Shown here: piece by piece, positions 1 through 64,000 of the stretch
How the letters are laid out: every line of letters begins with the position of its first letter
Numbering within the stretch: the first letter of the stretch is position 1
NCBI GenBank assembly: GCA_021797915.1
Contig: JAJZYT010000002.1
Location: forward strand, 1-64,000
Direction: 5' to 3'
Origin: Thermoplasmata archaeon
GTDB taxonomy: Archaea > Thermoplasmatota > Thermoplasmata > Thermoplasmatales > GCA-001856825
DNA length: 64,000 nt
Notes under the pieces: generated by a model
Database searches by the model: none
The model's input: the letters and a program-made list of their open reading frames with translations, nothing else
Told to the model about the DNA's origin: nothing
Translations under genes and position numbers: made by a program

Positions 1-476
1 GGGTAGAACAGATTCTCTTCTCGGCTGAGCAACTTAAGGGACTGAAGTTTGATGGAATCGTCTGCAGTCCTCTTCTCAGGACCAAGCAGACCGCGAGGAC
101 CGTCGGAGAAGTCATCGGCCTGAAGGTAACGGAAAATTCCAAGATAAGGGAGTCGGGTCTTGGGCCCTATAACGGATACAAAGTAGACGAAGTCCCTAAG
201 TTAAACAGGGAAGATCTGGGAATGGAGACTTGGAGTTCTCAGTTAGATAGGTTGAAGAGTGCGCTTGCTGATTACGAGGGACAGTACCTGTTTGTAAGCC
301 ATGCTCTTCCCATAAGGGTCCTCACTGCTAGTTTTCTGGGATTGAACGAAAGGGAGAGTTACGGTATAGACATCAAGCTTGCATCCATGACCGCAATAGA
401 TGTAGAGAATGAGAAAGTTCTGTCTATAGGAACAGTGCTGCTCACTGAAAGGGTTAAGAAACTATTCTCAAACTAG
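1..476 (+). CDS. Histidine phosphatase superfamily protein (phosphoglycerate-mutase-like), 5' truncated
   Basis: The reading frame is open from base 3 to the TAG at 474-476, so the start codon and the N-terminal RHG catalytic motif lie outside the window. The visible part has the family hallmark SPLLRTKQTA after the first beta-alpha unit and the second catalytic histidine in FVSHALPIRV near the C-terminus. This is the phosphoglycerate mutase/acid phosphatase fold that works through a phosphohistidine. The substrate cannot be told from sequence; family members act on sugar phosphates, alpha-ribazole phosphate or small phosphomonoesters. It is convergent with the membrane protein gene downstream. 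An ATG at 222 is internal to the domain and is not the start. Confidence 0.85.
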   Translation, partial: VEQILFSAEQLKGLKFDGIVCSPLLRTKQTARTVGEVIGLKVTENSKIRESGLGPYNGYKVDEVPKLNREDLGMETWSSQLDRLKSALADYEGQYLFVSHALPIRVLTASFLGLNERESYGIDIKLASMTAIDVENEKVLSIGTVLLTERVKKLFSN

Positions 477-592
477 AGGTACACTGCTCAGGCGAAGTTC
501 AATAGCAAATTTGTCTTAGTGTTCCAATGTATATTTTTTTACTGATAATCAAGAGAAATAGAGGAGATTCTCGGAGATCAAATAAGGGAAAC

Positions 593-627
593 TGAAAGAT
601 CTAGTCGTGGAGACGAGTTCTCTTTCA
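593..627. other. Possible RNA hairpin in a convergent intergenic gap
   Basis: Within the 268-bp space between two convergent genes, TGAAAGA (593-599) pairs perfectly with TCTTTCA (621-627). An inner TCGT (605-608) pairs with ACGA (613-616) around a GGAG loop. The rest of the gap is A/T-rich and shows no credible ORF. The structure could be a 3'-UTR stem or chance; there is no adjacent oligo-T run. Confidence 0.2.
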
Positions 628-744
628 CTAGAATACAATCTTAACTGAAATTAAAGTGGCCCAATTTGTATGTTGTTTCTAATTCGAGGTTATATAGGAA
701 CGCCATCTAAATGAAAAGAAGCAATCAATGAGCCGAGCTCCAAA

Positions 745-1254
745 CTACCTCTGGAAGAATTTCTTCTTCTTTACCCTGAGTTTGCTCTTGGGACTTGGAT
801 GATAGATCTTAGACCAGACGCTTCTAAAGTCAAAGAAAGTCCCAGCCACATACTTGCTATTCTTCCGGAGTCCCTTCAGGGGACTTTCAAACCCTATGAA
901 TCTTTCGAATTCCCTTATTTCTCTATTTTCCCTCCCAAGAAATATGATCGCCAGGCCTGAAATCCCTGCTATCAGGAAGATTTTTCCAAGGACGTTCGTT
1001 TCCACAAATAATACAAATCCCTTTGACGCAAGGAAAAAGAATATGAATGCGACTAAGACCGTCACAATGAACATGAGCCAGTTCATCACTCTCTTGTGAA
1101 TTCCCCAGGCAATCAATCCGATCAAGAAAGCCCCAATGATTAGTGATACCGGAACTATCCAAGGAAGAAAAACGGTGAAACCCACTATCATTACAAAGAA
1201 GAGAAGGTATCCAATTATGGAAACCCAGAGAGGAATTCTGATGGAAAATTTCAT
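745..1254 (-). CDS. Hypothetical integral membrane protein (four TM segments, basic tail)
   Basis: I do not recognise a named family. The 169-residue product begins at ATG (1252-1254) and has hydrophobic stretches at about residues 12-30, 33-51, 57-76 and 86-106. A roughly 60-residue hydrophilic tail rich in Lys/Arg follows, ending in a run of lysines. The tail is most likely cytoplasmic by the positive-inside rule. A TATA-like GATAAATAGA on the minus strand about 25 bp upstream fits leaderless transcription. No catalytic motif is visible. Confidence 0.6.
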   Translation of the reverse strand: MKFSIRIPLWVSIIGYLLFFVMIVGFTVFLPWIVPVSLIIGAFLIGLIAWGIHKRVMNWLMFIVTVLVAFIFFFLASKGFVLFVETNVLGKIFLIAGISGLAIIFLGRENREIREFERFIGFESPLKGLRKNSKYVAGTFFDFRSVWSKIYHPSPKSKLRVKKKKFFQR

Positions 1255-1446
1255 GGGCGCTTACACATCAAGTTGTTCTATTTATCATTTATAAGAATTT
1301 TGATGCATTCTGCGGATGGCAACAGTTGAACTGTGATCGCAAAGCGGAATTATGCGGTCTCGGTTTTACATCAACCGAATATAGGACTGTTTGAAAAGAT
1401 GATATGAGCTTTTCAACCTGTAGCTGTTCCCAGGGTCCACGATCTC

Positions 1447-1863
1447 CTATTCTATCATCAGTTCCTTTAAACCAGTCTTCTTGTTCAGGGCTCTCTTCAG
1501 AACAATTTCTTCCAGCTTCAGAATGTGAACCTCCATGAGCGGGTCAGCAGTTCCGGAAAAGAAGTGCCCTCCACTTAACGAGTGATCACTTAACGCCACT
1601 GATACATGGATGTGGAGCCTTGGTTCGTTGCTCGATATACTCCCGTGGAAAGAGACAACCTCTCCTGGTGACTGGAGCAGTGCTTTCTCATACTCCTTTC
1701 CATTCCAGTATCCAATCTCCAAGTCTCTTATCATTCCTATTCCGAACTCAACCAGACCGGAAAAGATACCATAATCATCGAGAACCTTGGTGATTGATTC
1801 TCCAACATCCTCCCCCTTTTCAATCTTGACTACGATGTAATTCTTTTCAATGTCAGAGATCAT
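1447..1863 (-). CDS. PPC/PCC-domain (DUF296) protein
   Basis: The 138-residue protein is essentially a single PPC domain. This is the trimeric fold seen in bacterial and archaeal DUF296 proteins and, fused to AT-hooks, in plant AHL proteins. The core signature is LHIHVSVAL followed by SGGHFFSGT at about residues 84-105. There is no AT-hook. Its start overlaps the end of the upstream zinc-finger gene by 11 bp, so the two are translationally coupled, and the pair follows valS with only a 34-bp gap. Function in archaea is not established; DNA binding and metal-dependent small-molecule roles have both been suggested for the fold. Confidence 0.8.
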   Translation of the reverse strand: MISDIEKNYIVVKIEKGEDVGESITKVLDDYGIFSGLVEFGIGMIRDLEIGYWNGKEYEKALLQSPGEVVSFHGSISSNEPRLHIHVSVALSDHSLSGGHFFSGTADPLMEVHILKLEEIVLKRALNKKTGLKELMIE

Positions 1864-2227
1864 GATTCTTTAATCTGAACGTATATATATATGGTTTCCC
1901 GTCCCTGGTTGAGTTGTACCCGCACTTCTCGCATTTGTAGCCAATAATTTTCCTCTTTCCTTCGAGGTTTACACCCCGTATCGTTGTTAGTTTTGAGCTG
2001 CACACGGGGCACTTGTCCAGAGATGCGAACTTCTTGCTTGAGTATTTCACGGAAACGTCTATTTCAGGAATCTCAAATATCAGCTTCCGGAACCTTTTTG
2101 GCGATGCGCTAATTTTCCTGCTTTTGAGAAAATCTAGGAATTTTATTTCACCCACGATCTCCCCGTTCTTCCTCAGGATGGTCAAGACGTTGAAGATGAG
2201 TTCAGCATCGCTGGGTCTTTTTGCCAC
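1853..2227 (-). CDS. Small zinc-finger protein, hypothetical
   Basis: The 124-residue protein starts at GTG (2225-2227). It has a helical N-terminal half that resembles a small winged-helix-like region (AELIFNVLTILRKNGEI) and a C-terminal zinc ribbon with two knuckles, CPVC near residue 73 and CEKC near residue 99. The combination suggests nucleic-acid binding. The overlap with the PPC-domain gene and the proximity to valS suggest one transcription unit of valS, this gene and the PPC gene. I cannot assign a specific role. Confidence 0.65.
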   Translation of the reverse strand: MAKRPSDAELIFNVLTILRKNGEIVGEIKFLDFLKSRKISASPKRFRKLIFEIPEIDVSVKYSSKKFASLDKCPVCSSKLTTIRGVNLEGKRKIIGYKCEKCGYNSTRDGKPYIYTFRLKNHDL

Positions 2228-2261
2228 TGAATAGACAATCTTTCTACAAATAAATCACTTG

Positions 2262-4886
2262 TCATTTTGACACTGATACGCAGAATCCTTTCCCACAGTT
2301 CACGTTCATTCCCTGAACTGAGTACGATCTTGTCACTATCAATTCTCTTGTTTCGATCTTCCTTCCTTCAAACTCCACGTATTGATCTGCAATATGCGAG
2401 GGATCTTCTCTGATCTTCCTTATGAAATCTTCCGCCCTTTCTCTTAGCGTCGAATATAATTCAGGCGTCAATCTAATAGATTCAATCCTCTCTACAATTT
2501 TCCAAGTCATTGGATAATGAAGCTCTCTGGCTCTTAATGTTCCCATGACATCATCTTCGTCAACTATTGCAACACCGGAAGCTAACTGAGGATTCCTGTC
2601 CGCTGGCATATTTTTCCCTGACTGGCCAGTTATCAAGGCATTTGTGGTTGTTATTATTGATATTTCCGATAATTCGTTAGACAGAGGAATTTTCTCTTTG
2701 ACTTTTAAGTCTCTCATCATCGAGATCGCTTCTACAGTGGTTTCGCCGATCTGAGCGTTCCTTACGTCGTACGGGGATGTGTCAGGAATTTGCAGATCGA
2801 AAACACTCCTCTTCTGCTCCCTCTCTCTGAAGAGCCTCTGGTAGGAATCCTCAGCTATGAATGGGAATATAGGTGAGATCATTATTATTGAAGACAGGAG
2901 GACACGGTATGCCGTTTCATAAGTCTTGTAGCCGTTAATCCTGTGCTTGATTATCTCAACGTAATTATCAGCCAGATCGTGCCAGATGAACGCTTCAGCG
3001 ATCCGTAAGGCCCGGTCAAATTCGAAGTCATTCATGGCGCTGCTCACTTCCTTTATTGCGGAATTCATCTGTCTGATTATCCAGTGGTCTGCTGGTCTCA
3101 TCTCGTCCTTCTCTGTTTGTTTTCCCCTGTAAAATTCGAGGAAACTCACGAGGTTGTAGATCTTGTTCATCAGTCTTTGACCTCTGATCAGATCCCTCTC
3201 CCTGAATGCGGTGTCCTCCCCAAGCGAGCACGAGGCTGTGAAATACCTGAATGCGTCCGCTCCGTACTTCTCTAACAGAACATTCGGATCCACGACGTTT
3301 CCCCACGATGCGTGCATCGGACGTCCATCCGGAGCCATGATGTTTCCGTCGACCATTATTTCCTTCCATGGATCCTGGCCGGTCAGAAGATTTCCCCTCA
3401 GTACACTGTAGTAAGCCCATGTCCTTATGATGTCCTGCCCCTGAGGCCTCAGGGACATAGGATAGAGTTTTGAGAACAGTTTTTCGTCTCGTGCGTAGAA
3501 AGTATTGAACAACGGTGAGATAGATGAATCCATCCATGTATCAAATACCTCTTCGGATCCCTTAAGGGGAAGGTGACAGGTGGGACAGTCCTTCACCGGC
3601 GGGGGATCTATGAGCGGATCGACATAGCACTGCTCTTCTTTAGCGACTACCTGGTGACCATTGTCGCACTCCCAGACAGGAATGGGTGTAGCGAAGTATC
3701 TCTGCCTTGAGACCACCCAATCCCACGATAGCGAGTCTATCCAATCCTCCAGTCTCTTCTTCATGAACAACGGGTGCCATTCCAGCTTTTCCGACCACTT
3801 CTTGAGGTCATCCTTGGAATCCATCGACCTGACAAACCACTGTTCCTTCTGCAGGTATTCTAGGGGTGTTCCGCACCGCCAGCAGGTACCGACATTCTGT
3901 TTGATTGTTGTGCTTGAAACAAAGTCTCCTGACAACTTTAGGTCTTCGATAATTTTCTTCTTTACGTCCTTAGTTTGAAGACCAGAATATTTTCCAGCTA
4001 TCTCTGTCAACTTTCCCCGCTCATCTATGCTCTTGAGGAAGGGGAGTGAGTGTTTGTAGATCATTTTCAGGTCGGCCTTATCACCCACGGAACAAATCAT
4101 TTCTGCTCCTGTTCCGAAATCCGTCAAGACATCTTCATCCGTGATTATCGGAACTGACTTTCCAAAAATAGGGAGTTTTACCTGCTTGCCCACCAAGCGG
4201 GTATATCGTTCATCCTTCGGATTTACCGCAATCGCAACACAAGCAGCTATCAGCTCCGGTCTTGTGGTAGATATGATGAGTTCGGCGCCCTCTCCCTTGA
4301 ATTTTATATCATTAAGGGGAACGTCGCGCTCCTCATACACGATCTCTGATTCTGCGATTGCTGTTTCGCAACGCGGACACCAGTTGACGGGATGGCTGCC
4401 CTTGTAAGCGATCCCCTTCTCAAACATCCTAATAAATGAAATTTGGGTGTACTTCCTGTACATCTCAGAGTTAGTCCTGTAGTAAAGAGAAGGATCGGCT
4501 GTTATGCCCAGGGATTGGAACTGGCCAATCATCGCTTGTATGTTCCCCTCGGCAAACTCCTCGCAAAGTTTTACGAATTCCTGCCTATCATATTCCCTCA
4601 TCTTGATACCGTACTTCTTCTCAACGTTGACCTCAATCGGCATTCCGTTAACGTCAAAACAGAGCGGGAAGAACACCTCTTCCCCTTTTATCTTATGGTA
4701 CTTCGCAACCATGTCGATGTGGGAATAGTGGAACGCATGCCCTATGTGCATCTTTCCGGATGCATACCTTGGGGGTGTATCGATGCTGTATGTGGGTTTA
4801 CTGGAATTGAAGTCGTACTGGAATACCCTCTCCTCGTTCCAGAAGTTGCTCCACTTCTTTTCACTCTCTCTGAAGTCGTGTGGCAT
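2262..4886 (-). CDS. valS: Valyl-tRNA synthetase (archaeal type 2)
   Basis: This class Ia synthetase attaches valine to tRNA-Val. At 874 residues it has the usual archaeal length. The HIGH motif is exact (HIGH, residues 47-50). Zinc knuckles CPRC and CWRC and a CP1 editing domain with STTRPEL and DFGTGAEM are present, followed by the Rossmann second half and an anticodon-binding helical domain. The second class I signature is altered: where KMSKS is expected, before GNVVDP, the sequence is PMHAS (residues 523-527), so both lysines are missing. The frame is intact throughout, which argues against a simple frameshift. A T-rich TATA element (about 4905-4917, minus strand) sits about 25 bp before the ATG. 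Confidence 0.95.
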   Translation of the reverse strand: MPHDFRESEKKWSNFWNEERVFQYDFNSSKPTYSIDTPPRYASGKMHIGHAFHYSHIDMVAKYHKIKGEEVFFPLCFDVNGMPIEVNVEKKYGIKMREYDRQEFVKLCEEFAEGNIQAMIGQFQSLGITADPSLYYRTNSEMYRKYTQISFIRMFEKGIAYKGSHPVNWCPRCETAIAESEIVYEERDVPLNDIKFKGEGAELIISTTRPELIAACVAIAVNPKDERYTRLVGKQVKLPIFGKSVPIITDEDVLTDFGTGAEMICSVGDKADLKMIYKHSLPFLKSIDERGKLTEIAGKYSGLQTKDVKKKIIEDLKLSGDFVSSTTIKQNVGTCWRCGTPLEYLQKEQWFVRSMDSKDDLKKWSEKLEWHPLFMKKRLEDWIDSLSWDWVVSRQRYFATPIPVWECDNGHQVVAKEEQCYVDPLIDPPPVKDCPTCHLPLKGSEEVFDTWMDSSISPLFNTFYARDEKLFSKLYPMSLRPQGQDIIRTWAYYSVLRGNLLTGQDPWKEIMVDGNIMAPDGRPMHASWGNVVDPNVLLEKYGADAFRYFTASCSLGEDTAFRERDLIRGQRLMNKIYNLVSFLEFYRGKQTEKDEMRPADHWIIRQMNSAIKEVSSAMNDFEFDRALRIAEAFIWHDLADNYVEIIKHRINGYKTYETAYRVLLSSIIMISPIFPFIAEDSYQRLFREREQKRSVFDLQIPDTSPYDVRNAQIGETTVEAISMMRDLKVKEKIPLSNELSEISIITTTNALITGQSGKNMPADRNPQLASGVAIVDEDDVMGTLRARELHYPMTWKIVERIESIRLTPELYSTLRERAEDFIRKIREDPSHIADQYVEFEGRKIETRELIVTRSYSVQGMNVNCGKGFCVSVSK

Positions 4887-5051
4887 TTAGTTCAGATAGC
4901 CTTGAATTAAAAAAAGGTTCTTGTCAACTCTTCGCAATTCAGAACATAGAAACAATTCATAGTCAAGATTGCCCTCCACTGGTTAGAGACGCTGTAACAA
5001 TTTTGTTTTTTTTCTACAGAAAGCTTTTAAGTCGAATTCGAGGATTTGTTT

Positions 5052-6671
5052 GTGAATAGAGCGGTAGTAGTCGTAGTTGTAATTTTAGTGATTGCATCCT
5101 TGTCTCTGGGGATAGGACTTTATGAGCACTCTTCACTGCAGCCATCAGGGGAACTGGGACCTGGACTCGTGCTTTCAGTCGCACCTTCCTCTTCAGGCCT
5201 TAATGCAACCTCTGCAGTGTTTCTCTATGCATCCATTCAGATCTACGTAAACCCTTCACCCTCCGTAAGCACCGGGTTGCAGGCGTTCACATATGTTGCA
5301 CCTCTCTTCAACGGAAGTACGAATTCCACCGGAGATTTGGTCTCCAACTTGTCGTACGGGTTCTACTCCCTCGCAGATAACTGGACGTCCTACTTCATGC
5401 ACACTGGAAACCTGGGGGCCATGACGTCCTTCATAGCAGAGGTCTCGTACTACTACAGTGAAAACTCTACGGACATGGTCTCCTATCAGTCTATAGTCGT
5501 ACCTTTCGACCCTGCGTTCTACATTCTTCCCACTGGTAATTTCCTTAACGTGACAAAGATATACGGATACCATCATCTAAGCAATCTGACGTTCCAAGAC
5601 CATCCCTCCCTTTCATCTATGAAAGGATACCCCTACAACTCTTCCACTCAGTACCCATCGATAGTAGGAACAAATGACCTGCCTCTTGGAATAGGAGGAG
5701 GAAACGGCAGCAATTTCTGGTCTTTGATTAAATCGACGTCATTTAGTAATGAGACCATTCCTCTAGCTTGGGCGAACAACTCCATACTCTCCAGCAACAA
5801 TGAAGCAATCAATTTAGATGTGTTTTTGGGCTCTGCGAGCCAAGAAGCACTGTTTCATGTGGGCCAAATAGGCAGTGTCAGTGGGTCCATCTCCTATTCT
5901 GTACTTTCTAACAGCTCCTACACTTCTCCTGAAAACAGCAACGGTAGTTGGGTAGATGGGACGATCCCTTATAGTGCCTATCCCCTGAGTGACAATCCGC
6001 CTCATACGATCATGCTTTACGTACTCGGAACAATAACGTTGGATCAGTTCAGGGAATATGTTTACACCTCTGGTGGATATCAGCCATCAAATAACTACCA
6101 CTATACGACAGAGATTTCTTCGCTAAACGTGAATGGGAACGGCAATTACGACATGGGTTTCATGGGCATCACGAGCGAAACCACTTGGTCATTGATGGAG
6201 CCTCACAACCTTGTGAAATATCTCTTTTCGTCCTCATACATAAGTGCAAAGAATTACACAATGTCCAATGGCGCGAATGCTGACTGGTCCACCATAGAGG
6301 ATAGTATGACATCCGCTTCCAGCAATCTGTGGCCAGAAATCAACTCACTTTTCGGAATTGCGCTTTCTGTTGTTGGTGTAATCGCTGCTGCAGACGGTTG
6401 GTCCCCCGGTTCTGGATGGGCAGACCTAGCTTCTACCGTTGCAACCTACGCTGGGGTTGCATCATCCGTGTACGGTCTGCTAAACACTCAGGTAACTGCA
6501 GTTAGCGACAGCGTGTACTTATTTGCAGGTGGTGTGAGTCTTGAGAATCCTGTCGGTTCTTCGAATAGTCTCGTTCTGAATACTATCGTGAACAATGTTT
6601 CCATGGCAATCAATGGAGGAAATGGACAGTTCAATATTGCTGTATATGACCTTGAAGCGGTCGCAACCTAG
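5052..6671 (+). CDS. Secreted or membrane-anchored surface protein, hypothetical
   Basis: The product is about 539 residues long. It begins with a short basic start and a hydrophobic anchor (valine/isoleucine-rich, residues 4-22), then a long Ser/Thr/Asn/Tyr-rich ectodomain with many N-X-S/T sequons. A second hydrophobic Gly/Ala stretch lies near residues 435-480. No known domain was recognised. I chose GTG 5052 because a TATA box (CTTTTAAG, about 5023-5030) lies 24-25 bp upstream, giving a leaderless mRNA; an in-frame TTG at 5046 is the alternative. The composition is typical of Thermoplasmatales cell-surface glycoproteins. Confidence 0.75.
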   Translation: MNRAVVVVVVILVIASLSLGIGLYEHSSLQPSGELGPGLVLSVAPSSSGLNATSAVFLYASIQIYVNPSPSVSTGLQAFTYVAPLFNGSTNSTGDLVSNLSYGFYSLADNWTSYFMHTGNLGAMTSFIAEVSYYYSENSTDMVSYQSIVVPFDPAFYILPTGNFLNVTKIYGYHHLSNLTFQDHPSLSSMKGYPYNSSTQYPSIVGTNDLPLGIGGGNGSNFWSLIKSTSFSNETIPLAWANNSILSSNNEAINLDVFLGSASQEALFHVGQIGSVSGSISYSVLSNSSYTSPENSNGSWVDGTIPYSAYPLSDNPPHTIMLYVLGTITLDQFREYVYTSGGYQPSNNYHYTTEISSLNVNGNGNYDMGFMGITSETTWSLMEPHNLVKYLFSSSYISAKNYTMSNGANADWSTIEDSMTSASSNLWPEINSLFGIALSVVGVIAAADGWSPGSGWADLASTVATYAGVASSVYGLLNTQVTAVSDSVYLFAGGVSLENPVGSSNSLVLNTIVNNVSMAINGGNGQFNIAVYDLEAVAT

Positions 6672-6770
6672 TTTTCTCATTTCTTGATTTTGTTTTCCCC
6701 TTTTGATTGATTCATTCGATACGCAGAATATTTCAATTTGAAGAATCTGAGTCTACCCTTGGCTTGATTT

Positions 6771-7181
6771 TCAGCTCTTCTTGAATGCCTTGAACAGCTT
6801 TGCCAGTGATTCCACGGCCCTTGTGGAATATTCCTCAATCCTCGCGACAGCCTGGTCATGCTCGGCCCCGGGTCCGATTATTCCTATCGTGACGGGTTTC
6901 TCGTACTCGTTGGACAGGTCGACTATCTTTCTGACCGATTGGTTTATCACGAGATCGTCGTGCTTCGTTTCCCCCTTTATCACAGCCCCTAAAAGAGCAA
7001 CTCCATCAATGTTCTTCTTTTTCAGAAGCAACTTCACCGCAAGGGGCATATCGAAGACGCCCGGCACCCTAATTGATTCGTGTTCAAAGCCGAGGAGGTC
7101 AGATTGTTCTTCAGCCTTCTTTTGCATAAGCGAAGTGATGTCATAATTGAAGTCCGAAACCACCAAACCTATTCTTGACAT
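6771..7181 (-). CDS. ribH: 6,7-dimethyl-8-ribityllumazine synthase
   Basis: RibH condenses 5-amino-6-ribitylaminouracil with 3,4-dihydroxy-2-butanone 4-phosphate to give lumazine, the direct riboflavin precursor. The protein shows the N-terminal VVSDFN strand, the substrate-loop PGVFDMP and the [12 protein letters not shown] segment with the catalytic histidine. At about 136 residues it has the normal archaeal length. I prefer ATG 7181: it has a GAGG Shine-Dalgarno-like element just upstream and starts immediately after the ribC stop. A GTG at 7193 in the same frame would overlap ribC. It is the last gene of the ribB-ribC-ribH operon. Confidence 0.93.
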
Positions 7182-7182
7182 T

Positions 7183-7662
7183 TTAATCCTCACTCAGAAT
7201 TTGTCCTGCACTATTATATCCTTGCCTGAGACCCTTCCCTGCCATTGGAGCCAGAGAATGACCGCCATCCCTGACGAGTTTTACCAGGTTTACAGCGTGT
7301 TTCGTCGCCCTGTCTTTGGAAAGCGAAAAAAGCTGTGCCTCCTCCACTTCATCTTCATGGACCGTGACGTCCATGATGTGTCGCTTTGCATTCAGTTGCG
7401 CCTGGATTAGCCCTATGCTCGTCGCCAGATAGCTGTACTTGTCCAGCTTCGTCTTCCCTACCCAGCCAAGAGTGATCACACCTTCGCATCCCTCTTCGAA
7501 GAGCTTGGTAGCCCCCATCGGCATGTCCTTAATTCCCGGAACTGTGTACCTGACAATTTCTGCATCTGGATCCTCTTTTCTTATCGTATCGTAAGCAAAT
7601 CTGCCCATATCCACCCGTGAAAAGGTGGTATCCACTATTCCGTATTTTGTCAAGTCATTCAC
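7183..7662 (-). CDS. ribC: Riboflavin synthase, archaeal type
   Basis: Archaeal RibC dismutates two lumazines to riboflavin and is a paralogue of lumazine synthase, unrelated to bacterial RibE. The 159-residue protein has the archaeal signature: a [10 protein letters not shown] start, TVPGIKDMP and [13 protein letters not shown]. The GTG start at 7660-7662 overlaps the ribB stop codon (GTGA), so translation is coupled. The length and operon position match archaeal rib operons. Confidence 0.92.
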
Positions 7663-8318
7663 GCTCTGACTATATCTTTGCCTTCCAAGAATATTAGTTT
7701 GTTCTTTGTTGCGTATTCTTCTGCACTGGTTCTCTTAAGACTCTTCCCGTCCCCCAGCATCTCGGCTATCACCATGCTCCGAGGAAGACCTACCAGTTCA
7801 GCCAGGTGCGATACAAGTTCGGTGTGTCCCTTTCTCTCATTCAATCCCCTTGACGCAAGGACTGGCACGTGTCCGGGTGCATAGAAATTCTTCTGGAAGT
7901 ATTCCACTTTGTTCTCTATATGGTCGGTCAGTAGATTGTGCATTTCATGGATAGTGTTAGCCCTGTCCGAATCGGATATTCCAGTCGAAACCGAAATGTG
8001 GTTGATCCACATCGTGAATGAAGGGTAATCGCCGTATGACGGGCGTTTTATCAAGTTGCCATAGGTTGGATGTGTTTTCCATTCATCCGTCAGGAAGTTC
8101 AGACCAAGCTTGGAAGCTTCCTCTCTCCCAGTTACATAGCATATTAGACCTCCTGCGTCCTTTCGGAGCAGGTTGATGGATTTCCAGGTCACGGAACCTG
8201 CATAAAATACCATGTCGGCCTCTTCTTCTCTGCCATCGAAATCGTAGACTATCAGAGGGGTTCCATTCAAAAGCCCCCTTTTTATATCCGAAAGTGATGT
8301 CCCAGATAGGTCAGTCAT
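7659..8318 (-). CDS. ribB: 3,4-dihydroxy-2-butanone 4-phosphate synthase
   Basis: RibB converts ribulose 5-phosphate to the four-carbon riboflavin precursor and formate. The 219-residue protein carries the family acidic loop (YDFDGREEEADMVF, residues 24-37), the DAGGLICYVTGREEA segment and the GLNERKGHTE segment near the C-terminus that contributes metal and substrate contacts. It is the monofunctional form, with no GTP cyclohydrolase II domain. It opens the rib operon; a TATA element (GTTAAAATA on the minus strand, about 8338-8346) lies 25 bp before the ATG, predicting a leaderless transcript. Confidence 0.93.
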   Translation of the reverse strand: MTDLSGTSLSDIKRGLLNGTPLIVYDFDGREEEADMVFYAGSVTWKSINLLRKDAGGLICYVTGREEASKLGLNFLTDEWKTHPTYGNLIKRPSYGDYPSFTMWINHISVSTGISDSDRANTIHEMHNLLTDHIENKVEYFQKNFYAPGHVPVLASRGLNERKGHTELVSHLAELVGLPRSMVIAEMLGDGKSLKRTSAEEYATKNKLIFLEGKDIVRA

Positions 8319-8377
8319 AATCTCTGAGCAGAGGACAATATTTTAACATTTCCTATTTTATTGGATTTACTCAAAAA

Positions 8378-9337
8378 TTAGTAAACAAATATGAGGAATG
8401 CAATCAGTGAGATGATGAAGAAAATGAAGACATAACTTGCTTTCCTGAATCTATAGACCAACATACCTATGACGATAGAGAATACAGAAGTCAACAGTAC
8501 TGCCACTATTCCATTGGTGGTAATGTACCATCGACTTGCTAGAATGCCAAGTGCTGGGAAAAAGGTTGCAAAGTACATTTCCTCCCCCGCCATTGCACCT
8601 ATAGCAAGGCTTGTCTTGCCTCTGGCAGCCCACAGCACTGCGTTCATGGTTTCTGGTACAATTGTTCCTATAGGCACCAGCAGAATTGTGATAAGTTCCT
8701 GGTTTATTCCTGTCTGCAGATAGAGATTATTTATTCCTCTTACCAGTACAGTCGATCCTGCAAGCAGGAATGCAATTCCTGCAAGAACCATTATAGCAAG
8801 CAAAGCACCGTTTCGAATCCTTATCTCCGTCGCTTCTTCCTCAAAGCTCTCCTTTCTTCCGACCAATCTGAAGAATACTACGTAGAGCAGAACGAGGATT
8901 ACTGCCACAACCACCCTTACAGCCAAAAGATTGAAGAAGAAGGGAATCAACATGATTGGAAATATTAGCCCCATGTAGATTAGTGTCTTCGAGAGCAGCG
9001 GATTAATTTCATCGTTCTTTCGCCTCCTCGAAGCAGCAAGAAGTGTCAGGGCCACAATAGGAAAGCCTATTGCAGATACCATGAAGGGTTCGCCAATGAT
9101 GGTTCCTGTAGCTATCTCGGAACCCGACCCCTTCCCAACGAGAACAAGTGCGACGATTATTACCACCAGTTCAGGCATCGCGGTGAAGACCGGGCTTATG
9201 ATTGCCCCAGTGAATCTCTCGCTGAATTTCCCTCTTCTTCCAATTTCTTCGATTGTGACGGTCAGAATTAAAGATGAGACCAGCAACATCACTACCCCAG
9301 CAGCGATCCCAGCAACGGAAGTGAGTGATGATGACAC
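8378..9337 (-). CDS. CaCA-superfamily cation exchanger with altered ion-site motifs
   Basis: The 319-residue protein has about ten TM helices in two inverted halves, each with an alpha-repeat. Repeat 1 contains TAMPELV (Glu56) and repeat 2 contains TIVPETM (Glu229), matching the paired essential glutamates of Na+/Ca2+ exchangers. The second motif of each repeat, normally GSNxxN/D, is instead GEPF (82-85) and GEEM (251-254). A roughly ten-residue charged loop joins the halves. The start is GTG with a TATA box about 25 bp upstream. It is same-strand with but separated from the rib operon by 59 bp. The exchanged ion is uncertain because the ion-site residues differ. Confidence 0.8.
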   Translation of the reverse strand: MSSSLTSVAGIAAGVVMLLVSSLILTVTIEEIGRRGKFSERFTGAIISPVFTAMPELVVIIVALVLVGKGSGSEIATGTIIGEPFMVSAIGFPIVALTLLAASRRRKNDEINPLLSKTLIYMGLIFPIMLIPFFFNLLAVRVVVAVILVLLYVVFFRLVGRKESFEEEATEIRIRNGALLAIMVLAGIAFLLAGSTVLVRGINNLYLQTGINQELITILLVPIGTIVPETMNAVLWAARGKTSLAIGAMAGEEMYFATFFPALGILASRWYITTNGIVAVLLTSVFSIVIGMLVYRFRKASYVFIFFIISLIAFLIFVY

Positions 9338-9469
9338 CTTGCCTCTATCATATCACCATTAAAAACACCGACTATCACTGCGAATTGGATGGTCGCTCTT
9401 CTGCACACTCCTTCCGCTGCAATTCATTCGACTAAATTTTATAGAATCTGGATATCTCTAGTCAATAGA

Positions 9470-10237
9470 ATGAAGGCAATCATCACGGCTGCGGGACTTG
9501 GCAAGAGATCTGGACTGAATGGCCTTGTTAGAAAAGAACTCCTCAACGTATACGATATCAGAGAAAAAAACCTGGTGCTGAGGCCGATAATGGATGTTAT
9601 CATTAACAAATTAAACAGGATCGGTATAGACAGGATAGCAGTTGTACTCGATCCATCAGACTCACTCTCCCAGGATTACTTGAAGGGCGTTTACCCATCC
9701 GTAAATGTTTACTTCCAAAGGGAGAAGAATGGATTTGGAGATGCTGTTCTTTCAGCTAGGAAATTCGTGGAAGACGAAGGATTCCTACTCGCAGCTGGTG
9801 ATGGGATGGTCCTAGACATGGAACGCTTTGGAGCGCAACTCAAGGAAGCTGAAAGAAGTGGGGAGTGGAAGCTCTTTGTTATGAAAGTCGAGGATCCAAG
9901 GAGGTATGGGGTTGCTGTGCTCAAGAATGGTAACCGTTTAGATGAGGTTGTAGGGGTTGTCGAAAAACCAAATGTCCCTCCCTCTAGTTATGCACTGTGT
10001 GCACTGTACTACCTTCCTCCACAGATATTCGATTTCATCTCATACAAAAACGGGAAAGCGGAATTGACGGATGCGATTGATGATGCTATTAGGAGTGGGT
10101 TGAAGTTTGGAGCCATTGAGATTCCCAGTGCTTCATGGGTGAGTGTAGGACGCGCAGAAGATTACCGTACCGTTCTTGAAGCCACTTACCAGCACAGCAA
10201 GAAAAGTCTAGAATTGAGTAATGGTTCAGATCCCTGA
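9470..10237 (+). CDS. Sugar-phosphate nucleotidyltransferase
   Basis: The N-terminal segment IITAAGLGKRSGLNGLVRKELL is the NTP-binding loop of glucose-1-phosphate uridylyl/thymidylyltransferase-like enzymes, with RKEL in place of the usual PKxL. AAGDGMV near residue 104 is the metal-binding Asp motif, and GVVEKP plus SVGRAEDY complete the pattern. The product would be a UDP- or dTDP-sugar. I place the start at ATG 9470 because the domain begins there; an upstream in-frame start would add 27 residues unlike the family. Its 3' end overlaps the convergent sulfoquinovose-synthase-like gene by 12 bp. It could supply UDP-glucose to that enzyme (inference). Confidence 0.85.
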   Translation: MKAIITAAGLGKRSGLNGLVRKELLNVYDIREKNLVLRPIMDVIINKLNRIGIDRIAVVLDPSDSLSQDYLKGVYPSVNVYFQREKNGFGDAVLSARKFVEDEGFLLAAGDGMVLDMERFGAQLKEAERSGEWKLFVMKVEDPRRYGVAVLKNGNRLDEVVGVVEKPNVPPSSYALCALYYLPPQIFDFISYKNGKAELTDAIDDAIRSGLKFGAIEIPSASWVSVGRAEDYRTVLEATYQHSKKSLELSNGSDP

Positions 10238-11395
10238 ACTGTTTTTCCAGACCGTTTTTGGCATTATCACTTTCTTGAGGTCTCTGCACTTTTCTTTATA
10301 CTGCAGAAGATCTTCAATTATCTTCTTGATATCCTTTTTCAGTTCCCCAGAGGGCCTGTAACCCAAGTCATAGAGTTTCTTGTGGTCCGGGTTGTAGTAG
10401 TGGTCTTCCGCTTCTACCCTCGGGTTTTCGACGTTCATGATTTCCGGAGTATTGCCAGTCAATTCATGATACACTTTGCTTACCGCTTCGGCAAGGTAAT
10501 TGACTGAGTAGTATTGGTCAAACTGGTTGAGCACCCTGTATTCGCCATCTTTCGGTGGCTTTTCAAGTGCTATGGTGAGACAACTTATGCTGTCTTCCAG
10601 AGAAAGGAAACCCCTCTTTTGGTTTCCCTTCCCATACGGGGTTATGGGGAGCCCCGCAACAGCCTGGGCGGCAAATCTATTCAGTGCAGTACCCCAGACC
10701 TCATCTATATCGAATCTCGTGTATAGGTGGGACTTCTCTATCTCCTTGGTTGCGGTTCCATAAACTACCCCTTGCATGACGTCTGTGATCTTCAGTTTCC
10801 AAAGCCTGTTTGCGAACATGAGATTGTTGGAGTCGTGGACCTTAGTCCAGTGGTACCAAGAACCAGCATTCCTGGGGAAAGGCAAGACGTCCTTCCTCCC
10901 CCTGAATTCCACCTCCAGAAACCCTTCCGTTATGTCGATGTTGGGAGTGCCATACTCTCCCATGGTCCCGAGCTTGATTATTTGAACATCTGGATTCGTA
11001 TCCTTCGCAGCGTATACCAAATTGATCGTACTCACTAGATTTGTGACCATTGTCTCGTTTGCCTGCTTGAGGCCTATCATTGAATACGGGGCCGATCGCT
11101 GCTCTGCGAGATGATAAACCACATCTGGATTGACCCTTTCAAATACTTGATAAAGGAACTTTGGGTCTGCAACATTTCCCCTGAAGAATTTTAAATCTTT
11201 TCCATAGAATTCCTTGAAACTCTGCAACCTTCTCCCTATCGAAGGAATCGGCAGCACAGAATCTGAGCCTACTTCCCTCACTCTCTTCCTGGTGTAGAGA
11301 TTGTCTGCGCCGAAGACATAGTGGCCTTTGGAGGCGAGCCGTTGCGCCAGTGCCCACCCGATGTATCCATCGACCCCGAGTATTAAGACTCTCAT
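10226..11395 (-). CDS. UDP-sulfoquinovose synthase-like SDR epimerase (SQD1/Agl3 family)
   Basis: SQD1/Agl3 enzymes convert UDP-glucose plus sulfite to UDP-sulfoquinovose. The 389-residue protein has the Rossmann start ILGVDGYIGWALAQRL and the SQD1-type features EQRSAPYSMI, LGTMGEYGTPNIDITEG, a YHWTKVHDSN catalytic Tyr-x3-Lys and MQGVVYGT. In Sulfolobus acidocaldarius, Agl3 provides sulfoquinovose for the surface-layer N-glycan, and Thermoplasma glycans also carry a sulfonated sugar. Neighbouring nucleotidyltransferase, GHMP kinase and GT2 genes support a surface-glycan role. It starts at ATG 11393-11395. Confidence 0.88.
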   Translation of the reverse strand: MRVLILGVDGYIGWALAQRLASKGHYVFGADNLYTRKRVREVGSDSVLPIPSIGRRLQSFKEFYGKDLKFFRGNVADPKFLYQVFERVNPDVVYHLAEQRSAPYSMIGLKQANETMVTNLVSTINLVYAAKDTNPDVQIIKLGTMGEYGTPNIDITEGFLEVEFRGRKDVLPFPRNAGSWYHWTKVHDSNNLMFANRLWKLKITDVMQGVVYGTATKEIEKSHLYTRFDIDEVWGTALNRFAAQAVAGLPITPYGKGNQKRGFLSLEDSISCLTIALEKPPKDGEYRVLNQFDQYYSVNYLAEAVSKVYHELTGNTPEIMNVENPRVEAEDHYYNPDHKKLYDLGYRPSGELKKDIKKIIEDLLQYKEKCRDLKKVIMPKTVWKNSSGI

Positions 11396-11645
11396 CTTCT
11401 TTGAATTTCTTTGAACGATTTTAATTTTGGTGTTTTCTGGTACTCCTTTTGAATCTTTTCATGGTGGATATAGGCAACGTGTATTACGAAGTGAGAGTAA
11501 CCTCACATAAATTGAGAGAAGCTATACGCCAAGTGCCCAATCATGGGGGCGATCATCAGAAAGAAGATACTCCTTCTGAAGAGTTTAGGCGCCTTTCTGA
11601 CTGCATTATTATTAATAAGATTGATTCTTTATCTGTTTGCCTAAG

Positions 11646-12638
11646 ATGAAAAAAATCTCAGTGACCTGTCCTTACAGAATAAGTTTCAGCGGAGGCGGTA
11701 CTGATATATCCCCGTTCCCAGAAATGTATGGAGGGTGTGTCATCAACGCAACTATTGACAGGGGAATCAGGCTCAACTATGTCGGTGATGGTAAACATCT
11801 GGAGATTTCATCAAGGGACATTCTAAAGAGTTGGAGTTTTTCTAAAAGGATTCACAACAATTTCCTAGATGGCGTCACCGCACTATTCAAGGAGAGGGGA
11901 ATAGAAAAGGGAAGGTTGAGTATTTCAGGAGATGTTCCTCCTGGAACGGGACTTGGAACTTCGAGTGCGTTGGTACTCGGACTGCTCCAAATAATAAAAT
12001 TGCTCAACGGTGAAGAAGTAACAAAGGCACGATTGGCCGAGGAGACCTACGAAGTGGAGAGAAATTTCTTCGGGGCAACGCTGGGGAAGCAGGATCCTTA
12101 CGCAATTTCCTTTGGCGGAGTAAAGTACGTCGAATTTGGTAAGAACAGTTACAAGATGGAAGTTTTTGATTATAGATTACCATTCGTCCAGCTACTGGAA
12201 AAATCATCCCTGATGGTCTATACGGGTTCGTCACATGACAGTTCAGAGGAACTGCAGGATGAAGTCAGCAGACTCGAGGCGGGCTCTGGAGATCTGATTG
12301 ATCGGTTGCTCGAAATAAAGAAGAATACGGAAGAGGCGAAGGAATCGATCGAAGAAGATGACTTCGACAGGTTTGTGAAATTAGTGGATAGCGGGTGGGA
12401 ACTCAAGAAGGGACTGAGCAAGAACATGACAAACCCCAAGATAGATGCGCTCATCAGTGCCGCAAAAGAAAATGGTGCAGGTGCTGCGCGACTTATGGGA
12501 GGGGGTTCTGAAGGATTTATCCTCATCATCGGCGACCACAGGAGAATATGGAAACTCCAGAAGAAGATGATGGAATACTCTGACTTTGTCACGCGCATTT
12601 CTTTTGACTTCTTGGGTGCCAGGTCTGAAACTTTCTGA
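11646..12638 (+). CDS. GHMP-family sugar kinase
   Basis: The 330-residue protein has the GHMP N-terminal motif PYRISFSGGGTD, the ATP-binding loop VPPGTGLGTSSALV (near residues 98-111) and the C-terminal GAARLMGGGSEGF. The GGGTD and NATIDRG elements are closest to the heptose-7-phosphate/fucose-type sugar kinases (HddA group) rather than mevalonate or homoserine kinases. It probably phosphorylates a sugar at the anomeric position to feed a nucleotide sugar, consistent with its neighbours. The ATG at 11646 is preferred over an in-frame TTG three codons upstream. Confidence 0.85.
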   Translation: MKKISVTCPYRISFSGGGTDISPFPEMYGGCVINATIDRGIRLNYVGDGKHLEISSRDILKSWSFSKRIHNNFLDGVTALFKERGIEKGRLSISGDVPPGTGLGTSSALVLGLLQIIKLLNGEEVTKARLAEETYEVERNFFGATLGKQDPYAISFGGVKYVEFGKNSYKMEVFDYRLPFVQLLEKSSLMVYTGSSHDSSEELQDEVSRLEAGSGDLIDRLLEIKKNTEEAKESIEEDDFDRFVKLVDSGWELKKGLSKNMTNPKIDALISAAKENGAGAARLMGGGSEGFILIIGDHRRIWKLQKKMMEYSDFVTRISFDFLGARSETF

Positions 12639-12675
12639 CATTTTTAAAAAATAATCCAGAAGAGGACTTATTGAT

Positions 12676-13908
12676 TTATCTGGTCATCCACTTCGACTGC
12701 TTCCAGCAAGTCAAGAAACCGTACCAAGAGGTGAAGAAGATGATGATAAGTGCCAATCCACCATATGCCAACGTTCTAATCCGTTCTCCTCGCACGTTGT
12801 TCGCGACGGCCATTCCAAAGATCAGTGGACCTGGAATGCTTAGGAGGGTGAGCAGAGGATGTATCAGTTCCCTTCCCTTGCTCAATACGGTCAGAGTCGT
12901 GATAGAATCCAAGATCGTGTCTAGACTGTTCCCAGCTATAATTCCAAATGAGTGGAGGTCGAAGTAAAATCTTACTAGACCCAAGCCCAGCGTGATTATC
13001 GGGAGCGCGAATGTGGCAACCGCTTCAAATGTGTAGAATGCGCCTGCCTTGAATGCTGTTCCGTCCGTCAGGTTCTTGAAAAAGTAATAATAAGAGCTCC
13101 TGGCCCATCTTATGCTCTGCTTAGTAAATTGTTTGAAATTCTCTGGCGCCTCAGTCTCGATAACAACGTCAAAGCTCTTGGCGGCCTTGTATCCATTCTT
13201 TATTATATGGGCGGTCAACTGTTGGTCATCTCCCATCGTAGCCCGCCTGCCGGCAACAGTGTAATTCCTGAACTTGCCCGATAGAAGAAGAGGTTTTACT
13301 AGACCTGTTCTGTACATTGCACACTTTCCATCTATCACCATGACACTTCCTCCTCTTGCCGACATTGCTTTGAGTATGATCTCTCTTGTTCTTTCCAAAA
13401 ATTCGGCGCCATATGAGGCTCCACTGTCCGTCTTCTTCACCGAAACATTTGCGCCCACTCCGCCTACATTCTCCTTGAAGTGTTTTAACAGTTTGGTGAC
13501 TGTATCAGTTGGGATTATGGTATCGCTATCCACGAAGAGGACGAACTTGGTATCTACGTGCTTCATTCCTTCTGAAATTGCAATCCTCTTGCCACTCCTT
13601 TCTTTCAAATGAATGAAGATTCCACCGTTCTGTTCAACGATGGATCTGTACGGTTCGTTGCTAGAGTCACCGACAACGACGAATCTTGTGCCCTGGATTT
13701 GAATGCCATTGACCACTTTCTTAAAAACATCCACTTTCTCGTTGTATACCGGGACAACTACTGTGACGTCTCCAACAGACGAATCGACTCCAAAGGTTGG
13801 TTCCGACCGGTGCTGCATCAAGTAATATGTGTTGACGGAATAATATATGAAATAGATTAAAGTTGTCGCGATTGAAATGAGTATTATGTCTCTGTATACC
13901 AGCAGCAC
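12676..13908 (-). CDS. Membrane glycosyltransferase family 2
   Basis: The 410-residue protein has one or two N-terminal TM helices and a GT-A domain: VVVPVYNE, VDSDT as the DxD metal site, a DDQQLT acceptor motif, and QSIRWARSSYY as the processive-type QxxRW motif. Three or four C-terminal TM helices follow. This architecture is that of hyaluronan/cellulose-synthase-like enzymes that polymerise or transfer sugars at the membrane. The donor is unknown. GTG is the start, with a TATA box (TTTTAAT, minus strand near 13935) at the right distance. It closes the sugar cluster. Confidence 0.87.
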   Translation of the reverse strand: MLLVYRDIILISIATTLIYFIYYSVNTYYLMQHRSEPTFGVDSSVGDVTVVVPVYNEKVDVFKKVVNGIQIQGTRFVVVGDSSNEPYRSIVEQNGGIFIHLKERSGKRIAISEGMKHVDTKFVLFVDSDTIIPTDTVTKLLKHFKENVGGVGANVSVKKTDSGASYGAEFLERTREIILKAMSARGGSVMVIDGKCAMYRTGLVKPLLLSGKFRNYTVAGRRATMGDDQQLTAHIIKNGYKAAKSFDVVIETEAPENFKQFTKQSIRWARSSYYYFFKNLTDGTAFKAGAFYTFEAVATFALPIITLGLGLVRFYFDLHSFGIIAGNSLDTILDSITTLTVLSKGRELIHPLLTLLSIPGPLIFGMAVANNVRGERIRTLAYGGLALIIIFFTSWYGFLTCWKQSKWMTR

Positions 13909-13944
13909 TGTCAGGTCTATCCCTTCTTCATAATTAAAAGTATT

Positions 13945-14115
13945 TTAATATTTCCGCATAATTATACAATTTGATTTTATTTTAGGTTGTATAACTTTTT
14001 TTTCCTGACAGTTTGGGTTCCATTCAACTCCCTCATCGAATTCGGTTATCCATTCCCGCAATTGTTTTTGAATACGGACAATTTTGGGCAAGGTAAGTTC
14101 AAAGTCCCTTCGCAT
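13945..14115 (-). CDS. Possible small protein of 56 residues
   Basis: An ATG at 14113-14115 opens a 56-codon frame rich in Lys/Arg/Glu with no recognised domain. Support comes only from position: TTTTAATA on the minus strand (14135-14142) lies 25 bp upstream, exactly where a TATA box should be for a leaderless start, and the same element serves the helicase gene in the other direction. It would lie 36 bp upstream of the glycosyltransferase gene. It may be spurious. Confidence 0.3.
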   Translation of the reverse strand: MRRDFELTLPKIVRIQKQLREWITEFDEGVEWNPNCQEKKVIQPKIKSNCIIMRKY

Positions 14116-14134
14116 ATTTCGGTTGGTCACGAAG

Positions 14135-14142
14135 TATTAAAA
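14135..14142. promoter_or_regulatory. Shared TATA box of a possible bidirectional promoter
   Basis: TATTAAAA is centred about 25 bp from the GTG start of the Hef-like helicase on the plus strand and about 25 bp from an ATG on the minus strand. Both starts would give leaderless transcripts. Confidence 0.5.
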
Positions 14143-14162
14143 TCAATCAGCGATTATCCATA

Positions 14163-15674
14163 GTGCCAAAGTATTCTGAACTTCTTAGGGATGACCTAAT
14201 CGAGTTCAGGGAGTATCAGGACAATATCGCACTGAAGTCCGTCGAGAAGAATACTTTGATAGTTATACCCACCGCACTGGGAAAGACCGTCATTGCAGTT
14301 ATTGCAATTTCAATCCTGATTCAAGACGGTGGAAAGTGCATCTTTTTAGCACCTACTCGACCGCTAGTGCATCAACATGCCACTAACATAAGGAAATTCG
14401 TGAACCTACCGGAAGAAGAGATTGTTGAGGTAACGGGAGAAATAAAGAAATCCTTGAGGAGTGAACTGTATCGATCCGCAAGAGTGATCGTGTCTACCCC
14501 TCAAGTTATTGACAACGACTCTTCATTGTTTCTAGACATCAAGAATGAAGTCAAGGTCGTGATTTTTGATGAAGCACACCGCGCAATCGGAAATTACTCC
14601 TATGTAGAAGTTGCAAACTTCTTTTCTGAATCCAGAATCATAGCCACAACTGCGTCGCCGGGAGGTGATCGTGCGAAAATCGACCAGATAATCAAGAATC
14701 TGAGGATAACGGACCTAGAGATAAGGGACGAGAATTCGCCAGATGTGGTTTCTTACATAAAAGGAATTGATATTGAGCAGGTAAAGATCCCAACTCCACC
14801 AGGTCCAACCGAGATCATAGAACAGCTCAGGGAAATGCTCGGAGAGATGATAAAGAAACTCGAGTCGTTTTCCCTCAGGATACAGGGGAGATCTAGGAAA
14901 GAGCTCATCGCCCTTGGAGACTACATCTTCAGCCAGATAAAGAGAGGCAACAAGTACTTCTATTCGGCAGTGAAGATTAGGACCCATGCGATTCTGATAG
15001 ACTATCTGCTTGAATTTGCAGAGACCCAGGGAGTGTTGCCATTTTATTCTTATCTGCAGGAAATGAAGAGGGAGAACAGCAAGGCAAAGAAGATATTCAC
15101 TGATTCCAGGATGGTTGCTATTGAAAAGAAAGCGGAGAAACTTTCAACGGAGCCTCTCAGTCTGCACACCCCAAAGATAACGAAAATAATTGAGATCCTG
15201 AAGGAACGCAGCAATGAAAAGACGATCGTTTTCTGCCACTACAGGATAACCGCAAACATCCTCACCGAGATCCTGAAAAATGAGGGATATTCCTGTGAGA
15301 AATTTATCGGTCAGAGTTCGAGGAAAGATGGCAAGGGAATGACCCAGAAAGAACAGACCTCTACTCTCCAGTTATTCAGGGATGGCATCACGAAGGTCCT
15401 AGTGGCAACACAGGTTGGAGAGGAAGGGCTCGACGTACCGGCAGCGGACACTGTGATTTTCTATGAGCCTGTCGCAAGCGAGGTAAGGTCCATACAGAGA
15501 AGAGGAAGGACCGGAAGGTTCGGAAAGGGGAAGGTGTACATCCTGACGATGGAAAACTCGAGGGATTTATCTTATTACTATTCGGCCGGAAGAAAGGAGA
15601 AAAAGATGAAGAACATATTGAGGGACGGCAATAAGAACGTTCAGACGACCTTCGACAGTTTCCGTCAGACTTAA
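14163..15674 (+). CDS. hef: Hef/FANCM-type DEAH helicase, helicase-only form
   Basis: Hef processes stalled and branched replication forks. The 503-residue protein holds Walker A PTALGKT (residues 37-43), APTRPLV, DEAH, TATTASPG-like motif III, a helical insert domain (about 215-300) typical of Hef/FANCM, and the C-terminal RecA domain with ATQVGEEGLDVP and QRRGRTGR. It stops there: the XPF-type nuclease and HhH domains of full-length Hef are absent. The last ten residues include QTTFDSF (494-500), which resembles a PCNA-interacting (PIP) box. The GTG start is set by the TATA box 25 bp upstream. Confidence 0.9.
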   Translation: MPKYSELLRDDLIEFREYQDNIALKSVEKNTLIVIPTALGKTVIAVIAISILIQDGGKCIFLAPTRPLVHQHATNIRKFVNLPEEEIVEVTGEIKKSLRSELYRSARVIVSTPQVIDNDSSLFLDIKNEVKVVIFDEAHRAIGNYSYVEVANFFSESRIIATTASPGGDRAKIDQIIKNLRITDLEIRDENSPDVVSYIKGIDIEQVKIPTPPGPTEIIEQLREMLGEMIKKLESFSLRIQGRSRKELIALGDYIFSQIKRGNKYFYSAVKIRTHAILIDYLLEFAETQGVLPFYSYLQEMKRENSKAKKIFTDSRMVAIEKKAEKLSTEPLSLHTPKITKIIEILKERSNEKTIVFCHYRITANILTEILKNEGYSCEKFIGQSSRKDGKGMTQKEQTSTLQLFRDGITKVLVATQVGEEGLDVPAADTVIFYEPVASEVRSIQRRGRTGRFGKGKVYILTMENSRDLSYYYSAGRKEKKMKNILRDGNKNVQTTFDSFRQT

Positions 15675-15763
15675 ACCGGCCATACACTCACCCTCGGATT
15701 GAGAGCCGAAAAATAATTTAGTTTTGCGTAAATCTCCAAAATGTAAGAATTAGGGGATTCTAA

Positions 15764-16513
15764 ATGTATGACGAGATCATCAAAACGATAGTGGAAAAAG
15801 GGGGACTTACGAAGTTGTTCCTTGACTATGATGGTACTCTGGTTGACCTGGTCTCCCAGCCGGAAGATGCTGTACCACCTGCCGAACTTCTAGGCCTTCT
15901 GAACGAGCTGAAGAAAAAGATTCCCCTATATCTGGTCACTGGAAGAGACCTTGATGGACTGTTGTCGTTCGTGGGAAGTGGATTCAATGTAATCGCAATG
16001 CACGGGTCCCAGTTTATCAGTGAGACCGGAGAAGAGTGGTCTGTAGACAATTTTGGCGAGTACAAGAAGAGGACCCACGAGATGTCGATAAAGTACTCCC
16101 GTCTAGAGCGTGATTTCCCGGGACTCAGGGTGATTGACAAGGTGGGTGGATTACAGTTCCATTATTTCAACGTAAAAAAGATCGACTTAGAAAGTCTCGA
16201 AAGGACCATTTCAAAGATATCTGAAGAAGGATTCGAAATGTACAGCGGGAAGTACGTTTTCGAACTCAGGATAAAAGGAATGGACAAAGGGAAAGCGATG
16301 CGGCGATATGTGGCTAGTGACGACTTAATATTGTTCGCTGGTGATGACAGGACGGATGAGGAAGCGTTCGTTGAATTCAAAGAGCATATCACAATAAAAG
16401 TGGGGAAGGGAGAGACTGCTGCAAGATTCAGGCTTGACTCCCCAGCAGATTTCAAGAAGCTGCTTACTGACCTAAATGAAAGCAAGGCAGAAGTGTTCAG
16501 GATGAAGAAATGA
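15764..16513 (+). CDS. otsB: Trehalose-6-phosphate phosphatase
   Basis: OtsB removes phosphate from trehalose 6-phosphate. The 249-residue HAD-fold protein shows motif I LDYDGTLV (residues 21-28, catalytic Asp), motif II LVTGRD, HGSQF, and the acidic motif IV AGDDRTDEEAF. The small cap is the OtsB type. No trehalose-6-phosphate synthase gene is present in the window. A GH15 gene of the group that includes archaeal trehalases lies at the far end. It overlaps the downstream glycosylase gene by 4 bp (ATGA), so the two are co-translated. Confidence 0.9.
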   Translation: MYDEIIKTIVEKGGLTKLFLDYDGTLVDLVSQPEDAVPPAELLGLLNELKKKIPLYLVTGRDLDGLLSFVGSGFNVIAMHGSQFISETGEEWSVDNFGEYKKRTHEMSIKYSRLERDFPGLRVIDKVGGLQFHYFNVKKIDLESLERTISKISEEGFEMYSGKYVFELRIKGMDKGKAMRRYVASDDLILFAGDDRTDEEAFVEFKEHITIKVGKGETAARFRLDSPADFKKLLTDLNESKAEVFRMKK

Positions 16514-17187
16514 AATTTGAATCGATCGATGCAATGAATTCCAAATTGATTTCTTGCGCCCGATGCGAGAGGATCACAAAGTTCAGGGTCGAAGTTGCAA
16601 ACAGAGGATCCAGATTTCTGGGAGAAGAGTTTTGGAGCAAGCCTGTCCCAGGCTTTGGTAACTTTCATTCGAAGTTGCTGATACTTGGACTTGCTCCGGC
16701 CGCCACGGGAGGAAACAGGACAGGACGCGTGTTCACAGGAGATAAGAGCGCTTCATTCCTTTTCTCTTGTCTGCACGAGGTGGGGCTTTCAAACAGATCA
16801 GATTCTGTTTCAAGAAATGATGGACTGGTCCTAGACGAGCTCTATATTACCGCTGCGTTGAAGTGTGTACCGCCTGGCGATAAACCGACTCCGAACGAAC
16901 TGGAAAATTGCAGAGATTACCGTGAATTCGAATTTCAGAATATGGACAACCTGAAGGTTGTCCTTGCGCTCGGCAAGATCGCTTTTGACACGTTCAAGGG
17001 ATACCTCAAGGGCAGAGGATTTGATGTAACTGAGATGTCGTTTAAGCACGGGGTCAGCTTCAAGGTCGGCAGCATCTATTTTTACGCCTCATATCATCCA
17101 AGTCCGAGGAACGTAAACACTGGAAGGTTGAACAGGACAGAGTTCATTAGGGTGCTAACGGAGATAAGAGAGAAATTCTTATCCTGA
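16510..17187 (+). CDS. Uracil-DNA glycosylase, family 5 (UDGb)
   Basis: UDGb enzymes excise uracil and other deaminated bases from DNA. The 225-residue protein has motif A GLAPAATGGNRTGR (lacking the catalytic Asp/Asn, as family 5 does), an N-terminal CxxC iron-sulfur pair (CARC, residues 16-19), further cysteines in ALKCVPP and ENC to complete a 4Fe-4S site, and motif B HPSPRNVNTG. Its ATG overlaps the otsB stop. It is convergent with the M61 peptidase gene, with a 9-bp 3' overlap. Confidence 0.92.
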   Translation: MKFESIDAMNSKLISCARCERITKFRVEVANRGSRFLGEEFWSKPVPGFGNFHSKLLILGLAPAATGGNRTGRVFTGDKSASFLFSCLHEVGLSNRSDSVSRNDGLVLDELYITAALKCVPPGDKPTPNELENCRDYREFEFQNMDNLKVVLALGKIAFDTFKGYLKGRGFDVTEMSFKHGVSFKVGSIYFYASYHPSPRNVNTGRLNRTEFIRVLTEIREKFLS

Positions 17188-18888
17188 CAACATTTTTGCT
17201 TTTACCTTCGAGCCCCTATCCTTTGTTACCACTGTTTCCTTCGGCTCATCCGCTGCTTTGAACTTGAAGTCCAAGAGATTGTGTTTCCTGAAAACGTACA
17301 GGTGGACATCATCACCAGGTTTTTCATTCTTTAGCGAATCTACCTTTCTAGTTCCAAATTCCTTCTGAATTACCCTTGTGAATGTGTCGGTGAATTTTTG
17401 ACCGTTTACTGCAACCAGCTCGTCCCCAGTCAATACACCTGCATCATAAGCAGGGTATCCTTTGAACACGCTCTTCACGAGAATCCTGCCACCCTCAGGT
17501 GAGACAGCCAGGCCAGAAAATCCTCTCGGACCATTCTTCTTGTCAGCGTACTTGTGGCTCACCTTGTAACCCATTTCCTTCAGATACCTGTCAAATTCAA
17601 TCTCCTTGGTTGTCTCCGAAAGTCTAGTCACTAACTTCTCCGCGTCTTCTCCGATCAACCTCTTAACGTGAGATATCAGATCCTTCTTCTCTATTCCCTT
17701 GCCTGTCTTGTTGTAATCTGAGAAGAGGCCCCTGAATGCATCGTCCAACGACTTCTTTCCTCCGGTAGCCTTTATTATTTCAGAATTCAGTGCGAAAGCA
17801 ATGAGCTCACCCTTGAGGTAATACGATATATAGCTGTTGAATACATTTCCATCCGGCTTGTATAACTTTATCCAGGTGTTAAATGATGATGCATCAGCTG
17901 GCAGAGCGTGTCCTGGAATGAGTGTATAGAAGTCGATGCTACTTGTGAGGTGCTTCATGTATTCATCTTCCTTCACGATGCCTGCTCTCCACAGGATGAC
18001 CCATTCATAATAGGATGTGAAACCCTCGCTCAACCATAACAGATTGGTATAGACTTCCTTCGTGTAGTCGAAAGGTCCCAGTTCTTTGGGTCTAATCCTT
18101 TTGACGTTCCACGTGTGAAAAAATTCGTGTGAAACTGTTGTCAGGAAAATCTTGTAATCGAAATCATCAATTAGCTTGTATTCTGGCATCAGGATTGCTG
18201 TGCTGTTCTTGTGCTCCAGTCCTCCATAGTACTCGTCAGGGACCGTTATGATTAAGAATACGTAGTTGTCGTATGGAAGTTTTCCAAACATTTTCCCCTC
18301 CTCTTCCACTATCTTCTTGAAGTCCTGGGTTATGGATTCCTTATCTCGTACCATTCTCCCCTGCCAAGCTATGATGTGTCTCTTGTTCATGACTGTGAAT
18401 TCAGCTACCTGTAAGTCTCCGATCAAGATCGGGCAGTCTGCAAGATGGTCGTAGTCGTTCGCAACGAATAGGTTCTTCTTTTGGGGCATTCCCGTGGCTA
18501 TCTTCCACTTTCCTAGATCCTTGAACTTGACTAAGTACTCAGAGTCTTTCTTCCCTTCCGGGTAAAAGAATAGGGTCGCTCCGTTGATCAGGACAAAAGA
18601 CCTGTCAGAGTAAGAAGTGTCGACAGTCAGTTCATCGCAGTAAACCTCATAATCCACAGATGCAGATGGCCCCCTTGATTCTATTTTCCACCTGTTCTTG
18701 GAGACCTGTTCAACCCTTCCTTTGGACACTAAATTGCTTACGTGTCTCGAAAAGTCTCTGACCAAATACGAGCCCGGTGTCCAGACTGGCATGACTATTT
18801 CGTCCTTTCCAGAAGAGGGAAATTCCATGTGCACTTTCAGTATTCCAGAGTGAGATTCAGACAGATCAACAGTGAACTGTACCGACAT
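17179..18888 (-). CDS. M61-family aminopeptidase with PDZ domain
   Basis: The protein of about 569 residues has an N-terminal all-beta domain and a gluzincin catalytic domain with HEFFH followed about 35 residues later by the third ligand in WLSEGFTSYYE. A C-terminal PDZ domain includes the GxxAYDAGVLTGDELVAVNG region (about residues 480-510). M61 members (glycyl aminopeptidases, acidic-leaning exopeptidases) are soluble; no signal peptide is seen. ATG 18886-18888 is preferred over the in-frame TTG three codons earlier. It probably contributes to peptide catabolism, which suits the peptide transporter at 36.7-44.7 kb. Confidence 0.9.
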   Translation of the reverse strand: MSVQFTVDLSESHSGILKVHMEFPSSGKDEIVMPVWTPGSYLVRDFSRHVSNLVSKGRVEQVSKNRWKIESRGPSASVDYEVYCDELTVDTSYSDRSFVLINGATLFFYPEGKKDSEYLVKFKDLGKWKIATGMPQKKNLFVANDYDHLADCPILIGDLQVAEFTVMNKRHIIAWQGRMVRDKESITQDFKKIVEEEGKMFGKLPYDNYVFLIITVPDEYYGGLEHKNSTAILMPEYKLIDDFDYKIFLTTVSHEFFHTWNVKRIRPKELGPFDYTKEVYTNLLWLSEGFTSYYEWVILWRAGIVKEDEYMKHLTSSIDFYTLIPGHALPADASSFNTWIKLYKPDGNVFNSYISYYLKGELIAFALNSEIIKATGGKKSLDDAFRGLFSDYNKTGKGIEKKDLISHVKRLIGEDAEKLVTRLSETTKEIEFDRYLKEMGYKVSHKYADKKNGPRGFSGLAVSPEGGRILVKSVFKGYPAYDAGVLTGDELVAVNGQKFTDTFTRVIQKEFGTRKVDSLKNEKPGDDVHLYVFRKHNLLDFKFKAADEPKETVVTKDRGSKVKAKMLSG

Positions 18889-19097
18889 AACTGACAATCT
18901 CCCAATACAAAAAAAAGGTTGTGGCTATTCCCGGTAGGAACCAAGTCGCTTAAAATGCATACGAAAAAACTTTAATTGGCTCAAATTTGAGTTCTCGAAA
19001 TCGCAATGGATACAACGAGTTGGCTTCCAGATTTGAACACTCGTCTAACAATATTCATTCTACCTCAGATGGGGACGAATGGTTGGGAGGAATTTGC

Positions 19098-20348
19098 TTG
19101 AGTGGGAAAACGGTCCAAACGTCCTTGACCAATCTTAGGAAACTCATAGTGCACAAACAGCGCCTCACCGGTAAGTTTCCTACCGGTGGAACCAAAGAGG
19201 ACATCCTGTCAGTTATGAGAGATGTTGCCTATATCCAATGGGACCCGATAAACGTCGTTGCTCCCGCTCACATTATTTCTTTGTGGTCCAGAATAGGAAA
19301 GTTCAATCCCTCCGATTTGGAGAAGCTCTTGTGGGAAGATAGAAGGGTGTTTGAACACTATACTCCGGTATTGATGTTGATGCTGACCGAAGAGTATCCT
19401 ATTTTCTATTCCCTCATGAAGAGGTATCCAAAATCTCTCCGTGGAACATGGGGTTCCCACTCCGAACATGCACAGAAGTTCCTTTCGGAAAATCATGATC
19501 TACAGAAAAGGGTTCTGAAAGAATTGAAGGATGGACCTTTGCGTCTTGATCAGTTGATGGATTACACTCCGTCGAATAGGAGTGCTGACGGTTGGAGCTC
19601 AGACAGCAAGGTCTCAAACATGATGTTCCATCTTCACATGCTGGGGAAAGTGATGATAGTTGGACACCACAAGAATCAGAATGTATGGGGGCTTTCTGAC
19701 GATTTCCTTCCAGAATGGGTCGAAAGGAAACTTCTGACAGAAAACGCAGCAGATAGGGCCGCTGCTACACGGGCTCTGAAGGCTATGGGTCCTGCAACAC
19801 TGGGTGAAATAAATTATTACTTTGTCAGGGGACGCTACCACGATCTCAAGAGAGCTCTATCTGGACTGGAGAAAGAGAAGGAGATTACACGGCTCAGGAT
19901 CGAAGATATAGGAAGAAAGGAGGAGCGATACATTCTGTCTAAAGATATTCCACTTCTGGAATCGATGGATGACATTGATTTTGTGCCGAGGGTATCACTA
20001 CTCTCTCCATTCGACAACATGATTTCTGGAAGGAACAGAACGAGTCGCGTTTTTGGTTTCGAGTACATCCTCGAACAATTCGTGCCCAGGGAGAAGCGTA
20101 GGTATGGAACATATGTACTTCCCATATTGTGGGGAGAGAGGCTCATTGGCAGGATAGACCCTAGAATGGACAGAGAAGAAAAGATTCTCAAAATAAATGC
20201 TGTACACAAAGAACCTGGAGCGGATATTCCTGCCGAAGCTATTGAAGAGATTGGAACCAGAATCGAAGAGCTGGGTCGTTTCCTGGGAGCGGACGAAGTG
20301 AAATATACCTCCATAATTCCCCCTCAGTGGAGAGGTCGACTCAACTAG
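19098..20348 (+). CDS. AlkZ/YcaQ-like winged-helix DNA glycosylase (HTH_42)
   Basis: The HTH_42 superfamily comprises monofunctional DNA glycosylases such as AlkZ and YcaQ/AlkX that unhook interstrand crosslinks or remove alkylated bases. The protein has tandem winged-helix units and a C-terminal beta region with RLIGRIDPRMDRE. The family QxD/QxQ catalytic motif is present as QWD (residues 47-49 from this start). I favour TTG 19098 because GGGAGG lies 7 nt upstream and the motif then falls near its usual position; an in-frame TTG at 18987 would add 37 residues of non-family sequence. A second repair gene (UDGb) is 2 kb away. Confidence 0.8.
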   Translation: MSGKTVQTSLTNLRKLIVHKQRLTGKFPTGGTKEDILSVMRDVAYIQWDPINVVAPAHIISLWSRIGKFNPSDLEKLLWEDRRVFEHYTPVLMLMLTEEYPIFYSLMKRYPKSLRGTWGSHSEHAQKFLSENHDLQKRVLKELKDGPLRLDQLMDYTPSNRSADGWSSDSKVSNMMFHLHMLGKVMIVGHHKNQNVWGLSDDFLPEWVERKLLTENAADRAAATRALKAMGPATLGEINYYFVRGRYHDLKRALSGLEKEKEITRLRIEDIGRKEERYILSKDIPLLESMDDIDFVPRVSLLSPFDNMISGRNRTSRVFGFEYILEQFVPREKRRYGTYVLPILWGERLIGRIDPRMDREEKILKINAVHKEPGADIPAEAIEEIGTRIEELGRFLGADEVKYTSIIPPQWRGRLN

Positions 20349-20400
20349 AAGCCTTCTGTGCCGCCTGGAATAGTCTGAATTGTGCAGTTCCGTTTGAATA

Positions 20401-21330
20401 CTAGGCTTTGCTCTCTTCCATCACCCTAGAGTTGTGTGCATCTATGAGGAGAAAGATGGATTCGTCCTTGTGTTCAAACTGAAGCGACCACACTGGAATG
20501 TGGACGAGGTACATGTCGGCAATGTCCACGTTCACGTTCGCTGAAAGGAAACCATGAACATTTCTCTGAAGCCTCCTGATCTCCCACTGCTGAATTCTGA
20601 GCTTTCCCTCCATTCTTGCTTTTTCTTCCCCCATCGTTCCGTTCAAAAGCTTTATTGGCCCGCTCACGTCGTCCTGTCCTATCGGTCTCTTGTCGGAGAG
20701 ATTGAAAACATAATCAGGTGGTTGGTACTGGTTCATGTTCTCTATTGCAATTACTGGATAATTCACCTCGTTTACATCGTTTCCTGATTCCACAATAGTC
20801 TGGACATTAATCGTTGGGCCACCAAAACCACCTCTTCCCCCCATTCCAGCTCCAACAAATCCTCCGGGACTGACCTGCTCCTTCTTGAACTGATACTGTG
20901 CGGAGTATCCTGCGTCCATTATCCAGTAAGGCAGGTAGTTAAGATCCGACTTCTTGAGTGTGCTCTTCTCGAACAGATGCCTGTGAAATATGCTATTGTC
21001 CAGAAATGCCTTTGCCACTAACTCAGCCTGGTCCTTCATCTGGACTTTGATGTCGAGAATGTAGTGTTTTTCGACTTTTGTCCAACCCAGTGACCCCAAA
21101 GAAATTGAGGTGCCGCAATATGTACAGACAACCATTGCCTCTCCGGGTGCAGGGTTGAGCGGCGCTCCGCAATTAGGACATTTCATGTCCTTCAGGACTG
21201 CCTGCTGGTCCTGGGAACTGTTCCCTCCCTGTTTTGTAGTTTGAGACTGACTCCCCTGCTGAGGCGCTCCACATTTAGGACAAAAGTCCGAATCATCTGG
21301 AATAGATGCGCCGCATTTCTTGCAGTACAT
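20401..21330 (-). CDS. Double zinc-ribbon protein (YdjG-like), partner of SPFH protein
   Basis: The 309-residue protein begins with a short zinc ribbon (CKKCGA...CPKCGA, residues 3-22) and, after a Gln/Ser linker, a second ribbon (CPNCGAPL...CTYCGT, about 50-75). The remainder is a soluble alpha/beta domain with LPYWIMDAGY and a C-terminal HIPVWSLQFEHKDESIF element resembling the bacterial zinc-ribbon proteins encoded beside SPFH genes (Bacillus YdjG type, from memory). A Gly/Phe-rich loop lies near residues 165-180. No TM helix is visible, unlike YdjG. The gene follows the SPFH gene by 1 bp. Function is unproven. Confidence 0.7.
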   Translation of the reverse strand: MYCKKCGASIPDDSDFCPKCGAPQQGSQSQTTKQGGNSSQDQQAVLKDMKCPNCGAPLNPAPGEAMVVCTYCGTSISLGSLGWTKVEKHYILDIKVQMKDQAELVAKAFLDNSIFHRHLFEKSTLKKSDLNYLPYWIMDAGYSAQYQFKKEQVSPGGFVGAGMGGRGGFGGPTINVQTIVESGNDVNEVNYPVIAIENMNQYQPPDYVFNLSDKRPIGQDDVSGPIKLLNGTMGEEKARMEGKLRIQQWEIRRLQRNVHGFLSANVNVDIADMYLVHIPVWSLQFEHKDESIFLLIDAHNSRVMEESKA

Positions 21331-21331
21331 T

Positions 21332-22489
21332 TCAGTTCACCTTCTCGCCACAATTCGGACAGAACTTTGCTCCTGGCTGTACTTCCGTCCCACACTTCGG
21401 ACATTTGGTCGTGATGGATTTCCCACACTCTGGACAGAACTTTGATGTCTTTGGTATGTTCTTGCCACAGTAAGGACATTTCATCTGCTCTTCAGATGAA
21501 AAATCATATCCACACGATGGGCAGAACTTTACGTTCTCGTCCACGTCGGTTTGACATTTGGGGCACTTCTTCACTCTCTTTTCTGCAGGAGGCTGCTGTT
21601 GGTTCATCCCCTGAGCTATGTTTGATGACATTGGATATGCCATTCCTGCTCCAGCTCCCAACCCCATTCCGAGACCTATTCCTGCTCCAGCAGTTCCACC
21701 AGGGTTCTTCGCTGCATCCACCATGGCCTGACCAGCCTGGAACTGCAGATAGTTCGCACCCACTGCCTTCATGCTCGAACGGGTATCTATTGCCTTCTGG
21801 ACCTCATCCGGAAGCGATATCGTCAATCCGGAAATCTTGTTTAACTCTATTCCGTATTGATCGAAAGCAGCCTTTGCGCCAGCCAAAACAGCTTCCTCTG
21901 TGTTCATCAAGTTGGATGGGAGATCGAGCACCGATATTCCCTGGTCTTTCATCTTTCCAAGCACGTTGTAGATAAGCATTACGACCTGGTCCCTTATCCT
22001 GTCTTCCACCTGTGCAGTAGTCTCGACATTGAAAGTACCCACAAACTGATTTATGAATATTGAAGGGTCCGAAATCCGGTACCTCATATCACCAAAGAGC
22101 CTGAGCATGACGATATCGAAGTCCTTGTCCCTGAATGCGTAAGGTTCCTTGGATCCAAATTTTCCGTCGATGATCCTTCTCTGCAGGTAATACACGTAGG
22201 CCTGCTGCTGGATACCGGTCAATAGTTTTACGAGACCCCCAATGATTGGTGCGTTGAGATCGGTCAGTGCATATCTTCCAGGCTTGTCGATATAGAATAT
22301 TGCCTTTCCATCCCTGAAAAAAACAGCCGTTTCGTCTTCCCTGACGACTGCATTGTCGTTCAACTTGATCAGTCTGGGAACCTTCCACATTATGTTTCCT
22401 TCTTTGAACTGATCCTCCCATTCAAAAGTAGTCGAACCAAATGCGCTTCCACCACTTGGTGGTACTCCACCCCTCTTTCCAAATGGCAT
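21332..22489 (-). CDS. SPFH-domain protein with three C-terminal zinc ribbons (YdjI-like)
   Basis: Residues about 25-240 form an SPFH/virion-core-type domain (FEWEDQFKEGNIMWKVP, DETAVFFRDGKA, DFDIVMLRLFGDMRYRISDP). A Gly/Ala/Met-rich linker (about 260-310) follows, then three consecutive zinc ribbons, each CPxCxx-FCPxCG, to the end. There is no TM segment. SPFH proteins scaffold membrane microdomains, and bacterial YdjI acts in a membrane-stress complex; a comparable role here is inference. The gene abuts its upstream and downstream neighbours with 0 and 1 bp between them, so the three form one operon. Confidence 0.82.
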   Translation of the reverse strand: MPFGKRGGVPPSGGSAFGSTTFEWEDQFKEGNIMWKVPRLIKLNDNAVVREDETAVFFRDGKAIFYIDKPGRYALTDLNAPIIGGLVKLLTGIQQQAYVYYLQRRIIDGKFGSKEPYAFRDKDFDIVMLRLFGDMRYRISDPSIFINQFVGTFNVETTAQVEDRIRDQVVMLIYNVLGKMKDQGISVLDLPSNLMNTEEAVLAGAKAAFDQYGIELNKISGLTISLPDEVQKAIDTRSSMKAVGANYLQFQAGQAMVDAAKNPGGTAGAGIGLGMGLGAGAGMAYPMSSNIAQGMNQQQPPAEKRVKKCPKCQTDVDENVKFCPSCGYDFSSEEQMKCPYCGKNIPKTSKFCPECGKSITTKCPKCGTEVQPGAKFCPNCGEKVN

Positions 22490-23011
22490 TTAGACTCCCC
22501 CATAGAGAAGCGTTTCCCTGCTGCTGTTCAGATCTGAAATTGCCGAAATGATGTTGTTGATTCCCGCAATCCCGTCTTGATTGACATTTCCAGATGAGCA
22601 ATTCTGCACGAACGAGTTCACTCCCTTCTGAAGATTCTGTATCTGGTCGAATATCTGCATATCCAGATCATACAGTGCTGAAATCTTCTTTGCATCCACC
22701 TTGATTGGTGCGGATATTCCAGAATACCCTGCCCCATGGTGTTTGACAGCCTCTGCGACAGTCTGGATCCTGGACCTGAGGACCCCAATCGGCTCGAGTC
22801 CCTTGAACTGGCCGCTGCTAACGAGTGAACCTTCGCCAGTTTTCAGATTCGATATAACGTCCAGCATTTTCTTGTACAATTCGTCCTTCAAAATAATATC
22901 AGCATCACGCAAGTCTTCGTTTATCCTATACCCGTGGTAGCCAGGGAATATGAGTTGGATCTTTTTGATTACTCCTCTGTCCTCTACGACCTGATCCCTT
23001 AAGTCGGTCAT
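22490..23011 (-). CDS. Helical protein, first gene of the SPFH cassette
   Basis: The 173-residue protein is mainly alpha-helical, with no TM segment and only one cysteine. The segment HHGAGYSGISAPIKV (about residues 90-104) followed by an LYDLDMQIFDQI helix resembles uncharacterised proteins that I recall next to bacterial SPFH (YdjI) genes; this match is from memory and unverified. It is directly followed by the SPFH gene, with its TAA adjacent to the next ATG. A scaffold or adaptor role is possible, but nothing in the sequence shows an enzymatic activity. Confidence 0.65.
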   Translation of the reverse strand: MTDLRDQVVEDRGVIKKIQLIFPGYHGYRINEDLRDADIILKDELYKKMLDVISNLKTGEGSLVSSGQFKGLEPIGVLRSRIQTVAEAVKHHGAGYSGISAPIKVDAKKISALYDLDMQIFDQIQNLQKGVNSFVQNCSSGNVNQDGIAGINNIISAISDLNSSRETLLYGGV

Positions 23012-23197
23012 GGAGCGTTGATAAAAAACGAAGTCAAAATACTTTCCACTATTGTCTTTTCCTAGCCCCCGTGTTCTGATGAAACTCGGAAACCCTGAAT
23101 TCTGAAAATTCGCATTGTATAAATGTTAAATTCGTCTAAAATCCCGTACAGTAGGCAGTCCAGACAACTGTTAATATCTTGAGTGCGATTCTGAAAC

Positions 23198-24532
23198 ATG
23201 AGAAATGAGGGGGAAACTGGTGGTAAGAAATTTTCCGAACTTGCCATTAAGTACTCCAAGGAATATCAAGGGAAGATTCAGACCATGCTCAAGGTACCGG
23301 TCAGAAGTCTGGAGGACTTCTCGGTGTGGTACACTCCTGGAGTAGCAGCAGTTTCACTTGAGATCGCTAAGGACAAGGAATTGTCATTTGACATGACATG
23401 GAGATGGAACACCGTTGCGATTGTCACAGATGGAACAAGGGTCCTCGGACTTGGAAACGTTGGACCGGAAGCTTCATTGCCCGTGATGGAGGGTAAGGGA
23501 CTTATCTTTAAGTACCTGGGTGGGGTCGATGCAATACCGATTCCTATAAACGTTCATGAAAAGGAACAAATTGCCAGCATCGTAAAGGCAATTGAACCTG
23601 CCTTTGGAGGGATAAACCTAGAGGACATAGAATCGCCGAAGTGTTTCTACCTGCTAGAAACGCTCAGAAACGAGATGAACATACCCGTCTGGCATGATGA
23701 CCAGCTTGGAACTGCGGGAGCGACACTTGCAGGGCTGCTCAACGCTCTCAAGCTGACGGGAAGAAACGAGAGAGACACCAAGATAGTCGTCGTGGGATCT
23801 GGCGCCGCAAACATCGCTACGATCAAGTTATTCGACTCAGCGGGATTCGATATTGGAAACATCACTGCGGTCGATTCGCATGGGGTTCTGCACCCGGAGA
23901 GGGAGGATATGGATGTTTTGATGAAAGATAATCCTTGGAAATACGACCTCGGAATCAGGACAAACAGAAAGAGGATCACAGGAGACGTCCAGAACGCGCT
24001 TGAAGGTGCGGATGTTTTGATAGCGGCATCGAAACCGGGACCTGGTACCATAAAGGGCGAGTGGATCAAGAAGATGGAAAGGAGGGCAATTGTGTTCGCA
24101 CTTGCAAACCCAGTGCCTGAAATATGGCCTAGCGAAGCGAAGGAGAATGGCGCAGAGATCGTTGGAACCGGAAGGTCGGATTTTCCAAACCAAGTCAACA
24201 ATAGTCTGGTATTTCCTGGAGTTTTCAGGGGAGCGCTGGATGCCAGGGTCAGGAAGATTAGTGAACCTATGATCGTCAGGGCTTCAAGAGAGCTAGCTCT
24301 GTTTGCAGAGGAGAAAGGACTCACGGAAGACTACATCCTTCCCACAATGCAAGAATGGGAAGTGTTTCCAAGGATCGCGGCTGCAATAGCAGAAGAAGGC
24401 GTCAAAGAGAATCTGGCGAGAGTAAAAATGAGCAAGAAGGAATACTACGAACGGGCTAAGAAAATTATCTCAAGCAACAGGGAAATGATAGAAAAAATGA
24501 TGGATGAGAATCTTATAAAGAAGGTGAAATGA
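23198..24532 (+). CDS. Malic enzyme (oxaloacetate-decarboxylating malate dehydrogenase)
   Basis: The enzyme oxidatively decarboxylates malate to pyruvate with NAD(P). The 444-residue protein has YTPGVAAVSLEI with the catalytic tyrosine, the metal site WHDDQLGTAGATLAGLLNAL, and the Rossmann motif VVGSGAANIA. It is the short bacterial/archaeal form without a phosphotransacetylase domain. A TATA box (TTAATATC, about 23171-23178) lies 25 bp before ATG 23198. The downstream acetyltransferase gene overlaps its stop by 4 bp. Confidence 0.93.
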   Translation: MRNEGETGGKKFSELAIKYSKEYQGKIQTMLKVPVRSLEDFSVWYTPGVAAVSLEIAKDKELSFDMTWRWNTVAIVTDGTRVLGLGNVGPEASLPVMEGKGLIFKYLGGVDAIPIPINVHEKEQIASIVKAIEPAFGGINLEDIESPKCFYLLETLRNEMNIPVWHDDQLGTAGATLAGLLNALKLTGRNERDTKIVVVGSGAANIATIKLFDSAGFDIGNITAVDSHGVLHPEREDMDVLMKDNPWKYDLGIRTNRKRITGDVQNALEGADVLIAASKPGPGTIKGEWIKKMERRAIVFALANPVPEIWPSEAKENGAEIVGTGRSDFPNQVNNSLVFPGVFRGALDARVRKISEPMIVRASRELALFAEEKGLTEDYILPTMQEWEVFPRIAAAIAEEGVKENLARVKMSKKEYYERAKKIISSNREMIEKMMDENLIKKVK

Positions 24533-25005
24533 ACATGGAAGAAATCAAAATCAGGGACCTAAAAAGAGAAGATCTCAAGGATGCGACAAACCTGGTAATG
24601 AGATTAAAGAAGTTCAACTCGGAGCACGACCCACTTTTCAACGTTTCTCCGGACCTTGAAAAGAATGTAACCGCATATCTCGAGAGCGCGATCAAGCTTG
24701 AGACCAGGGACGTGCTTGTCGCAGATTACAATGGAAAGATTGTTGGGGCGATAATGGGAGAAATCATAGACAGACCCTTCTACATCCCAGACAAGGAACT
24801 GAGGATAACCGAGATTTATCTCCTGCCAGAATTCAGGAAGGGCGGACTTGGCAGGAAGTTGCTGGATGCCTTGGTTGTGAGGGAGAAGGGGAAGGGATGC
24901 GGCATGATCACAGTAGAATTCCCAACTGAGAACCTGCTTGGACACAAGTTCTATACTAGCCTTGGAATGAGAGGAATCCAGTCGATATATGGGAAAAAGT
25001 TATAG
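24529..25005 (+). CDS. GNAT-family N-acetyltransferase
   Basis: The 158-residue protein has the GNAT core: VADYNGKIVGAIMGEI (beta4), ITEIYLLPEFRKGGLGRKLLDAL as the acetyl-CoA loop (R-x-x-G-x-G/A), and HKFYTSLGM near the C-terminus. The ATG at 24529 overlaps the malic enzyme stop (ATGA), indicating translational coupling. The acceptor is unknown; the coupling to malic enzyme could be regulatory or merely operonic. Confidence 0.82.
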   Translation: MNMEEIKIRDLKREDLKDATNLVMRLKKFNSEHDPLFNVSPDLEKNVTAYLESAIKLETRDVLVADYNGKIVGAIMGEIIDRPFYIPDKELRITEIYLLPEFRKGGLGRKLLDALVVREKGKGCGMITVEFPTENLLGHKFYTSLGMRGIQSIYGKKL

Positions 25006-25092
25006 GATATAACTCCACGCAGGATTGCATATCTGGATCTGCTACTCTGCCCAAATCTCACCTAGTCTGATCGAGAACCTTTATTGATCTAT

Positions 25093-25530
25093 TTACTGAA
25101 TATATTTTGACAGATATAGAGAGAACAGGAGTACAACGAATACTGTTGCTGCAATGACCACGAATGTTCTGTCCCTCTCCCTTGCATAGATCAAAACCTG
25201 AATGAAAATTCTCCCGAACGGAGAGAGTATCAACAGTAGAACTCCAAGCTGAATGATTGCAAATGACTTGAACTTGAAAACTCCGTATGTGATTGTACCC
25301 AGGTAGTGGGGAAAGACAGCAGTATTTGGTCCATATGACTGCAACAGTATATCTATTGGCACCTTCAGATAACCGGTAGAGTCTGTTGCAAGGTATGTTA
25401 TGAGACCTATCACAATCACAGATAGGGATATGATTACACTCCATATGAGATAAAACGAGAGGACCTTGGAGGATATTTTCTCCTCTTCTTCCTTTTCTTT
25501 TTCAAACAGTCTTTCTTTGCCAGTACTCAT
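25093..25530 (-). CDS. DUF1634 membrane protein
   Basis: The 145-residue protein has a charged N-terminus (Glu/Lys-rich, residues 5-20) and three hydrophobic segments at about 25-48, 90-110 and 120-140. The pattern PHYLGTITYGVFKFKSFAIIQLGVLLLILSP-like region before the third helix fits DUF1634. The gene overlaps the upstream TauE/SafE gene by 4 bp. DUF1634 genes are commonly found next to TauE/SafE permeases, supporting a shared transport function, probably as an accessory subunit. Confidence 0.78.
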   Translation of the reverse strand: MSTGKERLFEKEKEEEEKISSKVLSFYLIWSVIISLSVIVIGLITYLATDSTGYLKVPIDILLQSYGPNTAVFPHYLGTITYGVFKFKSFAIIQLGVLLLILSPFGRIFIQVLIYARERDRTFVVIAATVFVVLLFSLYLSKYIQ

Positions 25531-26417
25531 AGGTGCAACCCCATCCCGCCTATTAGCAACACCCCACTCCGCAACATTTCTATCGCAACAACGAGAATTA
25601 CCGCCGCAAACAGGATCCTTACTGTTCTACCCCTGACTTTCATAAGGAGCCGCGACCCAACTAATGCGCCGATGAGGACTCCAATTGCAACGGGGGCTGC
25701 AATATAGGGATTGACGTCGCCGTTGAAGAAATATATTCCAGCACTGGCGGCCGCTGTCATCCCGATCATGAAGTTAGAAGTCGTAGTGGATACCTTGATT
25801 GGTAGCTTCATGAAGAGATCCATGGCAATGACCTTGAAGACTCCTGAACCAATTCCGAGTAATCCCGACAGTATTCCGGCAACGAACATCATTGCTGAAC
25901 CACTCTTGACCCCCGAAACGTTGTAGTTCACTTCTTTATCCAATTCGAGATTGTGATAGTGGGATTGGAGCGACATTCTTTCGGCGATTGGGTCGTTCTT
26001 GATATTTTCCGGCTGGTTGACCTCTCCAATCTTCTTGATGAGTGGAAGGACAGAAATCAAAAGAACAATTCCAAAAATAAGGTATATTGCCGCTGGGTTT
26101 TTGATGCGCAGTCCCAAGAATGCACCAACTATTGCACCCGTAGTCGTGAACAAGACTAGGAAAGTACCCACTCTAATGTTTGAAATCTTGTCCTTCACAT
26201 ACGCAGACGCTGACCCGCTTGACGTTGCTATAACAGAAACGATGGATGCTCCTATTGCAAGATAGATGGGCACGTGAAAATAAAGAGTCAGGAATGGAAC
26301 TATTAGTACTCCTCCACCCAATCCAGCCATTGAACCTATGATGCCCGCAAAAACTGATGCAACTAATATTAAAATGAGGTACAGAACTAAATCAAACACT
26401 CGGGTTAATCCAAACAC
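25527..26417 (-). CDS. TauE/SafE-family sulfite/organosulfonate-type exporter
   Basis: The 296-residue protein has about eight TM helices in two homologous halves, with the family repeats GSMAGLGGGVLIVPFL (about residues 27-42) and GILSGLLGIGSGVFKV (about 180-195). A hydrophilic loop of about 35 residues separates the halves. TauE/SafE members move sulfite, sulfonates or other small anions; the substrate here is unknown. GTG 26417 is the annotated start, and GTG 26399 is a close alternative given a TATA-like AAATTAAT near 26429. Confidence 0.82.
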   Translation of the reverse strand: MFGLTRVFDLVLYLILILVASVFAGIIGSMAGLGGGVLIVPFLTLYFHVPIYLAIGASIVSVIATSSGSASAYVKDKISNIRVGTFLVLFTTTGAIVGAFLGLRIKNPAAIYLIFGIVLLISVLPLIKKIGEVNQPENIKNDPIAERMSLQSHYHNLELDKEVNYNVSGVKSGSAMMFVAGILSGLLGIGSGVFKVIAMDLFMKLPIKVSTTTSNFMIGMTAAASAGIYFFNGDVNPYIAAPVAIGVLIGALVGSRLLMKVRGRTVRILFAAVILVVAIEMLRSGVLLIGGMGLHL

Positions 26418-26474
26418 AACAGATTAATTTTGCTTTTCGGTATGCGAACCTTACCGAATAAATTTCCCCGCATC

Positions 26475-26933
26475 TCAGGAGTACTTTAGATCATCGATGT
26501 ACTTTGCCCTCTCGAGGACTTTGAACTTTGAAATATCCTTTGGAATTTCCAGGACCTTTACGTTCACTATGGAATCGACGTAGCTCTCAAAATCCTCTTC
26601 AGACATGTTCTTGAATGTGAGGTTTCCGATATTCTTGAAGCTGATTTTCTTGTTGTTCTTGACGAGTTCGGGCCCGGATATCTCTATTGAGTTCAGATCC
26701 TGGATGTAAGTGATTTTCGAGTCTTTTACCGCCTGGAAAAATTCTTCCCCGACCTTCTTTGTCTCCCCTGCAGCCGCAAGCAGGACCTTGAAGGCGTCGT
26801 TGGTTAAATCTCCGACAGTTTTACCGGTGTCCCTTGCAAGGTCTTTCACTCTAGCATAGACCCTCTTTTGTATTCCCTTGATCGATACATTTTCTGTGTC
26901 TTGGCGATCATTCTTTTCTTTTTCATCCGTCAT
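26475..26933 (-). CDS. Hypothetical protein with possible ribbon-helix-helix N-terminus
   Basis: The protein of about 152 residues has a charged N-terminus and then VSIKGIQKRVYARVKDLARDT-type sequence followed by a second helix. This looks like a ribbon-helix-helix DNA-binding unit (beta strand plus two helices) at about residues 17-50. The rest is mixed with short beta-like repeats (ITYIQDLNSIEISG, ISFKNIGNLTFKN) reminiscent of a small beta domain. ATG 26933 is preferred to TTG 26942 because a TATA element (TTATATTC, minus strand) lies about 25 bp upstream. Role unknown; it may be a regulator. Confidence 0.55.
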   Translation of the reverse strand: MTDEKEKNDRQDTENVSIKGIQKRVYARVKDLARDTGKTVGDLTNDAFKVLLAAAGETKKVGEEFFQAVKDSKITYIQDLNSIEISGPELVKNNKKISFKNIGNLTFKNMSEEDFESYVDSIVNVKVLEIPKDISKFKVLERAKYIDDLKYS

Positions 26934-26980
26934 GAAGGACAATGGTTATCTGGAATATAAGATTTCTGGTTTTCCATAAA

Positions 26981-27688
26981 TCAAGTTGTCAAGAAAGTAT
27001 TCAGGAGATCTGCGAATTTCTCTGGAAATTGGACGTGAGGTACGTGATTCCCATTTTCTATCTCGACGAGGGTGCTTCCCTGTATATATGCATGGAGCAT
27101 CCTTCCGTTTTCAATTGGGATGACCTCGTCATCCTTTCCCCATATGATCAGCGTCTTCGCCTTTAATTTCTTCAATTCGGACTCCTTGAGTTTCCAGCTG
27201 GGATTAGAGTTATTCTTCACTATGTTGGATATGACCGACCGAGCGTTCATTGGGTTGCCGCGCACTACCATTTCCACGAATTGGTCTCTGCTTCCCTCTT
27301 CCATTTCTCCGAACGTTCTGTTTACTCCAGCGCTGTCTTCCAGCACCAGGTGAGTGGGTTGCTTTCTGTCGAGTGAATAGCGCATTGCTACCCATCCTCC
27401 GTAAGAATTGCCTACTAGAGAGACATCTTCCAGACCCAGGGCTTCTGTTAGTTCCCCTATCACGTCTTCCTGCACACTGATGGTGTACTCGATGTCGGGT
27501 TTCGCTGACCTTCCCTGACCCACCAAGTCAAGAAAATAGAGACCGATACCTTCCTTCAGATGCTGTGGCAACTTCATCCAAGAGTTACCTGTCCCACCCA
27601 GACCGTGAAGGAAGATAACCGGGATTTTTCCACTTCTCTCGATGTAAGATATGGTTCCATATGAGGACTCGAAACTCCTTCTGAACAC
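26981..27688 (-). CDS. Alpha/beta hydrolase
   Basis: The 235-residue protein is a single alpha/beta hydrolase domain. It shows the oxyanion loop HGLGGTGNSW (residues 25-34), the nucleophile elbow GNSYGGW (serine near residue 97), the acid region IIWGKDDEVIP and the terminal histidine in NGNHVPH. These are features of esterases and C-C bond hydrolases; the substrate cannot be assigned. The GTG start is at 27686-27688. It is divergent from the DUF998 gene with a 72-bp shared promoter region. Confidence 0.87.
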   Translation of the reverse strand: MFRRSFESSYGTISYIERSGKIPVIFLHGLGGTGNSWMKLPQHLKEGIGLYFLDLVGQGRSAKPDIEYTISVQEDVIGELTEALGLEDVSLVGNSYGGWVAMRYSLDRKQPTHLVLEDSAGVNRTFGEMEEGSRDQFVEMVVRGNPMNARSVISNIVKNNSNPSWKLKESELKKLKAKTLIIWGKDDEVIPIENGRMLHAYIQGSTLVEIENGNHVPHVQFPEKFADLLNTFLTT

Positions 27689-27760
27689 CGTCTAAAAGGC
27701 TGTCACGCAATAAAGCGTTATTCAATTAGTTTTATTAGCAGGTACAAATTATACTAGTCC

Positions 27761-28336
27761 GTGGAAAAGATAGCTTCCAAAAAAAGCCTAAACGTAGCTG
27801 GAGTTCTGCTTTTTGTTTTTGCCGTTCAATTTACCATTATGTTGTTTATCACAGAGGCACTCTATCACGGCTACAGCATTGCAAACAATTACATCAGTGA
27901 TCTCGGAGTCGGTCCAACGGGATTCCTCTTCGACACGTCCATTTCTGTCCTTGGGATTGCGGTTATAGCATCAGCATTCTTTCTGTATCGCGGTTTCGAC
28001 GTAAAGGTGTTCCCCATCCTGTTAGGACTGACCGGTGTCGGTGCACTTCTGGTTGGTGTTTTCAATGAGAGCTATGGAGCGCTTCACGGATATGTTTCGG
28101 ACTTAACATTCATAATGGGACCATTGACCGCAATCTACGCCTACAGGTACCAGACCTCTCCCTTTAAGTTCATGTCGGTCGCTCTTGGAGTGGTCTCGTA
28201 CATCGCAATCATCTTCTACATGTTCTTTGGGTCACCCATTATAGGCGTCGGCGGCTGGGAGAGACTGATCGTTTATCCCTTCCTTCTATGGGGAATAGGT
28301 TACGGGGCATTCTTGACAGGATTGTCTTACAAGTAG
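27761..28336 (+). CDS. DUF998 integral membrane protein
   Basis: The 191-residue protein has six predicted TM helices spread along its length and the DUF998 feature of an early YSIANNYISDLG motif (about residues 39-50) after the first helix. The GTG start follows a TATA-like TTTTATTA about 30 bp upstream. DUF998 has no established biochemical role. It stands alone between the hydrolase and DUF2130 genes. Confidence 0.75.
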   Translation: MEKIASKKSLNVAGVLLFVFAVQFTIMLFITEALYHGYSIANNYISDLGVGPTGFLFDTSISVLGIAVIASAFFLYRGFDVKVFPILLGLTGVGALLVGVFNESYGALHGYVSDLTFIMGPLTAIYAYRYQTSPFKFMSVALGVVSYIAIIFYMFFGSPIIGVGGWERLIVYPFLLWGIGYGAFLTGLSYK

Positions 28337-28399
28337 ATTGCAGAAAATTTGCGGCCAATTGCTTGGAAGTCAGGGGATGGCTAGAACTGACTGGCCTTG

Positions 28400-29542
28400 T
28401 TATTCCTCATCGTGATCTGGAAGGCTCAGGACCTTCACATTTGAGAGACTGGGACCAATTATCCCTTGAAGGTCTCCGAACATCCCCGAGATGCTTCCAA
28501 TAGCCTTGTCTATCTCCTTCGTTCTCTTGGCCCATTGTCTCTCCATCGACCTCTTTTCCGATTCTATATCGTTTCTCATCCGCACTATACCATCCGCCAC
28601 TGCTTCAACCCTCTGCCTGAACTGCGTGCTGGTGAGGTAATGGTAGAGAATGTCCTTGGTTTCATTGCTGCTCTCCCCCAACCTCCTCTGTCTTGCAAGC
28701 TCGATCAGGTTCATTCTTGCAATGATTGCGAGTGGGACCGCATTCTCAAAATTAGTGACGAGAATCCCGTTCTTCACCCCAAACGTAGAGATGTCTTTCG
28801 GCAGAGACTTCGTGACTATTACCCCCGTTTCTGCATTATAGTTTACGAGATCTCCCTTGAGTTTCATAATCCATTCATCCTTCCATTCCTTCGTCCTCTT
28901 TGTCTCCCATGCTATTATTCCTGAGTCTATTCCAGCCGAATTCTTCACCGTGTGTATGAGATCCGGGCCCTTTGTCCCCTGAGTTACTGGGACGACCGCA
29001 TCCATTGGGAATGCACCCCTCAACCTGTCCTCTAGCTCCTCCTCAAGGACCTCCCCCTGAAGCTGCTGTGAGCCCTGCTCGATTTTTTGCTTCAGTTCCT
29101 GAACCTGCTTCATCAGACTATCATTGGTTTGCTGAATCTCCCTGCTCTTGAGATTGAATTCTTCATTATACTCCCTCCTCAAGCTTTCTCTCATCTTCAC
29201 TTTCTCTTCGTCCAGCAGTCTTTCCGATGCGATTTTCTGTTCCCTGAGATTCTCCTCCAGTTCCATCCTCTTCTTCCTCTCTTCGCTCTCCCTCTTCTGA
29301 CTTTCCTGCAGATGCCTTTCCTTTATCGATATGCTGTCCTCCATCTGAGAAAACTTTGAGTTGAACTCCTCCCCCAGTCTCTCCTTCAATTTCTCTCTCT
29401 CATCGACGATTTTCTTTTCCATCTCTGATTTGAACTTCTTTTCGTACAGTTCGTTTGCCTTTGATTCTATGGACTCTCTCAGTGCGGTTGAAACGGGAAT
29501 CTCGGCTCCACACTTAGAGCAAGTTACTGTGTCTTCGGCCAT
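28400..29542 (-). CDS. DUF2130 coiled-coil protein
   Basis: The 380-residue protein starts with a zinc knuckle (CSKCGAEIP, residues 8-16), then a long charged coiled coil (about 25-180, Glu/Lys/Arg-rich). A globular DUF2130 domain follows with GTKGPDLIHTV, IIAWETKRTKEW and an EAxxxxM-like stretch leading to FENAVPLAIIARM. The conserved D, E-x-K pattern in this domain resembles a restriction-endonuclease-like core, so a nuclease function is conceivable but not shown. A TATA box (minus strand, 29565-29577) lies 25 bp before the ATG. Confidence 0.8.
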   Translation of the reverse strand: MAEDTVTCSKCGAEIPVSTALRESIESKANELYEKKFKSEMEKKIVDEREKLKERLGEEFNSKFSQMEDSISIKERHLQESQKRESEERKKRMELEENLREQKIASERLLDEEKVKMRESLRREYNEEFNLKSREIQQTNDSLMKQVQELKQKIEQGSQQLQGEVLEEELEDRLRGAFPMDAVVPVTQGTKGPDLIHTVKNSAGIDSGIIAWETKRTKEWKDEWIMKLKGDLVNYNAETGVIVTKSLPKDISTFGVKNGILVTNFENAVPLAIIARMNLIELARQRRLGESSNETKDILYHYLTSTQFRQRVEAVADGIVRMRNDIESEKRSMERQWAKRTKEIDKAIGSISGMFGDLQGIIGPSLSNVKVLSLPDHDEE

Positions 29543-29647
29543 GATCTATCCAATTTCCCAGACCATTAATTATTTTTTGATGTGGTCAATAATATGAGCA
29601 TGCGAAGATGCCGAATATCTCTCGATGTCAAAGGAGAAAGGAAGAAA

Positions 29648-29688
29648 TTTTTAATATATCAATTTCCATCACCCCAACTGAGGAGGTG
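29648..29688 (+). promoter_or_regulatory. Promoter and strong Shine-Dalgarno upstream of the 19-codon ORF
   Basis: TTTTTAATATA (29648-29658) is a TATA box. GAGGAGGTG (29680-29688) matches the archaeal anti-Shine-Dalgarno over eight bases and sits five bases before ATG 29694. Transcripts should therefore start near 29675-29680 with a short leader. Confidence 0.6.
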
Positions 29689-29693
29689 CCCTC

Positions 29694-29753
29694 ATGTTGG
29701 CAAAGAGAAGACCGGATGATGACGAAGACTATGAGGATGATGAAGATTTCTGA
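29694..29753 (+). CDS. Acidic 19-residue ORF overlapping the start of rimI
   Basis: ATG 29694 opens a 19-codon frame ending TGA 29751-29753. Its product has a short basic start (AKRRP) and an Asp/Glu-rich tail (11 acidic residues of the last 12 or so). It has a better ribosome-binding site than any start of the acetyltransferase that follows in the +1 frame. It may be a leader peptide controlling rimI translation, a genuine micro-protein, or the 5' part of a +1 frameshifted fusion. Confidence 0.4.
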   Translation: MLAKRRPDDDEDYEDDEDF

Positions 29754-30216
29754 CCCCCTTTTGAGAAGAGGCTCCATCAAGGACATTGAAGAAATAACAA
29801 GAATAGAGAACAGGGCGTTTGGAAGTCATGCGTATGACTACCCCTCTCTGAGATACATGCTAGAGATAGCCAATTCTGTAACGGTAGTGGCTGTCCTGGA
29901 AAATAAGATCGTTGGATATGCTTCTGTCTATTTCAGGAAAAACTCTAAAATATCTCACCTTGAAAGCATAGCAGTGGACCCTGATTTCCAGGGGAGAAGA
30001 ATTGGGAAAATCCTTCTTGACGAAGTCGAGAAAATATCCGTAGAAATGAAATGCACTCTCATAATTCTGGAGACGTTTGAGAGGAACATTGCTGCACGAA
30101 AGCTCTACAAGAACAGTGGATATGCGAACGAGTTGCTGGTCCCAGACTATTACCATACCCCTTACGACGGTTCAAAGAACGCAATAAGACTTTCAAAGTC
30201 GCTTCAAGTGAAATGA
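29716..30216 (+). CDS. rimI: RimI-like ribosomal/N-alpha acetyltransferase
   Basis: The GNAT domain starts near PLLRRGSIKDIEEITRIENRAF, with the acetyl-CoA loop FQGRRIGKILLDEV (RxxG-like) and ETFERNIAARKLYKNSGY, the RimI/Naa10-type C-terminal signature. In archaea such enzymes acetylate protein N-termini. Several in-frame ATGs (29716, 29719, 29731, 29737, 29740) are candidates; none has a clear Shine-Dalgarno of its own and all lie inside the overlapping 19-codon frame. 29716 is the outer choice, and 29737/29740 would leave the usual family N-terminus. Confidence 0.8.
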   Translation: MMTKTMRMMKISDPLLRRGSIKDIEEITRIENRAFGSHAYDYPSLRYMLEIANSVTVVAVLENKIVGYASVYFRKNSKISHLESIAVDPDFQGRRIGKILLDEVEKISVEMKCTLIILETFERNIAARKLYKNSGYANELLVPDYYHTPYDGSKNAIRLSKSLQVK

Positions 30217-30245
30217 TTATTTAGGCAAGTTGAATTCTCCTGAGA

Positions 30246-30668
30246 ATGATTAGGGTTCTCGCAACCGGAGTTTTCGACATACTTCATCCGGGTCATGTCC
30301 ATTTCCTGACCGAAGCAAAGAAACTTGGGGATGAGCTGGTAGTGGTAGTTGCAAGGGATTCGGTCGCTCAGAAAATAAAGAGATTGCCTTTCATACCGGA
30401 AAACATCAGGGTGGCTATGGTTGGCTCACTGAAACCCGTTGACAGGGCGATACTGGGGGTCGAGGGGAACATTTACGATATTCTGAGTGAAGTGAGGCCC
30501 GATATAGTCGCACTTGGGTATGATCAGGAATTCAATCCTGATGAAATTGTGGCAGAGGGAAAGAAGAGGGGACTTGAACTAAAGGTTGTGAAGGTTTCCC
30601 AGTATTCGGAAAGCGAATTTAACGGGACAAGAAAAATAATAAAGTTGCTCAAGACGAGATCATTGTGA
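30246..30668 (+). CDS. ribL: FAD synthetase, archaeal RibL
   Basis: RibL adenylylates FMN to FAD and is the archaeal counterpart of the bacterial RibF transferase half. The 140-residue nucleotidyltransferase has the GVFDILHPGH signature (HxGH, near residues 8-17), VVVARD, and the C-terminal GTRKII (the ISTxxI-equivalent). It forms a functional set with the rib operon at 6.8-8.3 kb. Its 3' end overlaps the convergent pantothenate-pathway gene by 9 bp. Confidence 0.9.
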   Translation: MIRVLATGVFDILHPGHVHFLTEAKKLGDELVVVVARDSVAQKIKRLPFIPENIRVAMVGSLKPVDRAILGVEGNIYDILSEVRPDIVALGYDQEFNPDEIVAEGKKRGLELKVVKVSQYSESEFNGTRKIIKLLKTRSL

Positions 30669-31397
30669 ATTCCATTCTTTAATAGAAGTCGCCCTTTTTC
30701 CGATGAATGAAATTGCGTTGGCCAGGTTCCGTGAATTGTCAAATGAAGCAGCGTGATCTATAAAATCGGCCTGCTTGAAATTCACGAAATTGTTGAAAGT
30801 GCGCTGAACATCGTCCACGATGCTTATGTCCGCAAACCTTGATGTTCTAGACAGTGGGTTTAGGTCTATCGCTATCACAAACTTCCCCATCCTTTTGAGC
30901 GCCTCAGCCCTGTCTCCGTCCTCCAGAGGAATTACGACAGTGTCGGAAGAAAATATCCCATTCCTCTCGCATTTCCCCCTGTTGCTATCAAGACCGGGTA
31001 TGATTGCGTCTTGATTCAGTCCGAGAATTTCCAGCCCTATCTCCCTGAAAAAGGCAACTATCCTTTCGATCCTTTCCTTCGACCAGTAGAATATATTGGC
31101 TTCAACAGTAATACCAAATTTTTTGGAAAACTTCACTATCTCTGGGCCGGCAAGTGCTGCTGCGTTACCGTTAACGGATATCACAGCTTTCTTAGATTTC
31201 AGTAGCTTGTCAACTGCAGCCCTCTCCGCCTCTACTGAAAATTCCTGACTCTTCTCCCCGATCAGATAATCAAACGCCTCTCCCCTTCCCTGAGAGATCA
31301 ATCCGGATACCGTAACTATACCCTTTTCGTAAAAGCTCAAAAGTGTTTCCCTTTTCTTAAGGCTCTCATACCTTGGATGGCTCTTAGGAACTTCCAA
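30660..31397 (-). CDS. 4-phosphopantoate--beta-alanine ligase (phosphopantothenate synthetase)
   Basis: This archaeal CoA-pathway enzyme, formerly DUF137, joins 4-phosphopantoate and beta-alanine with ATP. The 245-residue protein has the family motifs VPKSHPRYESL at the start, ISQGRGEAFDYLIGE, VSVNGNAAAL, and LGLNQDAIIPGLDSNRG, and closes with DNSRNLANAI. The start is TTG (31395-31397), overlapping the end of recJ by 14 bp, so it is probably co-transcribed with uS15 and recJ. Confidence 0.92.
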   Translation of the reverse strand: MEVPKSHPRYESLKKRETLLSFYEKGIVTVSGLISQGRGEAFDYLIGEKSQEFSVEAERAAVDKLLKSKKAVISVNGNAAALAGPEIVKFSKKFGITVEANIFYWSKERIERIVAFFREIGLEILGLNQDAIIPGLDSNRGKCERNGIFSSDTVVIPLEDGDRAEALKRMGKFVIAIDLNPLSRTSRFADISIVDDVQRTFNNFVNFKQADFIDHAASFDNSRNLANAISFIGKRATSIKEWNSQ

Positions 31398-32700
31398 TCT
31401 GTTCGCCTAGCCCTTCGTCGAGTTTTTCCAGAAATTCTTCTTCCCTGTCGAACGGTATCTCTCCACCCGCGGCAATGTTGTGCCCGCCGCCATGGCCTCC
31501 TACCTTGGTCGCCGCTTCTCTCACTGCTTTTGAGAGGTCCAATCCCTTCGCAACGAGTTCCCTCGAGGCACGACTCGATATCTTAGTCCCCTTGTTCTTT
31601 GATAGGGTCACGACGGGTTTGGCGCTACTGACCAGGTATACCATCATCACACTAGCAGTAATCCCTGCTAGGAAAGGGTTCTCCACATAAGCTAGGTGGA
31701 AGTGCTTCATTTCCTTCCTTGACTCGTATGACTTCTTCACTTGTTCCAGTACCTCTTTCCTGAGTTTCACTGAAAGAGCATCCATCTCCTCCTTACCCTC
31801 CTCATATCCCATATACCAGGAGGCGGGTAGCCCCATCTTTCCGTTTCTTCCGGCCGCGTCAAAATATTCCGAGAGCTGAATGCCTGACATTCCGAGCTCC
31901 TTGAAATTGAACATGTCTGATACCAGTGTTTCGTACCCTTCCCTCGCAGCATTTTGCTTGATTAGCTGCTGGGCAAGGGAATCCACTATCTTTTCCTTTT
32001 CATCGGTCCTCAGGTTTGCGATGGGAGAATCTGGATCTATAGACATATTTTCAAGTAGGTACCTGGATCCTTCCTGACTCCCACTGAGTCCATCAAAGTA
32101 GGGTTCTATTGAGAGGTAAATCGCCTCTGAAATTGTCTTCCCGAAAAGGTTCAGTTCTTTGGAGCTGGGGTATCTTGCCTTCAGGTCTTCTACTATTTTC
32201 CCGTTTATTCCATTGAACCCACCGATGTTCTGTTTGTCTCCTATGACACCTGCAAGGAAGGCAGGAAAAAGGTCCTGATTTGATTTATCCACGGCTAAAG
32301 AAAGTATGAATGCAACCGTGCTTGAACACGCCTCCTTCGTCCCGTCATAGCCAAACTTCCTGGGGTTGAGGTTTATGATCGTGTTTCCAGTTCCATCAGA
32401 TATCGAGTGATGATCGATCACCACGACTGCGCTCGAACTCAGGTCTTCGGGCACGTCAGAGCCGAGATCACTTAAAATGAGTGGCCCGTTTCCATACTCC
32501 CTTATCACGTCCAGCTCCATCGATCTCAGAAACGAAACGTGAAAATTCTTGTTGGCCCTCCGGAGTGTCTCCGCTATAATCAGGGCAGAAGATACTCCGT
32601 CTGCGTCGTAATGGCTGAATACCCTGAAAAAATCTTCCTTATCAATTACTTTTCTGGCTTCCTCAAACTTCGATGAATACGCTTCACTGAGGGAGATCAT
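31384..32700 (-). CDS. recJ: Archaeal RecJ-like DHH-family exonuclease
   Basis: The protein of about 438 residues has DHH motifs I-IV: SHYDADGVSSALI (motif I), LSDLGSD, VVIDHHS (motif III) and a DHHA1 domain with the substrate-binding GGHGGGHNIAAG at about residue 410. Archaeal RecJ/GAN proteins degrade 5' ends or associate with GINS and Cdc45-like complexes. The ATG at 32698-32700 overlaps the uS15 stop (ATGA); an in-frame start 13 codons earlier would lie inside uS15. Adjacency to uS15 recurs in archaea. Confidence 0.88.
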   Translation of the reverse strand: MISLSEAYSSKFEEARKVIDKEDFFRVFSHYDADGVSSALIIAETLRRANKNFHVSFLRSMELDVIREYGNGPLILSDLGSDVPEDLSSSAVVVIDHHSISDGTGNTIINLNPRKFGYDGTKEACSSTVAFILSLAVDKSNQDLFPAFLAGVIGDKQNIGGFNGINGKIVEDLKARYPSSKELNLFGKTISEAIYLSIEPYFDGLSGSQEGSRYLLENMSIDPDSPIANLRTDEKEKIVDSLAQQLIKQNAAREGYETLVSDMFNFKELGMSGIQLSEYFDAAGRNGKMGLPASWYMGYEEGKEEMDALSVKLRKEVLEQVKKSYESRKEMKHFHLAYVENPFLAGITASVMMVYLVSSAKPVVTLSKNKGTKISSRASRELVAKGLDLSKAVREAATKVGGHGGGHNIAAGGEIPFDREEEFLEKLDEGLGEQIGSS

Positions 32701-33152
32701 TTGAGAATTGATTCTGCAGTGGCCCTGGAATATTTCCAACCTGAAGGAAGCTTGCTCTTTCTCCTGTAATAGTCAGAAAGTCTCTTGATCTTTGCTTCCA
32801 CGAGTTCAAGTCCTCTCCTGTTCTTGAGGTCCTTTGGATTGATACTCATGTGCTTGTTCAGGTTTATGGCCTTATTTATTAAGGCTGCAAGATCTTCAGG
32901 CACCTGATCCTTGACACCGCTTCCTTCAAGGATCTTCGAAATCCTCTCCCCCCTAATCTCCTTGACCTTAGGGATGCCATACTGATCTCTCAGGACCATT
33001 CCGAGTTTGGATTTGGTCAGACCTTCCTTCTTCAGCTTGATGATTAGTTGGTCCAGTTCTTCGTTGCCCATAGTAACCCATGCGGGCTTTCCCTCTCTTA
33101 TTGGACGTTTTGATCCTGCTCTTCCTCTTTTCCTAGTATGCATCCTTGCCAT
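32697..33152 (-). CDS. rps15: 30S ribosomal protein uS15
   Basis: The protein of about 151 residues is archaeal uS15 (eukaryotic S13-type N-terminal extension). It starts MARMHTRKRGRAGSKRP, continues with the IxKLKKEGLTKSKLG region and ends with the conserved S15 core from HMSINPKDLKNRRGL and KIKRLSDYYRR. I prefer ATG 33150-33152 because this is the universal archaeal uS15 N-terminus; the in-frame start seven codons upstream is unlikely. It heads an operon with recJ and the phosphopantoate ligase and is divergent from the GGR-family gene. Confidence 0.95.
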   Translation of the reverse strand: MARMHTRKRGRAGSKRPIREGKPAWVTMGNEELDQLIIKLKKEGLTKSKLGMVLRDQYGIPKVKEIRGERISKILEGSGVKDQVPEDLAALINKAINLNKHMSINPKDLKNRRGLELVEAKIKRLSDYYRRKSKLPSGWKYSRATAESILK

Positions 33153-33206
33153 TATTGCACCTTTCCCGTCCATTTAATTTTAATACTTAAGTTTTGATAG
33201 GCTCGG

Positions 33207-34298
33207 GTGTACGATGTTCTCGTGATAGGCGCTGGACCTGCTGGATCCAACGTTTCCTATCAACTCTCCAGGAAGGGGTTCAGGGTGAGAATGGTCGATC
33301 TCAAAGAGAAGATCGGAATCCCCAACCACTGTTCAGGACTCGTGGACAAGAGGGTTGTCGATATCGTTGGAGAGGAGTTAGTCACTGATAGACCATCCAT
33401 TGCGGAAATATCAACCCCGCTTGGTTCCTTTTCCCTTAAGTCGGAAAGAATGAGGGTAATAGACAGAGTGTTTCTCGATCAAAAACTCGCCTCAATGGCC
33501 CAATCGGAAGGAACTGAATTGTCTCTGCTTACATCTCTTACCGAATCCCACCAAAAAGAGGGCAGAGTAGTTTCAACTCTCAAGTCAAGAAAAGGCTTCG
33601 AGATCGTAGAGTCGAGATACATAATCGGAGCAGATGGACCGGCTAGTTCGGTCAGAAGGAATTTGGGGATAAAATCACCGAAACTACTGAGTTCACTTCA
33701 GTTTGATCTGTCGAGGAAGTCGGACAGAGTAAAGATAAACCTAGACCGAAAGAAGACTCCGGATTTCTTTTCGTGGGAGGTCCCCAACCAGGATGAAGTG
33801 GAGATCGGCGCCTCCGGATTGAACAGCGAACGAGTCGTAAGAGGTATGGCAGGAGGCTCCCAGATCTTGAGGAAAAGAGGAGGACTTGTTCCGATCGGTC
33901 CCACGGAACTGGGGAGGGGAAACGGGTACCTGATCGGAGATGCTGCGGGACTCAGCAAGGCAACCACAGGCGGTGGTCTCTATGCCGCTCTGAACTCCGG
34001 AAACTCACTCTCTAGTGCCATTGTAAATGGAAACGATGTGCTGCTCGAATACCAGAGAAAATGGAAGAATTTCTTTGGAGCAGAGGTGAGTAGAGATTTC
34101 AAGATAAGACGACTTCTGGACAGATATGAGAAATATTATTCGCTTTGGGTCCCGATTGCAAGTTCAAGCATCTCGGGAATCAACAGGGTTGGAGACGTGG
34201 ACTACCCATCCAAGACTATTCTATATATGCTTTATTCACTGCCCTTGAGGTTTCCATTGGCTCTCATGGAGTTTGTTTCGAAGTCCATCTCTTCGTAA
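33207..34298 (+). CDS. Geranylgeranyl reductase family FAD-dependent oxidoreductase
   Basis: GGR enzymes saturate the isoprenoid chains of archaeal lipids or quinones. The 363-residue protein has the FAD-binding VIGAGPAGSNVSYQL (residues 5-19), GIPNHCSGL (cysteine in the GGR-type loop), IGADGPASSVRR, and the second FAD-contact YLIGDAAGLSKATTGGGLY. The PxxYxWxFP motif is degenerate here (DFFSWEVP). Length matches the family. The GTG start is 54 bp from the divergent uS15 start. Whether it acts on ether lipids or menaquinone is not decidable. Confidence 0.87.
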   Translation: MYDVLVIGAGPAGSNVSYQLSRKGFRVRMVDLKEKIGIPNHCSGLVDKRVVDIVGEELVTDRPSIAEISTPLGSFSLKSERMRVIDRVFLDQKLASMAQSEGTELSLLTSLTESHQKEGRVVSTLKSRKGFEIVESRYIIGADGPASSVRRNLGIKSPKLLSSLQFDLSRKSDRVKINLDRKKTPDFFSWEVPNQDEVEIGASGLNSERVVRGMAGGSQILRKRGGLVPIGPTELGRGNGYLIGDAAGLSKATTGGGLYAALNSGNSLSSAIVNGNDVLLEYQRKWKNFFGAEVSRDFKIRRLLDRYEKYYSLWVPIASSSISGINRVGDVDYPSKTILYMLYSLPLRFPLALMEFVSKSISS

Positions 34299-34339
34299 AT
34301 ATAGCTACTGTATTATTCACCAGGATCGAGTTAAAACAT

Positions 34340-34783
34340 TCAGTCCTTTATTGTCTTGAAAACGAGGTGCGAAAATGTGGTTTCGACTCCAGAGTAACCC
34401 CTTATCTTGTTAACAACCTTTTCACCCAGTTCCCTCAGATTTCTTGCCCTGACTTTTGCAATTATGTCAAACTCTCCCGCAATGATATGGACCTCCTCTA
34501 CGCCTCCAATTTTTGAGATGGCCTGGGCCAGTTCTTCCTGGGTGGTGCTACCCTTCCTCTTGAACGAAATGAAGACGTAAGCGAGTACGTCAAGTCCTAG
34601 CGATTCATAGTTCAGTTTCAGCGTGAATTTGCGAATGATACCCGTCTTGACCAATCTTTCAATCCTCTGGGCTACTGTTACTCTGTTCAGACTTAACCCA
34701 TCCGCTATGTCCGTTATGCGGTCTCTCCCATTCTCAATCAAATAATTAACAATTTGATTATCAATTTCATCAAATTCTTTCAT
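34340..34783 (-). CDS. Lrp/AsnC-family transcription regulator
   Basis: The protein of 147 residues has an N-terminal helix-turn-helix (ITDIADGLSLNRVTVAQRIERLVKTGII, about residues 23-50) and a C-terminal RAM/ligand-binding domain with the VEEVHIIAGEFDIIAKV strand. I chose ATG 34783, 25 bp from a TATA element on the minus strand (about 34804-34814). It is divergent from the asparagine-synthetase-like gene, with 71 bp between starts, an arrangement that recalls asnC-asnA in Escherichia coli. Confidence 0.88.
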   Translation of the reverse strand: MKEFDEIDNQIVNYLIENGRDRITDIADGLSLNRVTVAQRIERLVKTGIIRKFTLKLNYESLGLDVLAYVFISFKRKGSTTQEELAQAISKIGGVEEVHIIAGEFDIIAKVRARNLRELGEKVVNKIRGYSGVETTFSHLVFKTIKD

Positions 34784-34854
34784 AATGTAGTACAATCAAT
34801 ATAAATATAAGTGTTTCCGTACATATTGTTAACTAAAAGTGAGCTTAAAGTAAT

Positions 34855-35805
34855 ATGAGTCGATCGGATCTTCCTGTCATGATCGAATCGAATCCCATAG
34901 ACGATTTCTATGAGAGAGACAGGGAGATGATGATTATCGGTACTAAAGTGAATACGATAGTGAGGGGAAGAATGAAGAGATACCTTGACAGGAAAGGATT
35001 TCTAGAGATTAATCCAGTGATCATATCTCCGATTTCAGATCCGCTGAATCATCCAGTAGACGATCCGACCCTGAGCTATTACGGGCACAAATACAGACTG
35101 ACCAAATCGATGATCTTCCACAAGCAACTAGCACTCGTGCACTTTGACAAGATCTATTCATTTTCCCCTAATATCAGGATTGAGCCCATCGAGAGGAAGA
35201 GTACGGGTAGGCATCTAGCAGAGTTCACTCAATTGGACCTTGAGGTAAAAGGTGTGACAAGAGAGTATGTGATGGACCTAGCAGAGGGAATGATCAACGA
35301 CTCCATCGTGTGCGTGAAACGATCGATTGACCCCGAAAAACTGAACCCTTACTTGAAAAAATATGCAAAACCGTTCAAGAAAGTCAGATATCAAGATGCA
35401 GTCAGGGAATTCGGTAAGAACTTTGAGGCAACAATGAGTGCTGATGCCAAGGAGCCCTTTTGGATCATCGACATACCGCTTCAGGAGAGAGAATTCTATG
35501 ACAGGGAAAAGGACGAGGAGGAGGGAGTACTGATGGACATGGATCTCATCTATCCTCACGGTTACGGGGAGGCAATAAGCGGCGGGGAGAGGGAACATGA
35601 GTACGAACGGATCTTAACGCGCATTTCAAAGAAGGGACAGAGAACCGAGGACTTCGCACTGCTCCTGAAGGCTGCCAGGAAAGGTCTCCCTCCATCTGCA
35701 GGATTCGGAATTGGGATTGAAAGATTCGTCAGATTCATTACCGGTTCTGAAGACATTTCACGCGTGGTCTTGTTTCCAAAGAAGATCGGAGAATACGTTC
35801 TTTAA
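34855..35805 (+). CDS. AsnRS-like asparagine synthetase (archaeal AS-AR type)
   Basis: The 316-residue protein is a class II synthetase catalytic core related to AspRS/AsnRS without an N-terminal anticodon-binding domain. Class II motif 2 is seen as FSPNIRIEPIERKSTGRHLAEFTQLDLE and motif 3 as GFGIGIERFVRFITG. Archaeal AS-AR proteins of this type, characterised in Pyrococcus, make asparagine from aspartate and ammonia rather than charging tRNA. That function is inferred from the missing domain and the adjacent AsnC-like regulator. T-runs after the gene (about 35809-35827) could terminate transcription. Confidence 0.85.
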   Translation: MSRSDLPVMIESNPIDDFYERDREMMIIGTKVNTIVRGRMKRYLDRKGFLEINPVIISPISDPLNHPVDDPTLSYYGHKYRLTKSMIFHKQLALVHFDKIYSFSPNIRIEPIERKSTGRHLAEFTQLDLEVKGVTREYVMDLAEGMINDSIVCVKRSIDPEKLNPYLKKYAKPFKKVRYQDAVREFGKNFEATMSADAKEPFWIIDIPLQEREFYDREKDEEEGVLMDMDLIYPHGYGEAISGGEREHEYERILTRISKKGQRTEDFALLLKAARKGLPPSAGFGIGIERFVRFITGSEDISRVVLFPKKIGEYVL

Positions 35806-35907
35806 ACTTTTTTTCTCATAATTTTTATCGCTTCGATCTGTCAATAGAAAACAGAACATTGGTCACTTCAAGTATGAGTCAAAGTTTATTACGCTAAATT
35901 TCTATTT

Positions 35908-36420
35908 ATGCAGGTGAGTAGAGACCGCTACCCAGAACTACTTACGATGATGGAAAACAGGGGGAATAGAGTAAAGATTGGAGTAACTATTGCATCTGGC
36001 GCTATAATAGTCATGCTGATGTTTGCAATTGCACATTACTATAACCCCCCCGAAAAAACAAATGTAACGGTCAACCTGAGTGATATTACTGAGACCTTGA
36101 TAAAGAAGAACACAACCATATTCATCAAACCGAATAGTACCGCTGGCTTCCGTGAAACATTGAACTATAACTCTACCCTGGATGGCAGGTTTAATTCTAC
36201 AGGAGAAGTAACATTCTATGTTCTGAATCAAACGGAGTACCTTTCACAGAATTCGAGTGGTAGTCTTGTTTACATTTATACCACAGGAACCACAACGAAC
36301 CATAGCGTTCAAGTCACTCTTCAGTCAGGAACATATTATCTGGAATTCTACAATACAAACGATTCCAATCCGGACACGGTGCAGCTGACCGAACCATTCA
36401 CCATATCATTTTCTACCTAA
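35908..36420 (+). CDS. Membrane-anchored, sequon-rich surface protein
   Basis: The 170-residue protein has a hydrophobic segment at about residues 26-45 (GVTIASGAIIVMLMFAIAHYY) and an ectodomain of about 120 residues with ten N-X-S/T sequons. It has a beta-rich, Thr/Ser/Tyr-rich sequence resembling an Ig-like domain, with no named family. The ATG at 35908 is set by TATA element GTTTATTA (35885-35892), about 20-25 bp upstream. It may be a surface glycoprotein or a secreted subunit; no cytoplasmic motif is visible. Confidence 0.6.
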   Translation: MQVSRDRYPELLTMMENRGNRVKIGVTIASGAIIVMLMFAIAHYYNPPEKTNVTVNLSDITETLIKKNTTIFIKPNSTAGFRETLNYNSTLDGRFNSTGEVTFYVLNQTEYLSQNSSGSLVYIYTTGTTTNHSVQVTLQSGTYYLEFYNTNDSNPDTVQLTEPFTISFST

Positions 36421-36778
36421 GCAAAACTCAAGCTATCAACGAAGTTACTGCGATTCAAGTCAGTTATTGGAAAGCGACTCAGGTGAACCAATCATTGCCT
36501 GCTAACACCTAGTCTGCATACAGAGGATTGGATACATTGAGGGAAGAATCACTTAGGTGTTTGCAAAGATTGTAACTATTTTCCAGAATCATGTATGAAG
36601 TTTAACAATCTATTCATTTGACCTACAGAATTGCGAGTAAATTTCTTTACAATTTGGGATGGAAGAGGTCTTACAATTTGTGTTAACGAATTAGATGGGG
36701 ATTCATTATTTTAGCATCGTTCCTTTGTAAGAAAATATAATAAGCTCTTTTCAATCTTCGGAATGGAGTGAAAAAAGT
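36421..36778. promoter_or_regulatory. Intergenic region upstream of the peptide ABC operon
   Basis: This 358-bp stretch has no credible ORF. It carries a direct repeat TTACAATTTG at 36647-36656 and 36671-36680 (24 bp apart) and a TATA-like AAAATATAATAAG near 36731-36743, close before the first permease gene. A GGAGTG ribosome-binding site lies about 9 nt before the start. The repeats could be regulator sites. Confidence 0.45.
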
Positions 36779-37870
36779 TTGAAGCTCTACGTTTACATTA
36801 TCCGAAGGGTTCTACTACTCATCCCAGTCATCATCGGAGTCACTCTCATAACATTCTACCTGTCTCATCTTAACATCGGACTTCTAATCACCGAGTATGA
36901 AGGCAAAATACACACATACGCACAGCGAGCCATAGTCATGAAAGAACTCCACCTCAGTGGACCCGTTTGGGCCCAATACCTCTATTATCTTGGCGCTATG
37001 TTCACTGGGAAGTGGGGCTTCGTCTCCCCCGGAGATGTAGATCCTGGCGTACCAGTCTTTACGGAATTCTTGAAAAGATTTCCTCCGACTGCAGAGCTCG
37101 CACTCCTGGCTACCTTTCTTATTCTTGTTATGGGCCTTCCTCTGGGAGTTTTGAGTGCAGTAAGAAAGGATCGGGCAACCGATCACGCGACAAGACTGGG
37201 AGCAATGGCAGCTGTCTCGATACCCTCATTTTGGCTGGGCCTGCTCGTACTGAATTTCATGCTGGCACCAACTGTCTCATTCTTACCTCATTGGCTGGTG
37301 CTGTATGGTAATGGACAGTTGAACTGGTCGGTGTATGGTTACTGGCACGGGAAGATAGCACCTTTCGTTTCTCCCACAGGGGGTTTATCACAGCCGACCG
37401 GATTCCTTCTCATAGACACACTCGTCTATGGGGACTTTCCAGCATTCTTCAATGCATTATGGTATGTGTTTTGGCCATCCCTCGTGGTGGCCCTTACGAC
37501 ATTCGGAGTCATCATTAGGTTCATGAGATCAAGTATGCTTGAAAACCTTGGACAGGATTACGTACGAACTGCCAGATCAAAAGGAGTTCCGGAACAATTC
37601 GTAATAAAGAAACACGCAAGGAGGAACGCCCTAGGTTCTAGCACGACTGTTATGGGACTGATTTTTGCTTCTCTGCTTAGCGGTGTTGTAGTCACAGAGA
37701 TTGTTTTTAGCAGACCGGGTATGGGAACGTGGCTCTATCAGGCTGCATACAACAATGACATGGTTTCAGTAATGGCCACAACTTTCGTCTTTACAGTGGT
37801 AATCGTAGCTGCGAATCTCATCGTTGACATAATGTATTCATATCTAGATCCAAGGGTGAGACTCGAATGA
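36779..37870 (+). CDS. Peptide ABC transporter permease (DppB/OppB type)
   Basis: The 363-residue protein has six TM helices and the ABC permease EAA-loop region (YVRTARSKGVPEQFVIKKHARRNA, about residues 260-285, seen as two shorter parts). A C-terminal TM region and a VDIMYSYLDPRVRLE tail typical of DppB/OppB follow. The TTG start (36779) has a GGAGTG Shine-Dalgarno. The stop overlaps the start of the second permease by 4 bp. It forms the membrane channel with the next gene. Confidence 0.9.
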   Translation: MKLYVYIIRRVLLLIPVIIGVTLITFYLSHLNIGLLITEYEGKIHTYAQRAIVMKELHLSGPVWAQYLYYLGAMFTGKWGFVSPGDVDPGVPVFTEFLKRFPPTAELALLATFLILVMGLPLGVLSAVRKDRATDHATRLGAMAAVSIPSFWLGLLVLNFMLAPTVSFLPHWLVLYGNGQLNWSVYGYWHGKIAPFVSPTGGLSQPTGFLLIDTLVYGDFPAFFNALWYVFWPSLVVALTTFGVIIRFMRSSMLENLGQDYVRTARSKGVPEQFVIKKHARRNALGSSTTVMGLIFASLLSGVVVTEIVFSRPGMGTWLYQAAYNNDMVSVMATTFVFTVVIVAANLIVDIMYSYLDPRVRLE

Positions 37871-38811
37871 CGACTGAATCAGCGGGGTCTGAATTTTCGA
37901 GGGCATTGAAGAAACGTCTGGAATCATCTAAGAGGAGTTTCTATTTCCTAACAAGGAGCCCTCTCGCCACAATTGGTCTGGCCGTTGTTATATTCTATGT
38001 AATCCTCGCGATCATAGGACCCAAGCTGGTGGGAGGGAATCCCAGCGTAATGACCGCTTACCCTATATATCACGGTCAGCCGATAATATTCAATCCCCTG
38101 CCTCCATTTGAATATGCAAAGTTCCCCCTGGGCACGACGATCGGGGGGTACAGCATATATGAGGGAGTACTCAAGGGTGCAAGGGTCGATCTGGAGCTCG
38201 CTTCCATTATAGTATTCAGTGGTGCCTTGATAGGCACAGTTCTGGGAAGCGTTGCGGGTTACAAAGGAGGCGCCATAGGAGAGGCCATCATGAGAGGTAC
38301 GGACATCTTCCTTTCTCTGCCCTACATAGTTCTGGCAGTGGCTTTCCTGACTGTATTTGGAAGATACGAATCTGTTATGATAGAGTCGCTCATCCTCATA
38401 TGGTGGCCAACCTACACGAGGATTGTGAGAGGTCAGGTTCTGAGTGTTAGAGAACAAAAATACGTGGAGGCCTCCGTAGCCGCAGGTTCTTCGTCGCTGA
38501 GGACAGTGATAAAACACATCATCCCCAATTCCATCTATCCAATTTTCGTGCAGATATCCCTGGATTTCGGGAACGTAATACTCACACTGGCATCACTCTT
38601 CTATCTTGGATTCACATTCGCAGGACCTGGTTTTGCCGAATGGGGTAACCTCTTGTCAAGGGCTACGTCAGCAGGTACCGGAGGAGCAGCCTTGGAGAGC
38701 TATCCATGGGCGGTAACCATTCCGGGACTAGTGATCCTGATATTTGTTCTTGCCCTCAATCTGTTCGGCGATGGACTCAGAGACGTACTGGACCCCAGGA
38801 TGAGGAGGTGA
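37867..38811 (+). CDS. Peptide ABC transporter permease (DppC/OppC type)
   Basis: The 314-residue protein has a cytoplasmic N-terminus with a short OppC-type segment, a first TM near residues 35-60, an extracellular region, and five more TM helices. The EAA region is IVRGQVLSVREQKYVEASVAAG. The C-terminus ends in LNLFGDGLRDVLDPRMRR, the OppC/DppC hallmark. The ATG overlaps the previous stop (ATGA), and the stop (38809-38811) lies within the ribosome-binding region of the next gene. Confidence 0.9.
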   Translation: MTTESAGSEFSRALKKRLESSKRSFYFLTRSPLATIGLAVVIFYVILAIIGPKLVGGNPSVMTAYPIYHGQPIIFNPLPPFEYAKFPLGTTIGGYSIYEGVLKGARVDLELASIIVFSGALIGTVLGSVAGYKGGAIGEAIMRGTDIFLSLPYIVLAVAFLTVFGRYESVMIESLILIWWPTYTRIVRGQVLSVREQKYVEASVAAGSSSLRTVIKHIIPNSIYPIFVQISLDFGNVILTLASLFYLGFTFAGPGFAEWGNLLSRATSAGTGGAALESYPWAVTIPGLVILIFVLALNLFGDGLRDVLDPRMRR

Positions 38812-38816
38812 ATAAA

Positions 38817-40253
38817 TTGGTCGGAGAAGCATTAGTTGTCAAGGATCTCAAGACTCAATTCTTTATTTATGATGGCGTTGTAAAAGCACTGGAGGACGTA
38901 AGTTTCATCCTGAAAAAGGGAGAGGTGCTGGGAATCGTCGGAGAGACAGGTTGTGGAAAATCTGTTACTGCTTACAGCATCATGAGACTCATACCCGATC
39001 CACCAGGAAGGATTATTTCAGGTCAGATCAAGATGGGTGACTACGACCTCATAAAGGGAATGGACCAAGAAGTTGACATAATTCTAAAAAAGAGACCCAA
39101 GATCAGGCATCACAACAAGATGATCAAGAAGAACGAATATCTATACAACAAGATCAGAGGAAGGTACATCTCGATGATTTTCCAGGAGCCAATGGCTGCT
39201 CTCAATCCTGTCTTCACTGTAGAAGACCAGATAGTGGAGTCACTATATCTCCACAGTAAGACCAAGATTCTCAGGGTCATCAAATCCGCTTCAGAGCATA
39301 TTTCAGATCTGCAGTCATTCAAGGATAAGGGCGGCATAACTTCCGAACTTAGTGGTGAGGTAGGGGTTGAACTTCAAAAGATCAAGATTCAGAAGAAGGG
39401 GTTTGAGTCAGAAGGGAAGCACCTGGAAATGCTAATTGATGAAGCAACAAAGTACCTTGCAAAGAAGAACAAGTACGACGAAATGCTCAAAGAATCGATA
39501 GAGGTCGATTCGCTGGAGGATTCCCTCTTTGGGAATATTGGCGAAGAAGAGAGGGCGAGGATATTGAAGGTTTTATCGAAAGAAGCGAAGAAATCGCACC
39601 TCACTAGACTGACCAAGAGACTCAAGAAAAGGAATCCAGATCCAGTGATAAGCGAGGCCAGAAGGGAGGCTTTTGGACTCCTTGAATCTGTCAACATACC
39701 AAATGCATTCCAGATATTGAAGAACTATCCGCACGAACTTTCTGGGGGTATGCTGCAGAGGGTCGTTATTGCAATTGCTCTGTCAAACGATCCTCAGATA
39801 CTGATTGCGGATGAACCAACTACCGCACTGGATGTAACCATTCAGGCCCAGATATTGGAGCTGCTCAGGGATCTCAGAAAGAATAGAGGAACATCCATCA
39901 TCCTCATCACCCACGATCTTGGCGTCATTGCCGAGATGTGTGATAGGGTCGCGGTCATGTATGCTGGAAACGTAGTGGAAACTGCTCCGGCGATTGAACT
40001 TTTCCACAACCCAAAGCACCCGTACACGATAGGCCTTCTTCAGTCAATACCGAGAATAGACGATCCAACAAAGAAGCTCAACATCATTCGAGGCACCGTA
40101 CCCAACCTCATCAAGCCTCCAACCGGATGCAGGTTCAATCCAAGGTGCCAGTTTGCATTCGACAAGTGCACTGTGGAGATACCGCCCACGATCGAGACAT
40201 CGGAAGGGCACACCGTGGCTTGTCATTTATTCAGTGGCAAGGAGGTAAGATAG
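38817..40253 (+). CDS. Peptide ABC transporter ATPase (DppD type) with long helical-domain insertion
   Basis: This protein of about 478 residues has Walker A GETGCGKS (42-49), Q-loop Gln123 in MIFQEP, signature LSGG at 308, and Walker B LIADEPTTALD. An oligopeptide-transporter C-terminal domain follows with cysteine motif CRFNPRCQFAFDKC. About 185 residues separate the Q-loop and signature, versus about 55-60 in usual DppD; the extra sequence is charged and helical. TTG 38817 follows a perfect GGAGGTGA (38804-38811) by five bases. The ATPase pairs with the next gene. Confidence 0.88.
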   Translation: MVGEALVVKDLKTQFFIYDGVVKALEDVSFILKKGEVLGIVGETGCGKSVTAYSIMRLIPDPPGRIISGQIKMGDYDLIKGMDQEVDIILKKRPKIRHHNKMIKKNEYLYNKIRGRYISMIFQEPMAALNPVFTVEDQIVESLYLHSKTKILRVIKSASEHISDLQSFKDKGGITSELSGEVGVELQKIKIQKKGFESEGKHLEMLIDEATKYLAKKNKYDEMLKESIEVDSLEDSLFGNIGEEERARILKVLSKEAKKSHLTRLTKRLKKRNPDPVISEARREAFGLLESVNIPNAFQILKNYPHELSGGMLQRVVIAIALSNDPQILIADEPTTALDVTIQAQILELLRDLRKNRGTSIILITHDLGVIAEMCDRVAVMYAGNVVETAPAIELFHNPKHPYTIGLLQSIPRIDDPTKKLNIIRGTVPNLIKPPTGCRFNPRCQFAFDKCTVEIPPTIETSEGHTVACHLFSGKEVR

Positions 40254-41429
40254 ATGAGTGAAATTCTTCTGAAGGGAATCGGTATAAGGAAGTACTTCCC
40301 AATAAGGGGTGGCGTGTCTGGCAGAACGCTTGGCTATGTCCATGCGGTAGATGATGTCAATATTACCATTTACAAGGGCGAAACGATTGGAGTTGTGGGG
40401 GAATCTGGATGCGGAAAGACGACCCTTGGCAGAGTAGTTCTAGATCTCATAGATCCTACTACGGGAGCCCTGTTCTACAAACCCAATGAATCAGAAATGA
40501 GTCAGCTAGAACAGCTCTATTCCGAGTTGACGTCTGGAGGAGCGAGGGAACTCAAGAAAGAAGAGAAAAAGATACTGAACACCACGAAGGACAACATATA
40601 CAAGAGCAGGAGAAAGAAGAAGGATTTCAGGAGCAGAGTCCAGATAGTATTCCAGGATCCAGTCTCTTCTCTTGACCCAAGAATGCTCATAAAAGACGTG
40701 ATATTCGAGCCCATAAAAATAAACGGGATTCCGGTAGAGGGAGAAGATGACAACGGTAAACAGAAAAGGGTCAGGCTGAGAGGCGATGCTGCGACAAAGT
40801 ACATCCTCGACATAGTTACTGAAATGGGACTCAATGAGGACCACCTCTTCAGGTTCCCCCACGAATTCAGTGGCGGTCAGAGACAGAGAATCGCTATCGC
40901 AAGAGCGATAGCGGTGAAACCCGAGTTCATCGTCCTGGATGAGCCAACTTCCGCGCTAGACGTTTCAGTTCAGGCACAGATACTCAGTCTCCTGAAGAAC
41001 CTGCAGCAGAAGTACAACGTGGCGTACATGTTCATCACACACAACCTTGCGGTCATAAGGGCGGTCAGCACCCGGGTCATAGTGATGTACCTTGGGAAGA
41101 TAGTGGAGGAAGCACTCACTGACGAGTTGTTCGAGTATCCGATCCATCCATATACTCAGGCACTCATCAGTGCAATACCTGTCCCGGACCCCAACTTTAA
41201 GAGATCTAGGATAGTCCTCAGCGGGGATGTACCTTCACCGGCCAATCCGCCATCAGGCTGCAGGTTCCACACCAGGTGCAGATTTGCAAAGGAGATTTGC
41301 AGCACCGAGGAACCCAAGCTCAAGGAGATAAGGACGGGACACGTAGTGGCGTGCCACTTTGCAGAGGATATACTCAAGACCGAATCTGAACGCACCGGAA
41401 TAAAGAAGATTTCCGAGATCGCCATTTAG
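40254..41429 (+). CDS. Peptide ABC transporter ATPase (DppF type) with Lys-rich insertion
   Basis: The 391-residue ATPase has Walker A GESGCGKT (49-56), Q-loop Gln134 in IVFQDP, signature FSGGQRQRI, Walker B VLDEPTSALD, and the C-terminal CRFHTRCRFAKEIC motif of the peptide transporter class. Between Walker A and the Q-loop there is a Lys/Glu-rich extension of about 25-30 residues (about 92-128) compared with typical DppF. The ATG directly abuts the DppD-type stop codon. Confidence 0.88.
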   Translation: MSEILLKGIGIRKYFPIRGGVSGRTLGYVHAVDDVNITIYKGETIGVVGESGCGKTTLGRVVLDLIDPTTGALFYKPNESEMSQLEQLYSELTSGGARELKKEEKKILNTTKDNIYKSRRKKKDFRSRVQIVFQDPVSSLDPRMLIKDVIFEPIKINGIPVEGEDDNGKQKRVRLRGDAATKYILDIVTEMGLNEDHLFRFPHEFSGGQRQRIAIARAIAVKPEFIVLDEPTSALDVSVQAQILSLLKNLQQKYNVAYMFITHNLAVIRAVSTRVIVMYLGKIVEEALTDELFEYPIHPYTQALISAIPVPDPNFKRSRIVLSGDVPSPANPPSGCRFHTRCRFAKEICSTEEPKLKEIRTGHVVACHFAEDILKTESERTGIKKISEIAI

Positions 41430-41458
41430 CGGGGTCACCCTCGACCGGGAGGAAACAG

Positions 41459-41752
41459 TTGCTCATTCCTAAGAGAGTAAAGGGCTCAGATAGACAGGAG
41501 TTGGTGAATCAACCGGGTAAGAGCTGGAAACGGTGGGCGAGGGAGGATCTTGCAAGGTACTGGTATGTGATACTGTGTATGTTCCTAGACCTTTCACTCA
41601 ACCTGATGTTTGTTGAGAGCTACTCGAGATATCGCAATGAGCTGAATCTGATCCTCTCAATAGCGTCTGCAGTTGCCCTTTTACCCATCATATATCTTGA
41701 GTACAAGATATACGAGAAACTCTTTTCGTTTCGTTTTTCAATGCTGGTATAA
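41459..41752 (+). CDS. Small membrane protein in the peptide ABC operon
   Basis: The 97-residue protein starts at TTG 41459 behind GGGAGGA (41447-41453), a clear ribosome-binding site, so it is probably translated. A basic/amphipathic N-terminus (residues 1-32) precedes two TM helices at about residues 33-52 and 64-80. There are no known domain matches. Its position between the ATPase genes and the binding-protein gene suggests an accessory role with the transporter, but this is only context. Confidence 0.6.
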   Translation: MLIPKRVKGSDRQELVNQPGKSWKRWAREDLARYWYVILCMFLDLSLNLMFVESYSRYRNELNLILSIASAVALLPIIYLEYKIYEKLFSFRFSMLV

Positions 41753-41828
41753 AAAGGCTTTAGGCTCGGCAAATTCTTTTCGATAAGTGAAAATCGCCGT
41801 ATAACACGCGTTCGGAAACTGAGAAACC

Positions 41829-41860
41829 TTTAAGTATAGTTTATGAGTAAGGGGATGAGG
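41829..41860 (+). promoter_or_regulatory. Promoter of the peptide-binding protein gene
   Basis: TTTAAGTATA (41829-41838) is a TATA box, and GATGAGG (41854-41860) lies five nucleotides before ATG 41865. The distance places transcription start at about 41858. The binding protein can thus be expressed separately from the permease and ATPase genes, as is usual when extra binding protein is needed. Confidence 0.6.
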
Positions 41861-41864
41861 TTTT

Positions 41865-44699
41865 ATGACACAACAGACAGATTCACAGCCAGCCCCCGCA
41901 CCGCCGAAAAAGGGGTCAGCTGTGAAATGGGTAGTAATTGTCGTCGTCGTGATAGTCATTATAGCAGGAGCGGTTGTCGCGCTGACGTACAAACATCAAA
42001 CACCACCACCAAACGGTGGATTCCACGCTCTTTCAGTAGCACCGTCGGCAAGTGGAATAGTAGCAATAGCGAACTCTAGCATAACATTCTTCCCTGGGAC
42101 GCCCAGTGGATATAAGTGGACACAGGTAACCTGGAACTTCGGTGACGGAAAAACTTTAACAACGAATTCGACGGCAGGAGTATCTCACACATATACAACT
42201 CCTGGAAGCTATCTGGTAGACGTCTATGCGGTAGCTGCAAATGCAACGGCATCTGGAAATAATTCGTTGATCCAAGTCACAATAGATCCACCACTCACTC
42301 CGACGCCAGGAGCGATTTACGGGCCAGTCATATGGACAACAGCATCTGGTAACCAGACGATCAACTCTGGTGGATATGTGAACATGTCCTTCCAAGGATC
42401 TGCTGATACTCCCCCATTGACGGTTGGATCTGCAGTACCTGGTGACGTTTCGTACACGATACAGTCATTCACTTGGAATGTCGACAATGGAACCCAGATC
42501 ATAAATGACACCAACACTGGTCTGCCCGAAACAATAAACACGACATTTAATGCGGGAGTGCACACAGTCGAGCTGACAACAACAAGCAGCAGCTCTTCTG
42601 GAAGTGTGACAGGTAACTACATTCTTACAATATACGCAGGCAACTATTCAGTAACAACGAACATTCACAAGGGAACTGTTGACACCAGTCAGATAGTTAA
42701 CGCAGAATTCTTACCTGGAAACCCGAGGACACTTGATCCCGCTCTGTCCTACGATACTCAATCGTACGAAGTCGTTTACGAAATATATCAGTTCTTACTC
42801 GGATACAATGGATCTTCCACAAGCCAGTTCCATCCTGTTATAGCGACAAACGTGCCGTCTTCGGCGAACGGTGGATTGTCAGTATCAGGAGCCTATACGA
42901 ACATAACATTCTACATCAACACATCCATAAAATTCTCCAATGGAGATAACGTAAACGCATACGACGTCTTTGAGAGTTTCGCGAGATCCATGCTGTTCGG
43001 TAACAATTCAGCAACAGCAGCTTGGATACTTGATCAGGGCTTACTGCCTGGATTGAGCATATACGGACCGTTCGATACAAGCTACTACTGGATACACCAC
43101 GCAATCACATATAGCAACAGCTCACAGAGTGTAACATTCCATCTACTGCCTTCAACCCCAGTCTATGCATACGCAAGTGAAGTTGGAGGAAATGGAACGA
43201 ACGTTTCCACAACCTATTCAAACCACCTTGGAGTATTCATGAATGAGACCGGAGTTACTTCAGTCGAAGTATACAACTACGGAGTTGCTGGAATATTCTA
43301 TCAGTTCTTGGCTGGACCAACTGTGTCTGAAGTCATGGACAACAGCTGGCTAGTTGCGCACGGAGGATCACCCGGAGACAGCAACGCATCATTCGCAGCA
43401 TTCTCTAACCCTTCAACCACGCCAAGTGCGGTAGTGAACTGGAACCAGTACATCAAGAACAATCCTATGGGAACCGGACCCTATGTGCTTAGTCTGAATC
43501 AACCCGGAGAAATTGTACTGACTCTGAACCCGTACTACAATCAGGTCCAGAATGGAGTTCCTGCGAGCAAGCTGATACCCAAGGTCATACTTGAATACCT
43601 CAGCAACGAGCAGGAAGCAATGAATCAACTGGAGTCCGGATATGCTCAGTTTGCAGCTGGTACGGCAACAGTTACAGAGATTCCAACCCTACAAGCGATG
43701 GTCAAAGCCGGAACACTGAATGCGGAAATTGCAACGCAGATGGATACATTCTTCTGGGCTTACAACTTTGACATTAGCGTGACCGGCGCGAAAGGACTTG
43801 ACAGCAAGTTCAACGCACCAGCAAGCTTCTTTGTCAATCTAAGCGTTAGAAAGGCATTCAGCTATGCGTTCAACTATTCCTACTACATCAACGATCTCAA
43901 CTCTGCGGATGGAATCCCACTCGCTGCAGTTGAATCTGGAATACTGCCTACAGGAATAGGGAACTTCCCATCGAATCTATCGTCCTACGGACCTGAGCCC
44001 AACTACAATGCCAACGGTAATTTGGCACTTGCTGCTAAGTACTGGAGTCAGACCAATTATTCTGCGGGGAGTACGGTCTATCACATCCCGATAGTGGATC
44101 CTGCAGGAGCGGTTTCACAGGATGCAATGGTACAAATCTGGGGGGCTGCAATTAGCGCAGTTACAGGAGGAAAAGTACAGATAGACCTGATTGACATTCC
44201 GTTCGGTCAGGAAGTAACCGACACATCCCTCGGTGGACCGGGGACAAATCCGATGCCCATCTACTACTTGGGATGGATAGATGACTATCCTGCAGCTGCC
44301 GACTTCACTGCACCAATTATTGGCCATCTGGGAATATATTCCTATCCTGACGGAATAGACCCTGCAGTCTTCAACAACTCGTCATTTGAAGCTGCACAGG
44401 GAATGAATGCCGCTCAGAACGCAGATGTAGCTCAACAGTGGGCAAACATTAGTGCAATGTGGAATGCTCTCGACGCTGCAAACCTTCAGCCACCTACAGC
44501 AGCCGGAAATCTCGCTGTGACAGCATATAACTACAATGCTAGCAAGATCGACATTAACGAGTTCTTCTACGTGGGAACAATCCAGGGTGTCGGTCCAGCA
44601 TACTACAGTTCTTCGATCTCGTCCTCGTCACTTGAGCCGACTAGAAACGTTGCGGTAGGATGGTCATTCGTGATATACAACGCTATACAGTACTCTTAG
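41865..44699 (+). CDS. Peptide-binding protein (SBP_bac_5) with N-terminal PKD-type domains
   Basis: The 944-residue protein has a cytoplasmic proline-rich start, a TM anchor (about residues 24-42), and a PKD domain with TWNFGDGK (about 58-135). A second Ig/PKD-like domain (about 145-265) precedes a family-5 extracellular solute-binding domain from about residue 280 (NPRTLDPALSYD) to the end. Many N-X-S/T sequons are present. Typical binding proteins of this family have about 500-600 residues, so the two added beta domains are notable; they may hold the ligand domain away from the membrane or bind surface glycans. It is the receptor for the upstream transporter. Confidence 0.9.
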   Translation: MTQQTDSQPAPAPPKKGSAVKWVVIVVVVIVIIAGAVVALTYKHQTPPPNGGFHALSVAPSASGIVAIANSSITFFPGTPSGYKWTQVTWNFGDGKTLTTNSTAGVSHTYTTPGSYLVDVYAVAANATASGNNSLIQVTIDPPLTPTPGAIYGPVIWTTASGNQTINSGGYVNMSFQGSADTPPLTVGSAVPGDVSYTIQSFTWNVDNGTQIINDTNTGLPETINTTFNAGVHTVELTTTSSSSSGSVTGNYILTIYAGNYSVTTNIHKGTVDTSQIVNAEFLPGNPRTLDPALSYDTQSYEVVYEIYQFLLGYNGSSTSQFHPVIATNVPSSANGGLSVSGAYTNITFYINTSIKFSNGDNVNAYDVFESFARSMLFGNNSATAAWILDQGLLPGLSIYGPFDTSYYWIHHAITYSNSSQSVTFHLLPSTPVYAYASEVGGNGTNVSTTYSNHLGVFMNETGVTSVEVYNYGVAGIFYQFLAGPTVSEVMDNSWLVAHGGSPGDSNASFAAFSNPSTTPSAVVNWNQYIKNNPMGTGPYVLSLNQPGEIVLTLNPYYNQVQNGVPASKLIPKVILEYLSNEQEAMNQLESGYAQFAAGTATVTEIPTLQAMVKAGTLNAEIATQMDTFFWAYNFDISVTGAKGLDSKFNAPASFFVNLSVRKAFSYAFNYSYYINDLNSADGIPLAAVESGILPTGIGNFPSNLSSYGPEPNYNANGNLALAAKYWSQTNYSAGSTVYHIPIVDPAGAVSQDAMVQIWGAAISAVTGGKVQIDLIDIPFGQEVTDTSLGGPGTNPMPIYYLGWIDDYPAAADFTAPIIGHLGIYSYPDGIDPAVFNNSSFEAAQGMNAAQNADVAQQWANISAMWNALDAANLQPPTAAGNLAVTAYNYNASKIDINEFFYVGTIQGVGPAYYSSSISSSSLEPTRNVAVGWSFVIYNAIQYS

Positions 44700-44705
44700 A
44701 ACAAA

Positions 44706-44729
44706 TTTTTTCTATTTTTTTATTTTTTT
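44706..44729 (+). terminator. Oligo-T tract after the binding-protein gene
   Basis: Three T-runs of six to seven bases separated by one or two bases follow 6 bp after the stop codon. Archaeal transcription ends at such T-tracts. Confidence 0.6.
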
Positions 44730-45098
44730 CCACATTTTTCATAAGGTGCTTTTATGAGAGTTTCTTTTTTATCCATGTCCCTCTAATTACTTGATATTTC
44801 GTTCTATTCTCTTCAAAGTAAATGTACATCCAGAACGAATAGATAAGTGAGGAATAACCAAAACAGCTATTCTATTGGATTCAACCCTACCGTCCCCTGC
44901 CGACAAAATAAGTGGATATTATGCTATGGGGCACCGATTCAAAAATATATCCCTCCACTTTCACCACTTCGATATCGACTAGATAGTACTAAGATTCTAG
45001 TAAGACCACCTTAGAATTATCAGCATCAAACTTTAAAATATTTTCTCCCAAGCCTTGAAGGGATGCTCCTTTAGGATTCCTACAGGGATATATCGAAT
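44730..45098. other. Intergenic region with no gene found
   Basis: About 370 bp between the convergent binding-protein and FNR-like genes. It is A/T-rich with several stop codons in all frames, and I see no convincing ORF, hairpin or repeat. Confidence 0.5.
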
Positions 45099-45830
45099 CT
45101 ATTCTCCCCAAATGTCTCTCTTGATCTCTTCATCCTTGGCCCCTTTGGCCTTCAACTCATCTACTATGTCCTTTACGAATCTTATGCCTCCGCACAGGTA
45201 AATCGTCCTAGAAGCATAATCACCGAGGTGATTCTGAATCATTTGTGTGTTGATCCGACCTCTTTCCCCCTGCCATGTCCCGTTGTCGGTGTCCCTTGTT
45301 ACCGTGTATATTATGTTCAGGCCCAACTCTTTATACCCCTCTAGTTCGGCTGCATTGACTATATCTTCTCTGTGCTTAATGCTGTAGAAGAGACAGACGT
45401 TCCTCTTCATATCCTTGCTCTTCAGATATCGGAGCATGGAAAAGAATGGCGCGATTCCTATTCCAGCAGCTAGGAAGAGGTCGCTATGTGAATCATCTGG
45501 TTCGTACAGGAAAGCTCCCCTCGGCTCGGAGACATATATTTCATCCCCTGCTTTCAGATTTGCGAGCCTGCTTGTGAACTTACCGTTTATCAGTTCTATC
45601 ATGAACTCCATGTAGTCATCCGTAGGACACGATGCGATGGAATATGAACGAAACAATTTGTCTTCGGGATTGAGAAAAAGAGAAGAGAACATGCCGGGAA
45701 CGAAATCGAATTTTTGACCGTCCTTTGGCTTAAGCTTGAAACTTGCAATTTTGGGACTGTCGGGTTCACCACGAGTTAGGTCTTTAATTTCATAGATCGT
45801 GTAGGGCTTGAGGCCCATCTTTCCTAACAT
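45099..45830 (-). CDS. Ferredoxin/flavodoxin-NADP reductase-like flavoprotein
   Basis: The protein of about 243 residues has an FAD-binding domain with RSYSIAS (FAD phosphate loop RxYS) and a NAD(P) domain with LAAGIGIAPFFSMLRYL and terminal CGGIRFVKDIVDELK, the CGP/CGG element of FNR-type reductases. It lacks an iron-sulfur domain. It may reduce ferredoxin, feed an oxygenase, or be a stand-alone reductase. ATG 45828-45830 is supported by a TATA box (TTTAAAT-like, minus strand 45851-45857) 24-25 bp upstream; further in-frame starts exist at 45818 (ATG) and 45839 (TTG). Confidence 0.85.
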   Translation of the reverse strand: MLGKMGLKPYTIYEIKDLTRGEPDSPKIASFKLKPKDGQKFDFVPGMFSSLFLNPEDKLFRSYSIASCPTDDYMEFMIELINGKFTSRLANLKAGDEIYVSEPRGAFLYEPDDSHSDLFLAAGIGIAPFFSMLRYLKSKDMKRNVCLFYSIKHREDIVNAAELEGYKELGLNIIYTVTRDTDNGTWQGERGRINTQMIQNHLGDYASRTIYLCGGIRFVKDIVDELKAKGAKDEEIKRDIWGE

Positions 45831-45918
45831 CAAGCGCAAGTTATCCAGACTTTAAATAATTTTCTTGGTCGAATTAAAGCTATCACTTTTTTAAGGTTTC
45901 TTGCATTCTCTCAAGAAC

Positions 45919-48624
45919 ATGGGTGATCAGACTGAAGCAAGGGTAGAAGAAAGGATTCTGGAGGTACTCAGAGAGAGGGGATTTAGCGATTTCACGGATC
46001 CTCAAAGGATAGGGATACCTGAAATTCTGAAGAACCAGAACGTTCTTCTGACCTCTCCCACTGGAAGCGGCAAGACTGAGGCGGCAGTGCTACCCGTTTT
46101 CTATAGACTCGGCGAGATGAAAGAAGAGATAAGAGGCTTCGGTGCGATCTATATTACTCCCCTCAGAGCACTAAACAGGGATGTACTCTCAAGGATAGAG
46201 TTCTACGGTAATGCATTCAAACTGGAAGTTGGAGTGAGACACGGAGACAGCAGCGAGAGTGAGAGAAGATATCAACTGCTTCATCCGCCGCAGGTTCTCA
46301 TAACAACGCCCGAGACCCTCCAGTTGATCATAAGTGGAAAGAAGATTAGGAACCACTTGAGCACTGTAAAGTATGTGATAATAGACGAAGTCCACGAACT
46401 CCTGAACGATGAGAGAGGCTGGCAGTTGATGATAGGACTCTCCAGGATGAAAGAGATTGCTCCTGATTTTAAGATAATTGCAATCTCCGCAACCATTGGA
46501 AATCCCGAAGAAGTGTCAAGAAAACTGTTCTTTGACAAAGATTACAGGGTCTTGAGGGCAGGCATTTCAAAACGATATGATATCAGCGTCGCAATGCCGA
46601 GCGGAGCTGCTCCCGCCTTCAAGGACATAATTGGCTCGGATGAAGACTATGCACAAATTGTGGATTACATATTCAAACTCTACAACTCCGGCAGGCAATT
46701 CATAGTTTTCTCAAATACCCGAGCCACTGCTGAAGACATAGTCATGAGACTTAGACTCGTTGATGAGAAAATTTTGGTAGAAGTTCACCACGGGTCTCTC
46801 GGGAAGGACATTAGGACGAAGATAGAAGAGGAGTTCAAGAAGGGAAAATTGAGGGGAATCATCTGCACTTCAAGCATGGAACTGGGCATTGATGTTGGTA
46901 GCGTCGATTTCGTTGCACAGGTCAATTCTCCAAGGCAGGTAATAAGATTAGTTCAGAGAGTCGGAAGGGGGAAGCACCGACTCGCAGAGACATCTGAGGG
47001 CCAGATAGTTGCAATGAACGAGATCGAATCAGAGGAGGGAGCAGTGATCTCAAAATTTGCTGAAGAAAATTCCATCGAAAATGTCAAGATCAGAGACAAA
47101 CCTCTGATAGTGGCGGCAAACCAGGTTATGGCAATCGTCCACTCTGAAAGACAGATCAGTTTTGAAAAAGCTCTGGCCATTCTGAACAGAGTCCAAAATT
47201 TCAGTTCCTTATCCAAAGAGGAGTTTGAATCTCTTCTCATCTTCTTGTCTTCCATCTACGTAATTAGATACGATCCAGAAACAAAGACGATCAGGAAGAG
47301 CGGGAGGACACTCAAATATTTCATCGAAAACATTTCAATGATTCCTGACGAGAAGCGATACGTGGTGAAGGAATCAGGCACAGCAAAGATAATCGGCTTC
47401 CTCGATGAAGGTTATGTCGCCACGGAGATCGACGTTGGTTCCACTTTCACTCTGAAAGGGAGTACGTGGCGAGTACTCAGTATCAAGGATCGATACATCT
47501 ATGTAGACTTCATCCAAGGCATATCCGTTCCCCCCAGCTGGTCTGGTGAAGAGATACCCGTCCCTTACGAAATAGCAATGGAAGTGGGGAGGGAAAGAAG
47601 GGAGGGAATTTTGGATGACAACCTTGATGATTTTACGAAGGAGAAGTTGAGAGTCTTCAGGAAAAGCGTTGCGACAGACCAGAGTATCAGGGTCGAGAAA
47701 GAGAGCGTCACAACTGTCATTCAGATCACGGCTGGGACTAAGGTGAACTATACGCTCGCGCTGATCCTCACTTTCAGACTCTCTGAAAAGTACGGTGAAT
47801 CTTTCCTCTTTGACAATTCACCCTATCACATCGTTATCCAAGGCAACACGAGGTATAGGGCTGATGAAATAGTAGATATCCTAGAACACTTGGAAGATGA
47901 ATTCCAGAATCTGGATAGGTATGTGGAAAAGTCCAGGACTTTCCAGTACAGCACAATAAACGTAGCAAGAAAATTCGGAGTGATCTCTAAGGAGAGCGAT
48001 TTCACTAGAATCAGGACGGATAGGATTTTCGCAGCCCACAGGGAAACTCCGTTCTTCCAGGAAGCACTCAACAAGTTCAAATGGGACTACCTTGACCTTG
48101 AGAATCTCGCAGAAATCAGCAAACAGATCAAATCCGGTAAAATTGTCATAGACTTTAAGGGAGCTTTCTCAGTTTCGTCGAAACTGTACATGAGCAGCCT
48201 CAAGGAAAAGATGATGCCAATCAGGCCAACTGCTCCCATCCTAACGGCCGTGAGAAGAAGACTTCTCTCTGAAGAGATGGGGTTCTACTGCCTCAGTTGC
48301 CACAGGGTATTCAAGAGCAGAATCCAGGAATTGAAAGAGAGGAGATGCATATTCTGCAGCAGTCCGAGGATTGCGCCAATCAAACCCTACGAGATGGAAA
48401 ATGTTCACAAGATGAGTGCAGAAACGATGCGGAAGGTGAGAACATCTTACCATCTCCTGAGGATGTACGAAGACAGAGCACTACTCGTGCTCGCGGCTCA
48501 CGGGATAGGACCTGAGAGCGCATCCAGGATACTCGAGGTCCCAACAAAGTCAGAGAATGAACTGTTAGAGAAGATACTGATCAATGAAGTTCAGTTTGCC
48601 AAGAACAAAAGGTTCTGGTCTTAG
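45919..48624 (+). CDS. lhr: Lhr-type large superfamily 2 helicase
   Basis: Lhr proteins are 3'-5' DNA/RNA helicases implicated in repair and fork restart. The protein of 901 residues has Walker A TSPTGSGKT, TPLRALNRD, DEVHEL (DEVH box), SATIGNP, and HHGSLG with QRVGRGKHR (motif VI). A winged-helix/Lhr core domain follows, and a C-terminal zinc site YCLSCHRVF...CIFC. ATG 45919 has a TATA box (TTTTTTAAGG, 45887-45896) 25 bp upstream; a TTG at 45901 in the same frame is unlikely. The 3' end overlaps the convergent mptA gene by 4 bp. Confidence 0.9.
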   Translation: MGDQTEARVEERILEVLRERGFSDFTDPQRIGIPEILKNQNVLLTSPTGSGKTEAAVLPVFYRLGEMKEEIRGFGAIYITPLRALNRDVLSRIEFYGNAFKLEVGVRHGDSSESERRYQLLHPPQVLITTPETLQLIISGKKIRNHLSTVKYVIIDEVHELLNDERGWQLMIGLSRMKEIAPDFKIIAISATIGNPEEVSRKLFFDKDYRVLRAGISKRYDISVAMPSGAAPAFKDIIGSDEDYAQIVDYIFKLYNSGRQFIVFSNTRATAEDIVMRLRLVDEKILVEVHHGSLGKDIRTKIEEEFKKGKLRGIICTSSMELGIDVGSVDFVAQVNSPRQVIRLVQRVGRGKHRLAETSEGQIVAMNEIESEEGAVISKFAEENSIENVKIRDKPLIVAANQVMAIVHSERQISFEKALAILNRVQNFSSLSKEEFESLLIFLSSIYVIRYDPETKTIRKSGRTLKYFIENISMIPDEKRYVVKESGTAKIIGFLDEGYVATEIDVGSTFTLKGSTWRVLSIKDRYIYVDFIQGISVPPSWSGEEIPVPYEIAMEVGRERREGILDDNLDDFTKEKLRVFRKSVATDQSIRVEKESVTTVIQITAGTKVNYTLALILTFRLSEKYGESFLFDNSPYHIVIQGNTRYRADEIVDILEHLEDEFQNLDRYVEKSRTFQYSTINVARKFGVISKESDFTRIRTDRIFAAHRETPFFQEALNKFKWDYLDLENLAEISKQIKSGKIVIDFKGAFSVSSKLYMSSLKEKMMPIRPTAPILTAVRRRLLSEEMGFYCLSCHRVFKSRIQELKERRCIFCSSPRIAPIKPYEMENVHKMSAETMRKVRTSYHLLRMYEDRALLVLAAHGIGPESASRILEVPTKSENELLEKILINEVQFAKNKRFWS

Positions 48625-49514
48625 CTCAACTCTTTCCTCAGAGCACCAAGGGTGCCAGATTTTTCCGCATACGCATTGTGCTTGTGTATTGTTTCAAAAC
48701 TCTCGCTCGTGACCTTCACGTAAACATCGTCTGGCATCTTCGTATACTGCTTCACTATGAGCTTCATTGCATCCCTTACTACATCCTCCACGAACTTCGG
48801 GTTCTTGTGTGCCTGGAGCACTAGCATGCCCTCCTCCTCCCTCTTTAGAAGTTCGTAGGTTGGTGCACTCATTGATTTTTCTGCTATGTCGATTATTTCG
48901 TTCACTTCAATGTCCCATCCGTCTGGGATTTCCATGAGAATGGAGACATCATTCCTCTGATTGTGTGAAATGTAAGGCGGAGCATCCTCTCCTCTGTTCA
49001 TTAGAGCAGAAACTGTCTTCATCGCGGATGGACAGACGGTGATTCCTGTGGCCGTGGCTCCTATATATCTCTTGGACTTCTCGCCGTCTTTCTGGGTGGC
49101 CTTTCCTCTAATCACGTACCTTTCGACGGTCTTCCTCCCCTTCGGGTTAGACCTTTCCAGAAAGTAATCAGCCGTCAGCTCTGCTTCAGCAGAGGAAGCA
49201 TATGGGTGCCTGATCAGAAGTTTGTTCACTATCAATTCGGCAACGTATTCAATTCCCTTAGCTCTGCCTTCAACCTCTCCTTCCACCACATCTTCAACTG
49301 CTTCAATATCCCTCGATAGATCACTTCCCTTTCTTGATGGTGGCAGGTCCACAAATACCTTGAATGAGGGTATCAGAGTTATGTTCTTCCCCTTTCTTTC
49401 CACTGAGATCGGCCTCATCACGTTGGTGAGTCCTACCCGGTCCAGCCTGTAGTTGCTCTCTGGAGCCTCAGACTGCACATCCTTGAATTTTTGCATGTAA
49501 CGGGTAGTACTCAT
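48621..49514 (-). CDS. mptA: GTP cyclohydrolase MptA (GTP cyclohydrolase I type 2/FolE2 family)
   Basis: MptA opens GTP to dihydroneopterin 2',3'-cyclic phosphate with Fe(II), the first step in archaeal pterin synthesis. The 297-residue protein has the FolE2/MptA fold: LLIRHPYASSAEAELTADYF with the metal-site His, GATATGITVCPSAM (Cys/His segment), SHNQRNDVSILMEI, and the SESFETIHKHNAYAE tail. The ATG start is at 49512-49514. It is not in an obvious operon with pterin genes here. Confidence 0.9.
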   Translation of the reverse strand: MSTTRYMQKFKDVQSEAPESNYRLDRVGLTNVMRPISVERKGKNITLIPSFKVFVDLPPSRKGSDLSRDIEAVEDVVEGEVEGRAKGIEYVAELIVNKLLIRHPYASSAEAELTADYFLERSNPKGRKTVERYVIRGKATQKDGEKSKRYIGATATGITVCPSAMKTVSALMNRGEDAPPYISHNQRNDVSILMEIPDGWDIEVNEIIDIAEKSMSAPTYELLKREEEGMLVLQAHKNPKFVEDVVRDAMKLIVKQYTKMPDDVYVKVTSESFETIHKHNAYAEKSGTLGALRKELS

Positions 49515-49561
49515 TTCTTATCAAACTTTTCTTGATTTTGCTAGCAAAACTAATTGGCGCG

Positions 49562-50365
49562 TTACTTCTTTGTCACAAATGAAAGCAGTTCCTTTGAGAA
49601 TGAGACGGGGTCAACCGGAATCTTCTCACTCTTGTCTGGGTTCGTAGAATAACCCATATAGAAGCCCTGTGGATGAAAGAACCACTTATCGATATGAGCA
49701 CCGTCCATGCTCTTCACTCGTTCCTTGAAATCGTTAAGATCCGGCGATTGCAATTTAGCAATTCTCGTGACCGAAAGACCTCGTTTCGAAACCTTAACGA
49801 GGAACTGCGGCGAATACAGCTGAAACAAAACATCCTTTGGAAAATCTCCATCTACCACAAGGACCTCGTTGTTTTCGCCTCTAAACAGTATCTTTTTTTC
49901 TATCTGAGAAACTACCTTCTCATCTTCCTCGAATTTTGTTATAAGAGAATCGAATATCGTTTTTAAAATCCTGTCAAATTCTTCCGGTTTGTATCCCGCT
50001 ACCATCAACCCCTTGAGTGCGGTATCCAGAAGATTGTCCATCCCGTCCTTGCCAAGAACACGCCAACCTGCATTATCCTGCCAGCAGACTGCCTCTGCTA
50101 GTCTCCTCTCTGCATTTCCCATCTTAAAGTATTCCACAACCTTCATCGCAGAACACGTCCAAGCTTTCGTGTCGTGATGGTCAAACCTCTGTACTTTAGC
50201 TATACCGTGAGGCGAGTCGAGAATGTAATCAGCCTCCATTGTATCTATAACGCTGTGATCCAGATACTTGACTTCAACTTCCTTCTTCAGGGCTCTCTTC
50301 AGCAGGTAGATTGATGCAACTGAATCTAAATCTGGTGGACTAGCTACAGCGAGAACTCTTCCCAT
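49562..50365 (-). CDS. DHH-superfamily-like phosphohydrolase
   Basis: The 267-residue protein shows DHH-type motifs near the N-terminus: SPPDLDSVAS (motif I, D/D in a loop) and VQRFDHHDT (motif III), with YILDSPH between. The C-terminal half is not recognised; it resembles the MYG1/UPF0160-type hydrolases only loosely. A phosphodiesterase or pyrophosphatase activity is likely for the fold, but the substrate is unknown. It is the fourth gene of the transketolase operon: the transaldolase stop overlaps its ATG (50363-50365). Confidence 0.65.
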   Translation of the reverse strand: MGRVLAVASPPDLDSVASIYLLKRALKKEVEVKYLDHSVIDTMEADYILDSPHGIAKVQRFDHHDTKAWTCSAMKVVEYFKMGNAERRLAEAVCWQDNAGWRVLGKDGMDNLLDTALKGLMVAGYKPEEFDRILKTIFDSLITKFEEDEKVVSQIEKKILFRGENNEVLVVDGDFPKDVLFQLYSPQFLVKVSKRGLSVTRIAKLQSPDLNDFKERVKSMDGAHIDKWFFHPQGFYMGYSTNPDKSEKIPVDPVSFSKELLSFVTKK

Positions 50366-51033
50366 CAGAACATCAGTTTCTTCTTGTCTATTTTCTGCCA
50401 GTCGTCCAGGAATCTCTTGAGACCCTCGTCAGTTTTTGGGTGGTTCATCAATTTCTTGAAAACGTCGAACGGCATAGTTGCAACATCCGCACCTATCAAG
50501 GCAGCGTCTCTGACATGAACTGGGTGTCTTATTGAAGCAGCCAGGATCTTTGTTTCGATACCGTAATTGTCGTAAACTTCCCTGATGTCTTCGATGAGGT
50601 TCATACCATCCTCGCTTATATCATCCAATCTCCCTATGAATGGAGAAGCATAAGTGGCTCCTGCCTTTGCAACCATCAGGGCCTGATTTAGAGAAAATAC
50701 CAATGTTGCGTTCGTCTCGATCTTCTGTTCCTTCAACACCTTAAGTGCTTTTAGACCTTCAATAGTAGTCGGTATCTTGACTACTACATTGTTACCCAAT
50801 TTCTTCAGTCTATTCGCCTCCTCTATCATACCGTCAGCACTGAGGGATGTCACTTCGAGAGATACCGGTCCGTCCACAATATTGAGTATCTTCTTCACAA
50901 GAGTCTTGAAGTTTAAATTCCCTGCAAGTTCCTTTGAAATTAGAGTAGGATTAGTGGTGATGCCGTCAACGCAACCCCAGGATACCCCTTCCTCGATCTC
51001 AGCTATGTTTGCGGTGTCCAGAAAGAACTTCAT
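50365..51033 (-). CDS. tal: Transaldolase (TalC/FSA type)
   Basis: The 222-residue protein starts with [10 protein letters not shown] and has [18 protein letters not shown], the Schiff-base lysine in [26 protein letters not shown], and [15 protein letters not shown]. This is the short transaldolase/fructose-6-phosphate aldolase group used in the non-oxidative pentose phosphate pathway. The gene overlaps the transketolase C-subunit stop by 4 bp and the downstream DHH gene by one base, making a single operon. Confidence 0.92.
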
Positions 51034-52010
51034 TTATTCACCTTCATTATTTCTTCCACACTATTTACGATTCCCATCGGGTTCAGACTATACTTATCCA
51101 TCAATTCCCACGACTTTCCAGATTCTCCAAATGTGTCGTTGACTCCTAGCCTCTTGACTTGTACTGGATAACTTTCGGTTACAACTTCGCTGACCCTGCT
51201 GCCGAGGCCGTTGTAGATGCTATGCTCTTCTGCGGTAACTATTCTTCCAGTTTCCCTTGCGGCCTTCACTACTGAGTCCCTGTCAATGGGTTTAATCGTC
51301 GCCATGTTCAGTACTCTTGCTGATATTCCTACTTGTTTCAGGTGGTTCGAGGCGATCTTTGCAGCTGCGACAAGAATTCCCGTTGCCATTATCGTAACGT
51401 CATCTCCATCAGTAATAGTTTCTGCCTTGCCATACCTGAAAGTATCTGAGTCGTGTATAACCGGGACCTTCTCTCTTGATAGCCGCACGTAAAAGGGTCC
51501 CCTGTTCTCATACACATATCTGATTATCTGTTCTGTTTCTCTCCCGTCTGCTGGCACAAGCACCCTCATCCTTGGTAGGCCTGACATCAACCCGATGTCC
51601 TCAAGCATCTGGTGTGTAGCTCCATCCTCTCCTACTGTCAGTCCTGCGTGAGTTGCCACTATCCTGACGTCGCTATCTGCGTAGCATACACTCTGCCGCA
51701 CGAAATCATATGCTCTGCCCGTCGCAAATATCGCGAAGGAAGAAACGAATACTTTTTTACCCGTCCATGAGAGACCTGATGCAACGCCCATCATGTTGTT
51801 TTCGGAAATTCCGACATTGAAAAATCTGTCTGGATATTTTTTCTGGAACATTGATGTGTGAGTTGAAGTGGAAAGATCTGCGTCCAGAACTACCACATTC
51901 TTGTCCATGCCAATCGAGACGAGCGTGCTTCCATACGCCTCTCTGACGCTCTTCTTATCCAGCTTATTGATTAGATCCGGGAGCCAGGAAAGCTCATTGG
52001 ACATCATCAT
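51030..52010 (-). CDS. Transketolase, C-terminal (pyrimidine and C-domain) subunit
   Basis: The 326-residue protein corresponds to the second half of transketolase: [32 protein letters not shown] (the ThDP-activating Glu), [18 protein letters not shown], and a C-terminal domain with [12 protein letters not shown]. It needs the N-terminal subunit encoded immediately upstream, 2 bp away. Split transketolase is standard in archaea. The start codon is ATG, three in a row (52008-52010 outermost). Confidence 0.93.
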
Positions 52011-52012
52011 GG

Positions 52013-52837
52013 TTACATCGCCTCTATGTCCCTGAGGGCCTCGTTCAGTTTCTCTTCATTGGGCACGGGCTTTCCGTGATATTCTGGGTTGTTTTCCATG
52101 AACTTTACACCTTTTCCCTTGACCGTCTTTGCGATTATCATCTTTGGGCCCTCTACCTTCTTCGCCCATTCGACTGCCCTGGCTATTTCATCGAACGAGT
52201 GACCATTTATGGTAGTGGAAGCCCAACCGAATGAAGTGAACTTAGCCTCCAGGTCACCAAGTGTCAATATTTCCTCAGTGAACCCATCCAGCTGTATCAT
52301 ATTCCTATCGAGGAAAACGATGAGATTTGATAACTTTAGGTGAGCAGCAGACAGTGCTGCCTCCCATATGCTTCCTTCATCGGCCTCACCGTCCCCTATG
52401 ACGGCGTAAACCCTGTAGTTCTTCTTATCTATCCTTGCGGCTAAAGCAAGCCCAACTGCATTGCTTAGGCCCTGACCGAGTGATCCGGCGGTTATGTCTA
52501 CGCCCGGAACGTGATTTACCACATGCCCCTGGAGCAGTGAACTTATTTTCCTAAAACCGCGGAGAAGACTCTTATCGAAAAATCCCTTGGTCGCAAGAAC
52601 TGAATAGAGTGCAGGAGTTGCGTGCCCCTTTGAGAGAACGAATCTATCTCTATCAGGCCAGTTAGGATTCGCTGGATCTACATTCAATTCCCTGAAATAT
52701 AGATAAGTGAGGATTTCCGTTACGCTTAAAGATCCGCCAGGATGACCGCTCTTTGCCTCAAAAGTCATTTTTACAATGGATTTTCTAACTTCTTTTGCTA
52801 TAAATTCCAGATTCTCCGATTGCACGGAACCTTGCAC
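52013..52837 (-). CDS. Transketolase, N-terminal (ThDP-binding) subunit
   Basis: The 274-residue protein is the first half of transketolase: SGHPGGSLSVTEIL, FVLSKGHATPALY, GSLGQGLSNAVG, and the ThDP motif GDGEADEGSIWEAA...NLIVFLDRN. It opens the operon and has a TATA element about 25 bp before its GTG (52835-52837), with no leader. Together with transaldolase it interconverts pentose and hexose phosphates and could supply ribulose and ribose phosphates for flavin and pterin synthesis. Confidence 0.93.
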   Translation of the reverse strand: MQGSVQSENLEFIAKEVRKSIVKMTFEAKSGHPGGSLSVTEILTYLYFRELNVDPANPNWPDRDRFVLSKGHATPALYSVLATKGFFDKSLLRGFRKISSLLQGHVVNHVPGVDITAGSLGQGLSNAVGLALAARIDKKNYRVYAVIGDGEADEGSIWEAALSAAHLKLSNLIVFLDRNMIQLDGFTEEILTLGDLEAKFTSFGWASTTINGHSFDEIARAVEWAKKVEGPKMIIAKTVKGKGVKFMENNPEYHGKPVPNEEKLNEALRDIEAM

Positions 52838-53052
52838 GTTCCCAAATCGGCATCCATCTTATTCAATTTTTTGTAAGAGAGCGGTACTTATATAAAGGCA
52901 TCATAGTATTATTGCCATTAGCTTTCTATTTAAATAAAGAATATTTATATAATTCAAAAAGACATTTGATATCGCACGTGGGAGCCGATTTATGAGGACT
53001 TAAATTATAATAATAAATTGACCATTATTTAACTGAATCAAATAAACTAGTC

Positions 53053-53074
53053 AAATAGTAGAATTCTTCTATTT
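53053..53074. promoter_or_regulatory. 22-bp inverted repeat upstream of the DtxR-like gene
   Basis: AAATAGTAGAATTCTTCTATTT is an inverted repeat with one mismatched pair, located 6 bp before ATG 53081 and over the expected transcription start. Its size and position fit an autoregulatory DtxR/MntR operator. A TATA-like CAAATAAAC lies at about 53039-53047. Confidence 0.55.
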
Positions 53075-53080
53075 ATATTT

Positions 53081-53512
53081 ATGCGAAAAAGGGTAATATT
53101 CCCTAAAATATTTAGGTCTGTGAAAACGAACGAGGATAGGGAGAAATATCTCGAATCCATCGATCATTTCATAAAGGAACATGGATACGCACGACCTCTA
53201 GAGATTGCAGAGTTCTTGAAAGTGACACCTGCTTCCGTATCGCAGATGTTGAGCAAACTGGCAGATGATGGACTTATAAACTACCAGAAATATAGAGGGA
53301 TGACGCTTTCAGACAAAGGAAAAAAACTTCTTGACAGCCTGAGCAAGAAGGAGAGTTCCATTTATGAACTTTTGAAACTGATGGGATGCGACGAAGAAAC
53401 GGCTAAAGAAAGAGCTTGCTTTTTTGAGCACTTCATTGATGAAGATCTGTCTGAAAAAATGAGGTCTTTCACAAACAAAGTGAAAGAGAGCAAACTTAAA
53501 CTTCCAGCATAA
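53081..53512 (+). CDS. DtxR/MntR-like metal-dependent transcription regulator
   Basis: The 143-residue protein has an N-terminal winged helix: YLESIDHFIKEHGYARPLEIAEFL then VTPASVSQMLSKLADDGLINYQKYRGMTLSDKGKKL, the classic DtxR DNA-binding pattern. A helical dimerisation/metal region with CDEETAKERACFFEHFID follows, where His/Glu/Cys ligands would sit. There is no SH3-like third domain, as in MntR. It probably controls iron or manganese uptake genes and itself; no metal-transport genes are adjacent. Confidence 0.82.
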   Translation: MRKRVIFPKIFRSVKTNEDREKYLESIDHFIKEHGYARPLEIAEFLKVTPASVSQMLSKLADDGLINYQKYRGMTLSDKGKKLLDSLSKKESSIYELLKLMGCDEETAKERACFFEHFIDEDLSEKMRSFTNKVKESKLKLPA

Positions 53513-53747
53513 AAACGTATCTTTCCACTGGTCGCATTTACGAGATCAGATTGAAGAAATAGCTTTAGCTCTTTACAGGTATGACTGAAAGGTTGTCATT
53601 CAATTTCCGTCATTGTGTGTCAGAATCATATGAGATTAACAAAGCGGAACGGACCCTAAAGGATCGACTAGAATTGTTCCGATGAAGGTTCACTGATACT
53701 ATTCATTTTGTCTAAATTTTCATAAATAGACTAAACTCCTAATCACT

Positions 53748-53785
53748 CTTTTATAATCGTTAGATCTAACATTTATGTGATCTAA
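53748..53785 (+). promoter_or_regulatory. Promoter and palindromic element of the citrate synthase gene
   Basis: CTTTTATAAT (53748-53757) is a TATA box. The perfect 12-bp palindrome GTTAGATCTAAC (53759-53770) sits directly after it, and GATCTAA recurs at 53779-53785 right before the ATG. The palindrome lies between the TATA box and the predicted transcription start, a typical repressor position. Confidence 0.5.
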
Positions 53786-54943
53786 ATGTTGACTCAAAAA
53801 CCCACCATAAATTATGGGTTAGAAGGGATTTATGTTGATGAGAGTGCCATATCAAAAGTAGACGGTCAAAACGGAAGATTGTGGTACAGAGGTTATTCAA
53901 TTGAGGAACTTGCAGATAAGTCAAACTTCGAAGAGGTCTCTTATCTCCTGATTTACGGGAAACTTCCGACTAAGACAGAATTTGACGAATTTGTCATGAA
54001 ACTGAAAGATAGGACAGGCCTCCCAGATGAGGTGAAAAGGGTCATAAGAAAAATGGCACCCATTGCACACCCTATGGACATTATGAGAACTGCAACATCG
54101 ATGTTGGTAATGTACGACAAGGACCCTAACAACAGGGACCTTGAATCAACAGTCGACAAGATCATAACTCTGCTTGCAAAACTTCCAAGCATCGCGGCTG
54201 CAATCGGAAGATTCAGAGAAAAGAAAAGGTACATAGAACCGGACAGTTCGCTGAACCTGTCCGAGAATTTTTTGTACATGTTGACTGGAAGAAGGCCAAA
54301 CAAGTTCGAAGGCAAACTCATTGACCTGATGTTCATCCTTCACGCTGAACACAGCACCAATGCATCAACCTTTTCCGTTCTAGTCACCGCTTCAACCCTA
54401 GCAGACGTTTATGCCGCAACAACAACGGGTATCGGAACTCTGAAAGGACCACTCCACGGAGGTGCCGATGAGGCGGCCCTGAACATGATCAAAGCAATAG
54501 GAGACCCCGACAACACAGAGAAGTACATAGAGGAAGCACTCGAAGGAAAGCAGAAAATCATGGGATTCGGTCACAGGGTGTACAAAGCATATGATCCGAG
54601 GGCAAAGCTGGTTAGAAGTTACCTTGAGGAGAGCCTGATCAAGGAACCTACTGACGAAGTCAGGAGACTCCTTCAGATTGCCCTCAGGGCCGAGAAACTT
54701 ATGATAGAAAAGCTTGGAAAATCAAAGGGAATATGGCCAAACATTGATTTCTTAGCTGGTCCACTCTACAGAGTACTGGGCATAGACAGCAAACTCTTCA
54801 CTCCGATATTCGTAGCGTCGCGGATGTCTGGCTGGGGATCACACATAGTCGAATACTGGAACAACAACAAACTCGTGAGACCTTTAGAGTACTATACCGG
54901 TCCACTCGATGTACCCTACAAACCTATCGAGTTAAGACAATAG
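53786..54943 (+). CDS. gltA: Citrate synthase
   Basis: The enzyme condenses oxaloacetate with acetyl-CoA. The 385-residue protein is the short archaeal/Gram-positive-like form with FLYMLTGRRPNKFEG, LHAEHSTNASTFSVLV (catalytic His), GPLHGGADEAAL, and IMGFGHRVYKAYDPRAK (second His and Asp region). Start ATG 53786. It is convergent with malate dehydrogenase, 154 bp apart. Close relatives include 2-methylcitrate synthases; the substrate cannot be told apart by motif alone. Confidence 0.92.
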   Translation: MLTQKPTINYGLEGIYVDESAISKVDGQNGRLWYRGYSIEELADKSNFEEVSYLLIYGKLPTKTEFDEFVMKLKDRTGLPDEVKRVIRKMAPIAHPMDIMRTATSMLVMYDKDPNNRDLESTVDKIITLLAKLPSIAAAIGRFREKKRYIEPDSSLNLSENFLYMLTGRRPNKFEGKLIDLMFILHAEHSTNASTFSVLVTASTLADVYAATTTGIGTLKGPLHGGADEAALNMIKAIGDPDNTEKYIEEALEGKQKIMGFGHRVYKAYDPRAKLVRSYLEESLIKEPTDEVRRLLQIALRAEKLMIEKLGKSKGIWPNIDFLAGPLYRVLGIDSKLFTPIFVASRMSGWGSHIVEYWNNNKLVRPLEYYTGPLDVPYKPIELRQ

Positions 54944-55097
54944 AAAGATTTCCAATTAGATTACCACAACTGACTAGCAACACTCGACATAAACACAATT
55001 AGAGGATTTTCTTTCTCAATGAAATGCTCGAAATAAATAGCGAAGATATTCTAAAAAATGAGAAAAGATTTTGAAAAATGAAGAAGAGGATGGATGC

Positions 55098-56069
55098 TCA
55101 AATGTGGAGGTATGCGTTGACTTTGTCGACGCTCTCTTTGACGTGACCAACGGTGACATCCCAGAGTTTTCTTTCATCTTCATTAAAAGACATTTTGTAA
55201 ATTTGTTCCACTCCGGACTTCCCAATCTTGATAGGCACTCCGACGAACAATCCATCTGCTCCATAGTACTTTCCAAGTTCTCCATCCAGTAAGACAGGAG
55301 ACGTGACTACCCTCTTCTTGTCCTTCAGAATCGATTCCACCATTACGGTTACTGCTACTCCCGGTGCGTAGTATGCGGATCCAGTCTTCAGGTAAGAGAC
55401 AATTTCTCCCCCGCCGCCTCTAGTCCTTGTTACGATGGCGTCAATCTTCTCCTTTGGAAGAAGTTCTGTGATCGGTATTCCTCCAACAGTGCAGTACCTA
55501 ACAAAAGGAACCATGTCGTCCCCATGTCCTCCAATTACGAACGCGACCACGTCGTCGACGGACACTCCCAGTTCCTTGGCTACAAACGACCTGAACCTTC
55601 CGCTGTCTAGGGTACCACCCATTCCCATTATCTTGTGCTTCTTTGGAGAAATTGTCTTGTATGTTGCATAGGTCATTATATCCATTGGATTCGTCACAAC
55701 GAGTATCGTTGCGTCCGGGGAGTATTTCTTTATGTTTTCTGCTGCGCTCTTTACGATATCCACATTCTTGTAAAGGAGGTCATCTCTACTCATCCCTGGC
55801 TTTCTGGCGAGCCCTGCAGTGATTACAACTACTTCTGAGTTCTTCAGATTCTCGTAGTTCTCTCCGTTAGGTCCTACAGTGTACCCTTCCATGAATGAAT
55901 CTGAGCCCCAGTGAGGCATTGCTTCCATCATGTCGAGACTCTTTCCCTTTGCAACTCCATCAACTACATCGAACAGGTATATGTCCGCAAGTTCCCTGAT
56001 TGCGATGTGTTCCGCGACCATTGCCCCCACTTGGCCGGCGCCTATTACAGAAACTTTTGGTAAAGACAT
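55098..56069 (-). CDS. mdh: Malate dehydrogenase (LDH-like NAD(P) type)
   Basis: The 323-residue protein has the Rossmann VIGAGQVGAMVAEHI, an acidic residue after strand two (YLFDVVDGVAKG) favouring NAD, the substrate loop GLARKPGMSRDDLL (arginine pair), VVTNPMDIMTYATYK, and the catalytic HG in IGGHGDDMVPF. It oxidises malate to oxaloacetate, complementing citrate synthase. ATG 56067-56069. Confidence 0.93.
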   Translation of the reverse strand: MSLPKVSVIGAGQVGAMVAEHIAIRELADIYLFDVVDGVAKGKSLDMMEAMPHWGSDSFMEGYTVGPNGENYENLKNSEVVVITAGLARKPGMSRDDLLYKNVDIVKSAAENIKKYSPDATILVVTNPMDIMTYATYKTISPKKHKIMGMGGTLDSGRFRSFVAKELGVSVDDVVAFVIGGHGDDMVPFVRYCTVGGIPITELLPKEKIDAIVTRTRGGGGEIVSYLKTGSAYYAPGVAVTVMVESILKDKKRVVTSPVLLDGELGKYYGADGLFVGVPIKIGKSGVEQIYKMSFNEDERKLWDVTVGHVKESVDKVNAYLHI

Positions 56070-56123
56070 TTTAGATCACAATACTTAATCATAGAACAGT
56101 GCAAAAACCTTTCACTCTAAGGC

Positions 56124-56134
56124 AATAATTAAAA
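56124..56134 (+). promoter_or_regulatory. TATA box of the tRNA-Arg gene
   Basis: AATAATTAAAA lies about 25 bp before the predicted tRNA transcription start near 56155. Confidence 0.5.
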
Positions 56135-56159
56135 CGTGGAAAATATACGGAAGATGCAA

Positions 56160-56234
56160 GGGCGCATGGCCTAGTTTGGATAGGGCAATGGCCTCCTAAG
56201 CCATAGGTCGAGGGTTCAAATCCCTCTGCGCCCG
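56160..56234 (+). tRNA. tRNA-Arg, anticodon CCU
   Basis: A full cloverleaf is present. The acceptor GGGCGCA (56160-56166) pairs with TGCGCCC (56227-56233), with discriminator G at 56234. The D-stem is GCCT (56169-56172) with GGGC (56183-56186). The anticodon stem ATGGC/GCCAT encloses the loop CTCCTAA with anticodon CCT at 56195-56197. The T-stem is GAGGG (56210-56214) with CCCTC (56222-56226) and loop TTCAAAT. There is no intron and CCA is not encoded. It reads AGG, a frequent arginine codon here. Confidence 0.95.
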
Positions 56235-56522
56235 TATAGTTCCGTTCATCATCCACATGTTTTTGGACCCCCCTTTCATCTCTCTCTTCTCGTTGCGAAA
56301 CAAGGAGGTATGACCCTATCTCACTTCTTCAACATTGACCCTTTAGAGTTCTCTTTTCTTTAAACTACGGATTATCAGGATGCCAAAGATTGTTGCGCAC
56401 TTCAACCTGAGACCCTTACCTGGGATGAGTTCAATGCAGTTCCAGATCTGCAAAGAGTACAGTAAGTATTTTATTATGTAACAATGAAGTTCACAATTAA
56501 ATAGGAAAGGGAGGGTGATTAC

Positions 56523-56717
56523 ATGGGCCAGAAAATCGAGGCGGAAGTCAAGCGGTTTTTCCCTAGATTTGGATATGACGGGCACTTGGACAAGTTCCCA
56601 GATGGAGCTATTATTAATTTCAGGATTTCCAGGAATGTATTGGAAGAGCCAAAACCAGAAACCAAGAATGTAATACTAAGCTGGGATAGAGGAGATAGAA
56701 ATGAACGGGAGAAATGA
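56523..56717 (+). CDS. Small hypothetical protein in the SHOCT module
   Basis: The 64-residue protein is charged and soluble, with an N-terminal basic helix and a FGYDGHLDKFPDGAIINF beta-like stretch; no family was recognised. It has a strong GGGAGGGTGA Shine-Dalgarno about 5 nt before ATG 56523, and a TATA-like AATTAAATAG lies upstream. The last 17 bp overlap the start of the membrane SHOCT gene, so the two are coupled. Confidence 0.6.
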   Translation: MGQKIEAEVKRFFPRFGYDGHLDKFPDGAIINFRISRNVLEEPKPETKNVILSWDRGDRNEREK

Positions 56718-57096
56718 TGGGTTCAAGTGGGTCTGGATCGGCCTTGCTGGAATGTTCATTCTGATTGGTGTAGCTGCAGTTCTTGAAGTGGTAATGTCAG
56801 GAGGGAGGCCCGTATTTCCTCCTACCAATTCTACAGCCTTTAGTTTCGACCCCTGGAACTGGATATGGAACCTTATTGGACTGTTCTTTTTCCTCTGGAT
56901 CCTATTCTTCATCTTCAGGTTCGTCTTCAGGCCCTGGAGATGGCATGGCCATCATCATATGAACGATTGGAACTGGTGGGAGCATGACAGAGCAGAAGAG
57001 ATACTTCGAGAGAGGTATGCAAAGGGGGAGATAACAAAGGAGCAGTTGGACAAGATGATGGACGATATTCACAGTAAAAGAGGGATGAATTTATGA
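56701..57096 (+). CDS. Membrane protein with C-terminal SHOCT domain
   Basis: The 131-residue protein has two TM segments at about residues 12-30 and 54-75 (rich in Trp/Phe), then a Trp/His-rich loop (WRWHGHHHMNDWNWW), then the SHOCT helix-loop ILRERYAKGEITKEQLDKM (about 103-121). SHOCT modules are short oligomerisation elements in membrane proteins. The His/Trp-rich patch may bind metal (inference). It is translationally coupled to the upstream gene. Confidence 0.72.
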   Translation: MNGRNDGFKWVWIGLAGMFILIGVAAVLEVVMSGGRPVFPPTNSTAFSFDPWNWIWNLIGLFFFLWILFFIFRFVFRPWRWHGHHHMNDWNWWEHDRAEEILRERYAKGEITKEQLDKMMDDIHSKRGMNL

Positions 57097-57168
57097 TGAT
57101 CTTGAGAGAAAGAAATCAGAAAATTACTGCAATAGCATGAACTGACCGGTAGGTGTGGATGACAGGAT

Positions 57169-57885
57169 CTAAATTTTTAGTTCAAAAAGAGATGCAGCAG
57201 CAAAGTCCTCAAATGGTTTGAGAAACTTCGCGACTTGATCTTGCCATTTAGACGGAACGGCTACATATCCTGAATTCGTGACGCTCAACATTTTGAGTTC
57301 TCCGCTAATTATTATGGTCTGAAATGCGCTGTTATTGGGTCTATCTTTCTCAATAACTGTTACCCCTTCCCTTTCTTTTACAGAAAGATCGCTCAATGTG
57401 TAGTCCTTCAATCGAACGAATGACCAACCAGCGCCAACGTACACGTCCTTTTCAAGGTTGGAAAGTTGCCAGCCAGAAGTATCGATTAATCCGCAGAAGA
57501 TACTGTAGTCTTCCCTAAACTCGAATCCCAGCTTCTTTACAAGGTTAATGGATTTCTGATTCGATGGTTCTACAAACATCCTTGCAAACTTGAAACCTTT
57601 TTTCTTTGCCAGTTCCAGAGCAAATTTTGTAATATCTTCACCTATTCCTCTCCTTCTGTGTGATGGATGAACTCTTAGTGCGCTTAACCACATAGATCCG
57701 TCTCCAGCATCTTCGGCCTTTGCAAATCCGAGTACACCTTCACCCTCAGCAACTACGGTATAACCGCTTTCCAAGAACTCTATTCCAGTATCGTTTATCC
57801 AATCGCTATATCCAGATATTCTAGAAAGATTGCTGATCGGCCCCCAATCTTCCTTTGTAGCGATCCTGATAATCACCCTGAACAA
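57169..57885 (-). CDS. GNAT-family acetyltransferase with C-terminal extension
   Basis: The 238-residue protein has a GNAT domain in its first 130 residues: RIATKEDWGPISNLSR, LSALRVHPSHRRRGIGEDITKFALE (acetyl-CoA loop RxxGIG) and SINLVKKLGFEFREDY. About 110 residues of unrecognised sequence follow, rich in beta strands. The first codon TTG (57885) and GTG 57876 are both plausible; the latter removes three residues. The acceptor is unknown. Confidence 0.8.
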   Translation of the reverse strand: MFRVIIRIATKEDWGPISNLSRISGYSDWINDTGIEFLESGYTVVAEGEGVLGFAKAEDAGDGSMWLSALRVHPSHRRRGIGEDITKFALELAKKKGFKFARMFVEPSNQKSINLVKKLGFEFREDYSIFCGLIDTSGWQLSNLEKDVYVGAGWSFVRLKDYTLSDLSVKEREGVTVIEKDRPNNSAFQTIIISGELKMLSVTNSGYVAVPSKWQDQVAKFLKPFEDFAAASLFELKI

Positions 57886-58125
57886 TGTTCTCTTGACATT
57901 TCTATCTTATGCCCCAATAACCTCTCTGACGAAGAATTGATATTACGGATGAAAATTGGAAGAAGGTATAATTTCATAAATTATTCAAGAATAAACAGAT
58001 TCAATTATGTAGTCATCAGAATCGAAATAACAATCGACTGACCTGCGGTTTTCCTTGATATTAGAAGTTCATTCAGTCATTAAATTAGTCAGAGTTTTTA
58101 TATTAGATTAACTGTAAAGCAATGA

Positions 58126-59313
58126 TTGATAGACCTAATTACAGCGATTCTGGTCCTTCTGATCGTCGCGATAGGACTGGGGGAAATATTCCACGCATTC
58201 TCTCTTCCAGAGGTGGTGGGCGCGATCATAGCTGGGGTACTGTTAGGTCCGGCCATATCTGGCCTCATAGTTCCATCAGCTGCACTTTCTACCATAAGTG
58301 TTCTAGCTCTATTTTTCATTATGCTTCAGATTGGAATTGAAGCATCTGCAGACATTTTCTCAAAGAACATCAGATACGTTACAGGGTTCGCAGTAACGGC
58401 CTTCATTATCCCTTTCATAGTGATGTCCGTCGGTTCATTGTTTATTTTTAGGCTGCCGTACTTAGAGGCTGTAAGTACCTCTCTATCGGTTAGCATACCC
58501 TCCATTTCAATAGCTTCGGTGTTGCTGGTCAGATCCGGACTGATAAGAACCGAAGATGGATTCAAACTTCTCGGAGGGGTTGCAATGAGTGACGCTGTGG
58601 CTTTCATCATCTTTGTCTCATTCCACAGACCGCTCTTGACCATAAGTATTGATTCTGCTGCTCTGGCGGCATTCGTCGTTGCATTGTACTTTCTCGACAT
58701 GTTCCTCAAGTCAAAGTCGTTTCTTTTGATTAGCTGGCTGGACAGAGTCACCAAGATTGAGAAAGAAGGAGTCATCTTTGCAATAGTGATACTGATGGGA
58801 CTTGCTGCATCTGTCCTCTTTGAATTTATAGGGATTACGTTCGTTCTTGGAGCCTTCTTCTCTGGACTTATCATTCATAAGAATTCGATTGGGGAACAGG
58901 CATATGGAGTGCTCAAGAGAACTTTCCAGCGAATAAATTCCAGTTTCTTTATTCCGCTCTTCTTCAGCATCTCTGGTCTGGAAGTGTCAATCTTCTCGCC
59001 TTCGACACTCCCCTATATGTTGTTTCTGATATTGATCACAGTCTCTATCGGAGGGTTTGCGGCATACATGTTTTCAAGAAAATACATGAAGAGCATAACC
59101 CCGGGAACATCACTTGGGATCTTTGGAGGCAGGGGAGCTGTTGGTATAATCATAGCTTCTATCGCCCTGTCTAAGGGATTTATCACCAACACATACTATT
59201 CAGTTGCAATATTTGCCACCGTGATAATGGCATTGACGTTCACCCTTGTATTCAGCTACTTCATGAAAAAAAATCCTCCAACAAAGACAGGTGTTCCCAT
59301 TGGAAATGAATAA
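58126..59313 (+). CDS. CPA2-type cation:proton antiporter
   Basis: The 395-residue protein has about 12 TM helices: HAFSLPEVVGAIIAGVLLGPAIS near the start (CPA2 hallmark), SVSIPSISIASVLLV, FEFIGITFVLGAFFSGL, and LGIFGGRGAVGIIIAS near the end. There is no TrkA_N/RCK domain. The conserved helix-5 acidic pair is not evident, so ion specificity is uncertain. TTG 58126 follows TATA element TTTTTATATTA (about 58094-58104). Confidence 0.85.
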   Translation: MIDLITAILVLLIVAIGLGEIFHAFSLPEVVGAIIAGVLLGPAISGLIVPSAALSTISVLALFFIMLQIGIEASADIFSKNIRYVTGFAVTAFIIPFIVMSVGSLFIFRLPYLEAVSTSLSVSIPSISIASVLLVRSGLIRTEDGFKLLGGVAMSDAVAFIIFVSFHRPLLTISIDSAALAAFVVALYFLDMFLKSKSFLLISWLDRVTKIEKEGVIFAIVILMGLAASVLFEFIGITFVLGAFFSGLIIHKNSIGEQAYGVLKRTFQRINSSFFIPLFFSISGLEVSIFSPSTLPYMLFLILITVSIGGFAAYMFSRKYMKSITPGTSLGIFGGRGAVGIIIASIALSKGFITNTYYSVAIFATVIMALTFTLVFSYFMKKNPPTKTGVPIGNE

Positions 59314-59374
59314 TACTTTGTTCTTCGTGGCAACGTAGAAAGTTAATTAAGATCTTTACTTACTTTGGAAGGCA

Positions 59375-59730
59375 ATGTTTCCTGATTCTGTCTTTCAGAA
59401 GTTCCCAATGTTGTACGCAGACCGGTTAGAGTTAAGGCAAGTTAGGGTGGGGGACGAAGATGGCATCTATTCTTTCAAGTCAGGCGACTCGGTTACGGCA
59501 GCCTACTTAACCGAACCTTATTCGAGTAAGTCTCCATGCTGTTACCTGTGTTAAGACCCTGGTAAATAATTACAAAGAGGAATAGAGTAGAATTGAAGAT
59601 AGTTCTTCATCCAAATTGCTGGAAAGATTTCGATTCAAGCTTGAAGGCGATCTTAGGGAAAAGTGCGTCTTCAGAGGAGAATCCTACGACCGTTATATTA
59701 TGGCCTACTTAGAAATGAGTGGGAAAATCG
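59375..59730 (+). pseudogene. RimJ/GNAT acetyltransferase remnant
   Basis: An N-terminal GNAT piece runs from ATG 59375 to a stop near 59552 (ADRLELRQVRVGDEDGIYSF, as in RimJ-type enzymes). About 60 bp later, in another frame, a C-terminal piece reads KLLERFRFKLEGDLREK then YDRYIMAYLEMSG (59613-59720). The acetyl-CoA-binding middle of the domain is missing. This is a decayed gene with a large internal deletion and a frame change. Confidence 0.6.
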
Positions 59731-59903
59731 CTGAGATCAGTCGCCTGTCAAGGTTGAATCTCACCCTGTTTCTGAAAGTCGAAACATCATACAGTTCAGA
59801 GCAGGTGGTGCAGAGGCCAGCTGCTACAAGGATCATCTGAATGCCCGCAACATCAAGCCCGGGACCAAGAAAAGCGAAATACCCCTAGCGGATACACATT
59901 CAA

Positions 59904-60482
59904 ATGGGTGCTTCGTCATCTTTCGGCCCGATGCCCGACAAGGTTGTGGTTGTGTTAGGTAATCGTCTCTTATCAAACGAGATTCATGTTGAACTTAGGG
60001 GGAGAATGGATACGGCAATAGAGTTGTGGTCCACTCTCAGCAATTCACTGTTTCTTGTTTCGGGAGGGAGAACAAATCCCTCGATATCGAAGACCGAGGG
60101 CGAGGCGATGCGTGATTATGCTACTGAGAAGGGTGTTCCCTCGAACTACATCTTGGTTGAAAGTGAAGCTCTCGACACAATAGGAAATGGCTACTTCACA
60201 AGAAAGATATTGGACAACTTTCTGGACATTGTATACGTTTATACTGTAACATCTTGTTATCACGCACCACGTGCCGAGTATATTTTCAAATTGTGCCTCG
60301 GACCCAAATACATCCTTGATTCCAAGACCTGTTTCAAATCTGACCGGAAAGCGGATGAATCTGAACGCAAGGGTTTCGAGAATACTCAGGAATTTTTCTC
60401 TGGGATAACTCCAGGATCGATTGAGGAAATTGGACAGAGGCTCAAGAAAAGTCACTCTTTGTACAAAGACCTCCATAACTGA
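59904..60482 (+). CDS. DUF218/YdcF-family protein
   Basis: The 192-residue protein has the DUF218 pattern: KVVVVLGNRL near the start, LVSGGRTNPSISKTEGEAM, and ILVESEALDTIGNGYFTRKIL. These are the conserved motifs of YdcF/ElyC-like proteins, whose biochemical function is poorly defined and often linked to cell-envelope metabolism. There is no TM helix here. An in-frame ATG at 59931 is an alternative start. Confidence 0.78.
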   Translation: MGASSSFGPMPDKVVVVLGNRLLSNEIHVELRGRMDTAIELWSTLSNSLFLVSGGRTNPSISKTEGEAMRDYATEKGVPSNYILVESEALDTIGNGYFTRKILDNFLDIVYVYTVTSCYHAPRAEYIFKLCLGPKYILDSKTCFKSDRKADESERKGFENTQEFFSGITPGSIEEIGQRLKKSHSLYKDLHN

Positions 60483-60592
60483 GTGGTGCTGTAGAAAATA
60501 ATTACAGTATCACTTTTCTGAAGGAAACACATTTTTCGCAGTAAAAGGAGCCAAGAATAAAAAAAGGAAAAAGTTGTGACTCGTATCGGAGG

Positions 60593-61396
60593 TCAGTCCC
60601 TGATCTCTTTCTCTACAAGAATCGCGGTTAGCAGCATTAACACTCCTGCGAGTATCGCCAATCCGCCAAGCCACTGCCCTACCTGAGTCCACTGGGAGGC
60701 TGTAAGACTTCCATTTATTATGACCATCCTAATTGCCTCGGCAGACCATGAAACAGGATTATACTTCGCCACATTCGCGAGCCATGGAGCCATCATGGAT
60801 GGCGAAAACATTGCATAACTCACGAACATCAACGGAAGATTCACCAGATTCACTATGCCGAATATGGAGTTCATGTTCGTCATTCTCGTTGCTATGACAC
60901 TGAATATCGACGAGAATATGAACGCTACAAGGACTATCGCCGTTGCAAGCACGAGGACGTCTGTTATCGTGAATCCGTGAACGAATTTCAGTCCGTTTGG
61001 TATGAGATACGCGGCCACGATCAGGATGACCACTTGAGGCATGATCCTGACAACTGAAGATATAATCTTCGAGAACACTATTGAACTTCTCCTGATAGGA
61101 GAAGAAAGGAATCTTCCCATTGGGCCGAGTCTTCTGTCGAATATTATCTGCGTTCCTGCAAACATTGCAGTGAAGAGACCCATTGTGGTCAGAACCCCTC
61201 CGACTATATACGTTATGTAATTGGGTGCTCCTCCTAGCACAGACGTGCTTGCACCCGGAAAAAACCTTGTGATGTCAAAGGCACTTCCAAACAGTGCAAT
61301 CCAGAAGATTGGCTGGATCAGATTGGTGACAAAGAATACAGGATTCCTTACCCACTTCTTCAGTTCCCTGACAGTCAGGGGTCCCAGTCCGCTCAT
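60593..61396 (-). CDS. ABC-2-type export permease
   Basis: The 267-residue protein has an N-terminal cytoplasmic segment (LTVRELKKWVRNP) and six TM helices, with ABC-2 features including GGVLTTMGLFTAMFAGTQIIFDRRLGPM and FVSYAMFSPSMMAPWLANVAKYNPVSW. This group exports drugs or lipids. The ATG overlaps the ATPase stop by 4 bp, so the pair with the upstream ATPase forms the pump. Confidence 0.88.
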   Translation of the reverse strand: MSGLGPLTVRELKKWVRNPVFFVTNLIQPIFWIALFGSAFDITRFFPGASTSVLGGAPNYITYIVGGVLTTMGLFTAMFAGTQIIFDRRLGPMGRFLSSPIRRSSIVFSKIISSVVRIMPQVVILIVAAYLIPNGLKFVHGFTITDVLVLATAIVLVAFIFSSIFSVIATRMTNMNSIFGIVNLVNLPLMFVSYAMFSPSMMAPWLANVAKYNPVSWSAEAIRMVIINGSLTASQWTQVGQWLGGLAILAGVLMLLTAILVEKEIRD

Positions 61397-62391
61397 CGTC
61401 TCGCCCTCCTCATGTTCATTGCAACCTTCATTCTGTCCATTCCCCCTTCTTCTTCTCTAATAGATCTCCCAGTGTATTCTAGGAATACTTCATCAAGCGT
61501 TGGTTTCACCACGGTCAATTTGATCGTTGACAGTTTGTGTTGAGATATGAAATTGATGATTGCGGGAAGCGAGTCATCTGCATTTACAACCTTTATCTTG
61601 ACCGTGTTCTGTCCCGCATCTGTTACCTCTACAGTATCAGGAATCGTTTTAATCAATTCAGCACTTTGTTGGTCTGAAAGTGTGATCGTGATAATATCTC
61701 CCTTAAGAGACGTCTTAAGCTCGGCTGGGCTTCCTGTTATCAAGACCTTGCCATGATCTATGATTGAAACCCTTGCGGCCAGTTCATCTATCTCCTCGAG
61801 ATAATGAGAGGTCAGTATGATTGTGACGTTGAGTCTCTTTTGGATTTCCTTCACATAGTTCCACATTTGCATTCTGGTCTGTACATCTAGACCGAGGGTA
61901 GGTTCATCTAGAAAGAGAATTCTTGGTTCGTGAACGAGACCGATGATCAGCTCGAGTCTCTTCCTCATGCCTCCTGAATATGTTCTCACATACCTGTCAG
62001 CTGCCTCTTCCAAGTCCACAAGTTTGAGTAAGGTTCTGACGTTCTCCTGTGCTTTTGCTCTGGGTACATCGTAGAACTGGGAAACCATCATCAAATTCTC
62101 CCGTCCAGTGAGATCTTCGTCCGCTGTGAAATCCTGCGGTACCACACCAATCAATTTTCGTACTGCCAACGAATTTTTTGCAATGTCAAAACCTCCAACA
62201 GTCGCAGTTCCTCCAGTGGGTGCGATTCTTGTTATCAGCATGTTTATTGTCGTTGTTTTGCCTGCACCGTTAGGACCCGCAAGACCATATATCTCACCTT
62301 CCTTAATTTCCAGGTTCAGATCTGAGACTGCTTTGATTTTCCCATTGTAGACTTTAGTTAGATTCTTAGTTTCTATAATAGTTCCATTCAT
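61393..62391 (-). CDS. ABC-2 exporter ATPase (DrrA-like)
   Basis: The 332-residue ATPase has Walker A GPNGAGKTT (residues 38-46), Q-loop in VVPQDF, signature YSGGMRKRLEL, Walker B LFLDEPTLGLD and a switch His in LTSHYLEE. A C-terminal DrrA-like domain of about 100 residues follows. The ATG overlaps the PadR gene stop by 4 bp, so regulator, ATPase and permease are one operon. The substrate is probably a hydrophobic compound. Confidence 0.92.
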   Translation of the reverse strand: MNGTIIETKNLTKVYNGKIKAVSDLNLEIKEGEIYGLAGPNGAGKTTTINMLITRIAPTGGTATVGGFDIAKNSLAVRKLIGVVPQDFTADEDLTGRENLMMVSQFYDVPRAKAQENVRTLLKLVDLEEAADRYVRTYSGGMRKRLELIIGLVHEPRILFLDEPTLGLDVQTRMQMWNYVKEIQKRLNVTIILTSHYLEEIDELAARVSIIDHGKVLITGSPAELKTSLKGDIITITLSDQQSAELIKTIPDTVEVTDAGQNTVKIKVVNADDSLPAIINFISQHKLSTIKLTVVKPTLDEVFLEYTGRSIREEEGGMDRMKVAMNMRRARR

Positions 62392-62927
62392 TGTTTCACC
62401 ACTTGGCTATCTGCCAATTTCTTTCTTGCATCTCTGAGGGTCTTCAACGTCTTTTCTAATTCAAGTTCGTATGACATTAGGAATATTTCGAACTGCTTTT
62501 GATCTTCAGTTCCTTCCCGGATATTTTTGAGGTTTTCTTCAAGTGATTCCGACGTGCGCTGTGCAGAAGTGAGTATGAACCTCATTCTTTCCTCTGGATT
62601 CTGTGCATCCATCCATAATTTCCCCATAAATTTGGCCATGGGTGAGCGTTCAAGATGTCTCGTTTTTATCTTGGCAATGAAGTTAGAACCTTTTTCTGTT
62701 ATCCTGTACATAACCTTGCCGTTATCTTCATAACGTTCAATGAGCCCTCTGTGTTTCAACCGCTCTAGTGCTGGGTAAATCGAGCCTGCACTTGGTTTCC
62801 AAGCCCCGTCCGTTCTCTCGGAAATCCAGTTAGCTACCTGGTTCCCGTAGATAGGACCATCCTTTGCCATAGATAGAATTATGAAAAAGATTATTCCTCT
62901 ATTCCATCGACCCTCTTCAGGTTCCAT
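62388..62927 (-). CDS. PadR-family transcription regulator
   Basis: The 179-residue protein has the PadR winged helix: DGPIYGNQVANWISERTDG, then SIYPALERLKHRGLIERYED and GKVMYRITEKG. A C-terminal helical dimerisation domain follows. It is the first gene of the exporter operon and probably represses it in the absence of a ligand. A palindrome lies just upstream of its TATA box. Confidence 0.88.
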   Translation of the reverse strand: MEPEEGRWNRGIIFFIILSMAKDGPIYGNQVANWISERTDGAWKPSAGSIYPALERLKHRGLIERYEDNGKVMYRITEKGSNFIAKIKTRHLERSPMAKFMGKLWMDAQNPEERMRFILTSAQRTSESLEENLKNIREGTEDQKQFEIFLMSYELELEKTLKTLRDARKKLADSQVVKQ

Positions 62928-62942
62928 AACCGTAAATTCAAC

Positions 62943-62967
62943 AATATATATAACGATATCGATATCG
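62943..62967 (-). promoter_or_regulatory. TATA box and palindrome of the PadR operon
   Basis: On the minus strand the TATA element TTATATATATT is at 62943-62953, about 21-25 bp before the ATG. The perfect 14-bp palindrome CGATATCGATATCG (62954-62967) abuts its upstream side, where the TFB-responsive element would lie. This suits an operator for PadR autoregulation. Confidence 0.55.
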
Positions 62968-63414
62968 ATAATGATTTCGAGAGTTTTGCACTTTAACCTT
63001 TGAAAATAGGTTCAAAAAACATCTTTGACGTTTGGTGAGTCACCCTGATTTCCTGCATCGTATCCAAGTTCCATCCACATGGGGGAGAATAATGAAAAGT
63101 CGGCCTCTTTGAGTTTTTACCCTCTCTTCTATCTTGATCGTGGTAATTGAATCTGAGAGTTCCTCGATTCCCCTAACTCTCTGAGGATTGTGTTAATTAC
63201 TTTTAGGTTAAGCGAGTGCAATTCTTCTCGTTGTCTACTCTACATTGTCGGATTGAACGGCTCCGCTAAACATCCATTCGTTCAATTGGTTGACTTAGCA
63301 CATTTATATTATAATTATCTCTCCTTCACGAAAAGCATGTATAATTCTTGCTTTCACTGATTATTAGGGGCAAAATGATTGAAAAGATTTTAATGATTAT
63401 TGGGTTGGAGTAAG
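62968..63414. other. Intergenic region with a possible hairpin
   Basis: About 450 bp between divergent genes; no credible ORF was seen. GAGAGTT (63155-63161) and AACTCTC (63175-63181) form a seven-base inverted repeat with a 13-base loop. A TATA-like GATTTTAATG (about 63386-63396) lies about 24 bp before the GTG of the GH15 gene. Confidence 0.4.
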
Positions 63415-64000
63415 GTGCCTATAGACCCGGAATATCCACGCATCGAAGATCATGGAGTATTGTTGAATAATAGAACCGCAGCTCTTGTATCAAAGTTTGG
63501 CGAGGTCGACTTTGCCTGTTTCCCTAATTTTGATTCCCAGATGGTGTTTTCCTCCATACTAGATAGGAAGAAGGGAGGCTATTTCAGCATTCGTCCTCTC
63601 AACAAGAATCTGGAATCCAGACAGTTTTATGAACCAGACACGAACATTCTGCACACCCTTTTCACGGAAAAGAAGAACAAAATAGTGTCGATAATGGACT
63701 TCTTGCCAATGAATTTCGAACATTCGGTATACTTCTCAGAGATACACAGAAGGATTGAGACGTATGCTGATGTTAACATGGAAGTTGACTTCAGTCCCTT
63801 CATATCCAGTATTAGGAAGTCGGTTGAAAAAGCTGATGGGAAAGGGTACATTGTTTTCTCCAACGACTCGAGCCAGTTTCTTTCAACGGACCTAGAACTC
63901 GATATCAAAGATGATTCGGTTTGTGGGACAGTGAACATCCCTGCTACTGAAGTGAAGTGGGTAGTGACAACTCACAATCTTAAGAAAGCATACCCTCCTG
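63415..64000 (+). CDS. GH15-family glycoside hydrolase (trehalase/glucoamylase-like), 3' truncated
   Basis: The frame is open from GTG 63415 to the window end, giving 195 codons of the N-terminal beta-sandwich domain. Typical GH15 start signatures are seen: PEYPRIEDHGVL, RTAALVSKFGEVDF, FPNFDSQMVFSSILDRKKGG and IMDFLPM. The catalytic (alpha/alpha)6 barrel lies outside the window. In Thermoplasma, GH15 members with this N-terminus act as trehalases, so trehalose is a reasonable but unproven substrate; glucoamylase is the alternative. otsB lies at 15.8 kb. Confidence 0.85.
   Translation, partial: MPIDPEYPRIEDHGVLLNNRTAALVSKFGEVDFACFPNFDSQMVFSSILDRKKGGYFSIRPLNKNLESRQFYEPDTNILHTLFTEKKNKIVSIMDFLPMNFEHSVYFSEIHRRIETYADVNMEVDFSPFISSIRKSVEKADGKGYIVFSNDSSQFLSTDLELDIKDDSVCGTVNIPATEVKWVVTTHNLKKAYPP

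Follow-up and report, generated by a model that had tools for sequence, protein, structure and literature searches.

A conserved three-gene cassette in the window (the whole 64,000-nucleotide stretch of DNA analysed, from an uncultured Thermoplasmata archaeon) is, on balance, probably a co-transcribed euryarchaeal variant of the YdjI/YdjG membrane-surveillance module, one that does without PspA and TPM and includes a new helical subunit. All three genes were called as open reading frames on the minus strand of 20401-23011 and comprise ORF1, a helical protein of 173 aa (22490..23011), an SPFH protein of 385 aa (21332..22489, PF13421) and ORF3, a zinc-ribbon protein of 309 aa (20401..21330, PF13240), with coordinates that leave intergenic gaps of 0 and 1 bp and agree with the tight packing reported in a preliminary description of this DNA. 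Pfam PF13240 stretches placed three zinc ribbons in the SPFH protein and two in ORF3, the same five over two proteins that had been predicted, and Kyte-Doolittle profiles (19-residue windows, threshold 1.6) revealed no TM segment in ORF1, the SPFH protein or ORF3 (maxima 0.56, 1.23 and 1.16), as the earlier reading had also held. The cassette lies between a divergent malic enzyme gene and an AlkZ-like gene. Comparison with locus L003 gave dN/dS values of 0.048, 0.038 and 0.077 for ORF1, SPFH and ORF3, which indicates constraint, and because these values are low and the gene order recurs in distant genomes, the cassette is not a chance arrangement. No paper describing it was found in the open-access literature searched. 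Elsewhere in the window (25093-26417), a DUF1634 gene and a TauE/SafE gene overlap over several nucleotides and likely form a two-gene transporter unit.

Evaluating gene order across genomes, we found ORF1 in 32 of the 61 genomes of the order and SPFH matches beyond the zinc ribbons in the identical 32, with neither gene in the other 29 (a raw SPFH tally of 56/61 includes matches to zinc ribbons only). With roughly every second genome of the order lacking it, the cassette is not generally essential. Across the phylum, an ORF1 profile matched 95 of 292 Thermoplasmatota genomes, and ORF1 lay within 3 kb, always upstream and on the same strand, at 75 of 83 strong Band_7_1 matches, leaving 8 without a nearby ORF1; strong here means at least 60 bits, the 83 matches being spread over 80 genomes, out of 188 in which the domain matched at any strength, and weaker partial matches being uncounted. 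A genome-collection scan yielded 80 named loci, every one of them titled as archaeal. They come from Thermoplasmata, Methanoperedens, ANME-2, Methanomicrobium, Methanocorpusculum, Methanocalculaceae and related taxa, and so reach beyond Thermoplasmatota into Methanomicrobiales and other lineages. Antisense artefact ORFs that appeared in ORF clusters were disregarded. Setting aside three at contig ends left 77 testable loci, of which 76 place SPFH immediately behind ORF1 (in the remaining one, L153, the sequence stops 261 bp past ORF1) and 59 have an ORF3-like gene no more than 5 kb away. No ORF3-like gene passed the screen in the four loci checked in family f8 (L082-L085). The preliminary description had proposed such a neighbourhood survey and staked its reading on the gene order, which these counts show to be conserved.

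The sequence identifies the SPFH protein as a YdjI-class Band_7_1 protein. Its Band_7_1 domain (aa 40-241; PF13421, 116.9 bits against a cut-off of 24, E 1.2e-33) is followed by a Gly-rich linker at about aa 264-290, seen in alignment A3, and by the three zinc ribbons at aa 307-383 (three PF13240 stretches), such that it has the YdjI-class traits of a ribbon tail after a low-complexity linker and no TM anchor. Ribbons 1 and 2 are invariant and ribbon 3 nearly so in the 23 SPFH proteins of A3, from which near-identical, cut or broken sequences (L019) were excluded. The excluded gene, from genome G006 (L019 1501-2604), has a broken reading frame in that assembly.

ORF1 carries the motifs KKIQLxxPGYxGYR..EDLRxAD and HHxxGYSGIS, has no Pfam match above cut-off and was modelled by AF2 as a four-helix bundle (pLDDT 82.7, pTM 0.81). 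Foldseek searches of the first and third proteins, a check suggested earlier, were run and returned no match at E ≤0.001 for either, and the top VIA match of ORF1, IncA (Z 12.2, rmsd 3.5, 138 aligned), is uninformative because many unrelated bundles score alongside it. ORF1 is distantly related to the NCBIfam family LIMLP_15305 (NF047596), which it resembles over its full length at E 1.8e-7 and 31.2 bits, well under that family's cut-off of 210, and the same profile found nothing above cut-off in the 292 Thermoplasmatota genomes. From its name we take this family to be one of Leptospira. An origin of ORF1 as a derived PspA/ESCRT-III protein was rejected (A4 compared with the ESCRT-III profile A6 only, probability 0.15, E 0.38), as were a TelA-like identity, given the absence of a Pfam match, and an amphipathic N-terminal helix, since 238 of 500 shuffles reach the moment of the window protein.

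Relatives of ORF1 also occur in other arrangements. In family f7 (L076 4833-5543; L077 4531-5217) ORF1 has a zinc ribbon fused to its N-terminus, a hint that contact between ribbons may help the proteins meet. The window's own genome holds a stand-alone ORF1 paralogue of about 170-200 aa without SPFH (L199 5955-6566; contig C24, about 40972-41454), which is kept in related genomes (L113, L205) and adjoins a gene that presumably encodes ribosomal protein L15e. Genome G020 has a second ORF1-SPFH pair (L111 5103-6457) close to ribosomal protein genes, in which SPFH-b is 287 aa long and has no zinc-ribbon tail; the gene after it is, as we read it, NMD3-like.

ORF3 begins with its two zinc ribbons (aa 2-23 and 50-74, two PF13240 stretches), all eight Cys of which are invariant in 21 aligned sequences; alignment A1 excluded L004, and A2 excluded L004, at a contig end, together with L006 and L019, where the ORF3 reading opens at residue 49. 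After the ribbons, the AF2 model (pLDDT 81.4) shows a putative YpeB/PepSY-like domain with a Gly-rich loop, whose top VIA match is 5boi, the YpeB C-terminal domain (Z 7.2, rmsd 2.2, 67 aligned, 18% identity), a local match that at Z <8 is middling and that leads an amine oxidase and further chains by no more than one Z unit. PepSY also matched a paralogue weakly (E 4.4e-4, under cut-off), and the best match of the second domain to a YpeB C-terminal/PepSY fold is suggestive only. Pore-toxin rows topping the ORF3 Foldseek output were dismissed as noise (probability ≤0.05, TM about 0.1). Elsewhere, Kyte-Doolittle profiles place a TM segment in the C-terminal half of 83 of 150 ORF3-like ORFs (these 150, and the 112 SPFH ORFs in the same count, include duplicate contigs), and many lineages have two or three ORF3 paralogues in place of one, two of them with C-terminal TM segments.

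These features connect the cassette to the pspA-ydjGHI operon of Bacillus subtilis. Excerpts of the published accounts (PMC8581546, PMC11237479) give YdjI a low-complexity linker, a C-terminal zinc ribbon and no TM segment, as in the window SPFH protein, which differs in carrying three ribbons. Passages of Scholz et al. 2021 (PMC8581546) further state that YdjI, lacking a membrane anchor, reaches the membrane via YdjG and YdjH and that PspA is not recruited to the membrane without YdjI. According to Ravi et al. 2024 (PMC11237479), YdjG combines a pair of zinc ribbons with a YpeB-related domain and a TM segment; set against that description ORF3 is alike in its ribbons and may also share the YpeB-related domain, whereas in the window's family it has no TM segment. 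The archaeal cassette further differs from the Bacillus operon in the helical protein upstream of SPFH and in having neither PspA above cut-off nor TPM (YdjH) in the 61 genomes of the order.

The SPFH/zinc-ribbon pairing also extends to bacteria. A tblastn search of plasmids with the archaeal ORF3-like protein of L122 returned 10 records, all with a Band_7_1-type SPFH match within about 2 kb, and annotated adjacency of SPFH and ORF3-like genes was seen in Vibrio, Comamonas, Paracoccus and Tsukamurella plasmids, which makes this pair common to bacteria and archaea. A plasmid search with ORF1 (L055) gave no match, such that the bacterial pairs resemble the cassette in SPFH adjoining an ORF3-like gene and differ in their other partners and in the absence of an ORF1 match. 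The resemblance to YdjI/YdjG first noted in the preliminary description is thus reinforced by Band_7_1, the zinc ribbons, the YpeB C-terminal match of ORF3 and the bacterial pairs. Other bacterial partner sets were seen as well. On a Paracoccus plasmid (L215 1269-5987), consecutive genes encode a toxic anion resistance protein, DUF2927, SPFH and zinc-ribbon proteins, possibly another such set, and a bacterial Band_7_1 SPFH gene heads an annotated cluster of DUF4178, DUF350, polyamine aminopropyltransferase and SpeD (L063 5968-12726). Another (L062 5908-11329) heads what we read as a polyamine-synthesis cluster, and in Novosphingobium the SPFH partners are polyamine genes, unlike in the archaeal cassette.

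Searches for the known partners bore out the earlier statement that PspA and TPM are absent nearby. PspA (PF04012) was above cut-off in none of the 61 order genomes, the window's own included, and in 3 of 292 genomes of the phylum, and TPM (PF04536) was found in none of the 61, with both searches giving matches in control genomes. Outside the phylum the cassette can coexist with PspA, which was above cut-off in 5 of 19 cassette genomes tested, 17 of them from records mostly titled Methanoperedens, ANME-2 and Methanomicrobiales kin and the other 2 Thermoplasmata and Methanomassiliicoccales. For ESCRT-III, neither PF03357 nor the tailored A6 profile matched in the window's own genome, which is about 89% complete, and the tailored profile matched 11 of the 61 order genomes, 2 of them with the cassette (G031, G055). 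A mutual exclusion of cassette and ESCRT-III, hinted at by PF03357 (eight genomes, all without the cassette), was refuted by those two genomes. In G031, about 5.6 kb separate the cassette from the ESCRT-III gene (L226 6359-6955) on its downstream side, a single case.

Membrane genes, by comparison, are frequently linked to the operon outside the window. Membrane partners were counted at those 51 of the 80 named loci whose flanks were long enough in both directions, and 43 of them have a membrane protein in or beside the operon, either an upstream multi-span gene, an ORF3-like C-terminal TM segment or both. At 45 of 111 loci ORF1 is preceded by a small gene (100-200 aa, four hydrophobic segments) whose end lies no more than 300 bp upstream, an arrangement that only 1 of 419 control genes taken from these loci shows; this set counts some contigs twice (phylum and named sets), and the named set by itself gives 31/73. 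The four-span proteins fall into two similarity groups, and their profile matches the relatives f4, f3 and f5 and nothing in the window or in the fetched f1 and f6 loci. A subset of loci instead has a two-span ORF with a sub-threshold LiaI-LiaF-like TM match (24.3 bits versus a cut-off of 27, the better of two tested). The idea of a distinct soluble system, raised in the preliminary description, consequently fails for the family, given these linked membrane proteins and a YdjI that itself has no anchor. Because YdjI is described in part of PMC8581546 as equally anchorless, the missing SPFH TM segment marks no difference from Bacillus. The window carries a minimal version without linked membrane partners, and this soluble trio is either a reduction specific to its lineage or works with partners that are not linked to it.

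Taken as a membrane-surveillance module, the cassette would work as follows. The YdjI-like SPFH protein would oligomerise on the cytoplasmic membrane face, its zinc-ribbon tail and the ribbons of ORF3 holding it and the YdjG-like ORF3 together, with the PepSY/YpeB-like part of ORF3 as a possible adaptor or sensor surface. The ORF1 four-helix bundle, as a near-obligate SPFH partner, might regulate or perform the membrane-side work, taking the place that PspA has in the Bacillus operon; a PspA-like role for ORF1 is conjectured solely from where its gene lies. Other lineages would tether the assembly by TM segments of ORF3 paralogues and/or the small four-span protein, and in the window's family and f6, where linked anchors are missing, the complex may be peripheral or anchored by an unlinked protein. 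The domains, the shared 32 of 61 genomes, both adjacency counts, the bacterial SPFH/zinc-ribbon pairs, the frequent membrane partners and the published YdjI/YdjG biology speak for this reading. Speaking against it are the window proteins without TM segments or a linked membrane gene, the middling, local fold match of ORF3 and generic bundle of ORF1, the unsupported amphipathic helix, the Band_7_1 matches without ORF1 and f8 loci without an ORF3-like gene, and the 29 of 61 order genomes that lack the cassette.

Nucleic acids and proteins can both be ligands of zinc ribbons, and the three window proteins without TM segments would suit a soluble system, a scaffold or something chaperone-like with no link to membranes, in which ribbons and an SPFH ring bring order to nucleic acids or to proteins of the cytosol; the ORF1-SPFH-b pair beside the NMD3-like gene and the stand-alone ORF1 paralogue beside the L15e-like gene point the same way. 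We nevertheless consider this unlikely, as most of the named loci counted include a membrane protein and as YdjI, according to passages of PMC8581546, is recruited to the membrane without a TM segment of its own. More improbable still is that the SPFH module serves a minimal ESCRT-III/Vps4 machinery encoded elsewhere, by analogy with YdjI-PspA and with the Methanobacteriales Meth_adaptin ESCRT loci, which carry SPFH, coiled coil and zinc ribbon in the part of PMC11188069 that describes them. Those loci share with the cassette an archaeal SPFH protein with a zinc ribbon, and the ESCRT-III gene of G031 fits the same idea, but the ESCRT-III context was not seen here: neither ESCRT-III nor PspA matched in the flanking sequence fetched for the 80 named loci, the own genome has none with either profile, only 2 of the order's 32 cassette genomes have ESCRT-III, and within f6 there was no association with the cassette (Fisher p 0.64).

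SPFH proteins regulate proteases in other systems, and an M48 (HtpX-like) protease gene occurs in 8 of the 80 named loci (e.g. L148 9519-10520). A membrane proteolysis module regulated as in HflKC-FtsH, with ORF1 and ORF3 presenting substrates to a membrane protease, nonetheless strikes us as very unlikely, since all 8 of these genes run on the strand opposite to the cassette and the window has no M48 match.

Extending the membrane-surveillance reading, we offer more tentatively, and with doubt, that ORF1 represents a new class of membrane-guarding proteins, dependent on SPFH and replacing PspA, which with the four-span partner and zinc-ribbon/PepSY adaptors would make up a PspA- and ESCRT-independent envelope-stress system across the phylum Thermoplasmatota and several methanogen and methanotroph lineages, the window holding its minimal, anchor-free form. 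The operon provides a concrete conserved gene set for testing how euryarchaea that lack walls or live in acid, and in which PspA is not detectable and ESCRT-III mostly not detected, maintain the integrity of their membranes. YdjI-class SPFH proteins thereby gain a near-obligate helical partner in ORF1, archaeal and bacterial SPFH/zinc-ribbon pairs are joined into one widespread module, and the cassette may show a different archaeal way of guarding membranes.
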